DNA of 48,885 nucleotides from a virus: positions 1-48,885 of IMG/VR virus record IMGVR_UViG_3300019776_000145; one strand, 5' to 3'. The translations under genes and the position numbers were made by a program. The notes below the pieces were generated by a model. The model was not told the DNA's origin, ran no database searches, and worked only from the letters and a program-made list of their open reading frames with translations. Below, one piece after another: positions 1-48,885 of the stretch (the first letter of the stretch is position 1; every line of letters begins with the position of its first letter).

Positions 1-20
1 AACCGTCCCTACCCCAGCAT
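1..20. repeat. Terminal overlap, left copy
   Basis: These 20 bases are identical to 48866-48885. A transglycosylase reading frame continues without a break when the two copies are merged, so this is the overlap of a circular assembly and not a biological long terminal repeat. The circular length is then 48,865 bp. Confidence 0.93.
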
Positions 21-537
21 TATAAGAAGCTACTGCCTTCTCCTTATCACCTTGGTAGTAATCTAGCATCTTATCAAAATATCCTTTAGTGAAATTGATG
101 TAGTCTTCTTTAGTTTGCCCAGCTAAAGGGGCAATACCATATCCCGGATTCTTTCCAGTTTCAGGTTTAACTTGAGTAATTCCTAATGCACCAACACTAC
201 TCTTTAATAAAGAGCCATCAGGGAGTTGATGAACACCTCCACTCTCTGCTTGAATAAGATTAGGAAGTATCCCTGCTATAACATCTTTCTTAGACGGTTG
301 TATAGGTTTTACATACACCACCTTAGCTGCTTGCTGTGCTTCCTCCCAAGGGAGTAGTCCTTTACTAACTTTGTCTACAACATTTGTCACTTTATCCATT
401 ACATACTGAGAGGCTGACTTATAAGCCTGTTGAGCTTCTTCCCAAGGATTAGGAAGAGATGTAGACGGCTTGTTGCTTGTTATTGATACTGGAGTTGGGG
501 AGGAAGAGGCCGCCTGAGCCTCCTCCCAAGGAAACAT
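1..537 (-). CDS. Lytic transglycosylase, virion-associated (N-terminal part; gene crosses the contig junction)
   Basis: Starting at ATG 537-535, 179 codons run to base 1 and continue at 48865 down to a stop at 48776-48778, giving a 208-aa protein. An SLT-type muramidase fold is visible: catalytic Glu98 in the motif AESGG, then GALGITQV at 116-123 and AVASYNAGVG at 168-177. It would cleave peptidoglycan glycan strands, most likely locally during DNA ejection, since it directly follows the ejection-protein genes. The N-terminal region before the catalytic domain carries three copies of PWEEAQ (residues 3-8, 31-36, 63-68), possibly a virion-docking signal. There is no signal peptide, which argues against a lysis enzyme. 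In T7 this domain is fused to gp16; here it stands alone. Confidence 0.92.
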   Translation of the reverse strand, partial: MFPWEEAQAASSSPTPVSITSNKPSTSLPNPWEEAQQAYKSASQYVMDKVTNVVDKVSKGLLPWEEAQQAAKVVYVKPIQPSKKDVIAGILPNLIQAESGGVHQLPDGSLLKSSVGALGITQVKPETGKNPGYGIAPLAGQTKEDYINFTKGYFDKMLDYYQGDKEKAVASYNAGVGTV

Positions 538-541
538 TTCG

Positions 542-2389
542 TTATTTGCTTCCATCACCAGCTTTCACCCAATTAGCAGGATTGCGAGCATCCCCACCTT
601 TAAACGTATATCCATTCTTTACTGTCCCTTCCTGAACACCCTTCATAAATACTCCGGGCATTAATTCATGCTTGTGGTCTTCCCAATACTTAGCGTAATC
701 AGTTGTACCTTCTAAATGAGCGTGCATACGTATAAGTTGATCTAATCCTTTGGCAGCAGCATTAAGCTGTGCAGCATTCTTATCTGATCTAGTGGAATAA
801 GGGTCTTGACCAAACTTATCCATTTGAGCTACAGAAGAAGGACGCTCTAAAGGTTGCTTATTCTCAAATACAATATTATTACCCACCATCTTAATGGAAA
901 TATTATCACCTACGTGCGTAGCTGTACCTGTCTGCTCAGTACGTGGTAATGTAGACTCTAAGGTATTCAAGATTGCTTGTCTTACCTGAGGATCATATTT
1001 AGTCATAAATACTACCTGAGCATTCCTAGCAGTTTCCTTGTCTATCCTACCAGATACAGCCATCTTACCAAACTCAGAAGACGCATAGAAGGCTCCAGCT
1101 TCTTTTAAAACACGAGGGTCATATGCACCTGTCTCCAAGCTCTTAGTCTGCTCTAAAGTCTTATTAAGTAGCTTGGTGGCCTCTTCTGTAGCCTTCTCTT
1201 TATTCTCCACCTTGCCAGAATACAGATCAGTCAATCCTTGCTTCAATTGACCGAATAAAGCCTTGTCATTAGGAGTACCTACTACTTGTGGAACGTTAGG
1301 GGAATTCCCTACAACACCCATAGTGAACTCTTTGATAGGAACAGAAGCAAAGATGCCAACCATAGGATCACCCTTGAACAGCTCAGAAGCCACTACAGCT
1401 CTCTGAATCTGTGGATTGGTTTCTACAGCAGCCAGCTTAGCAGCAGTAATCAAAGATTTATAACGATTGTCCAGCATTGTAGCTTCATCACCAGACTTAA
1501 CACGTGGGTCTAAACGCTCAGAAATAACTTTATTCAAATCAGCAGAAATCTTAATCCAAGGAGCAGCAAGCTCTGGATTCTTACCTGCAATTGCTTGAAT
1601 AGCAGAATTAACCCTAATCATATTCATGTTATGATCTTGCAATGCGTCCATAGGGTTACGCCCCTTCTTGATTTGCATTTCCAAGTCATTAGCCACTGCG
1701 GAAATCTGATCTATGTTGGCAGAGAACACCTCACGTGTACCACGAGAAGCTTGTTCCTTAGCTTGATAATCTGCAAGAGACATATTGAAAGTTGCTTCAG
1801 CACGTTGTTCTCCTCGCTGTGCCCTCTCTTCAGCAGCTCTTTGAGTTGCCTGCCTAAAGTCGTCTTCTACACGTCTAGAAGTTCGGAATGTCGCAAGAGT
1901 TGCATTCTTAGCTTCATCACTCATACCATCATAGAAATGGTATCCCACCTTAGCAGCATCTAGCGTTTCCTGTTCCTTGATTTTATTCTGGAAGTCTACT
2001 TGACGTTGTGCTTCAGAAATCTCTGTACCTCCATATACAGATGCACGAGCCTGTGTCAACTCTTGTACATACTGTGGATAGCTTTGCAGCATCTTCATGA
2101 AGTTGGCACGAGAAGCTGTAGTTGTCTGAGAGGAAGACCATTGACCTGTAGTCAATGCATCAGAATAAGTTTTCTCATTATTGACGTATTCATTAATTAC
2201 AGCAGCCTTCCTTTGTTCAGCTTCTTCTTTACGAGTATCAGACAAGCCTTTAGCAAATATGTCACCTATCTGGCTGAATATTGGCATCATGCTTGTAGTA
2301 GCTGCTTGCTGTTGTACAGGAGCTACAGGGGAAGTTCCCTGACCTTGCGGGTCAGAGAGCTTCGTGGCTTGTATTCCAAAATCAGCCAT
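542..2389 (-). CDS. Putative internal virion (ejection) protein, 615 aa
   Basis: I do not recognise a catalytic domain. The protein is strongly helical and rich in Ala, Gln, Glu and Arg, with a charged coiled-coil-like stretch around residues 180-215. It lies between the 1696-aa ejection-type protein, whose stop overlaps its start by one base, and the transglycosylase, which starts 4 nt after its stop. That position and composition match the second large internal virion protein of podoviruses (T7 gp15-like in role, not shown in sequence). Function is inferred from context only. Confidence 0.72.
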   Translation of the reverse strand: MADFGIQATKLSDPQGQGTSPVAPVQQQAATTSMMPIFSQIGDIFAKGLSDTRKEEAEQRKAAVINEYVNNEKTYSDALTTGQWSSSQTTTASRANFMKMLQSYPQYVQELTQARASVYGGTEISEAQRQVDFQNKIKEQETLDAAKVGYHFYDGMSDEAKNATLATFRTSRRVEDDFRQATQRAAEERAQRGEQRAEATFNMSLADYQAKEQASRGTREVFSANIDQISAVANDLEMQIKKGRNPMDALQDHNMNMIRVNSAIQAIAGKNPELAAPWIKISADLNKVISERLDPRVKSGDEATMLDNRYKSLITAAKLAAVETNPQIQRAVVASELFKGDPMVGIFASVPIKEFTMGVVGNSPNVPQVVGTPNDKALFGQLKQGLTDLYSGKVENKEKATEEATKLLNKTLEQTKSLETGAYDPRVLKEAGAFYASSEFGKMAVSGRIDKETARNAQVVFMTKYDPQVRQAILNTLESTLPRTEQTGTATHVGDNISIKMVGNNIVFENKQPLERPSSVAQMDKFGQDPYSTRSDKNAAQLNAAAKGLDQLIRMHAHLEGTTDYAKYWEDHKHELMPGVFMKGVQEGTVKNGYTFKGGDARNPANWVKAGDGSK

Positions 2390-5300
2390 TATTTTTTACC
2401 TTTCTGCGAATTACGAACATCTTGTACATCCTTATAACGTTGGAGCATTATTGCTTTCTCTTGATCGTTTAAAGGAGACATTCTGATTTTATCTAAATAC
2501 TGTTGAGAGTCTGGCATACCAGAAGCACGGAACATATTGAGCAATAGCTGCTGATCTTTCCCCATCATGTCTTTAACCCATTGATCTTTAACCAATCGTA
2601 AGTCATTAGGGTCTGTAAAGGTACGCATCAGCATACTCTGAACAGCTTGAACATGGGCTATATCAACTGTCTCAGATTGTAAAGAATTCTGAACATAAGT
2701 CATAATATCTCTGTATTTAGACATTACTTTCTCTTCATGTTTCTTTTTATCTTGGGCAAGCTCTTGAGACATTTGATACAATTCTTTAGTAGACAAGGAA
2801 CTAAATCCCAAGAATGCTGCACCTATCTCTGGATCAGTTAATGTACTATCCAAAGTAACGCCATATTTATCTTGTTTCTTACGAGTCTCAAGCATAATAC
2901 GTGCATTATCTATTGTAGTCCATCCAGACGTAATCTTAGCAACATCATTCAATACTGCTGTGAACTTGGTAGGATTGTTAGGGTCTAGTTCTTCAAACAC
3001 GTTAAAGAATCGTCCCATTGTCAGCATTGCTTGAGGGATACGCCCCATTCTCTTCTGACCATTTACTCCATCTACTGCTAATACCTGTCCAGCAGGAGAA
3101 GCTGCAAACGCACCAAATGCACCTTGCTCTGTAAAGGCTTTATACATCTTAGCCCACCCGTCCAAGTCATAAGGAGATAATGAAGTGAAATCTACTCTAG
3201 ACTTTTGACCAGATTCATCTAAATGTGTGAGTGTATAATTCATCAGAGAAGAATATGCACCATACACCAGCAAGTCACGAGTGTCTTGATCGTCTGGGAG
3301 AATGTCTCCTCCATTCTGACCAGTTGCAGTCATAATAGAAGATACTAATCCAATAGGTGCTCCAAACATAATCATATCCCAGCCGATAATACGTAGCTTA
3401 GAAGCGGTATCAATCTTACGATTGGTTGCTAATGTGAACATCTTATGAGGCATCTGCAAGAATTGCAATACAGAAGAAGCAGAGCTTTGTGTATATGCAA
3501 ATTCACCAGCCTTATTCAAATCACCACTAAGAGCACGTGCTTCAGCAAATGCTTTGTCACGTATTGTTTTATTAGCTAAATCAAGCCCTTCTCTTCCATA
3601 CTTCTCATGTACAGCAGCCAAATGCATGAGCATGTTCATCTTCTCACCCATGTCAAAGCCTACCTTCTGGGGAGCAGAGAGCACCGATCCTATTGCTCTT
3701 TTCACAGGAGAAGAAGCGTCTGCCATAGACAATCCCAATCCGCGTACAAGACTGTTCCTGTCAACACCTGAAACCATACCACTGTCTTCCACAAACTTAC
3801 TAAACTCTGATCCAATCTTAGTGTGAGTAAGCTCTGTGTATTCTCCTAGATAAGCCATAATACGCTCACCAGTTCCTACAATACCTTTAGGATTGTATGC
3901 TGCCATACGCAATCCTTGGTTAGACTGTACAATCCATTGGCGTATTGGCAATGACATTCCGATGTAAGCTTGGAACACTGTACCTTTAAGACCATGTGTT
4001 ATAGAAGCACCTGATACACGGTTCAATGCTTGCTCTGCTTTAGAGAATCCAATCTTACCAGCAAAGTCAGCCATGATATGCATACCAGCTTGTATAGCTA
4101 CGTCTGTGGAGTTGATGTACCCATCTTCCAAATACTTGATGTATTCATAAGTTGTACGAGCATCTGACACTTCCTTACTTACGCTGCTACGTGCATCCTT
4201 AATCATTGTACCATGACGAGGAAACTCTTTTATCCCATGCTCATTCCGAGGGATAAACTCACCATACTGTTCCACAAATCGTGCCTTAGCTGTATCAAGC
4301 ATGGGGCGTGTAACTGTACGTCCTGCAAGGCTTTTGGCAGTCCTTACAGCGCTTTCCATAGGGTCTTCTACGAATGTACCAGCACCAATTATATTAGTGC
4401 CCTGAGCTGACGCCAAAGGCTGCCCACGAACTCGCTGAGCAATCCTACCAGATGTAGCATTAATATCCCAATAGCCATCACCGTCTTTAACCAGCCCACG
4501 AGCGTCTTCACGAACTTCATATCGCTTTCCTGTAACTTGTGATTGACTATTCTTGAACATCTCGGCATCTTTAGTATTACCAGCTACCGCTACTGTCTTT
4601 CTAGTCTCTTTACCGGAAGCATCTACAGAAACTTCATCTATAAACTTACTTCCTCGTTTATAAGTGACTGTGTAATATCCCTCACGATAGTTCAATATTT
4701 TATCTGTATCTCGAATAGCTCTTAGGTATTCAGAAGGATTGTTTCTTACAATCATATGGTCTACTTCAACACCATTGATTGTAACTGGCCTACGTAATAT
4801 TGCGTAATGGCCTCCTTTGTTATACAGATCATCCATCTCCTGTTGAGTCAGTGTACGTAATCCACCTGTCTGTGGGTCTAATACTTGACCAATATTCTTA
4901 TTCTTACCTACAGCTTTACCAAATAACTGATTACCATTAGAATCTAATACAGAATATCCTTGAGAACGTAATGTACGTACTAGGTCATGGTTTTCAAGAT
5001 AGAAATTCCTATCCCAAATATCTCTCCATAATTGTAAAGCATCAACCTCTTTATGGGAGAACCCTCTAGCGAATAAGTCCACAGGGTCATGTTTAAGACC
5101 TTTAAGGTTAGCTTCTTGGATATAGTCATTTAATTTAACCCTTCGTTCAACAGGCAAAGCATCCACTTCTGAACGGAATTGTCTAATTGGACGTAATAGA
5201 ATGTTTTCAAAATTAACAGATTGATCCACTGCAACAGATGCAGAGCCAGTTAATGTAGGATGTAGCATAGAACCGGGGTCTAACAACCAACGAGCAGCAC

Positions 5301-7479
5301 TTCCTCTGTCTTCAGAGATAGTAGAAGCAAGTCTATCTGTCCAGTTACGCTTAACATCCAATGGGTTCCAAGAAGTAACGCTCCTGTCCTCTACTGGAAT
5401 TCTGGAATTAACTTTTACAATATAGTCTCCAGATTTCTTTTCCATATCAGTTACAGGAACATAATCCATACCACGGCGTTCCATAACAATAATATCTTTA
5501 GAATCTACTGGATAACTACGTAATGCGTATTCCGCTTGAGCCTTCGCTTCAGCAGCAGATGTGAATGACCCACCTTCTGTACTATAATGGGCATCAATAA
5601 TCAGATGATCTCCGTCAGCACGTATCGTAGTCATTGCATCGTTAATCTTCAAGCCTGTTGCATTCCTGAAGTCGTGCTTAATGTTATTTACAGCCAAGTC
5701 AAATTCTTCAGGAGTATATCGTAATGCTCCGGTATTAGTTAATACATCAGAAAACTCTGCACTAACTTTATTCAATACCTTACCAGATTCAACACCTACC
5801 TGAGGGGCAATAGCATTAGCCAGAGCTTGTTCCTTAGAGACACCTGTTAGAGCTTGAGCTGTTTCTTCACCACCCTCATAGATAGCCTTAATCAATTGTC
5901 TTGCTACGTCTGGATTAGACTGCTCTACAGTAGAAAGAATAGAAACTGGGTTCTCACGACGGACAACGCTATTGATCTCTAGTCTTTTAATAGCATCTGC
6001 TATAGGATTGAGCTTACCTACTCCCGGTATTTCTTGCTTTTTTAACTGTGCAATTTGTTTATCAATTGCATCTAGTTTTTGGCTGACCTGAGAGGAAGAA
6101 CTATTGGTTTCAATAAAGTTTTTAAGACGAGACACTTTAGCTTCATAATCACCAGATAATCCAGAAATTTCAGAAGATGCTTTGGCTTGCGCATCTTTAA
6201 ACTTCATACCATCATCTTGGTACTTACGAGTAAGTTCTTTTAAATCTGGAATATCTTTATTGTTTTCTAGATTAGAAAGCTCTTTACGTGCTTTAGCTAT
6301 TGCACCTTTATCTGCAAGATTGCCAGCATCACCTAAAAGGGATGCTTTTTCCTCTTCAAGGTTTTTGATTTGCTTAGTTATGTCAGGAGTCCCCTGATCT
6401 GGGGTAGACATTCGGTAGGACAGGTTTCCCTGTGTTTGAGAATCTTTTCCAGCCTTTGTAACAACTTCTTCAGATGTTGCTGGAATACTACCAGAAGGTT
6501 CTTTACGTCCGCGCATAAACTCCGCAGTAGACTTTGCAGTTTTACCTGCACCTAACAGAGACTTGGCTTCACTTCCTACCCAGAAGGCATCCAGTAATGT
6601 CATGAAGTTACTAGCCCAAATACCTACGTCAGATTGACGAGGAGAGTCTAGCAGCTCTGTAGCTTTACTGAATTGAGTATATGCTGCGTCAGAAGAGAAT
6701 ATAGCACTGGATTCTTTAATCGACTGCAATATTTTCTTAGTGTATTCATAACGCTGACCCGGAGGGATGCTTTCCAGTGTCTCCTTAATCTTATCTTCAG
6801 AGGAACCCGGTAAAAGGAAATTCTTAGCCCATTGACCGATAGACTGAGGAACACCCATCTTCTCTTGCAAATTAGAAGAAATCTTACCTTGTACAATGTT
6901 ACGTCCAAAAGGCATCACTTCAGAAGCAGCAACATCCTTGGTAACCTGACCAGCAGTTTGCTCTGGAAGGGCAGCCATAAATCCATTCATCAATTTCTGA
7001 CGTTCTTGAATATCTTTATTGATAATATCCATAGATTCAGAAAGAGAAATGCGAGCTGCCTCTCCTCGAATGTCTTCTCCTTTAGAAGGAGCTTCCAACA
7101 TCTTGCTTGCAATAACTTGAGTAGGTTCTGGCTTAAAGTCTGAAGTTTGTACAACGTTCATAACTTTACGCTTTTGTTCCATAGAGATTGTAGGATCACC
7201 CATAATCTTAACCACAGAACCAATAGACTGACTCCGATTGACCAATGCAACCCTGTTCATAATTTCCTGATGGGTAGTGTCTTTTCCTTCACTACCCTCT
7301 TGCATAATCAGTCGGTAATTATCAATTACTTTATCAGGTTGACCGGAGATCATTGCAGAAGTGGCAGCACGATTCCGAACACTACTCATTGGGAGATTTG
7401 TTTGTGTTGGTGCTACATCAACCAATTCCGAAAGCTCAATCGGGTCAGGTGTGCCCATATCAGGCAATAATTCATCCAT
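2389..7479 (-). CDS. Very large internal virion (ejection) protein, 1696 aa
   Basis: This is the largest gene of the window. It is a soluble, mostly helical protein with a long charged region at about residues 370-480 that looks coiled-coil, and no obvious enzymatic motif; the muramidase activity sits in the separate transglycosylase gene. Its size and place after the tail-tube and small virion genes fit the T7 gp16-type core protein that is ejected into the host envelope ahead of DNA. It starts at ATG 7479, 7 nt after the upstream gene, and abuts the 615-aa protein gene (shared base 2389). The role is inferred from size and gene order. Confidence 0.75.
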   Translation of the reverse strand: MDELLPDMGTPDPIELSELVDVAPTQTNLPMSSVRNRAATSAMISGQPDKVIDNYRLIMQEGSEGKDTTHQEIMNRVALVNRSQSIGSVVKIMGDPTISMEQKRKVMNVVQTSDFKPEPTQVIASKMLEAPSKGEDIRGEAARISLSESMDIINKDIQERQKLMNGFMAALPEQTAGQVTKDVAASEVMPFGRNIVQGKISSNLQEKMGVPQSIGQWAKNFLLPGSSEDKIKETLESIPPGQRYEYTKKILQSIKESSAIFSSDAAYTQFSKATELLDSPRQSDVGIWASNFMTLLDAFWVGSEAKSLLGAGKTAKSTAEFMRGRKEPSGSIPATSEEVVTKAGKDSQTQGNLSYRMSTPDQGTPDITKQIKNLEEEKASLLGDAGNLADKGAIAKARKELSNLENNKDIPDLKELTRKYQDDGMKFKDAQAKASSEISGLSGDYEAKVSRLKNFIETNSSSSQVSQKLDAIDKQIAQLKKQEIPGVGKLNPIADAIKRLEINSVVRRENPVSILSTVEQSNPDVARQLIKAIYEGGEETAQALTGVSKEQALANAIAPQVGVESGKVLNKVSAEFSDVLTNTGALRYTPEEFDLAVNNIKHDFRNATGLKINDAMTTIRADGDHLIIDAHYSTEGGSFTSAAEAKAQAEYALRSYPVDSKDIIVMERRGMDYVPVTDMEKKSGDYIVKVNSRIPVEDRSVTSWNPLDVKRNWTDRLASTISEDRGSAARWLLDPGSMLHPTLTGSASVAVDQSVNFENILLRPIRQFRSEVDALPVERRVKLNDYIQEANLKGLKHDPVDLFARGFSHKEVDALQLWRDIWDRNFYLENHDLVRTLRSQGYSVLDSNGNQLFGKAVGKNKNIGQVLDPQTGGLRTLTQQEMDDLYNKGGHYAILRRPVTINGVEVDHMIVRNNPSEYLRAIRDTDKILNYREGYYTVTYKRGSKFIDEVSVDASGKETRKTVAVAGNTKDAEMFKNSQSQVTGKRYEVREDARGLVKDGDGYWDINATSGRIAQRVRGQPLASAQGTNIIGAGTFVEDPMESAVRTAKSLAGRTVTRPMLDTAKARFVEQYGEFIPRNEHGIKEFPRHGTMIKDARSSVSKEVSDARTTYEYIKYLEDGYINSTDVAIQAGMHIMADFAGKIGFSKAEQALNRVSGASITHGLKGTVFQAYIGMSLPIRQWIVQSNQGLRMAAYNPKGIVGTGERIMAYLGEYTELTHTKIGSEFSKFVEDSGMVSGVDRNSLVRGLGLSMADASSPVKRAIGSVLSAPQKVGFDMGEKMNMLMHLAAVHEKYGREGLDLANKTIRDKAFAEARALSGDLNKAGEFAYTQSSASSVLQFLQMPHKMFTLATNRKIDTASKLRIIGWDMIMFGAPIGLVSSIMTATGQNGGDILPDDQDTRDLLVYGAYSSLMNYTLTHLDESGQKSRVDFTSLSPYDLDGWAKMYKAFTEQGAFGAFAASPAGQVLAVDGVNGQKRMGRIPQAMLTMGRFFNVFEELDPNNPTKFTAVLNDVAKITSGWTTIDNARIMLETRKKQDKYGVTLDSTLTDPEIGAAFLGFSSLSTKELYQMSQELAQDKKKHEEKVMSKYRDIMTYVQNSLQSETVDIAHVQAVQSMLMRTFTDPNDLRLVKDQWVKDMMGKDQQLLLNMFRASGMPDSQQYLDKIRMSPLNDQEKAIMLQRYKDVQDVRNSQKGKK

Positions 7480-7486
7480 GTTATTC

Positions 7487-7999
7487 CTATCGTTTGCTTA
7501 GTGCTGGTGTCCCACTAAATGATTTAAATCCACCTGCTCCTTGGAATATAGACATACTCAGACCAAAGAGTTGATTATAATTCTGCGCAGAAATAGCAGC
7601 ACTCTGTGCAGCAAATCCAAAGTCAGCAGCGTTCTGTGCATACCCGCCAATACGCTTACCTGCTTCAGCAAGTCCTTGATTGATTCCTAGGTTATTTGCA
7701 AGCTGTGTACCCATTCCAGAGATTGCACCTGATTCTCCAGAGCCTCCGGTTGTACCTGTATTCTCTGACATTTGAAGCAACTGAGCACGTCTTACACGTT
7801 CTTCTCGAATCATCTGACGTTGTTCTTGTGCTTGTTTCTGATAATTAATTGCTGTCTGTTCTGATTGAATCTTACGATTTTCAGCAGCTTGTCCTTCCAA
7901 AGCAGCTCGTTGATCTTTACCGGCTTGGTAAGAACCATATGCCGAGTAAGCACCTACGCCAACTGCTGCTGCGGCAAGGAATGTAGTTAAAGCAGCCAT
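7487..7999 (-). CDS. Small internal virion protein, 170 aa
   Basis: The first 22 residues are a short Ala/Gly-rich hydrophobic segment, followed by a Gln/Glu/Arg-rich helix (about 30-75) and a Gly/Ser/Ala-rich C-terminal half. This is the usual look of the first small ejection protein of podoviruses (T7 gp14 position), which contacts the outer membrane or the tail channel. Its start overlaps the stop of the acetyltransferase-like gene by one base, so translation is probably coupled. No similarity can be proven here. Confidence 0.65.
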   Translation of the reverse strand: MAALTTFLAAAAVGVGAYSAYGSYQAGKDQRAALEGQAAENRKIQSEQTAINYQKQAQEQRQMIREERVRRAQLLQMSENTGTTGGSGESGAISGMGTQLANNLGINQGLAEAGKRIGGYAQNAADFGFAAQSAAISAQNYNQLFGLSMSIFQGAGGFKSFSGTPALSKR

Positions 8000-8439
8000 T
8001 ATGCTCTCTTCCTATATGAAAATTCTTCCAGATTAAATCCCTTCTTTTTCAAGAAGCTTTCTTTTACATTACTGGAAGGAAGTGTTGATAAGGAGCAATC
8101 TACTCCTAATAATTCAGCTTCATCCAATAAAGCATTTAATAGGAGTAATCCTGCTCGTGAATTCCTATATTTATCAGGGACGTACCAGAACATTTCTGCT
8201 AATGTGTACACCTCTGGATTATAAATATTTGGGATAATTAGAGCACCTAGTGCTCCAATAGGAACGCCGTTATCTTTACAGACAAAGGCGGTTCCCTGCT
8301 CTATTCCCATAAAAGCCAATCTATATAGATTTTCTTTATTAATCAGCTCTGGTCTTTTTAGTTCATTGGTAAGCATACTAACAGCAGCTTCTTCAACATA
8401 CCAGAGAATATCACTTGGTTGTAGTTTCTCAACAATCAT
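7999..8439 (-). CDS. GNAT-like acetyltransferase domain protein, 146 aa
   Basis: The length and layout match the GCN5-related N-acetyltransferase fold. A central strand precedes the segment YVPDKYRNSRAGLLLLNAL (about 87-105), which stands where the acetyl-CoA pyrophosphate loop and following helix lie, and the C-terminal part SFLKKKGFNLEE is a typical last GNAT motif (xxYxKxGF). It is placed inside the virion operon, overlapping the tail tube B start by 4 nt, a position where several podoviruses carry a GNAT gene. Substrate and reason for linkage to virion genes are unknown; the canonical Q/RxxGxG/A loop is degenerate. Confidence 0.7.
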   Translation of the reverse strand: MIVEKLQPSDILWYVEEAAVSMLTNELKRPELINKENLYRLAFMGIEQGTAFVCKDNGVPIGALGALIIPNIYNPEVYTLAEMFWYVPDKYRNSRAGLLLLNALLDEAELLGVDCSLSTLPSSNVKESFLKKKGFNLEEFSYRKRA

Positions 8440-10622
8440 GTTATTGCATTACCTTGTATTGTAAGGTTCCATCCTAGGATATGACAATCTTTTTCAGGCT
8501 CTGTCTCAAAATATAGGGACAGTGCTTTCCCGCTTCCTCTAATCTTACTTTTAGAGACAACTGTTTCAAATCCATTATCAAATGTATCAAACACGTCTGT
8601 TGTGAACAAAGGAATACGTTGTCGGTACAACTGCATTGTCTTGCCCCATTTCTTAGATAACGGGCTGTCTGACCAATCCCACTGAACCCTTCCGTAACAA
8701 GAAGATTGCTTTAAAGGAACCAGATTAGAATCAACACCTGATTCTGTTCTAACAAAATGCATTGTGAGGTATGGCGTGTTTTTAGCTATAGCAGAATCGC
8801 TGGCGGTTAAAGCACCAGTAATCAAATATGCTTTAGCATCTATTCCAACTGAATCCACAGAGTAATAATCTTTGAAATTAGTATTCTTATATGACCCAAA
8901 TCCTATACGGACACCAGTAGATTCTAAATTGATTACTATGTATTTTAAGCTAGAGTATTTATTGTTAGACAAGAATGGATTTACTCTAAACATCCCATTT
9001 ATTTCTTGAGGATTAGAAAGGATGTTATAAATTCGATTGACGTAAAAAGAACCTAGGATTGTATCCAAAACAATCTCAGTAGTTACATACTCTGTTCCAT
9101 TTATTGCCCCATCACTAAACAGAAACCTTACCTTGTTTTCTATGTAATCTGCCTCTGCAATGGAGGATTGTTTCTTATACAATGGAATTGAGGAGTAAAA
9201 TGTCTGTATTACACCTTGAGTTATGTCTTGGACAGCTAAATCGTTTGTCTTAGTAAATGCTACAGAATATATTCCTTCTGTGCCAACAAAGAGAACAGAC
9301 GCTCCATTGTTCACTACAGACCTATGAGCAATACACCCAAAAGATGATAGCTTGTCTACTTTATAATTCGTTGCAGAGAATCCATAATTATTCCCACCAG
9401 AAATAGCCCATACACCATTACTTGCGAGAACTACTAATGAGTTACCAATGGTACACATTGACACAATCTTCTCTGCACCAGATATACGGATATAGCCTCC
9501 GTCCGTATCAACCACATCACTATTTTCCCGAGAGGTTGGATCGCCTTCTTGATAACATTTAGGAATGTCTAATTTATTCTTAACTAACTGGGAGAATAGT
9601 ACGTAATTGTTTATAAGAGGACTTCGCTTATCAGGGTTTTCAGTCACTCCGAAGAATCCTGCAAAGAACACCCTACCTGCATATTCGACAACACAAGTTG
9701 CACCTCCGTAGGACTGGTCTGACGGAACATCCTCAAATACAAGGGCATTCATTATCCCATATTTATATTTATTTTGATTAGTTGCCACAACCCTCGAACG
9801 ACCTCGTGACATGAAATCAATAATATAATATCCCTTAGACACATAACCAGCAGCATTCTTTCTGTCATCATACAGATTAGAGAACATACGCTCATATGGG
9901 TCAGCTCCGCTGACCACTGGCTGATACTGGAGACCTGTCCAAACTTTCTCACTATTGCTAGGATAATTTGCTAGATCGGTCTTAAACTGGGCGATAGGAT
10001 CAATTATTGTATTTACTTTGTCTTTACGAGTAACACCCCAAGACTGATTCTGTAAATTGTATTCGTGTTTCTTTGTGAGAGTTGTAGGACGATAACCGGG
10101 GTCTGTTTCTTCTACACCACTTGTCTCAACTCCCCAGAAATCCCTAACCCTCCATGTAGAGAGGGTCTGGGTAAATACCTGAGTTACTGTATTATATTCA
10201 ACTATTGTAAAATCTGTAGTTCCGTAAGTAACAACTAGATTTCCTCCTACAGATGCCATAGAAGGGGCAGTGTTTCCATAAATAGAAGTAACACTCCCAA
10301 CAAAAGCCTGTGTATTAAGGTCAAAGAAATTAATATAATTAGCTACAGCAACTACAAGAAAATCTTTCCCTGACAATCCACCAGCATTCTTCCATACAAA
10401 ATTAGACACCACTCCTCTGCTATATCCTACTGATGGGAAAGGAACTAATCTTGAATTTCTGTCTTTATCAAAGCCTAGTCTACGATTACGAGACCCATCC
10501 CTGTTTAATACAAAATTAGCTTCATCCATAGAAGCGTTAGGAGGGAATGTTAATGGACTAGCTTCAGTAACCAATCCCTTTACAAAGGAATTAATTTCTA
10601 AACGGGTCTCTTGTTTCGCCAT
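8436..10622 (-). CDS. Tail tubular protein B (nozzle-type), 728 aa
   Basis: The start, with ETRLEINSFVKGLVTEASPL and then FPPNASMDEANFVLNRDGS, is the characteristic opening of podovirus tail tube B/stabilisation proteins. The rest is a long beta-rich protein with repeated hydrophobic strands, as expected for the propeller-like nozzle at the tail tip. The gene follows tail tube A and a 59-aa reading frame, matching the T7 order 11-12. It probably forms the distal hexameric part of the short tail and binds the fibres. Confidence 0.85.
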   Translation of the reverse strand: MAKQETRLEINSFVKGLVTEASPLTFPPNASMDEANFVLNRDGSRNRRLGFDKDRNSRLVPFPSVGYSRGVVSNFVWKNAGGLSGKDFLVVAVANYINFFDLNTQAFVGSVTSIYGNTAPSMASVGGNLVVTYGTTDFTIVEYNTVTQVFTQTLSTWRVRDFWGVETSGVEETDPGYRPTTLTKKHEYNLQNQSWGVTRKDKVNTIIDPIAQFKTDLANYPSNSEKVWTGLQYQPVVSGADPYERMFSNLYDDRKNAAGYVSKGYYIIDFMSRGRSRVVATNQNKYKYGIMNALVFEDVPSDQSYGGATCVVEYAGRVFFAGFFGVTENPDKRSPLINNYVLFSQLVKNKLDIPKCYQEGDPTSRENSDVVDTDGGYIRISGAEKIVSMCTIGNSLVVLASNGVWAISGGNNYGFSATNYKVDKLSSFGCIAHRSVVNNGASVLFVGTEGIYSVAFTKTNDLAVQDITQGVIQTFYSSIPLYKKQSSIAEADYIENKVRFLFSDGAINGTEYVTTEIVLDTILGSFYVNRIYNILSNPQEINGMFRVNPFLSNNKYSSLKYIVINLESTGVRIGFGSYKNTNFKDYYSVDSVGIDAKAYLITGALTASDSAIAKNTPYLTMHFVRTESGVDSNLVPLKQSSCYGRVQWDWSDSPLSKKWGKTMQLYRQRIPLFTTDVFDTFDNGFETVVSKSKIRGSGKALSLYFETEPEKDCHILGWNLTIQGNAIT

Positions 10623-10623
10623 T

Positions 10624-10803
10624 CTATTCTTTCTTAGTCTTCAGTTCTTCGTATTGGTCAATTTCTCTATAAGCCGTTGCATAAGAAGTAAACATGCCAG
10701 ATAGGCATGCGGGAATCTTACCTCCTCGTCCTTCTGTGGAAATAACCACATGCTGTGGAGTTTGAGGAGCTGCTTTAACAATATAACCTTTGTAAGTTTT
10801 CAT
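10624..10803 (-). CDS. Small protein between tail tube genes, 59 aa
   Basis: ATG at 10803-10801 overlaps the tail tube A stop in the arrangement ATGA, and the stop at 10624-10626 lies 1 nt before the tail tube B start, so the frame fills the gap exactly. The product begins MKTYKGYIVKAAPQTPQHVV, contains a GRGGKIPACLSG segment and ends in charged residues. The fold could be a small beta-sheet followed by a helix. No family is recognised. Tight coupling on both sides argues that it is translated. Confidence 0.65.
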   Translation of the reverse strand: MKTYKGYIVKAAPQTPQHVVISTEGRGGKIPACLSGMFTSYATAYREIDQYEELKTKKE

Positions 10804-11558
10804 CTACGTGCTTTTCTTCCGTAATCTGGGTATTGGATTCCTCCATGTGCTCTCCAAGCTTTACGAGATAGCCACCTATTCTGGCGAGCTGCTTTCTGTT
10901 CTGCTTTCTGATTAGCCATCTGCTTGAGGTTGATAAAAGCTGTGCTTTTAGCTTCTTCTTCTAACAGAGAAAAGGCTTCTTCAGGGAGATTTGGAACCGC
11001 CAAGTCATCATGTTGCCAAGGAGTTTCAATGTATGCGAGGATTTGTGTCTTGCTCTTTTTTAACGTATCATCTATATTCTTATCGTAAGAATCACAGACA
11101 ATATACTTATCATCAAAAGAAGTCCAATATTGAGGCGCTCGATCATTATAGATAAGTAATTGTGTTCCGCCTATATCTGAAACTTTAGTTACTACTGGTT
11201 TAGAACTGTCTCGTTGATAAATATAACGTAAGAATTCTTCTGGAGCTTTGTATGTAACGTCCCCAAGAATTACCTTAGTATCTGTTTTTTTAGCTTTGTC
11301 ATATTTAAACATAATCAACTCTTTAGTTCCCTCTGGGAGAATTAAATGAGTTGGTAACAGTGTTGAATTAGAAGCTTCTAACTGTGTAAGTTTCTTTAGG
11401 TGTGCCCAATTACGATTGGAAATTAATTCTTGATAACAAGTCTTTACTATATTTGCTACTTGTTGCGACTCAACTGTGTCATTAATACTATTAACTTCAT
11501 CTGAGTCCATATCGTTGAGAATGTTTTGTACAATCTCAAGCAATGTCTTTTTAGCCAT
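10800..11558 (-). CDS. Tail tubular protein A (adaptor), 252 aa
   Basis: N-terminal KKTLLEIVQNILNDMDSDEV followed by TVESQQVANIVKTCYQELIS is typical of podovirus tail tube A/gp11-like adaptors, which form a dodecamer under the portal. The C-terminus is basic (many Arg/Lys). It is the first gene after a minus-strand terminator, as in T7 where gene 11 follows the terminator behind gene 10. Length is close to T7 gp11 (about 196 aa) plus a C-terminal extension. Confidence 0.85.
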   Translation of the reverse strand: MAKKTLLEIVQNILNDMDSDEVNSINDTVESQQVANIVKTCYQELISNRNWAHLKKLTQLEASNSTLLPTHLILPEGTKELIMFKYDKAKKTDTKVILGDVTYKAPEEFLRYIYQRDSSKPVVTKVSDIGGTQLLIYNDRAPQYWTSFDDKYIVCDSYDKNIDDTLKKSKTQILAYIETPWQHDDLAVPNLPEEAFSLLEEEAKSTAFINLKQMANQKAEQKAARQNRWLSRKAWRAHGGIQYPDYGRKARR

Positions 11559-11566
11559 GTTTTATC

Positions 11567-11602
11567 CAAAAGAAAAGGGGGATACGAATAATCGCTCCCC
11601 CT
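11567..11602 (-). terminator. Rho-independent terminator after the capsid genes
   Basis: On the minus strand a G-rich arm (complement of 11596-11602) pairs over 7 bp with a C-rich arm (complement of 11576-11582), and the hairpin is followed by CTTTTCTTTT. It lies 6 nt beyond the stop of the 159-aa gene, upstream of tail tube A. This is the place of the T-phi terminator of T7; partial read-through would give more capsid than tail protein. Confidence 0.8.
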
Positions 11603-11608
11603 CATATG

Positions 11609-12088
11609 TTAGACCTTGGTTTTATTAAATACTTCCAAGACCAACGTTGCCTTACCTACACCAGCAGTGACAGTTGGGGAAGTACCACCCAATGCCTTAC
11701 CAATTGCAGAAGCAACAGTGGTTGCAGAAGATGCAGCCCAAGTACCATTGCCTGTAGAGGCTGGAACTTTAGTACCAACAGCTTGCAGCTCCGCTTGGGT
11801 AATTGTAATACCGTTAGTAGCTTCTGTACCAGCCTGGCCAATGTTCAAGACCGGAGAAGTACCACCAAGGGTAAACGCCTCATCTACACGTAGAATAGCA
11901 CGTTTAACTTGAGCACCTTTTGGCAAAACAACTTTAGGGAAGAATGCAGTATTGAGCGAATCACCTGTCAGAGTAAAGCTGTACAGGGAAATACTATTTT
12001 CTGTGGTTTCTACGCCAACAGTACCACCCGTGTCACGTGGGCCGTACTGGTTATAGACGTTAAGACCTGATTTATTTTCGTAAGCCAT
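11609..12088 (-). CDS. Probable head decoration or minor capsid protein, 159 aa
   Basis: Not recognised by family. The protein is small, rich in Thr, Gly, Ala and Val, with alternating hydrophobic residues suggesting a beta-sandwich. It lies 3 nt after the major capsid gene and before the terminator, so it belongs to the highly expressed capsid transcript. Proteins in this position in podoviruses are often capsid cement or head-fibre proteins. A minor tail or head completion role is possible. Confidence 0.6.
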   Translation of the reverse strand: MAYENKSGLNVYNQYGPRDTGGTVGVETTENSISLYSFTLTGDSLNTAFFPKVVLPKGAQVKRAILRVDEAFTLGGTSPVLNIGQAGTEATNGITITQAELQAVGTKVPASTGNGTWAASSATTVASAIGKALGGTSPTVTAGVGKATLVLEVFNKTKV

Positions 12089-12091
12089 TTA

Positions 12092-13033
12092 TTATACCTT
12101 AGTAGCAGATGTGATGTAAACACCCAATGTATCGGCACGTTGAACACCAAAGCCCCAACGAGCAGATGTTACAAACTCATCACGACGCAAATCTTTCTCG
12201 CGTTCACCTTCTACTTTAGGCATACGACGCCATGCAGCCATAATAGGCTTGGTATTGTCGTCAGCCAAGCACATAAAGATGTTAGCAACACCACCAGTTA
12301 CGGAGGTTGTGCCATCAGAGAATGTACCTTGTGGCAAGCGGTTAGAAGTGATGATGTTCCATCCGAACAAGTTCATGATGAACTCATGGTCACGAGAGAA
12401 ACCATTTTGCAGAATATTATCAGCAAATGGGGTTGTTTGGGAAGTAATACTTACCAGACCAGACAACGTAGCACCTACAACTGGATCAACAATAGCAATA
12501 CGCCCTGCCATTGGAACGTTAGCTTTATCAAAAGCTAGCTTCATCTTAATGAATGCATCCAGAGTAGCTACGTTGTTAGCAACCGAGGAAGCAATACGAT
12601 GAGCAAAGCCGTTGATTGTATTTGGATTGGCATCCGTCTGAGCTGTATTACAGCGTTTCAAGAAGCGAGTTTCAAATGTCTCTTGAATAGCACGAGTAGA
12701 CTCGGTTGCACGAGCAGCCATCAAAGCTTCAACTTGAGCACCGTCTTCACGGAGTTCATCAGTGACATACCATGCATCACCAACGTAATCAGTAATTGTA
12801 AGGGTTACCTCACCAGATTCGATTGGTGTATAGTCGAATGGAACATCTTCTGCACCATCCTGAATTGTTACAGTACCTACTGTTTTGATGTGGAGGGTTG
12901 TACCTGCGCCAAAGTCTGTGACATTACGGTACATATTGCCGGGCAACAAACCGTCATGGAGATTTTGGAGAATAAACGCAGAATACTGCTCTGCCTCAAT
13001 AAAAGCAGTAGAGTTAGCGCGATTTTGTGACAA
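12092..13033 (-). CDS. Major capsid protein, 313 aa
   Basis: An HK97-fold capsid protein is indicated by size, position after the scaffold, an N-terminal helix (FIEAEQYSAFILQNLHDGLL), the beta-rich segment around GTTLHIKTVGTVTIQD and ITDYVGDAWYVTDEL, and the C-terminal DEFVTSARWGFGVQR. These features resemble capsid proteins annotated in podoviruses. Codons are C/G-rich at third positions compared with neighbours (for example many AAC, ATC, CGT), consistent with high expression. No protease gene is seen nearby. Confidence 0.85.
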   Translation of the reverse strand: MSQNRANSTAFIEAEQYSAFILQNLHDGLLPGNMYRNVTDFGAGTTLHIKTVGTVTIQDGAEDVPFDYTPIESGEVTLTITDYVGDAWYVTDELREDGAQVEALMAARATESTRAIQETFETRFLKRCNTAQTDANPNTINGFAHRIASSVANNVATLDAFIKMKLAFDKANVPMAGRIAIVDPVVGATLSGLVSITSQTTPFADNILQNGFSRDHEFIMNLFGWNIITSNRLPQGTFSDGTTSVTGGVANIFMCLADDNTKPIMAAWRRMPKVEGEREKDLRRDEFVTSARWGFGVQRADTLGVYITSATKV

Positions 13034-13047
13034 AATTTAGTCCTTTA

Positions 13048-13854
13048 TTATTTAAACATTTTCGCGTACACTTTAGGATCAGATAAATCCCATACGCTCT
13101 TACCTTGTGAACTCAACTCTTCTGCCATTGCCTTAGCTCTACGAGACGCTTCGATAATATCAGAGGTTGTCGCTCCAACCATGATTGGTTTAGGATTACG
13201 CCCTACATAGGTTTCCTGCGTTTGTTGGAACGCAGATGAATTAACCGTGCTTGCTACTGGAGACTGTGTGTTCTGCTTTGGTGCAGACTGTTGTGTAATA
13301 CCAAGCATAGTTAAAACAGCTTTAGGAGAACGGGCTGCCAGAGCATTCATCTCTGGGACAGTCATTCCTAATTCTTGTGCCTTATCATAGAAACGCTTTT
13401 CAGCGTCTTGATTATAGACAGATTGCAATGTGCTAACGACAGAAGCGATGTTCTGAGATTGCACTGCTTCTTGTTCTTTACGTGTTAATGTACGAGAGAT
13501 TACTTCAGCAATCCGATCCTCATCAAATACTGGTTGAGTATTTGTCTGTTGGGATTGACGCTGATTTGCCAAGTCTTCAATAGAAGCTTCCAACGCACGA
13601 ATACGTTCAGATTCTGCACGTAGACGTTGTAGCTCTTGTTCCTTAGCATTCAATTCTGTTTTTAACGTAGGAATAAATTCCTGAGCGTTACGCAGTCCTT
13701 CAAGAGCTGCTTCAACAGAAGCATATTTCTGCTCACCTCGTTCATTTTTAATAGAAGATAACAGGTCTGTTAAATTCGTATTAGGATTTACCTGTTGAGT
13801 ATTGGTATTTTCAACAGGAGTTGATTGATTAAAGATACTTGTCTGGTCTGACAT
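13048..13854 (-). CDS. Scaffolding protein, 268 aa
   Basis: Acidic, Gln-rich and helical, with a predicted coiled coil at about residues 55-105 (ELNAKEQELQRLRAESERIR and following). It contains low-complexity Gln/Asn/Thr stretches at the N-terminus and mid-protein (about 200-215). The position directly before the capsid gene and the composition are typical of podovirus assembly scaffolds, which direct procapsid formation and then leave. The C-terminal 40 residues are more basic and would be the capsid-binding end by analogy. Confidence 0.82.
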   Translation of the reverse strand: MSDQTSIFNQSTPVENTNTQQVNPNTNLTDLLSSIKNERGEQKYASVEAALEGLRNAQEFIPTLKTELNAKEQELQRLRAESERIRALEASIEDLANQRQSQQTNTQPVFDEDRIAEVISRTLTRKEQEAVQSQNIASVVSTLQSVYNQDAEKRFYDKAQELGMTVPEMNALAARSPKAVLTMLGITQQSAPKQNTQSPVASTVNSSAFQQTQETYVGRNPKPIMVGATTSDIIEASRRAKAMAEELSSQGKSVWDLSDPKVYAKMFK

Positions 13855-14017
13855 TAATATTGCTTTCTTAAAATAGTTATTAGTATTATTAATTAATACT
13901 ATAATATATAATACTAATATATAATTATATATTTATATATACTGCCTACGGCAGGTTATATAATATAATAAAAAGTATTATATAATACCGAAAAAAACAT
14001 CAAAATGATTCAAATAA
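13855..14017. other. A/T-only spacer with a GC mini-hairpin
   Basis: 163 bases without a gene, split between scaffold and the 79-aa protein. Almost all is A or T, apart from a perfect hairpin at 13942-13954 (CTGCC, loop TAC, GGCAG). The AT tract contains overlapping short palindromes (ATTAATTAAT, TATATAATTATATA). It could host a minus-strand promoter or an RNA processing site; nothing decides this. A similar element is at 23418-23501. Confidence 0.7.
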
Positions 14018-14257
14018 TTATTGAATTAGTGAAATAAATTCTTTTAAGGCTCTTTCATAGCCTCTAGCGTCTGCTTGTTTCAGCGCCCAATTAGGAGAAT
14101 CGTAAGATTCTTCAGATACAGACTTGTCATGAGATGTTTTAATTTTATTACTAGCAATCTCAGAGAGCCTACCGCGTAAAGCGGCAGACCCTACAAACTC
14201 TTGTCTAATTTCTTTCTTACGTTCCTCAGAAAGTCCTGATGTTATTACCGTCTTCAT
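14018..14257 (-). CDS. Small protein after portal gene, 79 aa
   Basis: Unrecognised. A charged helical protein with many Lys, Glu and Ser, beginning MKTVITSGLSEERKKEIRQE. It overlaps the portal stop by 4 nt (ATGA arrangement), so it is translationally coupled to the portal. Genes here in podoviruses are often minor head or scaffold-accessory proteins; no firm function can be given. Confidence 0.6.
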   Translation of the reverse strand: MKTVITSGLSEERKKEIRQEFVGSAALRGRLSEIASNKIKTSHDKSVSEESYDSPNWALKQADARGYERALKEFISLIQ

Positions 14258-16089
14258 TTAGCCCCTCCAAGAGCTTCTCTAGCTTGTCCCTTAGCTGCAT
14301 ATGTCTGTTCGTATTGCGTGGCAGGAACAGGGCTTCCAGCCTCAGGAACAGGCATTGATTGTTCCATCTGTAGGTCTTCTTGTGCTTGGTTCATCAAACG
14401 GGCTGTTTCTTGCTGCTCTGTGATAGCAATATTAGGAGCAAACAAGGAGAAACGACCCAATCCCAAAACATCCTCTACAAGCTTAGACAAGTTCTTCGCA
14501 CTTAAATGAGGAGCAACTGTCTGCCATAATGCAGAAGAAGACAGTCCTTGTAAATTTTGGATCAACTGTGACTGTGCTGAGAAATGTCTTGCACCAATAG
14601 GACGTAATTTACCAGAAGCAGTAATGTCTTCTCGAGTGATACTCATAAACTTCTGCACACCCAAGTCATTATCCATTACTCGGATTACGTCTGTTCTGTC
14701 AAGATTACGGGAAGCAGTCTCTAGCATAGCATTAAGAATAGGCTCCAGCATCTCTATTTCAAACGTAGTGACCTTTTCTTGGAAAATACGACCCGCAGCA
14801 TTGTTAAGCTGTTGAACCTCGTATGCGGTCTTCTCGCCAGCCGTACGAATACCCATTGCTTCACGAGGAGCACCAGCATACATCTCCATACGTTGCTCTA
14901 AGAGCTGAATGGCATTGTCTGCTTGAATCACCCATTGAACATTACGAGCCAATTCTACAATATCTCCATTTTCATCCAAATGGATTTCAGCACCCGGCCC
15001 ATATACAAACTCCTCTACTTCCCCCTTAATAACCAATGGAGGTTGTACTGCCAAGTCCATAGCATCTGCTTTGGCATTTTCCAGATGGTCAATACGATAT
15101 TGCATACCTACTAGGTTTTCCAGAGGAGACATAGACCACAGATTGTCAGGACGGGTTCTCCAGCCTGTTTTATAAATTGGTGCATGACCCAGCCAACTAG
15201 GAATTTCCTCGTCTTGTACCACCCACATACGGTCTATAATTGTGATTACTCGATTACGTCTCAATTCGTTAGTTTGGCCGTTATGCACATCACCGTAAAA
15301 TTGTAAGAGTTCTACATAATTACTTTGAAGATATTGTGAGTAAGAACCATAGCCATCCATCAAAAAGCCTTCTTCACGATCCATGCTTTCAATGCCATAT
15401 TGCTTCATCTGTGTGAGCATACGATTGCGTTCTTTAAGGGCATCTTGTAAATAAAGATTATCTGGCTGCTCTTCAGACATAATCATCAACTCACCAACTG
15501 TTTTAATACTACGTACAATTTTAAAAGAATCTTTAAAACTGGCAGCCAATGGATTAAATACAATGTCTAATGGACTAATTCTACGTGCTTTTGGGCCAAT
15601 ATAGTCAATGACTTCCCTGCCATCTTCACGCTTACGCACTGAGTATTCAAAGTCTACAGTGGCAAAAGCATTTCCATAATCAATATAATCATACAGAAGT
15701 TGGCTTGCAATGCCTCTAAAATTGCTTAGGCGCGTTTTATTTCCCATGTATGACTCAATGGCACTAACTTTCTGTTTAGCCCCGTCATCAAGCGTATATG
15801 CCTCCCATTTAAGCCAATCATCATTGGGAAACAATGCTGAAATATAATTAGAATGAAGATTGTCACGGATTTGACACAGTTTTGGAAGGGTTGTGCTATT
15901 CTTCCAAGGAAGTGTTCGATTTGTGGTGGTTGATGTATCTGTTGCAAAGATGTAATTACGAAGCTCTTTCCAGTTTTTTAACACTGTATGGCGCTGCGAA
16001 TTGTATTGCAACCAAGTGAATGCAATATAACGGGCATCTCCATGCTGATTGAAATACTTAGGATTTAGTTCTAAAGGTTTATTTGACAT
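14254..16089 (-). CDS. Portal (head-tail connector) protein, 611 aa
   Basis: A T7/phi29-like connector is indicated by the length, the place after terminase large subunit (2 nt gap) and sequence features: N-terminal RYIAFTWLQYNSQRHTVLKNW, the segment RDNLHSNYISALFPNDDWLKW (about 73-93), and a C-terminal Gln/Glu-rich tail. It would form the dodecameric ring through which DNA is packaged and ejected and to which terminase docks. No frameshift or truncation is seen. Confidence 0.88.
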   Translation of the reverse strand: MSNKPLELNPKYFNQHGDARYIAFTWLQYNSQRHTVLKNWKELRNYIFATDTSTTTNRTLPWKNSTTLPKLCQIRDNLHSNYISALFPNDDWLKWEAYTLDDGAKQKVSAIESYMGNKTRLSNFRGIASQLLYDYIDYGNAFATVDFEYSVRKREDGREVIDYIGPKARRISPLDIVFNPLAASFKDSFKIVRSIKTVGELMIMSEEQPDNLYLQDALKERNRMLTQMKQYGIESMDREEGFLMDGYGSYSQYLQSNYVELLQFYGDVHNGQTNELRRNRVITIIDRMWVVQDEEIPSWLGHAPIYKTGWRTRPDNLWSMSPLENLVGMQYRIDHLENAKADAMDLAVQPPLVIKGEVEEFVYGPGAEIHLDENGDIVELARNVQWVIQADNAIQLLEQRMEMYAGAPREAMGIRTAGEKTAYEVQQLNNAAGRIFQEKVTTFEIEMLEPILNAMLETASRNLDRTDVIRVMDNDLGVQKFMSITREDITASGKLRPIGARHFSAQSQLIQNLQGLSSSALWQTVAPHLSAKNLSKLVEDVLGLGRFSLFAPNIAITEQQETARLMNQAQEDLQMEQSMPVPEAGSPVPATQYEQTYAAKGQAREALGGAK

Positions 16090-16091
16090 AT

Positions 16092-17696
16092 TTATTTACC
16101 AAAGGCAACACCCCCGAAACGGGAATGAAATTGAAGAACGTTATCTTTACGTTCATTGGAATTACTTCTTTTAGGTTTAATTGCAATTTCTACTGCTGAA
16201 GCTAAAGCATCTTTAATATCATCATGAGGAGGACGTGCCAATACAAGTTCTTCTTCCAGAACATCATTATACCCCCCTTTGAAATGCCACACTTGCATGT
16301 TTTCATAACGATGCTCCAGTGCAGAAGCAATACGTTCTTCTTTAGTACCCTCATTACGTGTAGGGCGATGCTCGTCAATAGAAAGGCGCAGCCCTTCATT
16401 ACGGAGCATATCTTTTAAATCTCGTACAATAATTGCCTGAGCAACAGTGACCTCTGCACGTAACTTATTAAATTCCCATTTGGAATGTAGCTCTGCAATT
16501 TTCTTAAAGTAACCGAGAATATGATCTGTTTTAAACCATTCAATATCAAGAATGTAGATAAATCCTTCGCAATCAATACCAATTACTACAATTGCTGAAC
16601 TATCTGCTTTTTTCTTTAAGGAGAACGCAAAGTCAATAGACGCATACACATTAAGACGATTACGCTTATAGTACCAACTTCCATTCTCTTGTTTGAGAAA
16701 TTTCTTATCGTAGTATTGGAATCTGTCTCTGTTGATACGATTTGATCCGGGATCATTTGGATTATTGTAATACTGCGCATAGAACTGAACCTTGTCTTCA
16801 TATTGAGCACGGATACGCGCCAATACTTGCTGGTCAAATCCAAAGAATTTCTTATCAGATGGGCGCATTGTCTTAGCCCAGATAAACTTACCTTCGTTCT
16901 CTACAGCGTATTCCTTAATATCCCATACATTAATCCGATCTACAATCTCACCATCATCATTATAGATATCTACTTCCTGTTGTTTCCAAGAAGCATAAAT
17001 ATCCGCTGGGTGGTAACGAGTCCCACATGCCATTGTAAAACCACCAGCATTAAGAATGGAAGTGAATTGAGACGCTTTCTTTGCCACACTGTCCCGTCCC
17101 TCTGCTGTATAAGCATTCTCAGGAACCACCAGATCGTCCGGTATAAGGATATCAGCGTGCCACCCAGTAGTATTAGTGGTAAGACCAGCAGTAGCTACTG
17201 TAGCATCTCGAATACCTTCTTTCTTACGTTTAGGATGGTCAATAGAAATAGCATCTTGACTCCATTTTTCTCGCTTTCCTTCCTGCATGTGAACATACTC
17301 CGGGAAATATCGAGTGTACGCTGTAGAAGTTAGGATGTTTTTAATAGCATACAACTGAGCAATTGCCAATCCAGCAGTAGCAGATACGTAAAGAATAGTT
17401 ACTTCAGGATGACGAGTGATAATCCAAGCAGCCCATGTAGCAACCATATGACTTTTTAAATGAGCACGTGGAAGCATAATCAGTTTATTAGTAACTTCTG
17501 CTCCACCCTGACCATACAGAGAATAACCCTCCATCCATTTAAAGATTTCTTTATGTATGTCTCCATACATATATCCGGGGTTGACTAATTGAGCAAAAAA
17601 GAATAAATCTTCCAAAGCCAGCTCTCTAATCTTTTTACCCTCTTCTGGCATGTTAGTTAAACGCCTTTGAACCTCTTTTAGCCAAACATCATCCAT
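16092..17696 (-). CDS. terL: Terminase large subunit, 534 aa
   Basis: This is the ATP-driven DNA packaging motor and headful/site nuclease. The ATPase domain shows a Walker A-like loop PRAHLKSH at about 76-83 and a Walker B strand ILIPDD at 183-188. The C-terminal RNase H-like nuclease has ASIDFAFS near 350 and PHDDIKDAL near 487, with the expected acidic residues. It starts 2 nt after the terminase small subunit gene. Length is usual for podovirus terminases. Confidence 0.93.
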   Translation of the reverse strand: MDDVWLKEVQRRLTNMPEEGKKIRELALEDLFFFAQLVNPGYMYGDIHKEIFKWMEGYSLYGQGGAEVTNKLIMLPRAHLKSHMVATWAAWIITRHPEVTILYVSATAGLAIAQLYAIKNILTSTAYTRYFPEYVHMQEGKREKWSQDAISIDHPKRKKEGIRDATVATAGLTTNTTGWHADILIPDDLVVPENAYTAEGRDSVAKKASQFTSILNAGGFTMACGTRYHPADIYASWKQQEVDIYNDDGEIVDRINVWDIKEYAVENEGKFIWAKTMRPSDKKFFGFDQQVLARIRAQYEDKVQFYAQYYNNPNDPGSNRINRDRFQYYDKKFLKQENGSWYYKRNRLNVYASIDFAFSLKKKADSSAIVVIGIDCEGFIYILDIEWFKTDHILGYFKKIAELHSKWEFNKLRAEVTVAQAIIVRDLKDMLRNEGLRLSIDEHRPTRNEGTKEERIASALEHRYENMQVWHFKGGYNDVLEEELVLARPPHDDIKDALASAVEIAIKPKRSNSNERKDNVLQFHSRFGGVAFGK

Positions 17697-17698
17697 AA

Positions 17699-18196
17699 TT
17701 ATTTAACCACCTTCAAACGTTCCATATCACCTCTAAATTCATCCAGAATGTCTTTATGAACTTTAAGGCTCTGTTCTTTTTCTAATTTAGTAGGACGCCC
17801 TGCTCCGCGAGTATCCCATCCGCGATCAGCAAGCCATTTAGCTGATTGGTGATTACCTTGTTCAGCCGACAGAATTAAAGCTTTTACTCCACGGGAGCGA
17901 AGCTTAACTTCCAGTTCTTCACGCCATTCATCAATATGATTTTTTAGGATGCGATTTTCACAGATACGTACCCAATGCTTCCACCCTAGAAAATATTTAC
18001 TTGCAAATTCATATTCTGTAGGGTCTTCCATTGCCAGATAAAGCTTCTTCAAAGAATAATAAACTTTACCATTATATGTATAATCTGACTCTTTTAGTGT
18101 ATAAATCGCATTCTCACCATACCCAATCTCTAAAAAGAGGGATTGTGTTACTGGACGATTCATCGTGTCATACATAATACTTTTATCAATTTCCAT
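17699..18196 (-). CDS. terS: Terminase small subunit, 165 aa
   Basis: Placed directly upstream of terL. A helical protein whose C-terminal third carries AKWLADRGWDTRGAGRPTKL, a segment I recognise from small terminases of podoviruses (the RGAGRPTK box). It should bind the packaging site on phage DNA and load the motor. It overlaps the Rz gene end by 11 nt. Confidence 0.82.
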   Translation of the reverse strand: MEIDKSIMYDTMNRPVTQSLFLEIGYGENAIYTLKESDYTYNGKVYYSLKKLYLAMEDPTEYEFASKYFLGWKHWVRICENRILKNHIDEWREELEVKLRSRGVKALILSAEQGNHQSAKWLADRGWDTRGAGRPTKLEKEQSLKVHKDILDEFRGDMERLKVVK

Positions 18197-18632
18197 TTAA
18201 TATTTCCTTAACCTGTCTATACATCTCGTAATAGTAATTACGTTCAGCAATTATTTTGTCTGCTCTGGCAGCTTCCCTTGCAAGAAATTCTGCATCTTCT
18301 GCATAAAGCTCTCTTCCGGTGCAGGTGCTTGTACTTGTGGTAGGTCTGGTTGTTTCTTCGGTACGCTTGGGACGCTTGCGCAGCTCGACAATAAGATTGT
18401 CACGATCAGTAATAATTTTCTTGAATTCATTTTCTTTTTCAATTAAAAGAGTTGAATGTTTCTTTTCCAATGCCAGAGAATCTGTTAAGGCTTTTTGCTG
18501 TTCTCCTTTAACCGCGATTAGATATTTAGACTCAGTTACAGAGATGCCATTTACGTTACCAAGGTGGTACGTATAGCAAAACAAACACCCAATTGTTATT
18601 ATTGTTATTAAAGCTTTGGTAATGTTTTCCAT
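18186..18632 (-). CDS. Rz: Rz-like inner-membrane spanin, 148 aa
   Basis: The start chosen is the ATG at 18632 (MENITKALIT), six codons inside the longest frame and overlapping the endolysin end. One N-terminal transmembrane segment (ITIITIGCLFCYTYHL) is followed by a long periplasmic coiled coil (KGEQQKALTDSLALEKKHST onward), the standard i-spanin plan. It pairs with the lipoprotein encoded inside it at 18251-18430 to fuse inner and outer membranes at the end of lysis. Confidence 0.87.
   Translation of the reverse strand: MENITKALITIITIGCLFCYTYHLGNVNGISVTESKYLIAVKGEQQKALTDSLALEKKHSTLLIEKENEFKKIITDRDNLIVELRKRPKRTEETTRPTTSTSTCTGRELYAEDAEFLAREAARADKIIAERNYYYEMYRQVKEILNGN
18251..18430 (-). CDS. 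Rz1: Rz1-like outer-membrane spanin lipoprotein, nested in Rz
   Basis: A 59-aa product in another frame within Rz, starting MNSRKLLLIVTILLSSCASV. It has a signal peptide and a lipobox LLSSC, so mature lipoprotein begins at Cys. The mature part is Pro-rich (VPKKQPDLPQVQAPAPEE), as usual for o-spanins. An alternative start 4 codons upstream (18442) exists. Embedded Rz1 in Rz is the lambda/T7 architecture. Confidence 0.88.
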   Translation of the reverse strand: MNSRKLLLIVTILLSSCASVPSVPKKQPDLPQVQAPAPEESFMQKMQNFLQGKLPEQTK

Positions 18633-19111
18633 ACATCTTTTCCTAAACACAAATCTGATTCAAATTTACGCCTATTCTGGAGTCCTTGGTAAAACTTCCC
18701 ACCAGCGAAGCTCCACGCATATGATCCGTCAGGATGCTTATACATCCCAACACATGCTTCTTCATATTTACCTTGATTTAGTTTCTTTACAAAACCTGCA
18801 TTACAAAAATTACTTGCGCCAAGATTATAGGTAAATAGAGTGAAAGAATTATACTGGTTTTCGTTAATTGGAACATTAATACATTTAATAGCTTGTTCAC
18901 CATATTTAGCTAAATCCTTTTTGAGTAGATTATCACACTCAGCACGTGTGTATGTCTTATTCTCAATATCTTTACCAGTATGCCCCATACATACTGTAAG
19001 TTTCTTTACAACGTCCTCATACGGCTGAGGTCTGTATCCTTCCCAATATGTTGCCGCACTCATAAGAGCTGCCGAAACAGCTCCTATAAATACCTTATTC
19101 CTCACTTCCAT
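18608..19111 (-). CDS. SAR endolysin, GH24 lysozyme, 167 aa
   Basis: A muramidase of the P21/T4 lysozyme family. Starting at ATG 19111 (RBS AAGGATAAAGAG), residues 6-23 form a weakly hydrophobic, Ala/Ser/Gly-rich signal-anchor-release segment without a charged break. The catalytic triad follows at once: Glu24, Asp33, Thr39, with the classical E-8-D-5-T spacing. The enzyme would be exported by Sec, tethered inactive, and released when the membrane is depolarised by the holin. The start overlaps the holin stop by 17 nt. A longer in-frame reading upstream (to 19180) lacks an RBS and would spoil the SAR domain. Confidence 0.9.
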   Translation of the reverse strand: MEVRNKVFIGAVSAALMSAATYWEGYRPQPYEDVVKKLTVCMGHTGKDIENKTYTRAECDNLLKKDLAKYGEQAIKCINVPINENQYNSFTLFTYNLGASNFCNAGFVKKLNQGKYEEACVGMYKHPDGSYAWSFAGGKFYQGLQNRRKFESDLCLGKDVWKTLPKL

Positions 19112-19292
19112 TCTCTTTATCCTTAAATCGTTTATACAATGACCATCCCTTGTCAGCAATAACAATAAAAAGATAAACAAGGGTTAAAATCTGAATTATG
19201 TCAGGTAGCGCTACACCAAATATATTTAATCCAGTTACTACGGCAGGAGGGGCTACTTTAGCCGCCTCCTCAGTGAATGTATTTAAATCCAT
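19095..19292 (-). CDS. Holin (T7 gp17.5-like), 65 aa
   Basis: A small protein with a hydrophilic N-terminus (MDLNTFTEEAAKVAPP), a hydrophobic span LPDIIQILTLVYLFIVIADK and a charged tail (KRFKDKENGSEE). It closely follows the layout of T7 gp17.5. It sets lysis timing; opening of the membrane frees the SAR endolysin. It overlaps the tail fibre stop by 1 base. Confidence 0.83.
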   Translation of the reverse strand: MDLNTFTEEAAKVAPPAVVTGLNIFGVALPDIIQILTLVYLFIVIADKGWSLYKRFKDKENGSEE

Positions 19293-21418
19293 TAACTATA
19301 TGTAGTGTAAACAGGAACATACCCATACAATGTATTATCTTGAGCATATATTGGCATAACCCCCTTGATAGTTGTAACTGAAGAAGCTGTAGCTCTTCCT
19401 GAAGTAGCAATAGCCCCATCATTCCTTATTGCAAAAGCAGGAGACCCTGTGTGTGTTTTTACACTAAAATTTAAATTACTCGTAGAAGACGCACCAGTTT
19501 GATTAACAGAAAGGCCGTATCCGTCTTGGAGAATCTTTAAATAAGAGGAATTACCATCGGGTTCCATAAATAAAAGAGAGCCATTTATTTTAGGGTTGTA
19601 AAACCTATATGAAGGCCCAACTGCAACCATATTACCATTAGAAACAGCATATAAAGACGCAGGAAGGGTTGGTGTTGTAGAAGCAGATACATAAATATCA
19701 GAAGTTTTTACAGTGTTACCACCTGAATCAATTACATTAACATCTGTAATTGTAGAAGAACCAGCTATATCAAAATAATATTTATTATTCTCTGAAGCCC
19801 CTCCTTGACCGCTTGATCCAGCAGTAGCTCCGCCTATCTGAACTTTATAATCACATCCACCTAAATCTCCTGATATAGATACTCTACTATTTTTAAGATA
19901 GGCTGCAAAAAATCCATCTACAATATTATCAGTAGAATTCCAAGCTCCTCCTGTAGGATTTAATCTACGTTGTGCTGGAGTTTTTGTTGTAATAATATGC
20001 CCCTCAATATCAATACCATGACCCCTGCCAATTGTTATTGATCTTTGGCAATCTATAGCAGTTGCTTTGATATTAATACCTGAAGTCATTGAAGCGCTTA
20101 ATGCTCCTGAAGAAGCTCCTGCTGATACTAACGCACCTGTGAAACAATTACGTGCAGTGATTTCTACATCTACAGAATGTTTTTTAGTAGCCCAATTAGG
20201 GAGGTCAATCTCAATCCCAAACCCATGTACACACCCATCTGCAAATATATTCCTAGCTCGGAATACACCACATTCTGTTGCAGGTGTTCCTGTTTGAATG
20301 GTAAGGGCTTTACCTCCATCTAGATAAGTTCCTTTATCCACGTATGGGAGATTTTTGATAAATAAATTATCCACTGTTACATTATCAAATCCTCCAACTA
20401 TAGAAACCCCGTTAGAACCTGCACCGGATGTTCCAGACAATGTAGCTGAAACTGCTAAATCTCTTATATGTAAATTTTTAACACTATATAGATTTAATAC
20501 GTCAGCACCTAAAGAAGATTCTGAAATTAATAGGGTATTTTCCCCATCTCCATATATTGTAATTCCATTACAATCTAATAAATCAGATGCTGGATATACT
20601 GGATGTTTAAATGGGAAATTATCTGTCCCAGAACTATATATACCTGCTGGTATATATAAGTCTTTTTTATTTTGTACGCAATAATTAAATGCATTTAAGA
20701 AAGCAGTATATTGTACTGATCCATTACCTAAAGCACCAAAGTCTTTTACACTTACGACTTCCCTAAGCTTATCTTGTACATTACGCGCTACAGTTGTATT
20801 ACCTGGCTGAATAAACCCAATAATAGATGATCCAATAGAAGATAATAACTTATTAATAAATCCCTGCACTGTACTAAATAACGTACCACCAGTACCATCT
20901 GATGCAGAGACATTTGCAGAATCTACACTACCAAATACAATGAATTGAAAAGCACGTACATAAATTACGTCACCTGCTGTAGCAGGAGTTGCTAACGTAA
21001 TAGATGTTGTAGATGTTTCTGTATATTCCGTTACAGGTAAGAGCCTCTTCCCATTCTTAAATACTTCAAGACTCTTACTACCTATTGTATATAAAGGAAC
21101 AGTAACAACTGTCTGCCCTGCTGTAGTAATTACTGTAGACTGAGTGATAAGAGAAGGGGTAGCTCCTAAGCTATTCCCTAGAATAATATTCTTAATATCC
21201 TGCAATCTTGTAGGCTCACTGTCTAAGACAGGAGTAGGAAGATTGTAGATACGTCTATTATTCATATCTATATCAGTATTTACAGAATTATTCTCCCCTA
21301 CGGGATTATCTCTGTATAACACTTTATTGTTTAAAGCATCAGCAATCTTAGTAAAATTATCATTAATCTTACTTAAATTAAATCCGCTAACAATACCACT
21401 TAAATTTATTTTAGACAT
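19292..21418 (-). CDS. Tail fibre/spike with pectate-lyase-type beta helix, 708 aa
   Basis: The N-terminus (INLSGIVSGFNLSKINDNFT, then NTDIDMNNRRIYNLP) is a virion-attachment domain of the podovirus tail fibre/spike type. A region around 95-165 (TTAGQTVVTVPLYTIGSKSLEVF) resembles a second adaptor domain. From about 225 (VSVKDFGALGNGSVQYTAFL) comes the signature start of a parallel beta-helix of the Pectate_lyase_3 family, with the typical repeat of short hydrophobic strands up to about 560. It probably recognises and perhaps cleaves a host polysaccharide. It is the first late gene after the divergent region. Confidence 0.87.
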   Translation of the reverse strand: MSKINLSGIVSGFNLSKINDNFTKIADALNNKVLYRDNPVGENNSVNTDIDMNNRRIYNLPTPVLDSEPTRLQDIKNIILGNSLGATPSLITQSTVITTAGQTVVTVPLYTIGSKSLEVFKNGKRLLPVTEYTETSTTSITLATPATAGDVIYVRAFQFIVFGSVDSANVSASDGTGGTLFSTVQGFINKLLSSIGSSIIGFIQPGNTTVARNVQDKLREVVSVKDFGALGNGSVQYTAFLNAFNYCVQNKKDLYIPAGIYSSGTDNFPFKHPVYPASDLLDCNGITIYGDGENTLLISESSLGADVLNLYSVKNLHIRDLAVSATLSGTSGAGSNGVSIVGGFDNVTVDNLFIKNLPYVDKGTYLDGGKALTIQTGTPATECGVFRARNIFADGCVHGFGIEIDLPNWATKKHSVDVEITARNCFTGALVSAGASSGALSASMTSGINIKATAIDCQRSITIGRGHGIDIEGHIITTKTPAQRRLNPTGGAWNSTDNIVDGFFAAYLKNSRVSISGDLGGCDYKVQIGGATAGSSGQGGASENNKYYFDIAGSSTITDVNVIDSGGNTVKTSDIYVSASTTPTLPASLYAVSNGNMVAVGPSYRFYNPKINGSLLFMEPDGNSSYLKILQDGYGLSVNQTGASSTSNLNFSVKTHTGSPAFAIRNDGAIATSGRATASSVTTIKGVMPIYAQDNTLYGYVPVYTTYS

Positions 21419-21440
21419 AATTCCTTATGTATATTGTTAC

Positions 21441-21473
21441 GTCCCTAGCGGGACAAATGTATGCGGAGCATAC
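21441..21473. repeat. Two GC-capped hairpins in the late leader
   Basis: Perfect hairpins at 21441-21454 (GTCCC, loop TAGC, GGGAC) and 21459-21473 (GTATGC, loop GGA, GCATAC), 23-55 nt upstream of the tail fibre start. They would form in the 5' end of the late minus-strand mRNA and may protect or process it. Confidence 0.7.
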
Positions 21474-21726
21474 GTCTAGAGGAATACTCTGCACACACTG
21501 AGCATTCTTATAGAAGTACTCCTGAGCCTATTGTCAGAATTTCTGTGAGATATTTTGGAGTTGTGCTGCACCTACATCACCCCTCCCCACACCCCCTTGC
21601 ATACCCCTCTGAGGATATACTGAGGAATACTTCCTGTAGGATAAAGGAGGACAAGAAGGAGGGGAAGGATTGGGGGTGAAATAACCCCTCCTATCCTACA
21701 TCATTCCCTTTCATCACTGCTGAGGA

Positions 21727-21755
21727 TTGATACTGAGGAAAATACTGAGTATAAT
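21727..21755 (+). promoter_or_regulatory. Strong sigma70-type early promoter
   Basis: TTGATA at 21727-21732 and TATAAT at 21750-21755 are separated by exactly 17 bp. This is one mismatch from the consensus of host housekeeping promoters. A start near 21762 would give an early transcript with a leader of about 1.08 kb before the first gene. Confidence 0.75.
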
Positions 21756-21779
21756 CAAAGAGTTAGGCTATTATTAGAC

Positions 21780-21814
21780 GCCTTCGGCAGAGAGTATATT
21801 TGTGCCGCAGGCAC
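21780..21814. repeat. Pair of GC mini-hairpins
   Basis: GCC-TTC-GGC at 21780-21788 and GTGCC-GCA-GGCAC at 21802-21814, followed by an A/T-rich stretch. They share the GCC-NNN-GGC core with the mini-hairpins at 13942 and 23491. Confidence 0.6.
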
Positions 21815-22195
21815 GTTCCTATATATAACGCTGTATTTAATAGTCTATTCCTATTACTATTCCATTATTAATAGTTATATACAATTGGCATATTCCTACC
21901 ACATGTATAGACTAGAGCCTGTTGGATGTCTGAGAGTTACCTGCTTATGTCCAAAAAGCCTTGCACATATAAGAACATTTGCGCTTCCTGTCTAACGACA
22001 TAGGTATAACTCGCAGAGTCGCTTATATCCACTAAGGTGCAGCTTTGTTGATATGTGGAACACAAAGCACTTGACAGGTAGTGAAGAAGTATGAAACTAT
22101 ACGTCTAAGCAACACGGCATTAACGATATGCCTGAGATACATGGGAAAGTAGGACACTAGGCTTAGGTCACTGTCTGAAATTAAACGTGTAAGTG

Positions 22196-22224
22196 TTGAC
22201 AGCAGTAAAGATGTATGTAATAAT
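22196..22224 (+). promoter_or_regulatory. Sigma70-type promoter upstream of the boxA/RNA element
   Basis: TTGACA at 22196-22201, then 16-17 bp, then TAATAAT at 22218-22224 preceded by TG (extended -10 like). A start near 22231 would lie about 45 nt upstream of the first boxA-like motif, an arrangement like that of ribosomal RNA operon leaders. Confidence 0.65.
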
Positions 22225-22257
22225 GTTTCACATCGTATGACACAACGTCACTCGATA

Positions 22258-22273
22258 GCCAGATAAGTCTGGC
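22258..22273 (+). promoter_or_regulatory. Hairpin just before boxA-like motif 1
   Basis: Perfect 6-bp stem GCCAGA / TCTGGC with loop TAAG, ending 1 nt before the boxA-like motif. In nut/rrn antitermination sites a hairpin accompanies boxA, usually downstream; here it is upstream. Confidence 0.6.
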
Positions 22274-22274
22274 A

Positions 22275-22290
22275 GTTCTTTAAAAATTTA
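22275..22290 (+). promoter_or_regulatory. boxA-like antitermination motif 1
   Basis: GTTCTTTAAAAATTTA resembles the rrn boxA of E. coli (TGCTCTTTAACAATTTA), the RNA site bound by NusB/NusE. The same 15 nt (TTCTTTAAAAATTTA) recur exactly at 22516-22530. Confidence 0.55.
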
Positions 22291-22512
22291 TGCAGGATTT
22301 ACTGACAGTATGACTGTCACTGTCCTTTATTATGTCTTGCTTGCGCTTGTGTTGTGTCGCGTTAGCTTGTGAGTTATACACTGAGCATTCTCAGATACTT
22401 ACAAACTAAACTCCTTCCCAAGTTATACAGCAGGAAGCGATAAAGGATATATAATCAAATGGTCAGTATGAGATAGACACAATGCTTTATCTCCTTCTTA
22501 GTAATCCTGCAT
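22290..22512 (+). ncRNA. Candidate structured RNA, about 223 nt, in the early leader
   Basis: The ends pair: 22290-22303 (ATGCAGGATTTACT) with 22500-22512 (AGTAATCCTGCAT), 13 bp with one bulged T, extendable by a G-U and an A-U pair. Inside are a perfect 7-bp hairpin (22303-22319, loop ATG), a 10-bp helix of 22321-22330 with 22440-22449 containing one G-U, a 5-bp hairpin CTGAG/CTCAG (22381-22394) and CTTCC/GGAAG (22414-22437). AGTTATACA occurs twice inside. No frame is open across it. I do not recognise an RNA family. It is flanked on both sides by the same boxA-like motif, as 16S and 23S precursors are in rrn operons. A role in antitermination or as a free regulatory RNA is inference. Confidence 0.6.
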
Positions 22513-22514
22513 AT

Positions 22515-22530
22515 ATTCTTTAAAAATTTA
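22515..22530 (+). promoter_or_regulatory. boxA-like antitermination motif 2
   Basis: ATTCTTTAAAAATTTA, 15 of 16 bases identical to motif 1 and placed 240 nt further on, immediately after the 3' arm of the closing stem. Confidence 0.55.
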
Positions 22531-22732
22531 TTAGGTAAGTTTATTCTGTTTAGTGTACGTCAGACGGAATACATATAAGCCCGCTATCATAATTCCCTTC
22601 ACGCTCTAGAATGCTGGTCGTGTATAGCTGTGAGGCTCACTTGTATTTATTCCCTTTCTGTCAATGTCTTAATAAACTTACGGCTATAACAGATTGCTAA
22701 CAGATTAGTTTCTCTTAGCAGTTAGATTATAG

Positions 22733-22763
22733 ACGGAAGGCGATGTGACAGATTGCCTTCTGT
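22733..22763 (+). promoter_or_regulatory. 12-bp leader hairpin
   Basis: Arms 22733-22744 and 22752-22763 pair over 12 bp with two G-U pairs and a 7-nt loop GTGACAG. The G-U pairs favour folding in the plus-strand RNA. No T-run follows, so it is not a simple terminator. Confidence 0.6.
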
Positions 22764-22778
22764 ATGTAATTTAAATTT

Positions 22779-22803
22779 ATGTATAGACTGAGGCGCTATA
22801 CAT
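22779..22803. promoter_or_regulatory. Inverted repeat ATGTATA-N11-TATACAT before the first early gene
   Basis: A perfect 7-bp inverted repeat with an 11-bp spacer, ending 37 bp before the start codon. The left half lies in an 11-mer ATGTATAGACT that also occurs at 21903-21913. It could be an operator or oppositely oriented promoter elements for the phage sigma factor. Confidence 0.5.
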
Positions 22804-22840
22804 ATTCCTTTTATTGCCTCATTATTCTTAGGGGTTTATC

Positions 22841-23377
22841 ATGGAACGTAAAGTATTTGAAAAAGATTTCAACAAAAAGATTACCGCTTTAGGTAAGGCT
22901 GAGAAAGCAAGCAAGGCAATCATTATCGAATTGTCCCGCAGTCTTCTGCAAACTCTGCACCTGACCGGTGATATGCAGGGTGACATTGGCTACATTAATC
23001 GCTTCATTGCTGAATTGTCGCCAATGAACAAGAAAATTGCTGTTGCTTATTTCAAGGAATTCTCAGGCTTCCAAGAAAAGGAAGGCAGCTTCACGTCTAA
23101 AGATAAGAAGCATTACGATAATAAGGCTGAAGCCTCGGCTCTGTTCTTAGATGATCCATTGAACAATATGTTTTCATGGGCAGAACGCAACATCGAAATA
23201 AGCAAGAAAGAATTCACCGTAGGCGCTGTTACATCCTACATGACTGGCGCTTTGAAGAAAGCAAGCGATGCAGGTATTACGCAGGAGCAAGTGCTGGAAG
23301 CTGTATTGCTGGCTGGCATTACTCCTGAATGCCTCATGGCTATGGTAAGAAAGTTTGCTGCTCCAGCTACAGCTTAA
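22841..23377 (+). CDS. First early protein, 178 aa
   Basis: Family not recognised. A soluble, Lys-rich helical protein with no Cys apart from one near the C-terminus (PECLMAMV). The codons are those of a highly expressed gene (AAG, ATC, CGC, GGC), richer in C/G than the small genes further on. It has its own long leader and its own hairpin-type terminator (23386-23417), so it is expressed as a single-gene transcript straight after infection. A host-takeover or DNA-protection role is a reasonable guess only. Confidence 0.8.
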   Translation: MERKVFEKDFNKKITALGKAEKASKAIIIELSRSLLQTLHLTGDMQGDIGYINRFIAELSPMNKKIAVAYFKEFSGFQEKEGSFTSKDKKHYDNKAEASALFLDDPLNNMFSWAERNIEISKKEFTVGAVTSYMTGALKKASDAGITQEQVLEAVLLAGITPECLMAMVRKFAAPATA

Positions 23378-23385
23378 TAAATAAT

Positions 23386-23417
23386 AGGATAGGGAATATA
23401 TTATTATTCTCTATCCT
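23386..23417 (+). terminator. Hairpin terminator after the first early gene
   Basis: Arms 23386-23397 and 23406-23417 pair over 12 bp with one G-U pair and an 8-nt loop, followed by TTATTATATTAAT. The stem begins 9 nt after the stop codon. The tail is T-rich but interrupted by A, so termination may be partial, as fits a boxA-type antitermination system upstream. Confidence 0.65.
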
Positions 23418-23571
23418 TTATTATATTAATATAATATATTATTATGTATTATTAGTTATTATAATATTATATAATAATATACTATATACACGCCTCCGGC
23501 GATATATATCTATATACTCCTTTTTTAGGGTAAATGATTCACGTCTATTAAAATATTTTTTTGGAGAAGAT
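23418..23571. other. A/T-only spacer with GC mini-hairpin
   Basis: About 70 nt of pure A/T apart from a single G in two places, made of short palindromes (TATTATATAATA), then a hairpin at 23491-23501 (CGCC-TCC-GGCG). It resembles 13855-14017 in build. The segment 23521-23571 carries the RBS GGAGA for the next gene. A promoter may hide in the AT tract but cannot be singled out. Confidence 0.65.
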
Positions 23572-23820
23572 ATGTCTTTAGATAATACAGCGTACATTAT
23601 ACAATTGTGTGCGTTCTTTTACTCGCTGCTAGGTACGGCGGGTTGTATTCTTTTTATTGCAAGCATACCAATGTTTCTTACGTCAGCTTATACAACAGAA
23701 GACGGGGTAAAGGTGCTTGTATGTGCTATCATAATGCTGTGCCTAGCTGGCGCAATTCCTAAGCCTGACACGTTCAAGCAAGTTAAACAATGCCATCCTG
23801 ATTCGCAAGTTAAGGGGTGA
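23572..23820 (+). CDS. Early membrane protein, 82 aa
   Basis: The start ATG 23572 is chosen for the RBS GGAGA 5 nt upstream; the open frame extends further back through AT-rich spacer without a good start. Two hydrophobic spans are seen: about 9-36 (LCAFFYSLLGTAGCILFIAS onward) and 47-64 (KVLVCAIIMLCLAGAIP), with a hydrophilic C-terminus. Function unknown; small early membrane proteins of phages often serve superinfection exclusion. Confidence 0.72.
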   Translation: MSLDNTAYIIQLCAFFYSLLGTAGCILFIASIPMFLTSAYTTEDGVKVLVCAIIMLCLAGAIPKPDTFKQVKQCHPDSQVKG

Positions 23821-23823
23821 AAC

Positions 23824-24045
23824 ATGGAAGATTCCACTTTCCTCATCATTGTGTACTACGTAAGTCTTGTTCTCACTTCCTTCTCTCTTTCTATTTTTGT
23901 ATTTAAAAAACGGGTTGTTACGCTGGCAGATTTTATAATCATCCTGCTGGCGTCTTTTACCCCGATTGTAAATACATTTATGTTTGTGCTTATTATTGCA
24001 CATCATGCAGAAGACATTGTTATATTTGAAAGAAAGGATAGATGA
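23824..24045 (+). CDS. Early membrane protein, 73 aa
   Basis: Two transmembrane spans (FLIIVYYVSLVLTSFSLSIF and ADFIIILLASFTPIVNTFMF) joined by a basic loop (KKRVV), with a charged C-terminus. It lies 3 nt after the previous membrane protein gene and may work with it. No family is recognised. Confidence 0.72.
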   Translation: MEDSTFLIIVYYVSLVLTSFSLSIFVFKKRVVTLADFIIILLASFTPIVNTFMFVLIIAHHAEDIVIFERKDR

Positions 24046-24413
24046 TGCAATTCTTGAATGAAAGAAAGACAAAGTTTCGTCATTTGACTGGAGAGCAAAT
24101 GAAGATACTTGCGGATTCACTTGAGAAGCGCACTATACAATTCTGGGACGTAATTAGTGGTGGTTGGCAGACCCCTAACAATGAGGAATATTTCTTTGCT
24201 AATTCAATCTATCGAACAACTCCTGTTAAAACACCTGTCTTCTTTAATACAGAGAAGAAACAATTCTATCAACTCACAGCAGATCAAGTGTACATCATCA
24301 CGCAAGCGATGTACAATAATCAGCGTGTGGAGTTCTGGCTAGGTGAAGACAAGTGGGCTGTAAGTGATAATGTTGCAGTGACATGGTACTCTGTCTATCG
24401 TGTATGTGGATAG
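24042..24413 (+). CDS. Small protein with an internal two-fold repeat, 123 aa
   Basis: Start overlaps the previous stop (ATGATG within the final codons). Residues about 12-59 (FRHLTGEQMKILADSLEKRT and onward to IYRT) and 77-121 (FYQLTADQVYIITQAMYNNQ to VYRV) share the pattern F..LT..Q...I..........FW.....W, then a Y-R ending, so the protein is a duplicated domain of about 45 residues. No enzyme motif. Function unknown. Confidence 0.72.
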   Translation: MMQFLNERKTKFRHLTGEQMKILADSLEKRTIQFWDVISGGWQTPNNEEYFFANSIYRTTPVKTPVFFNTEKKQFYQLTADQVYIITQAMYNNQRVEFWLGEDKWAVSDNVAVTWYSVYRVCG

Positions 24414-24617
24414 GAACGATTATAACCCACCTATGGGCTGTTTTATTCGTAAGGGAGTAGGTTGATATGTCTTTTATTTAAGGAGGCTCTATGAGCTTAG
24501 TTTGGCTGGTGTATTTCGCACCTCCAGAGAAATAACATTCCAAAGGATAGCCTATTATGAGTAGGCTATGCTGTGCAATGTTGCACTTTACCCCCTCAAT
24601 TATTTAAGGAGCAAGTC
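24414..24617. other. Intergenic region with two consecutive hairpins
   Basis: 204 nt. A perfect 8-bp hairpin (24547-24554 with 24562-24569) is followed at once by GTGCAA-TG-TTGCAC (24573-24586), both ending about 20 nt before the RBS of the next gene. Neither has a T-run. They may be mRNA stabilisers or processing sites. A 14-codon frame lies at 24491-24535. Confidence 0.6.
24491..24535 (+). CDS. Possible 14-aa leader peptide
   Basis: ATG preceded at good distance by AAGGAGG, a near-ideal RBS, encoding MSLVWLVYFAPPEK and then a stop. So strong an RBS on so short a frame is odd. It could be a translated micropeptide or a remnant start of a lost gene. Confidence 0.35.
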   Translation: MSLVWLVYFAPPEK

Positions 24618-24974
24618 ATGTCTAGCAAATTATCCTCTCTGGTAGAAAACAACAAAGCAGCAGCATCCACAGCCGCTATCATAACTGGCGGCAACATCGC
24701 TAACAAGCAAGCCACTAAGCTGATTGCAGCTAAAGCGCCAATGATGATGAAGGGCTTCATTGACACCCCCCTCGGTCGTTTGCTGGTGGCTAACATGGCT
24801 CAAATGGCAATCCAGCAATACCGTCCAGACAGTGAGCTGGCTAATCGTATTGGTCAAGGAATGGTGGTGGCAGCATACCAAGAAGTGTTGGCGTCTTATG
24901 ACGTTGAGGGTATGGTTGACTCCCTCTTGAGCAATTCCAAATTGGCATCGGTATTCGGTGATAAAGATGATTAA
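24618..24974 (+). CDS. Early protein, 118 aa
   Basis: ATG 24618 is chosen for the RBS AAGGAG 6 nt upstream. The protein is Ala/Met-rich and helical (ATKLIAAKAPMMMKGFIDTP, then a Met/Gln-rich helix) and ends in an acidic GDKDD. Codons are GC-richer than neighbours, suggesting high expression. No family is recognised. Confidence 0.75.
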   Translation: MSSKLSSLVENNKAAASTAAIITGGNIANKQATKLIAAKAPMMMKGFIDTPLGRLLVANMAQMAIQQYRPDSELANRIGQGMVVAAYQEVLASYDVEGMVDSLLSNSKLASVFGDKDD

Positions 24975-25458
24975 GCATTACATCCTGTCCCCGAAACTCA
25001 ACGACTTACCTGATTGTTTCGATACAGAATCATTCCTCCATATTGTAAAACTTATGGAGGGTGATGGTTTAATCTCTGACCGTCGCCAGGAAACTGTACT
25101 TCATGAAATATGTAGTTCAAAATTTCGCTGTGAACTCGATATATATTTCAATAAAGGTACTGTTACAAGTCACTTTGATGCAGTTATTGACTACCTCAAT
25201 CGAGGTATTGAAGAAGCCTGTGAAGAATGCGGTGAAGAATCCGGTGAACTCTTCCGCTTCCAGTCTATCAAACTCCCAGAGAAATGTTTTTCATTAGGGG
25301 GTGTAATCGATGACCACGAATGGGAAAAAGACTGGACTGAAATATTTGAGTATGAGGGTATTATCCCAAAATCCTCAACAACACAGGCAGTACCGGTTAA
25401 AGAAGCATCTGTAACAAAACAAACCCCCGCAGTAAAACACAAATCAATCTTCTTCTAA
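24967..25458 (+). CDS. Acidic early protein, 163 aa
   Basis: Start ATG 24967 overlaps the previous gene's end by 8 nt; a GTG at 24958 is an alternative. The central part is strongly acidic with a Cys-containing cluster (EEACEECGEESGE, about 106-118), and the last 30 residues are Thr/Pro/Lys-rich and probably disordered. Function unknown. Confidence 0.7.
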   Translation: MIKHYILSPKLNDLPDCFDTESFLHIVKLMEGDGLISDRRQETVLHEICSSKFRCELDIYFNKGTVTSHFDAVIDYLNRGIEEACEECGEESGELFRFQSIKLPEKCFSLGGVIDDHEWEKDWTEIFEYEGIIPKSSTTQAVPVKEASVTKQTPAVKHKSIFF

Positions 25459-25468
25459 GGAGCACATC

Positions 25469-25783
25469 ATGTCCAATGACAAAAAAGCTAAGTATGTTTC
25501 TAAAGGTGAACGCAATTCCGGTGGACGCATCAAGCGCCAGCATCCTGCTATCATGCCTCACGCCACGCATGTTCAATCTGCAATGGCTGTGGCATTCACT
25601 TCTGCCTGCATCAAAGGCATGGTGAAGGTTTATGCTGAAAAGCGTTTTCCTTCCAATCTGGTTAAGACAGTGAATTCTATGCTGTCCCGTAAGGACAACA
25701 TGAAGCCTGTAGGCCGTGGCTGGACAGCCAATCTCTCCCCAGCTACAGTGAAGAAGCTGGTTAAAGAAGGTGTGTTTGCATAA
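25469..25783 (+). CDS. Basic early protein, 104 aa
   Basis: RBS AAGGAG at 25457-25462. Lys/Arg-rich throughout (KKAKYVSKGERNSGGRIKRQ at the start), with a helical centre and a C-terminal segment LSPATVKKLVKEGVFA. The high positive charge suggests nucleic acid or ribosome contact, but no domain is identified. It directly precedes the tandem array. Confidence 0.72.
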   Translation: MSNDKKAKYVSKGERNSGGRIKRQHPAIMPHATHVQSAMAVAFTSACIKGMVKVYAEKRFPSNLVKTVNSMLSRKDNMKPVGRGWTANLSPATVKKLVKEGVFA

Positions 25784-25785
25784 TC

Positions 25786-26049
25786 ATGCATTCACGCCTG
25801 AATTCAGCACTTGTGCGGAGGATTACGTCCATTTACTCAAGTGGACGTGATTCTAAAACAGTAGATCGTATCTGCATAAGTGTTTGCTCTTCAGGTGTTG
25901 AGATTAATTGGACAGACGATTCTTTTTGGACACTTTCTAATTTCAGAAAGACTAAGCAAGGGGAGTCTTTTTGGATGAACGTCTGTACAAGAAACTTCCA
26001 ATCCCTGAGGGATGATGCGTTATGGAGGTATTATGCACCCAAGACTTAA
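25786..26049 (+). CDS. Tandem family protein 1 (RLN...QG..FW), 87 aa
   Basis: First of ten related small proteins. It begins MHSRLN and has KQGESFWMNV near residue 65, matching the family pattern RLN at the start and PQG-x-x-FW in the C-terminal third, but with Lys-Gln-Gly instead of Pro-Gln-Gly. It ends WRYYAPKT, and the DNA for YAPKT plus stop also encodes MHPRLN of the next gene in another frame. No known domain. Confidence 0.72.
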   Translation: MHSRLNSALVRRITSIYSSGRDSKTVDRICISVCSSGVEINWTDDSFWTLSNFRKTKQGESFWMNVCTRNFQSLRDDALWRYYAPKT

Positions 26050-26296
26050 TTGTATTGTGGCGCAGAAATACTCCGATTTATGCCGATATCCTCCTCTCAT
26101 TACAGAGAGATTGGCAATCAGTATGCAATATGCAGAGAGATTTTGTCATGTTCAATGGGATGGAGAATACATTACAACAGCAGTAGATCATCTTGTCTCT
26201 CCTCAAGGAGAGAAATTCTGGTTGAACATTGCAAGAGGTCATTTTGAGTTATCTCTTGGTGAACCAAATTGGAGAAGATATGTACCCACGCCTTAA
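26033..26296 (+). CDS. Tandem family protein 2, 87 aa
   Basis: Begins MHPRLNCIVAQKYSD and carries SPQGEKFWLNIARGHFE. Start chosen for RBS GGAGG at 26024-26028. The 17-nt overlap with gene 1 is repeated exactly in length at the next three junctions, evidence for tandem duplication of a gene together with its overlap. It is most like protein 3 (shared LCRYPPL/LDKYPIL, TERLA/TDRLA, SMQYA/SMSYA). Confidence 0.75.
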   Translation: MHPRLNCIVAQKYSDLCRYPPLITERLAISMQYAERFCHVQWDGEYITTAVDHLVSPQGEKFWLNIARGHFELSLGEPNWRRYVPTP

Positions 26297-26543
26297 TTGT
26301 GTTGCGGTAAAGATGTATTCTAATTTGGATAAATACCCAATACTCCACACAGATAGATTGGCTGTTAGCATGAGTTATGCATCAACAGTTTGCAGGGTAT
26401 CTTGGAATGAGCGCCATGTCCTGAATGCTGTTGAGTTCTTAAAGTCCCCTCAAGGGATGGGATTCTGGGAAGATATTTCAAGCGGTTATTATAATAGATG
26501 TTTTTCTGATGAGAATTGGGGAAAATATGCACCCAAGATTTAA
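26280..26543 (+). CDS. Tandem family protein 3, 87 aa
   Basis: Begins MYPRLNCVAVKMYSN and contains SPQGMGFWEDISSGYY. It has the same length as proteins 1 and 2 and shares most landmarks with protein 2, so this pair is probably the most recent duplication. It overlaps protein 4 by 17 nt. Confidence 0.75.
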   Translation: MYPRLNCVAVKMYSNLDKYPILHTDRLAVSMSYASTVCRVSWNERHVLNAVEFLKSPQGMGFWEDISSGYYNRCFSDENWGKYAPKI

Positions 26544-26826
26544 TAGTAATGCGGTTAGGCATGACCTGATACGGTCACGTCCCCTCCATTTGAAAGATGT
26601 GGAATTTGTTGTTATTCAGGCAGAGATTGCTTGGAATAGTGAAGGTACACGCTCCTCTGCAAAGAGTATGGGGAGAAATTTCTCCAAGCCTCTTGACGTA
26701 GATGCCCTCTTTCAGTGGAGATCAACTCCCCAAGGACAGGGATTCTGGGAACAGGTTAATGCTCGTTATATAAAAACTGCCCGTTCTCTTTTGAATAAGG
26801 AGGAGGAACATGCATCCTCGCCTTAA
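26527..26826 (+). CDS. Tandem family protein 4, 99 aa
   Basis: Begins MHPRFNSNAVRHD, with TPQGQGFWEQVNARYI at about 76-91. It is longer than the others because of an insertion of about 10 residues before the PQG motif. It shares the segment DVEFVVIQAEIAWN with protein 5 (DFEFVSIEIERAWN). Confidence 0.73.
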   Translation: MHPRFNSNAVRHDLIRSRPLHLKDVEFVVIQAEIAWNSEGTRSSAKSMGRNFSKPLDVDALFQWRSTPQGQGFWEQVNARYIKTARSLLNKEEEHASSP

Positions 26827-27079
26827 TCTTAGGGTGTTGAAACCTTTTACCCATCCGATCGAAAAGTCCAATCTTCCAGACTTTGAATTTGTATCTATAG
26901 AGATAGAACGTGCTTGGAATCACCCTGATATAGATTCTAGACATAAACGATTAGGTGTATCTGTTGCATCTATTTATTCTATTAGCGAGCTATTTGTCTG
27001 GGATTCCTCCCCACAAGGGGGAAATTTCTGGGCAAGGATTTCTGGATGGGAGATTGACAGGGCAAAGGAGCTGCTATGA
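26810..27079 (+). CDS. Tandem family protein 5, 89 aa
   Basis: RBS GGAGGA at 26801-26807. Begins MHPRLNLRVLKPF; has SSPQGGNFWARISGWEID. It is the last member with the M-x-P-R-L-N start and 17-nt upstream overlap; it joins protein 6 through a 4-nt ATGA overlap. Confidence 0.75.
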   Translation: MHPRLNLRVLKPFTHPIEKSNLPDFEFVSIEIERAWNHPDIDSRHKRLGVSVASIYSISELFVWDSSPQGGNFWARISGWEIDRAKELL

Positions 27080-27324
27080 GTTTAAATAAACGCGTTGTTA
27101 AAACCACTGCCTCTCGTTGCAATCTCTCTACCATAGAGACAGACAGGCTCGCGCAGCATGTTGACAAAGCCCTTTCAAGCCCTGATATTGAAATGATTGA
27201 TGGGTATAAAAAGACTTGGTATATCCAAGATTATTTTGTCTGGAAAAAAACCCCTCAAGGGTGGGATTTCTGGATGCAAATATCGGAAGACAAGGCAGCC
27301 AAACTCTTGGAGGCTCCGTTATGA
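27076..27324 (+). CDS. Tandem family protein 6, 82 aa
   Basis: Begins MSLNKRVVKTTASRCNLS and so lacks the RLN start, but keeps IETDRLAQHV and TPQGWDFWMQIS. It links the two subfamilies. Both junctions are 4-nt ATGA overlaps. Confidence 0.72.
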   Translation: MSLNKRVVKTTASRCNLSTIETDRLAQHVDKALSSPDIEMIDGYKKTWYIQDYFVWKKTPQGWDFWMQISEDKAAKLLEAPL

Positions 27325-27596
27325 GGCCTGTTGTAAGACTCAATTCCAAGTTGTTCAGACATTTGTGTAATGACAAGGGATATGGGGTTGCTGTGGCAAA
27401 TAAACTGGCAATTCATTATATGTTGTCAGGTGTTTTAAGGTATGGGGGAAGTGGTATGTGGAGGATCAGGAGCAGGAAAATCCTTGACCAAGCCGCTCAA
27501 GGAGAAGGTTTCTTTGATGCACGTCCTATTGATCGGATAAACTATCCATATCCCCCTTTCACTGATATTGTATTAGATGGAGATTGGAATGGATAG
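27321..27596 (+). CDS. Tandem family protein 7, 91 aa
   Basis: Begins MRPVVRLNSKLFRHL and carries AAQGEGFFDARP, a weak form of the PQG motif, then a YPYPP segment. It opens the second subfamily, which starts M-x-x-P-x-x-R-L-N and ends in a Trp-containing segment before the next start. Overlap with protein 8 is 8 nt. Confidence 0.7.
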   Translation: MRPVVRLNSKLFRHLCNDKGYGVAVANKLAIHYMLSGVLRYGGSGMWRIRSRKILDQAAQGEGFFDARPIDRINYPYPPFTDIVLDGDWNG

Positions 27597-27858
27597 GCCT
27601 TTGTTACGTCTGAATTATCCGGCTTTTAATGGTGTTATTAAACGCTCACCTGATGACACTGATTGGAGCTTGAGGAGGGCGGAGAGGGCCATAATTCATA
27701 TCCTGAAAACTGGTCAATGTCATAAAAGATATGGGTGGATTTCAGCAGGAGATAGACCAACTGACTTCCCACAAGGTACTCACCACTTCAGTAATTGGCA
27801 GAATCAAGACGCTCCCTATCCTGACAATCCAATTGCTTGGGAGGTAGCTTATGGATAG
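27589..27858 (+). CDS. Tandem family protein 8, 89 aa
   Basis: Begins MDRPLLRLNYPAF; has the segment SLRRAERAIIHILKTG and FPQGTHHFSNWQNQDAPYPD. It ends IAWEVAYG, whose last codons contain the ATG of the next gene (8-nt overlap). Nearly collinear with protein 9. Confidence 0.75.
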   Translation: MDRPLLRLNYPAFNGVIKRSPDDTDWSLRRAERAIIHILKTGQCHKRYGWISAGDRPTDFPQGTHHFSNWQNQDAPYPDNPIAWEVAYG

Positions 27859-28117
27859 ACCACTGTTTCGATTAAATCACCCTATGTTCCGTCCTTTTCT
27901 TAGAACCCATCACGGTAATGGTTACACCCTTCGGAGGGGAGAGCGGTTCATAATACACATGCTGAGAACAGGGTATGCCTATAGAGATGGTGCGATTTTA
28001 TATGCATCAAGGATTAACCAGATTCCTCCTCAAGGAAAAAATCATTTTTCTTATTGGGAAAATCAGGACAAGTCCTATCCAGATACCAGTATAGCTTGGG
28101 AGGTGGCATATGAATAA
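27851..28117 (+). CDS. Tandem family protein 9, 88 aa
   Basis: Begins MDRPLFRLNHPMF; has TLRRGERFIIHMLRTGYA and PPQGKNHFSYWENQDKSYPD, ending IAWEVAYE. About half the residues match protein 8 by eye. 8-nt overlap at both ends. Confidence 0.75.
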   Translation: MDRPLFRLNHPMFRPFLRTHHGNGYTLRRGERFIIHMLRTGYAYRDGAILYASRINQIPPQGKNHFSYWENQDKSYPDTSIAWEVAYE

Positions 28118-28379
28118 GCCTCTGTTAAGACTCAACCATAGGTCTATTAAGGATAAAATGATTTATGGAGAAGGATACCAAAACTATACCCTTCATAAGG
28201 GAGAACGCCGTGTAATCCATATCCTTTTGAGTGGAGTAGCTCTTAATAGAAATGGAGAGATTCGTGTAGGGTCATATGATTCCAAGCAGCCTTCTGGATT
28301 TTGGAGGGACAGTGATGCAAATAAATTCCTTCAACCATACCCAGAAGGTGAAATCCCTTGGAGCATAGCATATGGGTAA
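28110..28379 (+). CDS. Tandem family protein 10, 89 aa
   Basis: Begins MNKPLLRLNHRSI; has TLHKGERRVIHILLSGVALN and QPSGFWRDSDANKF, ending IPWSIAYG. PQG has become QPSG. 8-nt overlap at both ends; it closes the array. Confidence 0.75.
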   Translation: MNKPLLRLNHRSIKDKMIYGEGYQNYTLHKGERRVIHILLSGVALNRNGEIRVGSYDSKQPSGFWRDSDANKFLQPYPEGEIPWSIAYG

Positions 28380-28575
28380 TGCTATCACAAAAATTGAATG
28401 CTGGTATGAACATGAACAAGGGTATAAGTTCTTTGTACTTTATAAGTCAAAGTCAACCTTTGTTCATGCAGTAGGTAGAAGTAAGCACACTTTCCTTCAT
28501 GCGATTGATTATAATCGTGGGGAAGTTGTGTATCCGAGTAATTTTCCTTCTTATGTTTCTTCTTTAGGAGTTTAA
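28372..28575 (+). CDS. Small protein, 67 aa
   Basis: Coupled to the array by the same 8-nt overlap, but it has neither the RLN nor the PQG..FW motif. It contains a near-repeat STFVHAVGRSKHTFLHAIDY. Function unknown. Confidence 0.65.
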   Translation: MGNAITKIECWYEHEQGYKFFVLYKSKSTFVHAVGRSKHTFLHAIDYNRGEVVYPSNFPSYVSSLGV

Positions 28576-28577
28576 AA

Positions 28578-29810
28578 ATGGTAAAGCTGGTTGTCTCTAA
28601 AATTGCAACAAAATCCCTGACCATCGGTCAAATCTGCATCGTCACTGCTGAGTTCCCTGAGATCGGCAAGATTCAAATCAACAATAAGAAATATCAGTAT
28701 CGTGCTGTCAATTTTGACCCGTACATCATCCCTGAAGGTGAAGAAGTCATCATCCTCGGTGAAGACAAATACTTCGAGGAAGAAGCCGGACAGCGTAAGT
28801 TCCTCACAAAAGCTGGTACAATCATCCAGCATTATGTAACAGAGATCGAGAACGATCCTGTCTACCAAGTGCGTCAGGGCGGCACATACAAGGATATCTG
28901 GTTCTATTCTCAGGACAATGTTTTCCCAACAAGTCTGGTGGAATTGTATGAAGAAGTGTTTGGCGAAAGCCCTATTCCAAAAGCCCCTGTAGTTGATGAA
29001 GAAGCCATCATCGCTAAGGAACGTGCCGCATTCTGCGTAGATAATTATTCCTACGATTCAGCAGCCAGTTATCTGATTGTTGACCGTGACGGCGACCATT
29101 CCAAATACTACAATCGTGTATGCCACGGCCCTGTAAACAGCCCTCAAGGGTCTGAGCCGATTGCCGTCATCTACAATCTACAGCATGACTGGAAGCGCTC
29201 CAATTCCAAGAATCGCCAGCACCTCCACGCATTCTGGGACTACATCCTCAATCGCAGCCCTTGGGCGTATGGCTTCCTTGATAAGGATGCTAAGGCTAAT
29301 ATGGCTATTGGTTTGCGTGTCAACATTGACATTAACCCAATGGAAGTGAGATCGGTGTGCATGGCTCTGCGTTCTGGCTGGGAATCCAATTATGCCCAGC
29401 GTTGGGTGGAGTATGTTGCTGAAGGCTTTGATGAAGATTTCTCATTCCTCCTGTGCATGGCTACCACCAATCTGAACAACTACAGTGGTTTCCACGGTGG
29501 TCACCTCCCGTTCGGCGGTAGTGTATATGCAGAACGTATTGCTAAGTTCTTTGCTCTGGGTCATGAAGCATTCCCAAATCAGATCAAGAACAATCACTAC
29601 CGTAAGCAAGCAAATGCTGTTGTGTCAGCAGACGGTATGATGAATTTAATTGTAGTAAAAGACACCACTCCTCTCAGCACTTTCTTCCGCAGCTTTGCTG
29701 TAGAATCGAAAGGCTCTGGCCTGTCTGCTGGTAGTTTGCATTGTAGCAAAGAAATACTTCTTAAAACACAAGAAGCGTTCAACAATCTGGTCAACTCGTT
29801 TAAGGCGTAA
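28578..29810 (+). CDS. Unknown protein heading the amidoligase cassette, 410 aa
   Basis: Not recognised. The N-terminal 130 residues are beta-rich and acidic (GEEVIILGEDKYFEEE); the rest is mixed, with many aromatic residues and motifs such as NLNNYSGFHGGHLPFGGS near 290-307. It is coupled by 2 nt to the class I amidotransferase, with the same GC-richer codons (Arg mostly CGT/CGC), unlike the AGA/AGG-rich array before it. It is therefore probably part of the cassette, perhaps its substrate or a partner enzyme; this is inference. Confidence 0.72.
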   Translation: MVKLVVSKIATKSLTIGQICIVTAEFPEIGKIQINNKKYQYRAVNFDPYIIPEGEEVIILGEDKYFEEEAGQRKFLTKAGTIIQHYVTEIENDPVYQVRQGGTYKDIWFYSQDNVFPTSLVELYEEVFGESPIPKAPVVDEEAIIAKERAAFCVDNYSYDSAASYLIVDRDGDHSKYYNRVCHGPVNSPQGSEPIAVIYNLQHDWKRSNSKNRQHLHAFWDYILNRSPWAYGFLDKDAKANMAIGLRVNIDINPMEVRSVCMALRSGWESNYAQRWVEYVAEGFDEDFSFLLCMATTNLNNYSGFHGGHLPFGGSVYAERIAKFFALGHEAFPNQIKNNHYRKQANAVVSADGMMNLIVVKDTTPLSTFFRSFAVESKGSGLSAGSLHCSKEILLKTQEAFNNLVNSFKA

Positions 29811-29812
29811 TT

Positions 29813-30433
29813 ATGAAAAATACAGTTTATGTTTGCCATGACTTCATGGGTGTAGCAGCAATGTTTCGTGGTATGGGTTATGAAGTTATCCATAACCTCA
29901 ACGAACTCCCTGACTTCGTAGCATTCACAGGTGGAGCAGATATCTCTCCAAGTCTGTATGGCCATGAGCGCCATCCTGAAACATACACCAGCGAAGGTCG
30001 TGAGAAGATTGAGCTGGAAGTGTATGAATTCTGCCGTGAGCATGACATTCCTATGGTGGGTATCTGCCGTGGAGCTCAACTGCTGAATTCCTTATCCGGC
30101 GGTGAAATGTATCAACACGTCACACATCATCAAGGATCACATGACATGGTTGATGTGTTCACAGGTGAAACAATTGTAACAAGCAGCATCCACCATCAGA
30201 TGATGAAGCCTCATCCAACTAAGTCAATCTTGGTTGCCAAGTCTCATCAGAAAGGTCGTCGTGAATGGATGGAAGGTCATGTCATTCGCTCTGAAATTGC
30301 TGAATATGACCCAGAAGTTGTGTTCTATCCAGAGACAAAATCTCTGTGTGTGCAGGGTCATCCAGAAATTTCTTCTGTTGAATACGTGGCGTTCCGCCGC
30401 TACTTCGGTGAGCTGCTGAACCGTTATCTGTAA
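29813..30433 (+). CDS. Class I glutamine amidotransferase / gamma-glutamyl hydrolase-like protein, 206 aa
   Basis: Flavodoxin-like GATase fold of the C26 (PuuD-like) branch. FTGGADISPSLYG at 38-50 is the oxyanion/substrate strand, the nucleophile elbow VGICRGAQ places Cys85, and GHPE gives His183 and Glu185 to complete the triad. C26 members remove gamma-glutamyl groups; GATases deliver ammonia from glutamine. Its place beside amidoligases suggests either removal of a gamma-glutamyl group or editing of a product made by them. Confidence 0.85.
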   Translation: MKNTVYVCHDFMGVAAMFRGMGYEVIHNLNELPDFVAFTGGADISPSLYGHERHPETYTSEGREKIELEVYEFCREHDIPMVGICRGAQLLNSLSGGEMYQHVTHHQGSHDMVDVFTGETIVTSSIHHQMMKPHPTKSILVAKSHQKGRREWMEGHVIRSEIAEYDPEVVFYPETKSLCVQGHPEISSVEYVAFRRYFGELLNRYL

Positions 30434-30446
30434 TCATCTTCTGGTA

Positions 30447-30470
30447 AGAAGCTCTCAACAGAGGGCTTCT
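30447..30470 (+). promoter_or_regulatory. Intercistronic hairpin
   Basis: A 10-bp stem (30447-30456 with 30461-30470, one G-U pair) with tetraloop AACA, between the two amidotransferase genes. No T-run follows, so it is more likely a stability or processing element than a terminator. Confidence 0.6.
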
Positions 30471-30500
30471 GCTATCATAAATCATTTCTAAAGGAAGCGT

Positions 30501-31853
30501 ATGTGTGGAATAGTTGGTTTCTTCGGAGACTCTGATGCAGCAAAATTCAAGGCATTTGAGCAGCTCTTGTATATCAATGCCTTACGTGGCATGGATAGTA
30601 CAGGTGTTCTCACTGTCAATACCCAGAATCAGGTGAAGACAGCACGTGCTGTAGGTGAACCTACTAACCTGCTGGTATCTCGTGAATTCAAGTCTGCAAC
30701 AGAATTCTCAGGCTTGATTAAAGTGGCTGTAGGTCACAATCGTTTTGGCACAGGTGGTGGTATCTCTAAAGAGACAGCCCATCCGTTTGAATTTGATAAC
30801 ATCGTAGGTGTTCATAACGGTGTTATTGGTGCTAAATATCGCTTTGACAAGCATACAGCATTCAAGGTAGACAGTGAAGCCATGTATTCCCACATGAACA
30901 CTCATGGTGTTGATGCTACAATCAATCTGCTGGGAGCTGTAACCAACAGTTATTCTCTGGTATTCTGGGACAAGGCTGCAAACACGTTGAACTTCCTTCG
31001 CAACAGTGAGCGCCCAATGTGCTTTGCTGTATGTGATGACAATAAGACAGTGTTCTTTGCATCGGAAGGGTGGATGTTGACTGGCGTATTAGGTCGCAAT
31101 AACATCAAGCATGGTGAAATCGTATCAACCGAAGCACACCTGCTGTACACGTTTGCAAATATTACCCAGACGGCAGTGAGCAAGCCACTCGTCCGTAGTG
31201 TGGAACCCCCAAAGTTCTCGACGCAGGTGATTCATACGCTTGGGATGAGTGGTACACGGACTACCAAGGACAACGCCGCCGCTTCTACCCCGGATTCTAA
31301 AAAAGGGGGTACTTCCTCAAAAAAGGACGTAATCGTAAGAGGTCTAGAGTCTGACCAGCATATTATTGATTGTAAAGTTATTACTGAATTTACAATTGAA
31401 GGTGCTTTTGTAGACCTCAACGGTGGGAGTTACGTCAGATGTACAGCCACCAATAATTCAGTTGATGGGCGTAAAACATATGCCCCATTCCGCCTGTATT
31501 ATCGCAAGGAAGATGAGTGGGTATCTGAAGCTATTGGTGAAAAGATTTTCTCCAAGGTAAGCAGCTTCACTCGTAACATTGATGAAGGTGTGTATTACAA
31601 GGTAAGTCCTTGGGATGTTGTATCTGAAGTTGACCAATCGACTATTGTCGAGGAAGAAGAACCCCTTGTTGCTGTTGGAGAGGGAGGGCAAGTAATCGAA
31701 ATTGCCAAATGGCGTCGTAAGTATCAAAGCTGTTGCTGGTGCAGCACAACACAGCTAGACCCTGATGACTGTCAGTTTGTCAAGGGTGAAGTTTTGTGTG
31801 GCCCTTGTAGCCGTGATGACCGCGTTATCAGTCAAATGAACGAATATTGTTAA
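30501..31853 (+). CDS. Class II glutamine amidotransferase with C-terminal Cys cluster, 450 aa
   Basis: Ntn-hydrolase glutaminase domain of the GlmS/PurF type: MCGIVGFFGD puts the catalytic Cys at position 2, followed by the usual RGMDSTG, GHNRFGTGG and GVHNGVI motifs within the first 120 residues. It would release ammonia from glutamine for a partner ligase. After the glutaminase domain a Ser/Thr/Lys-rich linker (about 255-285) leads to a second, beta-rich domain. The C-terminus has a zinc-ribbon-like set of Cys (CCWCS, DDCQF, LCGPC). RBS AAGG lies before the start. No synthase domain follows, so the acceptor enzyme must be another cassette protein. Confidence 0.87.
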   Translation: MCGIVGFFGDSDAAKFKAFEQLLYINALRGMDSTGVLTVNTQNQVKTARAVGEPTNLLVSREFKSATEFSGLIKVAVGHNRFGTGGGISKETAHPFEFDNIVGVHNGVIGAKYRFDKHTAFKVDSEAMYSHMNTHGVDATINLLGAVTNSYSLVFWDKAANTLNFLRNSERPMCFAVCDDNKTVFFASEGWMLTGVLGRNNIKHGEIVSTEAHLLYTFANITQTAVSKPLVRSVEPPKFSTQVIHTLGMSGTRTTKDNAAASTPDSKKGGTSSKKDVIVRGLESDQHIIDCKVITEFTIEGAFVDLNGGSYVRCTATNNSVDGRKTYAPFRLYYRKEDEWVSEAIGEKIFSKVSSFTRNIDEGVYYKVSPWDVVSEVDQSTIVEEEEPLVAVGEGGQVIEIAKWRRKYQSCCWCSTTQLDPDDCQFVKGEVLCGPCSRDDRVISQMNEYC

Positions 31854-31874
31854 TTAATTTATTGGAGAATTAAA

Positions 31875-32669
31875 ATGGAATTATTAGTAGGTTGTGACCC
31901 AGAGATTTTTGTACGTCAAGATAATGTATTCAAGTCAGCATTTGGCTTGATTACTGGTGACAAGAAGAACCCGACAAAGGTTCCTAATGGTGCTGTTCAA
32001 GTTGATGGCATGGCATTGGAATTCAACATTGACCCTGCCAGTAGTGAACAACAGTTCATCCACAATGTCACTGACGTATTTGCACAGATTCGTGCGATGG
32101 TTCCTGATTATGAAGTGGTTGCTGTGCCAGTGGCAGACTTCTCCCCAGAATATCTGAAGACACAGCCTGCTGCTGCACTGGAATTGGGATGTGATCCTGA
32201 TTACAATGCATGGACTTCCTCAGTCAATCCACGTCCAGACGGCAATCGCCCTATGCGTACAGCATCAGGTCATGTTCATTTAGGCTGGACAAAAGATCAG
32301 AACATTGAAGACTACAACCATGTTGCCACCTGTGAACGTGTTGTACGTCAGCTTGATTTCTTCCTCGGACTGGTCTCTCTGGTGTATGATGGTGACACAC
32401 GCCGCCGCAGTATGTATGGCAATGCTGGTGCATATCGCCCTAAATCATATGGCGTTGAGTATCGCACATTGTCAAATATGTGGCTCAACTCTGAAGAACT
32501 GATTGGATGGGTGTATCGTGCTACTCAAGAAGGTGTCAATCAACTCCTTGCAGGTAATGTTTTGCAAGACAAGTATGGTGATATTCAGGACATTATCAAG
32601 AACAGTGATGTGTCTGAAGCCCGTAAAATCATTTTGGCAGAAAAGATCGAGGTTCCACGTGGCTATTGA
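31875..32669 (+). CDS. Amidoligase, phiEco32-type COOH-NH2 ligase type 2, 264 aa
   Basis: Glutamine-synthetase-like fold. Opening VGCDPEIFV (5-13), then GAVQVDGMALEFNIDPA (about 39-55), SGHVHLGW (about 131-138) and YGVEYRTLSNMW fit the family known as phage phiEco32-like COOH.NH2 ligase type 2. Such enzymes are predicted to activate a carboxylate with ATP and join it to an amine. The acidic and His residues in the quoted motifs would hold metal and ATP. Substrate unknown. Confidence 0.85.
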   Translation: MELLVGCDPEIFVRQDNVFKSAFGLITGDKKNPTKVPNGAVQVDGMALEFNIDPASSEQQFIHNVTDVFAQIRAMVPDYEVVAVPVADFSPEYLKTQPAAALELGCDPDYNAWTSSVNPRPDGNRPMRTASGHVHLGWTKDQNIEDYNHVATCERVVRQLDFFLGLVSLVYDGDTRRRSMYGNAGAYRPKSYGVEYRTLSNMWLNSEELIGWVYRATQEGVNQLLAGNVLQDKYGDIQDIIKNSDVSEARKIILAEKIEVPRGY

Positions 32670-33240
32670 TATGAGCTTGTCTGACGCTAAACGCGATTAT
32701 GTCGGCGTCGTAATGATGCACAAAGGTGTTCCTGTATTAATCTCAGGTATTGAGGATGACTTTCAGGTCACTATCGTGTCATTACGTAGTAATAAGTCTA
32801 AGATTGTGAGTAAGGAGGTTTTGTTTGCGATGACCCCTCCTCCTCGCTTAGGCATGGTGAATACACCTGATCGTAATGCAGTGTTTGTTGTACGACTTCC
32901 TCATCGTCGTTACCAGATGGGTGTGTCAAGTAACAATCTCCTTTCAATCCAGATAGGTAATTCAGACATGCCGCGTAGCGTTGGTTCGTCTGGTTTCTAT
33001 CGTACCAAGGAATTTGCAGATACAATCACTGGCACTTACCCCAAGTTCTATGCAGCTCTCCTCATGGCACGTGAGAAGAACATTATTGTTGCATTCGACC
33101 GCCAGTTTGCCCTGTCTTCTTCCACGCTGTATTACAAAGACAAGGCTGTTGGACGTATCAACAACACTGTGCAAAGCTTTTCGGATGTACTGTTTCACGA
33201 CAAGTACAAATTCACTAAGAAACTCTATTTAGGTGCATGA
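32659..33240 (+). CDS. Unknown cassette protein, 193 aa
   Basis: Start set at GTG 32659 because GAGG (32649-32652) lies 6 nt upstream; ATG 32671, which follows the preceding stop, has no RBS at a usable distance. The protein is basic, mixed alpha/beta, with no known motif. It sits between the two amidoligases with overlaps on both sides, so it is likely a required part of the pathway. Confidence 0.68.
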   Translation: MAIDMSLSDAKRDYVGVVMMHKGVPVLISGIEDDFQVTIVSLRSNKSKIVSKEVLFAMTPPPRLGMVNTPDRNAVFVVRLPHRRYQMGVSSNNLLSIQIGNSDMPRSVGSSGFYRTKEFADTITGTYPKFYAALLMAREKNIIVAFDRQFALSSSTLYYKDKAVGRINNTVQSFSDVLFHDKYKFTKKLYLGA

Positions 33241-34316
33241 TGAAAAACATCGCAATGGTCATCCGCAAGCCTGTCACAGCTGGCGACATTGGTATTGAAA
33301 TTGAAGTTGAGGGTACACGTATCTCAGCTTATGAATCAGAGGTATGGAAAACTGTACCAGATGGTTCATTACGTGGGGAAAGTAATGAGTATGTATTCCA
33401 ACAGCCTCTCCCTATCGGTAAAGTAGATGAGGCACTGAAAGAGCTGGACAGTGTATTTAAGAAGAATCGTTCCACTCTTACATTCAGCTTCCGTACATCT
33501 GTGCATGTCCACCTGAATGTCAGTGATTTGAAGCCAGTACAATACCTGAACACCTTGTACACAGCATTGCTGCTGGAACAGCCAATGGTGAATTACTGTG
33601 GTGATACACGGATTAACAATCGTTTCTGCCTGCGTACATCTGATGCAGAGGGTATTGTTCCAATCTTGGCCTCAGTGTTCCGTAACATCCGTAACATCAA
33701 TCATCTGGATGGTAATCAGATTCGTTATTCTGCAATTAACATCCATGCCACACGTAAGTTTGGCAGTATTGAGTTCCGTGGTATGCGTGGCACTATGGAC
33801 TTGGATGTACTGAATAACTGGTGTAATGCAATCTATGCTATTAAGCAATTTGCATTGAAGTTTCCTAATCCACTAGCTATTCAGGATTTCTATGAATCTT
33901 TGCCATCTGGATATGCATTCTTGGAAGCTGTATTCGGTGTTGGGCTGGCAAAAGTATTTGACTATGACCTACTCAACTATGAAATGAGTAGCTGTCTGTC
34001 ATTAACAATGTCTCTTCCTCACGAAACCCAAGAGGAGGCAGAAGAGCTGGAAAAGGAGGAGTATGAAGAGGAGGTACGCGCCCCGTCTCCGCCCTCTCCA
34101 CTTCCTCCTCTTACTGCGACACCAACTCCTCGTGTAAGAATGCCTCGTACCCCTACGACGGTAACTCTCGATGAGATGACTGCTTTTATTCTGGAACCAG
34201 AGACGGAGCAACGTAGGCCGCCTATGTCATTGAATGAGTTACGAGCAATGGCTGGACTCCCTCCACTAACTCCAAATCAAGGAACTTCTAATGAAGATCA
34301 AAATTTACCCTTATAA
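33237..34316 (+). CDS. Amidoligase (Amidoligase_2-like), 359 aa
   Basis: Second glutamine-synthetase-fold ligase. GIEIEVEGTRI (19-29) gives the first acidic metal ligands, VPDGSLRGESNEYVF (about 40-54) the ATP-site loop, TSVHVHLNVSD (about 87-97) and SIEFRGMRGTMD (about 173-184) the remaining core motifs. The C-terminal 90 residues are an unusual acidic (EEAEELEKEEYEEE) and then Pro/Thr-rich (PSPPSPLPPLTATPTP) low-complexity tail. The start overlaps the previous stop (ATGATG); ATG 33240 is equally possible. Confidence 0.85.
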   Translation: MMKNIAMVIRKPVTAGDIGIEIEVEGTRISAYESEVWKTVPDGSLRGESNEYVFQQPLPIGKVDEALKELDSVFKKNRSTLTFSFRTSVHVHLNVSDLKPVQYLNTLYTALLLEQPMVNYCGDTRINNRFCLRTSDAEGIVPILASVFRNIRNINHLDGNQIRYSAINIHATRKFGSIEFRGMRGTMDLDVLNNWCNAIYAIKQFALKFPNPLAIQDFYESLPSGYAFLEAVFGVGLAKVFDYDLLNYEMSSCLSLTMSLPHETQEEAEELEKEEYEEEVRAPSPPSPLPPLTATPTPRVRMPRTPTTVTLDEMTAFILEPETEQRRPPMSLNELRAMAGLPPLTPNQGTSNEDQNLPL

Positions 34317-35070
34317 GAATGGCTCTGCTTCTGCGAAAGCATTGGCAGATGCCCTCTCTTGTAGAGTAGTTAAGCGTGAAGGCAAGGAAGTAATTGCAGA
34401 TGCTATCATAAATTGGGGGTCTTCCTCAGTTGTACGTAGCACACGTTCAAAGGTGTTCTTAAATCTTCCTGAGAATATTGGGAAGGCAGCAAACAAACTT
34501 CATACGTTTGGAGTATTGTCTGATGTAAAAGACACAATTCTTCCAATAAAACTGCCTGTGTACACAACACAACCAGACGAGGAGTTTATCAATTCCTCTT
34601 TCGAGAGAGGTGGTATTGTAGTAAGGCATATTCTGACCGGTCATTCTGGAAATGGCATTCAAATGGTTGACAATCCAGATCAACTGCCTTTACCCAAGGC
34701 TCCGCTGTATGTCCAGTATATCAAGCGTCGAGAAGAATATCGTGTCCATGTCTTCAAGGGACAGGCTTTCTTTGTTCAACGTAAAGCACGTAAGATGGAT
34801 GTTCCAGACGAACGTGTCAACTGGAAGATCAGAAACCTAGCTGGTGGATTCATCTATGCATCAGAAGGGGTAACACTACCTCCAGAAGTTTTAGAAGCCT
34901 GTGGTAAGATTATGGAGCTTCTGGGGGTAGATTTTGGAGCAATTGATCTGTTGTATTCCTCTTCCAAAGAGTATTATTTCTTGGAAGTGAACACTGCTCC
35001 GGGACTCGCTGGCACAACATTGGAAAAATATTCTGAGAAATTTACAGAATATTTGAATCATTTTCAGTAA
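34291..35070 (+). CDS. ATP-grasp ligase, RimK-like, 259 aa
   Basis: Carboxylate-amine ligase of the ATP-grasp fold. Visible are the glycine-rich lid loop HILTGHSGNGIQMV (about 113-126), the nucleotide strand YVQYIKRREEYRVHVF, and the Mg-binding end DFGAIDLLYSS...YFLEVNTAPGL with Asp, Glu and Asn in order. Such enzymes join an amino acid to a peptide or protein carboxylate through an acyl phosphate. The gene overlaps the amidoligase by 26 nt and ends the cassette. Confidence 0.87.
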   Translation: MKIKIYPYKNGSASAKALADALSCRVVKREGKEVIADAIINWGSSSVVRSTRSKVFLNLPENIGKAANKLHTFGVLSDVKDTILPIKLPVYTTQPDEEFINSSFERGGIVVRHILTGHSGNGIQMVDNPDQLPLPKAPLYVQYIKRREEYRVHVFKGQAFFVQRKARKMDVPDERVNWKIRNLAGGFIYASEGVTLPPEVLEACGKIMELLGVDFGAIDLLYSSSKEYYFLEVNTAPGLAGTTLEKYSEKFTEYLNHFQ

Positions 35071-35085
35071 TTTTTAAGTATATAC

Positions 35086-35110
35086 CCTCCCATGCTCGAT
35101 GTGTGGGAGG
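35086..35110 (+). promoter_or_regulatory. Hairpin at the end of the ligase cassette
   Basis: CCTCCCA (35086-35092) pairs with TGGGAGG (35104-35110). It follows the ATP-grasp stop by 15 nt and is followed by TCTT only, so at most a weak terminator or pause site before the replication genes. Confidence 0.55.
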
Positions 35111-35125
35111 TCTTAAAGGATGATT

Positions 35126-35281
35126 ATGAACTGTCCATTTAAATTGTTAGTTGATTTAGAAATCTTGATGAGTAAAGAGTCTCCTTCTGATGTAAGAGAA
35201 TCAGCTTATCGAAATTTAAAAGAATATATAAACAGTAAGAAACAAACCCCAGCCCTACTTTTACCAAAGAAAGATAAATAA
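35126..35281 (+). CDS. Small charged protein, 51 aa
   Basis: RBS AAAGGA ends 5 nt before ATG 35126 (an ATG 6 nt earlier is an alternative). It encodes MNCPFKLLVDLEILMSKESP and a Lys-rich C-terminus. The stop overlaps the next ATG by one base. No family. Confidence 0.6.
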   Translation: MNCPFKLLVDLEILMSKESPSDVRESAYRNLKEYINSKKQTPALLLPKKDK

Positions 35282-35367
35282 TGTTGTTGTTTTTAATATC
35301 AATTTCCATCGGAGCTGCAATCCTTATCACAACCCTCTCTTTAAAGGAGATATTTATTGATACATAA
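35281..35367 (+). CDS. Tiny membrane peptide, 28 aa
   Basis: TAATG coupling to the previous frame. It encodes one hydrophobic span (MLLFLISISIGAAILITTLS) with a short C-terminal tail. It stops 8 nt before the primase-helicase gene. Composition is clearly membrane-like, but expression is unproven. Confidence 0.5.
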   Translation: MLLFLISISIGAAILITTLSLKEIFIDT

Positions 35368-35375
35368 GGAGAACA

Positions 35376-37010
35376 ATGGCAGGAATCTGCGTTGAGAAGA
35401 TAGGAAGCGTTCAAATATTCCTTCAAGAGGATGGAACGTATGATGCATTTGACTTTGCTACTGGTAAGTATATTGCTGACCCGTATCACGATAAGCCTAA
35501 AGACTATAAACCAGTCAAGATTAGGAAATCGAAAGAGGAAATTGCAGAAGAAATGCGAGAGATTGCGTCTTTTAGTTCACATGCTTTAGACCAACGTGGC
35601 TTAAAGAAATGGGCTTTAGACTATTTTGAAGTAAAGGTGGGAGTTAGTAGGCAAGACGGATCAACTCCTGAAATTGTGTATTTCCCATATACTTCCCAAG
35701 AATCCTCTGAAACAGTTAGGTATAAAGTAAGACTCCTTACTGAGAAGAAGATGTGGGCAGTTGGAGACGACAGTGAAGTCGATTTGTTTGGCTGGAAAGC
35801 TGCCATTGCTACTGGCGCTAAGCGGTTATATATTACTGAAGGAGAGTTTGATGCAATCGCCCTCTTTCAAATATTTAAAGATCACAATAGGAATACTCCT
35901 TATGCTGATTTCAATCCCGCCATTGTTAGTTTGCCTAACGGTGTTAATAGTGCTAGACATACTCTTGCTAAGCTGGCGGGAAAATTAAAGCGCTTCCAAG
36001 AAATAGTATTTGTATTCGATGATGATGAGGCTGGACGTGCTGGTGTTGAAGCAGCTTTACAGGCAGTTCCGTCTGCCCTAAGTGTTACGCTTCCTCTGAA
36101 AGATGCCAATGAGTGTCTTATGGAGGGTCGATCTAAAGCCGCATATAACGCTTGTACATTCAATTCTACTAAACCAAAGAATACACGTTTAGTAATGGCT
36201 TCTGATGTATTTAAAGAAGCGAGGCAGCAAACTCCTTGGGGTTTCTCTTATCCGTATAACAATCTTACACAACTCACCCGTGGTCAACGCTTAGGCGAAT
36301 GTATCTATTGGGGAGCTGGTGTTAAGATGGGTAAGTCTGAGATACTCAATGACTTGGTTGCCCACAACATCCGAGAACATGGATGGAAAAACTTTGTCTG
36401 TAAGACAGAGGAAAGTAATAAGCGCACCGTTCAAGGTGTAGCTGGTAAGCTAGTAGGAAAGATTTTTCACGATCCAAGCATCCCCTTTGATTTTGATGCA
36501 TATGACAAAGGGTGTGAAATGATTGGTGACAAACTCATCATGCTAAATCTCTACCAAGAACTCACTTGGGAAGTCCTCAAGGGAGACATTAGGGCGGCAG
36601 CTTTAGAAGGTTGTAAAGCTGTATTCATCGACCCAATCACAACACTTACAAACACTTTAAATCCCGCTGATGCCAATACATTACTACAGAAAATGGCTCA
36701 GGAATTAGCACAAATGGCTATGGATTTACAGATTGTTTGTCATATCTTTTGCCACTTACGAGCACCTGAAGGAGGGTTGCCTCATGAACGTGGCGGTTCA
36801 GTTCAATCTACACAATTTGCAGGAAGTCGTGCCATGATGAGGTCTTGTCATGCCATGATTGGTATCGAAGGTAATAAAGACCCTTCCCTCACAATAGAGG
36901 AAAGGAACCTACGGGATTTAGTATTGCTTGAAGACAGACAAAGCGGTCTTACAGGTAAAACTAAATTGTATTATGACAATGCAACAGGGATGTTTAACGA
37001 GGTAGCTTAA
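35376..37010 (+). CDS. TOPRIM primase-helicase, T7 gp4-like, 544 aa
   Basis: Unwinds the fork and makes primers. TOPRIM primase motifs: EGEFDAIA with Glu155 and VFDDDEAG with Asp215-217. RecA-like helicase: Walker A variant GAGVKMGKSE (313-322), an acidic FIDP strand near 415-425, and CHIFCHLRAPEGG near the sensor region. RBS AAGGAG before ATG 35376. Odd: the N-terminus keeps the outline of the T7 zinc-binding domain (ICVEKIGSVQIFLQEDGTYD) but has one Cys in place of four, so template recognition by zinc is lost or done otherwise. It is coupled by TAATG to the sigma gene. Confidence 0.9.
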   Translation: MAGICVEKIGSVQIFLQEDGTYDAFDFATGKYIADPYHDKPKDYKPVKIRKSKEEIAEEMREIASFSSHALDQRGLKKWALDYFEVKVGVSRQDGSTPEIVYFPYTSQESSETVRYKVRLLTEKKMWAVGDDSEVDLFGWKAAIATGAKRLYITEGEFDAIALFQIFKDHNRNTPYADFNPAIVSLPNGVNSARHTLAKLAGKLKRFQEIVFVFDDDEAGRAGVEAALQAVPSALSVTLPLKDANECLMEGRSKAAYNACTFNSTKPKNTRLVMASDVFKEARQQTPWGFSYPYNNLTQLTRGQRLGECIYWGAGVKMGKSEILNDLVAHNIREHGWKNFVCKTEESNKRTVQGVAGKLVGKIFHDPSIPFDFDAYDKGCEMIGDKLIMLNLYQELTWEVLKGDIRAAALEGCKAVFIDPITTLTNTLNPADANTLLQKMAQELAQMAMDLQIVCHIFCHLRAPEGGLPHERGGSVQSTQFAGSRAMMRSCHAMIGIEGNKDPSLTIEERNLRDLVLLEDRQSGLTGKTKLYYDNATGMFNEVA

Positions 37011-37516
37011 TGACAGGTATTGAATTAGTTGAAGATCATTATCGAGAAAACTACGGTAGACTCGTAAAGCGTATGAAGTTCAGAGCATCTACAGAATGGG
37101 ATGCTGAGGACATTGTACAATCTGCATATGAACGGGCTATTAAATATATCCGTACATTCAATGCAGAACGTGAAGGAGATATTAAGAAGGCATTCAACTT
37201 CTGGTTTCTCCCATTATTGAATAACACAATGCGTGATTTCAAGAACACAGAGAAAGGATTTTCACATTCAGATATTGATGAAGAATTGATTGAGCAAGAA
37301 TCCACAGACTGCCCAGCAGTTCCTACACAGATTCGTAAGGAAATCTCTGAGCTTATTAAAACCAAATCAGAAGTTCAAATCGAAGTATTAACATACTGGT
37401 TTGAGCATGAATTGAAAGACAAAGAGATTAGTGAGATCACAACAATTCCCTATCGAACTATTCAATCCATCATTCGACGCTTCAAGGAAGAACTAAAGAT
37501 ATTGTATGCTAACTAA
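37010..37516 (+). CDS. ECF-like RNA polymerase sigma factor, 168 aa
   Basis: Two-domain sigma of the sigma70 family. Region 2 is at about 10-60 with WDAEDIVQSAYERAIKYIRT, the classical DAEDxVQxxxxRA helix; region 4 is at about 120-165 with LKDKEISEITTIPYRTIQSI, a helix-turn-helix. Between them is an acidic linker (DIDEELIEQESTD). It should redirect host RNA polymerase to later phage promoters. phiEco32 encodes a comparable small sigma (gp36). No phage RNA polymerase was found, which makes this the likely late-gene switch. Confidence 0.82.
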   Translation: MTGIELVEDHYRENYGRLVKRMKFRASTEWDAEDIVQSAYERAIKYIRTFNAEREGDIKKAFNFWFLPLLNNTMRDFKNTEKGFSHSDIDEELIEQESTDCPAVPTQIRKEISELIKTKSEVQIEVLTYWFEHELKDKEISEITTIPYRTIQSIIRRFKEELKILYAN

Positions 37517-37649
37517 AATCTTCAAATCAATTGGTGTTGTATTACTTATTCCTGTACTCGTTGTAGTATTCTTCTTCATGATGTTCTTCACAACATTGTT
37601 TGCAAGCCTACATACGGCTCAGGAAATCCTAGAAAACCTCTGGAAGTAA
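37506..37649 (+). CDS. Small membrane protein, 47 aa
   Basis: ATG overlaps the sigma gene end by 11 nt. The product MLTKIFKSIGVVLLIPVLVV and the following Phe/Met-rich span form one long transmembrane helix, with a short amphipathic C-terminus. It stops 1 nt before the DNA polymerase start, so it fills the gap exactly. Function unknown. Confidence 0.65.
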   Translation: MLTKIFKSIGVVLLIPVLVVVFFFMMFFTTLFASLHTAQEILENLWK

Positions 37650-37650
37650 T

Positions 37651-39378
37651 ATGAGGATTTGCGTTGGGGATTTAGAAGGTAATGGATTATATCGGGACAT
37701 TACAAAAATACACTGTGGTGTATTCAAAGACATTAATACTGGGGAGGTAAGTAAATTTAAGCCAGACGAGCTTAAAGATATGTGTAGCTTTCTGGATAGT
37801 GTCGATGTATTAATAATGCACAACGGTATTAATTATGACTTTCCAGTATTGAAGAAAATATTAGGGTATGAGTATAAAGGGAAGAAAGTAGATACCCTCA
37901 TTATGTCTCGTCTTCTCAATCCCAAACGACTTGTACCTCCTAATGCTCCTGACAGAAAGATTGGCCCTCATAGTATCGAGGCTTGGGGTTATCGTGTTGG
38001 ACGTGGTAAGCCTTCTCATGATGATTGGGAAACTTATTCTCCAGAAATGCTCCACAGATGTACAGAAGACGTAGAGATTCTTCATCTAGTCTACCAAGAA
38101 CTTCTCAAAGAAGCTAAAGGTAAGAATTGGAAGAATGCTTTCCTATTATCCTTCAAATTATTTGAGTTCTTACAGAAACAGGAGGACTATGGTTGGAAGG
38201 TTGATTTGGAAAAAATGAATATGAATATACGACAGTTAAGTAGATGGATAGACTTAATTGACAGTGTATTAGTTCCCAACCTACCAGATAAACTGGAAAT
38301 TCATGAAACAAAAAAGAACGGTAGTTACACGTTTGTCAAGAACCCCTACCTCAGGAGTGGTGCTCCGTCACAAACGCTTGCTAGGTGGTGTGCTCTTTGG
38401 GATATTGACCCTAACTCTAAGCCCGTTGCTGGGAGTTTTAGTCGTGTATCTTTTAGGAAAATAGACCTAAATAGTAACGCGGAAACTAAAGACTATCTCT
38501 TAGCAGAGGGATGGGAGCCTCTAGAATGGAATATGAATGATGATGGTGAGCGAACCAGTCCTAAAATGTCAAAGGATGACCCTTTTGAAGGGATTAATGG
38601 CAAGGTTGGTAAGCTAGTTGCTAAGCGTGTTCAGTGCAGACAGCGTAGAGGTATTATAGAAGGACTCCTCACTCTCGTAAGGGATGACGGTAGAATTGCT
38701 TCTGTAGTGAATACCTTGGCTGTTACTGGTAGGGCAACTCACCGTAACATTGTAAATATTCCTAAAGCTGGAAGCTTCTATGGCAAGCAAATGCGTAAGA
38801 TGTTCTCCTCTTCGGAAGGCAAAGTGTTAGTAGGAACTGACTCAGATAGTTGCCAGCTTCGTATGCTTGGTGGACGTATGGGCAGTGCTGCATACATCAA
38901 TGCTATTATGACCGGAGATAAAGCCAAAGGTACTGACTTACACTCATTAACAAGGAAGATCGGTGAACTAGAGTCTAGAGATATAGCAAAGAATGTTATG
39001 TATTGTTTGCTATTTGGGGGAGGAGACGAAAAGCTAGGTAAAACTGCAAAACTACCGGGGAAGGGTAAAGAACTCCGTGGTAGATTGTATAACGGATTTG
39101 ATGGGCTTGGTGACCTTGTACAGGGTCTCGTAGATGAATGGCGCAGTACAGCTAAGAAGCGATACAATCCTGTATTCCGACGTATGGAGTATTATGATGG
39201 ATATATTACTGGATTAGATGGAAGACCTATTCAGGTTCCTAGTGAACATGCTTTACTTGTTTATCTTTTGCAGTCTGACGAAGCAATTATGATGTCAGCG
39301 GCTTATATCAAAGCAAATAAAGATTTGGCACGTAAGTATGTATATGGGAAGCAATTCGGATTTGTCTGCTGGTATCAT
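37651..39378 (+). CDS. DNA polymerase, family A, exon 1 (residues 1-576)
   Basis: Replicative T7-type polymerase. The 3'-5' exonuclease shows GDLEGNG (Asp7, Glu9), HNGINYDFPVL and CTEDVEILHLVYQ. Polymerase motif A is GTDSDSCQLRMLGG (near 394-407) and motif B is RDIAKNVMYCLLFGGGDEKLG (near 443-463). The frame ends in CWYH, which is the first half of motif C; without splicing a Lys and a stop follow, leaving an inactive protein. Joined to exon 2 it gives 626 aa, somewhat shorter than T7 gp5 (704). Confidence 0.92.
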
Positions 39379-39977
39379 AAGTAACATTGTGACTTTGCAT
39401 CGGGAGGTGCATCGAATAACACTTTTAACTGCTGGAAAGCTAAGGCGAGAGCTATGCCGATCAGCAGCCAAGATGGGAAATAAATGATTAATTGGAATGG
39501 TTATTTTGTTGATAACAATGGAGTAATTTACAATAAAGATGGTAGTATTAAATCTTTAAAAGTAAATACAAAAGGTTATTATTTTACAAATTTCTATTAT
39601 GGCGGAAAATCACATACACACTCAGCTCATCGAGTTGTGGCAGAAGCTATACATGGGGAATGCCCAGATGGGTATGAAGTAGATCATGTTGATAATAATA
39701 GACAAAACAACCATCCAGATAATCTTAGGTATTTGACAAAATCTCAAAACAATCAGAAAGCTTATGATTCAGGTAATCGCAAGTTTCTCTTTGGACAGTC
39801 AAATCCTAATAGTATTTCCCGTAAGGTTCAGAGACTATCCCTTAGGGGAGTAGGGCAGACAAGCTAATGGTCGCTCGAAATGGAGTGGGTCTAGAACAGA
39901 CCGTGATATAGTCCGACCCATGTAGGAAACTATGTGGCAGCGAGAGCGGGGGTATCTTGCAAATATCCCGAACGATG
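39379..39977 (+). ncRNA. Group I intron in the DNA polymerase gene
   Basis: 599 nt between CAT|AAG and ATG|GAT. The 5' exon ends in T and the intron ends in G, as group I chemistry needs, and the join restores the frame. The P7 element GTTCAGAGACTA (39826-39837) pairs with ATAGTC (39908-39913), a form typical of T4 td-like introns. A core-like segment (39428-39477) precedes an HNH frame. The site separates His576 from Asp577-Glu578 of the catalytic HDE motif. Confidence 0.88.
39484..39867 (+). CDS. HNH homing endonuclease inside the intron, 127 aa
   Basis: Contains a short N-terminal NUMOD4-like stretch (WNGYFVDNNGVIYNKDGS) and an HNH core HRVVAEAIHG, EVDHVDNNRQNNHPDNLRYL, then TKSQNNQKA, the common intron-associated HNH type. 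It probably cuts intron-less polymerase genes at this site and so spreads the intron. Its last codons overlap the 3' half of the intron core (P7), so translation could hinder splicing. Confidence 0.87.
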   Translation: MINWNGYFVDNNGVIYNKDGSIKSLKVNTKGYYFTNFYYGGKSHTHSAHRVVAEAIHGECPDGYEVDHVDNNRQNNHPDNLRYLTKSQNNQKAYDSGNRKFLFGQSNPNSISRKVQRLSLRGVGQTS

Positions 39978-40130
39978 GATGAATACACAGTGGAATGTGA
40001 TGAAGATATTGCTGAAGACGTTAAAAGAATCTGCGAAGAAGCTATTGTATGGGCTGGAGAGTTCTATGAAATCATTTGTCCACACGTAGGGGATGGAAAG
40101 GTAGGTAAAGATTGGTACGCAATCCACTAG
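39978..40130 (+). CDS. DNA polymerase, family A, exon 2 (residues 577-626)
   Basis: 50 codons plus stop, starting GAT GAA (Asp577-Glu578), the second half of catalytic motif C, then YTVECDEDIAEDVKRI. It ends GKDWYAIH, like the C-terminus of T7-type polymerases. It has no start codon or RBS of its own and is read only after splicing. Confidence 0.9.
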   Translation, partial: DEYTVECDEDIAEDVKRICEEAIVWAGEFYEIICPHVGDGKVGKDWYAIH

Positions 40131-40153
40131 AAGAAATCAGTGTATTACGATAC

Positions 40154-40291
40154 ATGAGTAGTAAAATGCAAGAAGAAGCTGTACGTATGGAGCAAGAGCT
40201 TAAAGACATACGTGAACGCATTGCTTCTGCAAATTGTCAAATTAAACTTTTAGAATATATCAAGGAACAAGATGGAAGAACAACAAATTAA
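40154..40291 (+). CDS. Small coiled-coil protein, 45 aa
   Basis: ATG 40154 after the polymerase stop. MSSKMQEEAVRMEQELKDIR and following residues form a charged amphipathic helix. It overlaps the next gene by 20 nt. No clear RBS, so expression is uncertain; no family. Confidence 0.5.
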   Translation: MSSKMQEEAVRMEQELKDIRERIASANCQIKLLEYIKEQDGRTTN

Positions 40292-40481
40292 ACAACAGCA
40301 AAATCTGGTTATAACCTTTAAACAAGAGACAGGTCTGGAAGAAATACATATTAATGATTTCCAGAGCTTCCAGATTGGTGGCGGAGTGTGTGCAGTATTG
40401 ACTGAAGACGGTACACAAGTCATCTATAACATGGATGTAATCTTCAATATTGTTAAACGAATTGCTATTGTTCAGGAATAA
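40272..40481 (+). CDS. Hypothetical protein, 69 aa
   Basis: RBS AAGGAA lies about 8 nt before ATG 40272. Gln/Glu-rich N-terminus, then a beta-rich part ending VIYNMDVIFNIVKRIAIVQE. Found among replication genes; function unknown. Confidence 0.68.
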   Translation: MEEQQIKQQQNLVITFKQETGLEEIHINDFQSFQIGGGVCAVLTEDGTQVIYNMDVIFNIVKRIAIVQE

Positions 40482-40482
40482 C

Positions 40483-40839
40483 ATGAATACATTAAAAGTT
40501 AAGTTCCCATCTACGGCGCAACTGTATTCCTATTTCACAAGTGACAACTCAATTGTCGTCGGAGATCACGTAGTAGTTGATACTCCACGTGAAGGACTTG
40601 TTGTTGTAGAAGTAAAATATGTACATTTCTACGAAGATGAAAAAGCAGTTAAGCCAATTGTGTGTAAGGTTGATGTTGAATCCTACAAGGCAAATAAAGC
40701 ATTCTTAGCTAAGAAAGAAGAAGCTAAGAAAGAACTGGAAGTCCTCATGAAGGAATTCAAGGAAGCAGCAATGTATGACTTGTTGGCAGCAAGAAACCCA
40801 CGTGCAAAAGAACTCTTATCTATTATTAAAGGACAATAA
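40483..40839 (+). CDS. Hypothetical protein, 118 aa
   Basis: The start ATG 40483 follows the previous stop by 1 nt. The N-terminal 60 residues look like a small beta-barrel (VGDHVVVDTPREGLVVVEV), and the C-terminal half is a Lys/Glu-rich helix. It could be a small nucleic-acid-associated protein; no family is recognised. Confidence 0.72.
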   Translation: MNTLKVKFPSTAQLYSYFTSDNSIVVGDHVVVDTPREGLVVVEVKYVHFYEDEKAVKPIVCKVDVESYKANKAFLAKKEEAKKELEVLMKEFKEAAMYDLLAARNPRAKELLSIIKGQ

Positions 40840-40842
40840 TCT

Positions 40843-41526
40843 ATGGCATTAGTCGGTAAATCTGGTGGTAATGGTGGTAATAAAGTAGCTCAGCCTGTGA
40901 TTGAACCTGATGTTTATACAGCATACTTAGTGCAAGTTATTGACCTCGGCTTACAAGCCCAGCGTCCATATAAAGGTGAAGAGAAACCACCTGTTCATAT
41001 GATTTCTGTAACGTATGAATTGTCTGATGTGTTCATGTTGGATGAAGATGGTAACGAGCAGGAAGACAAGCCTCGTTGGATTTCTGAGGAATTCCCTCTG
41101 CACTCTCTCAAAGCAGATCGTGCTAAGAGCACAGCCCGTTACAAAGCATTTGACCCTGACGAGGAACACGGAGGTGATTGGTCTCTCATTGCAGGTCAAG
41201 CAGTTAATGTTACCACGGCTAACAACAAGGTTGGTGACAAGATTTATACAAACGTAAGCAATGTTGCTCCTATGAATTCTCGTAAGCGAGCTTCTATGGC
41301 TCCAATCAAGAATCCAGTACGTGTATTTGTTTTGGACAGTCCTGATCTGGAAGTGTTCAATTCATTCCCAGAATGGATTCAAGAGAAAATTAAGAACAAC
41401 CTGAATTACGCAGGTTCTCCTTTGGAAGCTTTGTTGGGTAAAAAATCCTCTAGCAAACCAGCCCCTTCTCCTGCTCCTGATAAAGCAGAAAGCAAGGCTG
41501 ACGAGGACGATAACAATCCATATTAA
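40843..41526 (+). CDS. Single-stranded DNA-binding protein, T7 gp2.5-like in role, 227 aa
   Basis: A beta-rich N-terminal 180 residues, then a Ser/Ala/Pro/Lys linker (about 202-216) and an acidic end ADEDDNNPY with a C-terminal aromatic. The acidic tail with a final aromatic residue is the protein-docking hallmark of phage SSBs. It sits between polymerase and exonuclease, as gp2.5-type proteins often do. Assignment rests on architecture and context. Confidence 0.72.
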   Translation: MALVGKSGGNGGNKVAQPVIEPDVYTAYLVQVIDLGLQAQRPYKGEEKPPVHMISVTYELSDVFMLDEDGNEQEDKPRWISEEFPLHSLKADRAKSTARYKAFDPDEEHGGDWSLIAGQAVNVTTANNKVGDKIYTNVSNVAPMNSRKRASMAPIKNPVRVFVLDSPDLEVFNSFPEWIQEKIKNNLNYAGSPLEALLGKKSSSKPAPSPAPDKAESKADEDDNNPY

Positions 41527-42332
41527 TGCTACCTCTTGTGGACGGCGATATTCTACTCTATGAATTAGGGTATGCCGCTGAAGCATATTGGAAATACGAG
41601 GGAAGGGAGGGCATTCCTCCTTTCTCCTTTGTAGGAGATATGGCTGATACACGAATAGCAGAAATATGTTCAGCAGTTGAAGCAACTGAACAGCCAATCC
41701 TATTCTTCACTGGTAAAACTAATTTTAGAAATAGAATAGCAAAGCGACAGCAGTATAAAGAAAGAGAAGGACGTAAGCCCTTCCATTATTACAATCTCCG
41801 AGCGTATCTGAAAGGAAAGTATGACTGTAGAACAGAAGAAGGGTATGAAGCAGATGACCTCATGGCAATCGAGCAAACAAACAGACTCGTCCTTATTGAA
41901 GAACAAAAACAAAACATTGTTCACTCAATTATCTGCACAAGGGACAAAGACCTTCACAGTGTTCGTGGATGGCAGTATGGCTGGGAAGTACACAATCAGC
42001 CTTCATTCGGCCCCCTCTTTATTGAGTCGTTTGGAAGCATTAAACTGTCGAGTAATCGTAAGAAAGTCGAAGGTACAGGTTTTCTGTTCTTCGCAAGCCA
42101 ATTACTTACAGGTGATTCAGTTGATACAGTACCCGGTATTGACGGGTTCGGTCCTGTATCAGCTTTCAAAACGCTTGAAGGATGTACGACAAAGAAAGAA
42201 GCACTCCAAGCAGTCTTAAAAGAATATAAGAAGGCTTTTGGTATCCAAGGATATTCTGAAATGATTGAGCAAGGAAGGCTCCTTTGGATGTTAAGATCAT
42301 ATGACATACTCCCTATAAGGTGGAATACATGA
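41526..42332 (+). CDS. 5'-3' exonuclease, FEN/T7 gp6-like, 268 aa
   Basis: Flap endonuclease family: VDGDILLYE (Asp6, Asp8), GYEADDLMA (Glu108, Asp110, Asp111), TRDKDLH (Asp140, Asp142) and GDSVDTVPGIDGFGPVSA (about 198-215) with a final Asp and the helix-3-turn-helix that binds DNA. It would remove RNA primers and make recombinogenic ends. Start overlaps the SSB stop by one base (TAATG). Confidence 0.9.
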   Translation: MLPLVDGDILLYELGYAAEAYWKYEGREGIPPFSFVGDMADTRIAEICSAVEATEQPILFFTGKTNFRNRIAKRQQYKEREGRKPFHYYNLRAYLKGKYDCRTEEGYEADDLMAIEQTNRLVLIEEQKQNIVHSIICTRDKDLHSVRGWQYGWEVHNQPSFGPLFIESFGSIKLSSNRKKVEGTGFLFFASQLLTGDSVDTVPGIDGFGPVSAFKTLEGCTTKKEALQAVLKEYKKAFGIQGYSEMIEQGRLLWMLRSYDILPIRWNT

Positions 42333-42538
42333 AAACAATATTCTCATTGTATATGAGAGAGGTAGGAGCAACACGCTGGTACCCTTTGAACATCTATCCA
42401 GAGAAACCAACAGCATTAAAGCTCTCTGAGTTTGTTCCTGTCGAGATAACAGATGATCTCTTGTCTGTAGGTATTACTAAATTAGATGATACAGAATATT
42501 ATCTAAAGGAGGAAAAACTTGACCCCCTGCGTTCATGA
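42329..42538 (+). CDS. Hypothetical protein, 69 aa
   Basis: ATG 42329 (RBS AAGGTGG 5-6 nt upstream) overlaps the exonuclease stop by 4 nt. Product MKTIFSLYMREVGATRWYPL with an alternating hydrophobic pattern; ends charged. No family. Confidence 0.68.
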   Translation: MKTIFSLYMREVGATRWYPLNIYPEKPTALKLSEFVPVEITDDLLSVGITKLDDTEYYLKEEKLDPLRS

Positions 42539-42614
42539 TTATTATATTCTGGAAGGTAAAAAACACTTCCTAGTGTTAAAATGTAGACACTGCGGAAAGG
42601 TTGAATTTGCATAG
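42519..42614 (+). CDS. Mini zinc-binding protein, 31 aa
   Basis: TTG start with an excellent RBS AAAGGAGG (42505-42512) 6 nt upstream. The product has the ligand pattern C-V-H...CRHCGK: Cys4 and His6 near the start, CxxC after 17 residues, which would make a one-zinc knuckle. It overlaps both neighbours by 20 and 8 nt. The RBS cannot serve any other start. Confidence 0.62.
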   Translation: MTPCVHDYYILEGKKHFLVLKCRHCGKVEFA

Positions 42615-43002
42615 ACTTGATTTCAATGGAGGAAAATGGACTGAGGCTAGATTCAACAGCTTTATCAAAAGCATACTAAGATCGGGTTCTCGAAGATGGG
42701 AGCCTCGTTACTCAGTTCTTAATGAAGCGTGTATAGGTAAGAGGACAAATACCAGCACAGGTCGTCTAGCAAATCATTACACTTGTAATAGTTGTAAGGG
42801 TGACTTCCCTGCTAAAGAAGTACAGGTGGATCATATTGTTCCTATTATTGACCCTGAAGTTGGCTTTACGACTTGGGATGATGTAGTGTATAGGATGTTC
42901 TGCGAGAAAGATAAGCTACAGGTCTTGTGTAAAGACTGCCATTATAATAAAACTACTGCTGAGAAGCAGCAAGCAAAAGAAAGAAGGCTTAATGAAAAAT
43001 GA
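42607..43002 (+). CDS. HNH endonuclease, 131 aa
   Basis: TTG 42607 is preferred because GGAAAGG ends 6 nt upstream; TTG 42601 is an in-frame alternative. Zinc pairs CNSCKG and CKDC flank the HNH core QVDHIVPI (His catalytic) and CHYNKTTAEK. It is not in an intron and lies among replication genes, so it may serve phage DNA processing instead of homing. T7 has endonuclease gp3 in a similar functional place, but of another fold. Confidence 0.83.
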   Translation: MHRLDFNGGKWTEARFNSFIKSILRSGSRRWEPRYSVLNEACIGKRTNTSTGRLANHYTCNSCKGDFPAKEVQVDHIVPIIDPEVGFTTWDDVVYRMFCEKDKLQVLCKDCHYNKTTAEKQQAKERRLNEK

Positions 43003-43240
43003 ATTCAAAGGTTATTCATTATTTAACGACATTGAAGATGTTACCTTACGAGATCGGAACCGAGCAGTGATTCTGACAAACTTAATGGAAAGTAATATTG
43101 ATAAGGCAACACGTAAAATCAATATTAAAGGTACATCCCTCATCCTTGGTTATTTCTCAACTATCCCAGAAGATCAACGTCAGAATGTTGAAACTCTATT
43201 CAAACAGGAGGCTACTCGCCGTGGGTTCATCGGGGCTTAA
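42992..43240 (+). CDS. Hypothetical protein, 82 aa
   Basis: Overlaps the HNH gene by 11 nt. Helical, charged, starting MKNEFKGYSLFNDIEDVTLR and ending TRRGFIGA. No family recognised. Confidence 0.7.
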   Translation: MKNEFKGYSLFNDIEDVTLRDRNRAVILTNLMESNIDKATRKINIKGTSLILGYFSTIPEDQRQNVETLFKQEATRRGFIGA

Positions 43241-43553
43241 ATATGACGCAGGTAAGCCTAGGCTAGACTTAATAGACCCTCTAGCAATAGAGGGACTTGC
43301 CAATGTACTAGGTTTCGGGGCACAGAAGTATTCAGCACATAACTGGCGTAACGGTATTCAGTATTCTCGATTGATTGCTGCATTGTTACGACATACGTTT
43401 GCAATCTTACGAGGAGAAACTATAGACCCCGAGTCTGGCTTGCCTCATATTGACCATGTAGGATGTTGCTGGATGTTCCTATCCAATCTTATGAAAACTC
43501 GTCCTGACATGGATGATTTACACAAATCGGAGAAAACTAATGAATCTAACTGA
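43221..43553 (+). CDS. dATP/dGTP pyrophosphohydrolase-like protein (MazZ/DUF5664 type), 110 aa
   Basis: GTG 43221 is chosen: AGGAGG at 43206-43211 is 9 nt upstream, and the conserved domain begins at once with SSGLKYDAGKPRLDLI. Further landmarks are GAQKYSAHNWRNG, LLRHTFAILRGE and ESGLPHIDHVGC. These match the all-alpha dATP/dGTP diphosphohydrolase N-terminal family, which includes the MazZ proteins of phages with 2-aminoadenine. It would hydrolyse purine dNTPs to dNMPs, next to ThyX and ribonucleotide reductase. No PurZ gene is present, so a full Z-base pathway is not supported. Confidence 0.8.
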   Translation: MGSSGLKYDAGKPRLDLIDPLAIEGLANVLGFGAQKYSAHNWRNGIQYSRLIAALLRHTFAILRGETIDPESGLPHIDHVGCCWMFLSNLMKTRPDMDDLHKSEKTNESN

Positions 43554-43929
43554 TGTTATTACATCATATCGTGGAGGTGTACTTGATAACCCGTATCAAG
43601 GAGAGCATAAAAAAGTGTTGTTCGTATGTAGTGCTGGAATCTTACGAAGCGCCACTGCTGCTAGGATATATGCCGGTAAGTACAACACTCGTAGCTGTGG
43701 AACGTATGATATTGCTCTTATCCAGATTAGTTCCAACTTAGTGTTGTGGGCTGATGAAATTGTATTTGTAAATCAAGAGAATTACAATATGTTCAAGGGA
43801 ATGATTGATGATGATGAATTGTTTGATCGTCTCTCAGCTAAGATTAAAGTGTTGAATATTCCAGATAAATATCCTCACATGCATCCAGAATTGATTAAGG
43901 CTTTTGAGGAGCAATATGAAGCGATCTGA
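43540..43929 (+). CDS. Low-molecular-weight phosphatase-like protein, 129 aa
   Basis: ATG 43540 overlaps the previous stop by 14 nt. VLFVCSAGILRSATAARI (26-43) is the Cys-x5-Arg-Ser P-loop (Cys30, Arg36) of LMW protein tyrosine phosphatases and arsenate reductases. A later IPDKYPHMHPEL may hold the general-acid Asp. It could act on phosphoproteins or nucleotides; its neighbours favour a nucleotide or signalling role, not arsenate. Confidence 0.78.
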   Translation: MNLTDVITSYRGGVLDNPYQGEHKKVLFVCSAGILRSATAARIYAGKYNTRSCGTYDIALIQISSNLVLWADEIVFVNQENYNMFKGMIDDDELFDRLSAKIKVLNIPDKYPHMHPELIKAFEEQYEAI

Positions 43930-44587
43930 TATTGAAGTGACACTTGTTGATTCAATGGGTTCTGACTTGTCAGTGGTTAATGCAGCTAGGGTTTCCTTTA
44001 ATAAGGACTCCCTGCTGTACACAGATGAGCAAAATGAAAAGTTAATTTCATACTTAGCACGTAATAAACACACTTCCCCTTTCAATCACGCATTCCTCTC
44101 TGTACGTGTAAAGGCTCCTACCTTTGTGGCAAGGCAGTTAGTTAAACATAAGTTTATGCCTTGGAATGAAGTGAGCAGGCGTTATGTAGATGATGAGCCT
44201 GAGTTTTATTTACCAGAGGTATATCGTAAGAAAGCTGATAATGTAAAGCAGGGAAGTTCTGATGAGCAAGTATATGGTCTTCAGGATGAATATGGGCAAC
44301 GTCATCTGATTTACCGATGTGTTGAATACATCGCAGAGCAGAACTTAATGTTATACAAAGACATGCTAACAGCGGGTGTATGTCCAGAACAAGCTCGTAT
44401 GGTGTTACCTCTTAACACAATGACAGAATGGGTTTGGTCAGGAAGCCTAGGGGCTTTTGCAGATATGCTCAAGCTTCGCTTAGACCCTCATACACAATAT
44501 GAATCCCGTATTGTTGCTCAGAAGATAGAGGCCATTGTATCTTCCCTTTTCCCTATTAGCCTCAAGGCTCTATTGGAGAACAAATGA
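43916..44587 (+). CDS. thyX: Flavin-dependent thymidylate synthase ThyX, 223 aa
   Basis: Makes dTMP from dUMP with methylene-tetrahydrofolate, FAD and NADPH. Landmarks: SVVNAARVSF (19-28), HTSPFNHAF (52-60), KHKFMPWNEVSRRY (77-90), PEQARMVLPLN. The family signature is R-H-R-x7-S; here it is K77-H78-K79-x7-S87, with spacing kept. RBS GAGGAG before ATG 43916; overlaps both neighbours. Length is normal. Confidence 0.92.
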   Translation: MKRSDIEVTLVDSMGSDLSVVNAARVSFNKDSLLYTDEQNEKLISYLARNKHTSPFNHAFLSVRVKAPTFVARQLVKHKFMPWNEVSRRYVDDEPEFYLPEVYRKKADNVKQGSSDEQVYGLQDEYGQRHLIYRCVEYIAEQNLMLYKDMLTAGVCPEQARMVLPLNTMTEWVWSGSLGAFADMLKLRLDPHTQYESRIVAQKIEAIVSSLFPISLKALLENK

Positions 44588-45354
44588 CACGTAAGAAAAT
44601 CTTAGTTGTATTTGATACACAGGTTAAATCAGGAATTGATTTGTCCTATCTGAGTCATATTGGTCAATACATCATTGACAAGAAACCAGATATTATTGTA
44701 CATATTGGAGATCATTGGGACATGCCAAGTCTCTCCTCTTATGACATTGGTAAGAAGACATTTGAAGGACGGCGCTACCGCAATGACATTGAAATGGGTA
44801 ATATTGGGATGGGGCTTCTTATGCAAGCCACTGAAGAATACAACTACAATGCCAAGCGTAATGCTAAGAAGCAATATAGGCCAGAGAAACATTTCTTCAT
44901 GGGTAATCATGAGCATCGTATTGTACGAGCAATCAACGATGACCCTAAGCTAGATGGTACAATCGGACTGAGTGACCTAAATCTCAAGGGATGGGAAGTA
45001 CATCCATTCTTGGAGGTCGGTATTATTGAGGGGATTGCATTCTCTCACTACTTCACCACTGGCACTATGGGACGGCCAGCCACCACAGCTTCAGCCCTCC
45101 TGTCTAAGAAACATCAATCATGTATTGCTGGTCATCAACAAGGAAGACAGGTAGCTACAGCATATAAAGCAGATGGTTCCCCAATCACTGCAATTATCTG
45201 TGGCTCCTCCTATCCACATGATGAAGACTATCTCGGAGCACAGGGTAATAAGCATTGGAGAGGTATTGCTATGCTTCATGAAGTAGACAATGGCTCCTTC
45301 GATGAAATGTTTATTAGCTTGGAATATCTTAAACGTAAGTATAAAGAGAGTTGA
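44584..45354 (+). CDS. Calcineurin-like metallophosphoesterase, 256 aa
   Basis: Motifs in order: FDTQ (Asp11, Gln13), HIGDHWD (Asp43, Asp46), MGNHEHR (about 108-114), a later SHYF and AGHQQGRQ. They match DxH, GDxxD, GNHE, H and GHxH of the two-metal phosphoesterase fold, except that Gln replaces His in the first and last motifs. It may be a nuclease or a nucleotide phosphatase. ATGA coupling to thyX. Confidence 0.85.
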   Translation: MTRKKILVVFDTQVKSGIDLSYLSHIGQYIIDKKPDIIVHIGDHWDMPSLSSYDIGKKTFEGRRYRNDIEMGNIGMGLLMQATEEYNYNAKRNAKKQYRPEKHFFMGNHEHRIVRAINDDPKLDGTIGLSDLNLKGWEVHPFLEVGIIEGIAFSHYFTTGTMGRPATTASALLSKKHQSCIAGHQQGRQVATAYKADGSPITAIICGSSYPHDEDYLGAQGNKHWRGIAMLHEVDNGSFDEMFISLEYLKRKYKES

Positions 45355-45355
45355 T

Positions 45356-45577
45356 ATGAAGTCTGTAAAAGGTTCTTATTTTGCTAGTAAATCGTCTGGA
45401 CTAAAATCTGATTTAAAAAGACATTCTCTTGAAGAGAAAGATTTGATAGATAAAATTGAGGAGGCTTCTAAAGAAGGGAACGAGCGTGGTGTACGAGTTT
45501 ATAAACACTTTCTCAACATACTTTTAGAAAGTAAATCTAAATTAACATCACAAATTGGAAAAGTCAAAGGAAACTAA
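45356..45577 (+). CDS. Small Lys-rich protein, 73 aa
   Basis: ATG 45356 follows the previous stop by 1 nt (the longer frame starts inside that gene without an RBS). MKSVKGSYFASKSSGLKSDL and a Lys/Glu helix. Its stop abuts the TTG of the reductase. Function unknown. Confidence 0.68.
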   Translation: MKSVKGSYFASKSSGLKSDLKRHSLEEKDLIDKIEEASKEGNERGVRVYKHFLNILLESKSKLTSQIGKVKGN

Positions 45578-47566
45578 TTGAGAACAAAAGAGCAATCATT
45601 ACGTAGCAAGCTTATCGCTCGGCGCACATACAACAGGGCTCTTGATGAAAAGGGGTCTGTATTTGAGACATTTGAGCAAACAGTTGATCGTGTTATTGGT
45701 CATCAGAAATGGCTGTGGGATCGTGCTGACCCAGTTAAGAAGCATGAAACTTATGAATACAGAGAGAAGATGCTTGCTGAATTGGATGAACTTCGTCAGT
45801 TAATGCTAGAACGTAAAGTGCTAATGTCTGGACGTACTCTCTGGCTAGGCGGAACAGATGTAGCAAAGCGACGAGAAGCCTCTCAGTTCAACTGTAGCTT
45901 CACGGTTGTAGAGAGTGTCTATGATGTTGTTGACGTGCTCTGGTTGCTTATGCAGGGCTGTGGAGTGGGGTTTAAACCAGTAGTAGGTCAGCTCACTGGA
46001 TTCCATAAACCAATTAAAGAAGTTACATTGATTCGATCAGTAAGGACAGAAAAAGGTGGAGAACAAAACAACTCAGAATCATATGATGGAACAACTAACA
46101 CTTGGACAATACGAGTCGGAGACTCAGCAGAAGCTTGGAGCAAAGCCATCGGTAAGCTGGTCGCTCATAAGTTTCCCGCCGATAAACTTGTATTCGATCT
46201 TTCACAGATCAGACCATCCGGTGAAAGGCTCAAAGGATATGGATGGATTTCTTCAGGAGACGAAAGCTTAGCCAAAGCCTTGCTGAAGATTACAGAGATA
46301 TTAAATAAACGTGCAGGGAATTTGCTATCACGTATTGATATTCTCGACTTAGTGAATTGGCTTGGGACAATCCTGTCTTCTCGGCGTTCTGCTGAAATTG
46401 CTTTATTTGAATATGGCGAACAAGAATGGGAAGAATTCACAGTAGCTAAACGGAATTGGTGGGAAGGAAATGAGCAAAGAGCACAATCTAACAATTCTCT
46501 ATTATTCAAACAAAAGCCGTCACGGAAAGAACTGGAACATATCTTTGCACTCATGGTTGAATCTGGGGGCAGTGAACCGGGCTTTATTAATGCGGAAGCT
46601 GCAACAAAGAGAGCGCCTTGGTTCAAAGGAGTAAATCCCTGTGCTGAGATATTGCTTGGTAATAAATCATTCTGTAATCTGACGGAGGTAGATGTTGGTA
46701 AGTTTAAAGGAGACAGTAGCGGATTGCAACGAGCTTTACACATTGTTGCCAGAGCCAACTACAGACAAACCTGTGTTAATCTGCTTGACGGAATTCTTCA
46801 AGAAGCGTGGCATCTCAATAATGAGTTTCTACGATTATGCGGGGTGGGGCTTACAGGTATTACACGTAGGCCTGACCTTTCCGAATATGACTTCAGTGTG
46901 CTGCAAAGAATTGCCATTGCAGGAGCTTACAGCATGGCTGACGAATTGCAATTACCACGTCCTAAGAACATCACAACGATTAAACCAAGTGGAACGCTCA
47001 GTAAAGTTATGGATACAACTGAGGGGATGCACAAGCCACTAGGTAAGTATATTTTCAATAATGTCAATTTTGGTAAGCACGATCCTTTAGTCCCCATGTG
47101 TCGTTCTGCTGGATATAAAGTTATTGATAATCCTTCAGACAGTGAAGCAGTGCTGATTACATTCCCTGTAAAATGGGATGACGTACCTTTCGATTCATAT
47201 GAAGGAATGGAGGTTAATCTAGAATCAGCAGTATCTCAGCTAGAGCGTTACAAGCTTCTGATGACTAGCTGGTGTCAACAGAACGTATCAGCTACAATCA
47301 GTTATTCTGTTTCAGAAGTTCCAGAGATTGTTGATTGGTTGCTTAACAATTGGGATAATTATGTTGGTGTAAGTTTCTTGTTCAGAGCTGATCCAACTAA
47401 ACGTGCTAAGGACTTGGGTTACTTATATCTTCCTCAGGAGGTTGTAACTCAGAGTGAATATGAAGAATACGTTCATAAACTCCAACCAATAGAATTAGAC
47501 AAAGCTAATAATATTGATGCAGTATTAGAAGATGAATGTGCAACAGGTGCTTGTCCAATTCGATAG
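45578..47566 (+). CDS. Adenosylcobalamin-dependent ribonucleoside-triphosphate reductase (class II), 662 aa
   Basis: Converts NTPs to dNTPs with vitamin B12 coenzyme. The TTG start has RBS AAAGGA 6 nt upstream. Active-site residues: Cys106 (FNCSF), thiyl Cys355 and Glu357 (NPCAEI), Cys366 (SFCNL), and the C-terminal reducing pair CATGAC. The 355/357/366 spacing equals 408/410/419 of the Lactobacillus leichmannii enzyme, which is monomeric. KPSGTLSKVMDTTEGMH and the preceding loops complete the barrel. It is shorter than that enzyme (739). Independence of oxygen and of a separate radical-generating subunit suits a phage. Confidence 0.92.
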   Translation: MRTKEQSLRSKLIARRTYNRALDEKGSVFETFEQTVDRVIGHQKWLWDRADPVKKHETYEYREKMLAELDELRQLMLERKVLMSGRTLWLGGTDVAKRREASQFNCSFTVVESVYDVVDVLWLLMQGCGVGFKPVVGQLTGFHKPIKEVTLIRSVRTEKGGEQNNSESYDGTTNTWTIRVGDSAEAWSKAIGKLVAHKFPADKLVFDLSQIRPSGERLKGYGWISSGDESLAKALLKITEILNKRAGNLLSRIDILDLVNWLGTILSSRRSAEIALFEYGEQEWEEFTVAKRNWWEGNEQRAQSNNSLLFKQKPSRKELEHIFALMVESGGSEPGFINAEAATKRAPWFKGVNPCAEILLGNKSFCNLTEVDVGKFKGDSSGLQRALHIVARANYRQTCVNLLDGILQEAWHLNNEFLRLCGVGLTGITRRPDLSEYDFSVLQRIAIAGAYSMADELQLPRPKNITTIKPSGTLSKVMDTTEGMHKPLGKYIFNNVNFGKHDPLVPMCRSAGYKVIDNPSDSEAVLITFPVKWDDVPFDSYEGMEVNLESAVSQLERYKLLMTSWCQQNVSATISYSVSEVPEIVDWLLNNWDNYVGVSFLFRADPTKRAKDLGYLYLPQEVVTQSEYEEYVHKLQPIELDKANNIDAVLEDECATGACPIR

Positions 47567-47573
47567 ATAATAA

Positions 47574-47610
47574 AAAACCCCCAAGTCCATTTAAGGATTC
47601 TGGGGGTTTT
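47574..47610. terminator. Bidirectional rho-independent terminator between convergent blocks
   Basis: AAAACCCCC (47574-47582) pairs with GGGGGTTTT (47602-47610), extended inward by about 6 further pairs with one bulged C and one G-U. A-runs on the left and T-runs on the right make it work in both directions. It starts 7 nt after the reductase stop and ends 10 nt before the stop of the minus-strand gene. Confidence 0.88.
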
Positions 47611-47620
47611 GTCTTTTATA

Positions 47621-48499
47621 CTACCTAATCTTAGGGCACGTTAGAAAGAAACTATCTATAGTGAATACACGAGTAAGTTGTGTTGCTCCATTTGCACCTG
47701 TAAGTGTCACCTGAAGTCCAAGCCCAAGCGTGTGCTTAGGATCAGAGGGGGCTGTTCCAAACATATCATTTATAACCGCCCCGCTGAATCCTGTCCATTT
47801 ATTTAATACACCAGAGAACTCTACAGTGGAAGTTGTGGAATTAGTAATTGAATATACCAGTTGTCCATTTGTTGTATCAACAGCAAGAACATAAACTTGG
47901 CCAGTACTCAGTGTACCAATCAAATCCTTCCTCAAGAATGACCCATTTATTTCCCTATTTGCAAAATAAATATCCCTGTTCTTAATTAAGAATCCTGAAT
48001 ATCCTTGGGTCGATCCATCTGCATCATAGTTAGCTGCATTGTAGAGGGTACTCATCCAACCAATTACAACAACCCTGGTGGGAACATCTGCTTCCAAAAC
48101 AAACCGATATTCTGCTTTATAACCATTAATAAAGCATGCTTTACTTCTTCCGTTTGTTCTATTAAGTACGTACCTCATATAAGAACCTGTTGCTGCATTT
48201 GCATCAAAATTAACAGACAGGTTGCCTAGTGTACCAGTGATGTCATTCTGAAATGCTCCATTAGTATCTGAAAGGGTTACACCTGTGCTCCCGACAGACA
48301 CGAAGTTAGTCATATGACCTGTCGTCCAAGAACCTGACCCCCTGTCGAAATCCTCAAATACTGTAAAAGAGTTATAAGCTTGGGGTGTAATTGGGGTAGA
48401 TGGATAACCTTCGTCTAGGAATAATTTACGTCTATCGTTAATAGATATTGAATTATATTTCTCTAGTGATTTAAACTCTGAGTCATTTAAGTTTGCCAT
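47621..48499 (-). CDS. Probable tail/appendage protein, 292 aa
   Basis: Last gene of the late block. A short helical N-terminus (SLEKYNSISINDRRKLFLDE) is followed by a beta-rich domain of about 240 residues, full of Thr, Gly and Ser with strands such as FTVFEDFDRGSGSWTTGHMT, which looks like a jelly-roll or lectin-type carbohydrate-binding fold. It may be a second receptor-binding protein or a virion decoration protein. Family not recognised; it overlaps the HNH-like gene by one base. Confidence 0.62.
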   Translation of the reverse strand: MANLNDSEFKSLEKYNSISINDRRKLFLDEGYPSTPITPQAYNSFTVFEDFDRGSGSWTTGHMTNFVSVGSTGVTLSDTNGAFQNDITGTLGNLSVNFDANAATGSYMRYVLNRTNGRSKACFINGYKAEYRFVLEADVPTRVVVIGWMSTLYNAANYDADGSTQGYSGFLIKNRDIYFANREINGSFLRKDLIGTLSTGQVYVLAVDTTNGQLVYSITNSTTSTVEFSGVLNKWTGFSGAVINDMFGTAPSDPKHTLGLGLQVTLTGANGATQLTRVFTIDSFFLTCPKIR

Positions 48500-48774
48500 T
48501 ATTTCCTTTTTTTCCGGGGGTCATATTGATTCATAGCTCTATTCTTTGATTTAGAAATAGCTTGTAGGTTTTTACTAGATTTATCAGAAGTGTTATGATT
48601 TTTGTGGTCTACATCTTTACCGTCTCCTTTCCTCACCTTCCCTTCTTTAGCCATCTTAGCACGAGATGCGTTTCTCTCTGCCCTGCGTTTCTTCTGTTCT
48701 GGAGAACTATTATATGCTCTCTGACGAATAGAATCAGCAGTCGCACCCTTCTTATATTGTCCTTTTTTAGGCAT
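48499..48774 (-). CDS. HNH-like basic protein, 91 aa
   Basis: Very rich in Lys/Arg. The segment DVDHKNHNTSDKSSKNLQ then SKSKNRAMN resembles the central part of HNH nucleases (DH...N...NL...N), which phage annotations call HNH endonuclease. The N-terminal zinc pairs of other HNH types are absent. It lies in the virion operon, 1 nt after the transglycosylase stop, so a virion DNA-binding role is also possible. Confidence 0.66.
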   Translation of the reverse strand: MPKKGQYKKGATADSIRQRAYNSSPEQKKRRAERNASRAKMAKEGKVRKGDGKDVDHKNHNTSDKSSKNLQAISKSKNRAMNQYDPRKKRK

Positions 48775-48775
48775 A

Positions 48776-48885
48776 TTATTTCCTTAATACTTTTAACAGA
48801 TAATCTTTTGTCTCAGATGGAAGGTGTTGCTTCCAAGAGTCAGGATATTTCTTAATAAGCCTGTCAACCGTCCCTACCCCAGCAT
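48776..48885 (-). CDS. Lytic transglycosylase, C-terminal part (continues at base 537-1)
   Basis: Codons 180-208 and the stop of the transglycosylase lie at 48865-48776; bases 48866-48885 repeat the beginning of the window. The last 29 residues, from DRLIKKYPDSWKQHLPSETK to the end KVLRK, are the usual closing helix of SLT domains. The TAA at 48776-48778 is 1 nt before the HNH-like gene. Confidence 0.92.
   Translation of the reverse strand, partial: AGVGTVDRLIKKYPDSWKQHLPSETKDYLLKVLRK
48866..48885. repeat. Terminal overlap, right copy
   Basis: Identical to bases 1-20. Removing one copy closes the circle. Confidence 0.93.

Follow-up and report, generated by a model that had tools for sequence, protein, structure and literature searches.

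Organisation of the cassette

The window, the whole 48,885-nucleotide stretch of viral DNA analysed (IMG/VR record IMGVR_UViG_3300019776_000145), carries seven co-directional open reading frames that form a single run on the + strand from 28578 to 35070, a cassette of about 6 kb within a 50-kb genome. The spacing from A to G is 2, 67, 21, 1, -4 and -26 bases, negative values being overlaps, and the tightly coupled seven-gene run described in a first-pass annotation was confirmed frame by frame at the same positions. Gene A (28578..29810, 410 aa) has an N-terminal SH3-like part and an alpha/beta domain matching no known fold, Gene B (29813..30433, 206 aa) is a class I glutamine amidotransferase (GAT)-like peptidase C26 of the gamma-glutamyl hydrolase type and Gene C (30501..31853, 450 aa) is a class II GAT (Ntn hydrolase) bearing a zinc ribbon at its C-terminal end. 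They are followed by Gene D (31875..32669, 264 aa), a COOH-NH2 ligase type 2 (PF14395), Gene E (32671..33240, 189 aa), a conserved core protein with an SH3-like N-terminal part and no solved relative, Gene F (33237..34316, 359 aa), an Amidoligase_2 (PF12224), and Gene G (34291..35070, 259 aa), a RimK/MptN-like ATP-grasp ligase. The start of Gene E is most likely the ATG at 32671, that at 32503 being a merely mechanical start of the frame. Taken together, the genes are presumed from their sequences to encode enzymes for joining and trimming amide bonds of the glutamate type.

Curated Pfam cut-offs are passed by four of the seven proteins (B, C, D and F), no Pfam or NCBIfam family was assigned to A (28578-29810) or E (32671-33240), and none of the seven matched the PADLOC anti-phage defence models. 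In a promoter and terminator scan, promoter-like sites were not above shuffled sequence. Elsewhere in the window the endolysin is a Phage_lysozyme (PF00959), and a plain ThyX and RNR are encoded.

Distribution and genomic context

Related cassettes were surveyed in 102 non-redundant loci, picked by the presence of the COOH-NH2 ligase (D). Co-occurrence in other phages had been set in advance by the first-pass annotation as a refutation test, and C, F and G were each found in 101 of these loci, with all 631 best-match cassette genes co-stranded. The gene order differs among lineages, which might suggest that metabolic genes without a shared pathway came together by chance; however, this near-perfect co-occurrence and the loss of A to G as a block from two Zobellviridae phages already contradict such an explanation, which we regard as extremely improbable. 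The cassette has at least 581 matches in IMG/VR and 317 among phage records, and only 16 relatives of D were present in 84,980 species genomes, all of them on MAG contigs that offered no informative operon; the cassette is phage-restricted. A lone D gene at one locus (L070) has no cassette genes around it. The active-site residues, which the first-pass annotation had read as present, are intact in the window and conserved among homologues from very diverse phages, and are therefore under selection.

A primase-helicase commonly follows the cassette (53/102 loci), and the other genes often seen beside it are involved in replication or are small ORFs that vary between loci. This position upstream of the primase-helicase would suit a modification of DNA or nucleotides in which an amino-acid-like group on the phage bases shields the genome, an output that the first-pass annotation had listed. 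Nevertheless, the DNA of phage tf, to whose genes the UFV-P2 cassette genes are annotated as similar, is cut by the five restriction enzymes RsaI, HpaI, EcoRV, SmaI and HaeIII (PMC3517423), and that of the LUZ24-like phage Delta by BamHI (PMC8540360). Furthermore, no base-modification enzyme was seen among the genes identified around the cassette, the ThyX and RNR of the window are of the plain kind, the scanned early genes yielded no hydroxymethylase, base kinase or glycosyltransferase, and the BASEL authors point instead to a dCTP deaminase and a nucleotidyltransferase. A DNA-directed output is thus disfavoured, and we consider it very unlikely.

The neighbour clusters of the 102 loci contained neither a conserved small substrate protein nor recurring wall-precursor genes. 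Three candidates for a peptide substrate, tag or carrier among small ORFs were rejected. The exact motif of the small tandem paralogues upstream (25786-28379) was found in only one other of the first 55 loci, and a looser TPEGxxYW relative formed a 12-ORF cluster in 5 of the 102 loci, so few that the paralogues are not part of the cassette. The '...SLENE' C-termini of small ORFs in phage CVT22 were attributed to in-frame translation of the ribosome-binding site belonging to the following gene, and the small ORFs that separate C from G in cassettes of the LUZ24 and phiEco32 types have no feature in common with the window.

Ligases

The frames at 31875-32669 and 33237-34316, taken for amidoligases in the first-pass annotation, fall in amidoligase families above the Pfam gathering cut-offs. 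Gene D matches COOH-NH2_lig (PF14395) at 34.8 bits (cut-off 25) and PHROG 3815 at 2e-87, and its invariant residues are D8, E10, K30, D44, E49, R128, H133, H135, R177, R188, E195 and R197; Gene F matches Amidoligase_2 (PF12224) at 29.0 bits (cut-off 22) and PHROG 7469 at 4e-58, with E21, E23, E51, H90, H92, E179 and R181 invariant. The D and F profiles show no significant likeness to each other (hhalign probability 3.5%), and a search by sequence against solved structures found no related structure for either; the glutamine-synthetase fold of both rests on the Pfam families and the literature.

Gene G is clearly an ATP-grasp protein by PHROG 2599 (2e-76) and by profile, and K69, E149, R151, K165, D219, E232 and N234 are invariant. 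As a single sequence it scores 18.6 bits against Pfam RimK, below the cut-off of 21, and against the RimK alpha-L-glutamate ligase model TIGR00768 it reaches 28.7 of the 143.4 bits of the curated cut-off. A profile of 32 members retrieves RimK structures at 5e-14 vs 2e-5 for D-Ala ligases, so that Gene G resembles the RimK/MptN glutamate ligases more than the D-Ala ligases. Its NCBIfam matches, below cut-off, include ATP-grasp maturases of ribosomal peptides, and glutathione synthase models match one of the 32 members, weakly.

Since the ATP-grasp ligase is RimK-like, protein tagging carries more weight than the first-pass annotation gave it. The RimK-like ligase and the amidoligases would put a glutamyl or other peptide tag on a single host (or phage) protein or on a small number of them, a possible though rather unlikely role, and with the same reserve the targets might be a ribosomal, transcription or defence protein and the purpose an early redirection of the host. 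The closest solved relatives of G, which belong to the family of RimK, the glutamate ligase of ribosomal S6, speak for tagging, as do the peptide maturases among its matches, and the transfer of few residues would suit a short infection; a role in modifying particular host proteins has also been put forward for phage R2K ATP-grasp ligases (PMC4431377). Nevertheless, no family match of G reaches its curated cut-off, the cassette is not accompanied by a small substrate protein that is conserved, and a RimK-like system would not need a glutaminase and two amidoligases.

Amidotransferase and gamma-glutamyl hydrolase

Gene B matches Peptidase_C26 (PF07722) at 75 bits (gathering cut-off 20.5; 9.9e-21) and its triad C85, H183 and E185 is invariant among homologues. 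The closest NCBIfam models to its family are those for gamma-glutamyl-CDP-amidate hydrolase, matched by 25 of 29 members, and for PuuD, matched by 19 of them, always with scores below cut-off; against NF045546, the first of these, Gene B itself scores 39.6 bits, the curated cut-off being 250. On these matches it most closely resembles the gamma-glutamyl hydrolases.

Gene C matches GATase_6 at 37.4 bits (gathering cut-off 27; 3.1e-9). Its C2, R81, N106 and G107 align to C1, R73, N98 and G99 of GlmS and D124 is invariant in 54 homologues, giving the N-terminal Cys nucleophile, glutamine-binding Arg/Asp and oxyanion Asn-Gly of a class II GAT. The zinc-ribbon cysteines C411, C414, C433 and C436 are kept in about 90% of the 54 homologues; a LysW-like carrier role for the ribbon was rejected, given that it has no conserved C-terminal Glu and is absent in some lineages.

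A C26 hydrolase and/or a gamma-glutamyl cyclotransferase (GGCT) occurs in 98 of the 102 loci (C26 only, 62; GGCT only, 26; both, 10; neither, 4), and the window has C26 at 29813-30433 and no GGCT. In Vibrio phage 1.293.O a GGCT (PF06094, 7.5e-23) lies between A and C, the usual slot of B. On the D tree, however, this alternation shows strong clustering, with at least five changes of C26, and independent pairs never showed the same direction, their number being too small for significance. Both families cleave gamma-glutamyl bonds, and that bond is therefore likely to be the shared step, which suggests that gamma-glutamyl chemistry may be central to the cassette.

The same enzymes could serve a soluble metabolite: by making or turning over a small glutathione-like gamma-glutamyl peptide, or an amino acid with a protected amine, they would change nitrogen, redox or amino-acid pools. 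A ligase, an ATP-grasp enzyme and a GGCT recall glutathione synthesis and breakdown, and the gamma-glutamyl hydrolases matched by B belong to known protect/deprotect pathways; however, the weak glutathione synthase matches are confined to a single member of the G family and the conservation of E and A would be left unexplained, so that we think this reading distinctly unlikely.

Accessory proteins

The Gene A family occurs in 61 of the 102 loci, either singly or as a tandem pair at the 5' end of the cassette, and is related to tandem genes in Grimontviridae. It is fast-evolving, with near-invariant C182, R265, E269 and H309, and its predicted model (pLDDT 74) matched SH3-like domains alone in the PDB, none significantly. 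Gene E is present in 93 of the 102 loci, LUZ24 gp17 among them, and is therefore a core part of the cassette; its matches among phage proteins include CW02 H9D1D2 (E 9e-14), and its confident model (pLDDT 92.4) had no significant match in the PDB.

Proposed pathway

By sequence, the amidoligases D and F, the RimK-like G, the glutaminase C, the C26 hydrolase B and the accessory E make up one unit. We propose, with a probability of about 0.5, that the cassette is a phage-dedicated glutamyl-relay pathway. D and/or F would use ATP to form an amide, probably a gamma-glutamyl one, on the amine of an acceptor; G would add one more residue, glutamate or another amino acid, through the RimK mechanism, and C would amidate a free carboxylate with glutamine-derived ammonia. 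B, or a GGCT in other phages, would then take off or trim the gamma-glutamyl group, and E and A may hold the acceptor or the enzymes together. Comparable gamma-glutamyl removal is known from the pairs PuuA-PuuD and BtrJ-BtrG and from the Cj1417 step. The pathway would target an acceptor of the host soon after infection, the early timing being proposed because the predicted peptidoglycan modification genes of PSA-HP1 are 'expressed immediately', earlier than the takeover genes (PMC7082346).

As to the acceptor, we infer that a peptidoglycan precursor or a protein is favoured and DNA disfavoured. A stem-peptide precursor is tentatively the single likeliest candidate, so that new wall would resist competing phages, and a host protein is nearly as likely. 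Two points count against peptidoglycan: the closeness of G to protein and cofactor glutamate ligases rather than to D-Ala ligases, and the absence of recurrent wall-precursor genes near the cassette. Moreover, the Phage_lysozyme endolysin of the window is a glycosidase, to which stem peptides make no difference, and this speaks against the version in which the endolysin target is altered. Covalent glutamylation of a host macromolecule (e.g. a nucleotide, or a protein of a restriction or other defence system) for counter-defence or takeover seems to us improbable; if true, it would account for the otherwise unexplained restriction resistance of the cassette-bearing Gordonclarkvirinae and would make the cassette a route of covalent modification exclusive to phages. 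For the glutamyl relay, the alternation of C26 with GGCT, the likeness of the ATP-grasp to RimK and the place of E in the core narrow the question to an acceptor that gains and loses a gamma-glutamyl group early.

Comparison with known systems

The seven-gene set is not new, being already known from hundreds of other phages as a presumed cell-wall-modifying module. For the RIO-1-like podoviruses, PMC5498523, citing Hardies 2013 and Iyer, names a seven-gene 'Peptidoglycan modification cassette' and lists it also for phiEco32, PA11, tf, LUZ24, PaP3 and CW02, and a 'peptidoglycan modification module' is named in a LUZ24-like phage (PMC11945000). The claim in both papers is itself conjecture, and no demonstration of a product was found in the literature surveyed. 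The first-pass view of a coherent, probably active cassette with phiEco32-like relatives and no proven product thus agrees with the sequence evidence, but it missed the existing name and hypothesis; as peptidoglycan modification had already been named, its peptidoglycan and superinfection option is the published conjecture.

As in the phage cassettes, the COOH-NH2 ligase, a second amidoligase, the ATP-grasp and the class II GAT lie side by side in the window, together with an enzyme that cleaves gamma-glutamyl bonds, here C26 as in Zobellviridae in place of the GGCT of other cassettes. PSA-HP1, a RIO-1-like phage, has according to PMC5498523 (citing Hardies 2013) seven genes including a gamma-glutamyl amidoligase, a second amidoligase, an ATP-grasp and a glutamine amidotransferase, also placed among replication and transcription genes as in the window; it lists a gamma-glutamyl cyclotransferase, whereas the window has the C26 hydrolase. 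Pseudomonas phage K4, Citrobacter phage CVT22 and Klebsiella phage KpnP_VR7901 (Zobellviridae; Paundecimvirus / Citrovirus) share the order A-B-C-D-E-F-G and both GATs with the window, although CVT22 has additional small ORFs between the genes and its D is only 53% identical. LUZ24, UFV-P2 and SkaterBoy Bas90 (LUZ24-like/phiEco32-like) share the C, D, E, F and G families, but in the order D-E-F-C-G-GGCT with GGCT replacing C26, and the two upstream genes of LUZ24, both of unknown function, are not detectably A. At the level of single enzymes, G has the ATP-grasp fold and catalytic residues of the RimK/MptN alpha-L-glutamate ligases, its best profile match, although it and its relatives, as far as shown, lie below the curated cut-offs. 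Similarly, B shares the catalytic triad and C26 core of PuuD and gamma-glutamyl-CDP-amidate hydrolase, while it stays below their equivalog cut-offs and the partner genes of those pathways are not seen.

Results

The seven genes A to G lie consecutively on the + strand of the window, from 28578 to 35070, with intergenic gaps of 2, 67, 21, 1, -4 and -26 bases. The seven-gene peptide-ligase cassette claimed by the first-pass annotation is confirmed in full, with a small correction to the start of E. Four of the products are placed by Pfam above the curated cut-offs, namely B (29813-30433) as a peptidase C26/class I glutamine amidotransferase (GAT), C (30501-31853) as a class II GAT, D (31875-32669) as a COOH-NH2 ligase and F (33237-34316) as an Amidoligase_2. 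G (34291-35070) matches PHROG 2599 at 2e-76; as a single sequence it falls below the Pfam RimK cut-off, and a 32-member profile of its family reaches RimK structures at 5e-14. A (28578-29810) and E (32671-33240) belong to no named family in Pfam or NCBIfam. The space between B and C (30434-30500), the one long gap in the cassette, contains a 10-base inverted repeat, AGAAGCTCTC...GAGGGCTTCT, with one mismatch and without a T run, which could possibly form an RNA hairpin.

Alignments of up to 55 homologues show that the catalytic residues are kept in B (C85, H183 and E185), C (C2, R81, N106, G107 and D124), D (E10, D44, E49, R128, H133, H135, E195 and R197), F (E21, E23, E51, H90, H92, E179 and R181) and G (K69, E149, R151, K165, D219, E232 and N234). 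Residues C1, R73, N98 and G99 of GlmS align with C2, R81, N106 and G107 of C. As judged from sequence, the pathway is probably active.

The E family takes in LUZ24 gp17 and UFV-P2 gp22, and R75, R79 and G161 are near-invariant. Its confident model (pLDDT 92) gave no significant match in the PDB, with weak SH3/Tudor-like matches only, and matched CW02 proteins and, weakly, RIO-1 in a viral structure library. A has one or more SH3-like modules at its N-terminus, followed by a C-terminal domain in which C182, R265, E269 and H309 are near-invariant; its model (pLDDT 74) had no significant match in the PDB. In Grimontviridae, genes related to A are found in tandem pairs. Both A and E may act as scaffolds or hold the acceptor.

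Relatives of D were found in 317 records of the phage collection, with at least 581 matches in IMG/VR and only 16 in bacterial and archaeal species genomes, all on MAG contigs; one distant D gene, at locus L070, is solitary. The cassette is therefore essentially phage-borne. The survey started from 282 D loci, which were clustered at 80% identity; those flanked by at least 6 kb on each side, 102 in all, were retained. C, F and G are each present in 101 of these, E in 93 (it is missing in crAss-like and some other distant loci) and A in 61, counts which, the loci being picked by D, are silent on how frequent the other genes are without it. All 631 best-match cassette genes follow the single-strand arrangement. 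In six loci (L002, L005, L009, L011, L016 and L021) an extra or relocated ATP-grasp ORF of ~230-260 aa stands between B and C, and some of them retain the usual G after F as well. In Citrobacter phage CVT22 (L041, 5023-14270) ~14 small ORFs separate nearly every pair of cassette genes; several are SH3-like ('FxxGDxV'). Nearly all of them terminate in ...LENE, which is probably an in-frame reading of the ribosome-binding site of the following gene.

The window is a 48,885-base virus record. Its DNA polymerase has its nearest relative in a Zobellviridae phage (64% identity). The early region after the cassette carries a Toprim-domain primase/helicase-like gene, sigma factor, DNA polymerase A, exonuclease, dGTP diphosphohydrolase, ThyX and RNR. 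The polymerase ORF has 577 aa against ~625-650 aa in relatives, and an HNH_3 endonuclease ORF (39484-39867) follows immediately 3', which suggests that a homing endonuclease or intron splits the polymerase gene. Vibrio phages VPMCC5 and 1.253.O, with polymerases ~50% identical to that of the window, lack A to G within 29.8 kb around the polymerase and have coiled-coil or membrane genes before the helicase instead; the cassette is lost as a block. Upstream of the cassette (25786-28379) are ~10 tandem small ORFs of 82-99 aa. Most of them open with M-x-P-R-L-N or a similar string, a PQGxxFW-like motif is present in six, and two have weak matches to PHROGs 16354 and 10949. Pseudomonas phage K4, like a small number of other loci, has comparable 'TPEGxxYW' ORFs ahead of the cassette.

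Among the 102 loci, 62 carry only C26, 26 only a gamma-glutamyl cyclotransferase (GGCT), 10 both and 4 neither (odds ratio 0.025; raw p 3e-12, kinship ignored). On the D tree the labels change at least 5 times for C26 and at least 12 for GGCT, and in independent pairs, too few for significance, the two never shift in the same direction. In Vibrio phage 1.293.O a GGCT (PF06094) lies between A and C, the slot of B in the window. One genome, that of Rhizobium phage RHph_I3_11 (L050), combines a C26 with a distant GGCT, besides a pair of class II GAT genes, and is useful for testing whether C26 and GGCT differ in role.

Discussion

C26 and GGCT have unrelated folds, and their sole common feature is the bond cut, a gamma-glutamyl amide. 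The nearest NCBIfam models for the B family are gamma-glutamyl-CDP-amidate hydrolase (25/29 members) and PuuD (19/29), although B of the window scores below both cut-offs; among solved structures Lin1909 is the top match of B, followed by a probable glutamine amidotransferase and PuuD. Profile comparison places the RimK/MptN glutamate ligases nearer to G than the D-Ala ligases. We infer that glutamate would be added, and a gamma-glutamyl group removed, during the pathway.

For the acceptor we rank first a peptidoglycan precursor, with a probability of about 0.35. This is consistent with early expression, the cassette genes of PSA-HP1 being expressed immediately (PMC7082346), and with GAT-dependent stem-peptide amidation in other bacteria by MurT/GatD (PMC3267633). 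However, no wall gene recurs among the neighbour clusters of the 102 loci, and the endolysin of the window is a Phage_lysozyme, which does not need altered peptides. A protein acceptor, favoured by the RimK-like G, comes second as a somewhat doubtful candidate, and a metabolite third, possible and still less probable. DNA is the least likely of the four: five enzymes cut the DNA of phage tf (PMC3517423) and BamHI cuts that of phage Delta (PMC8540360), which makes a base modification that blocks restriction generally unlikely in these phages. The rest of the probability is assigned to none of these four. Since Gordonclarkvirinae, which are reported to show strong restriction resistance without known mechanism (PMC11990801), include the cassette-bearing SkaterBoy Bas90 (L044), a counter-defence role may exist by a route other than base change.

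The cassette type is already known: carriers listed in PMC5498523 are phiEco32, PA11, tf, LUZ24, PaP3 and CW02, and the annotations of TC6 and UFV-P2 agree with it (PMC6209634, PMC3890496). For a LUZ24-like phage the term used was 'putative peptidoglycan modification module', and the creation of endolysin target sites was offered as an alternative (PMC11945000), and in OM43 phages the function of the amidoligase and GATase was left for exploration (PMC10580990). No functional experiment on the cassette was found in the literature. The present study recognises E as a core part and adds a sharper, testable chemistry, a gamma-glutamyl relay in which a gamma-glutamyl amide would be formed on the acceptor, extended, amidated and trimmed. 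Such pairs of gamma-glutamyl addition and removal have precedents in PuuA with PuuD and in butirosin BtrJ with BtrG, and a further one in the Cj1417 step of the Campylobacter capsule phosphoramidate.
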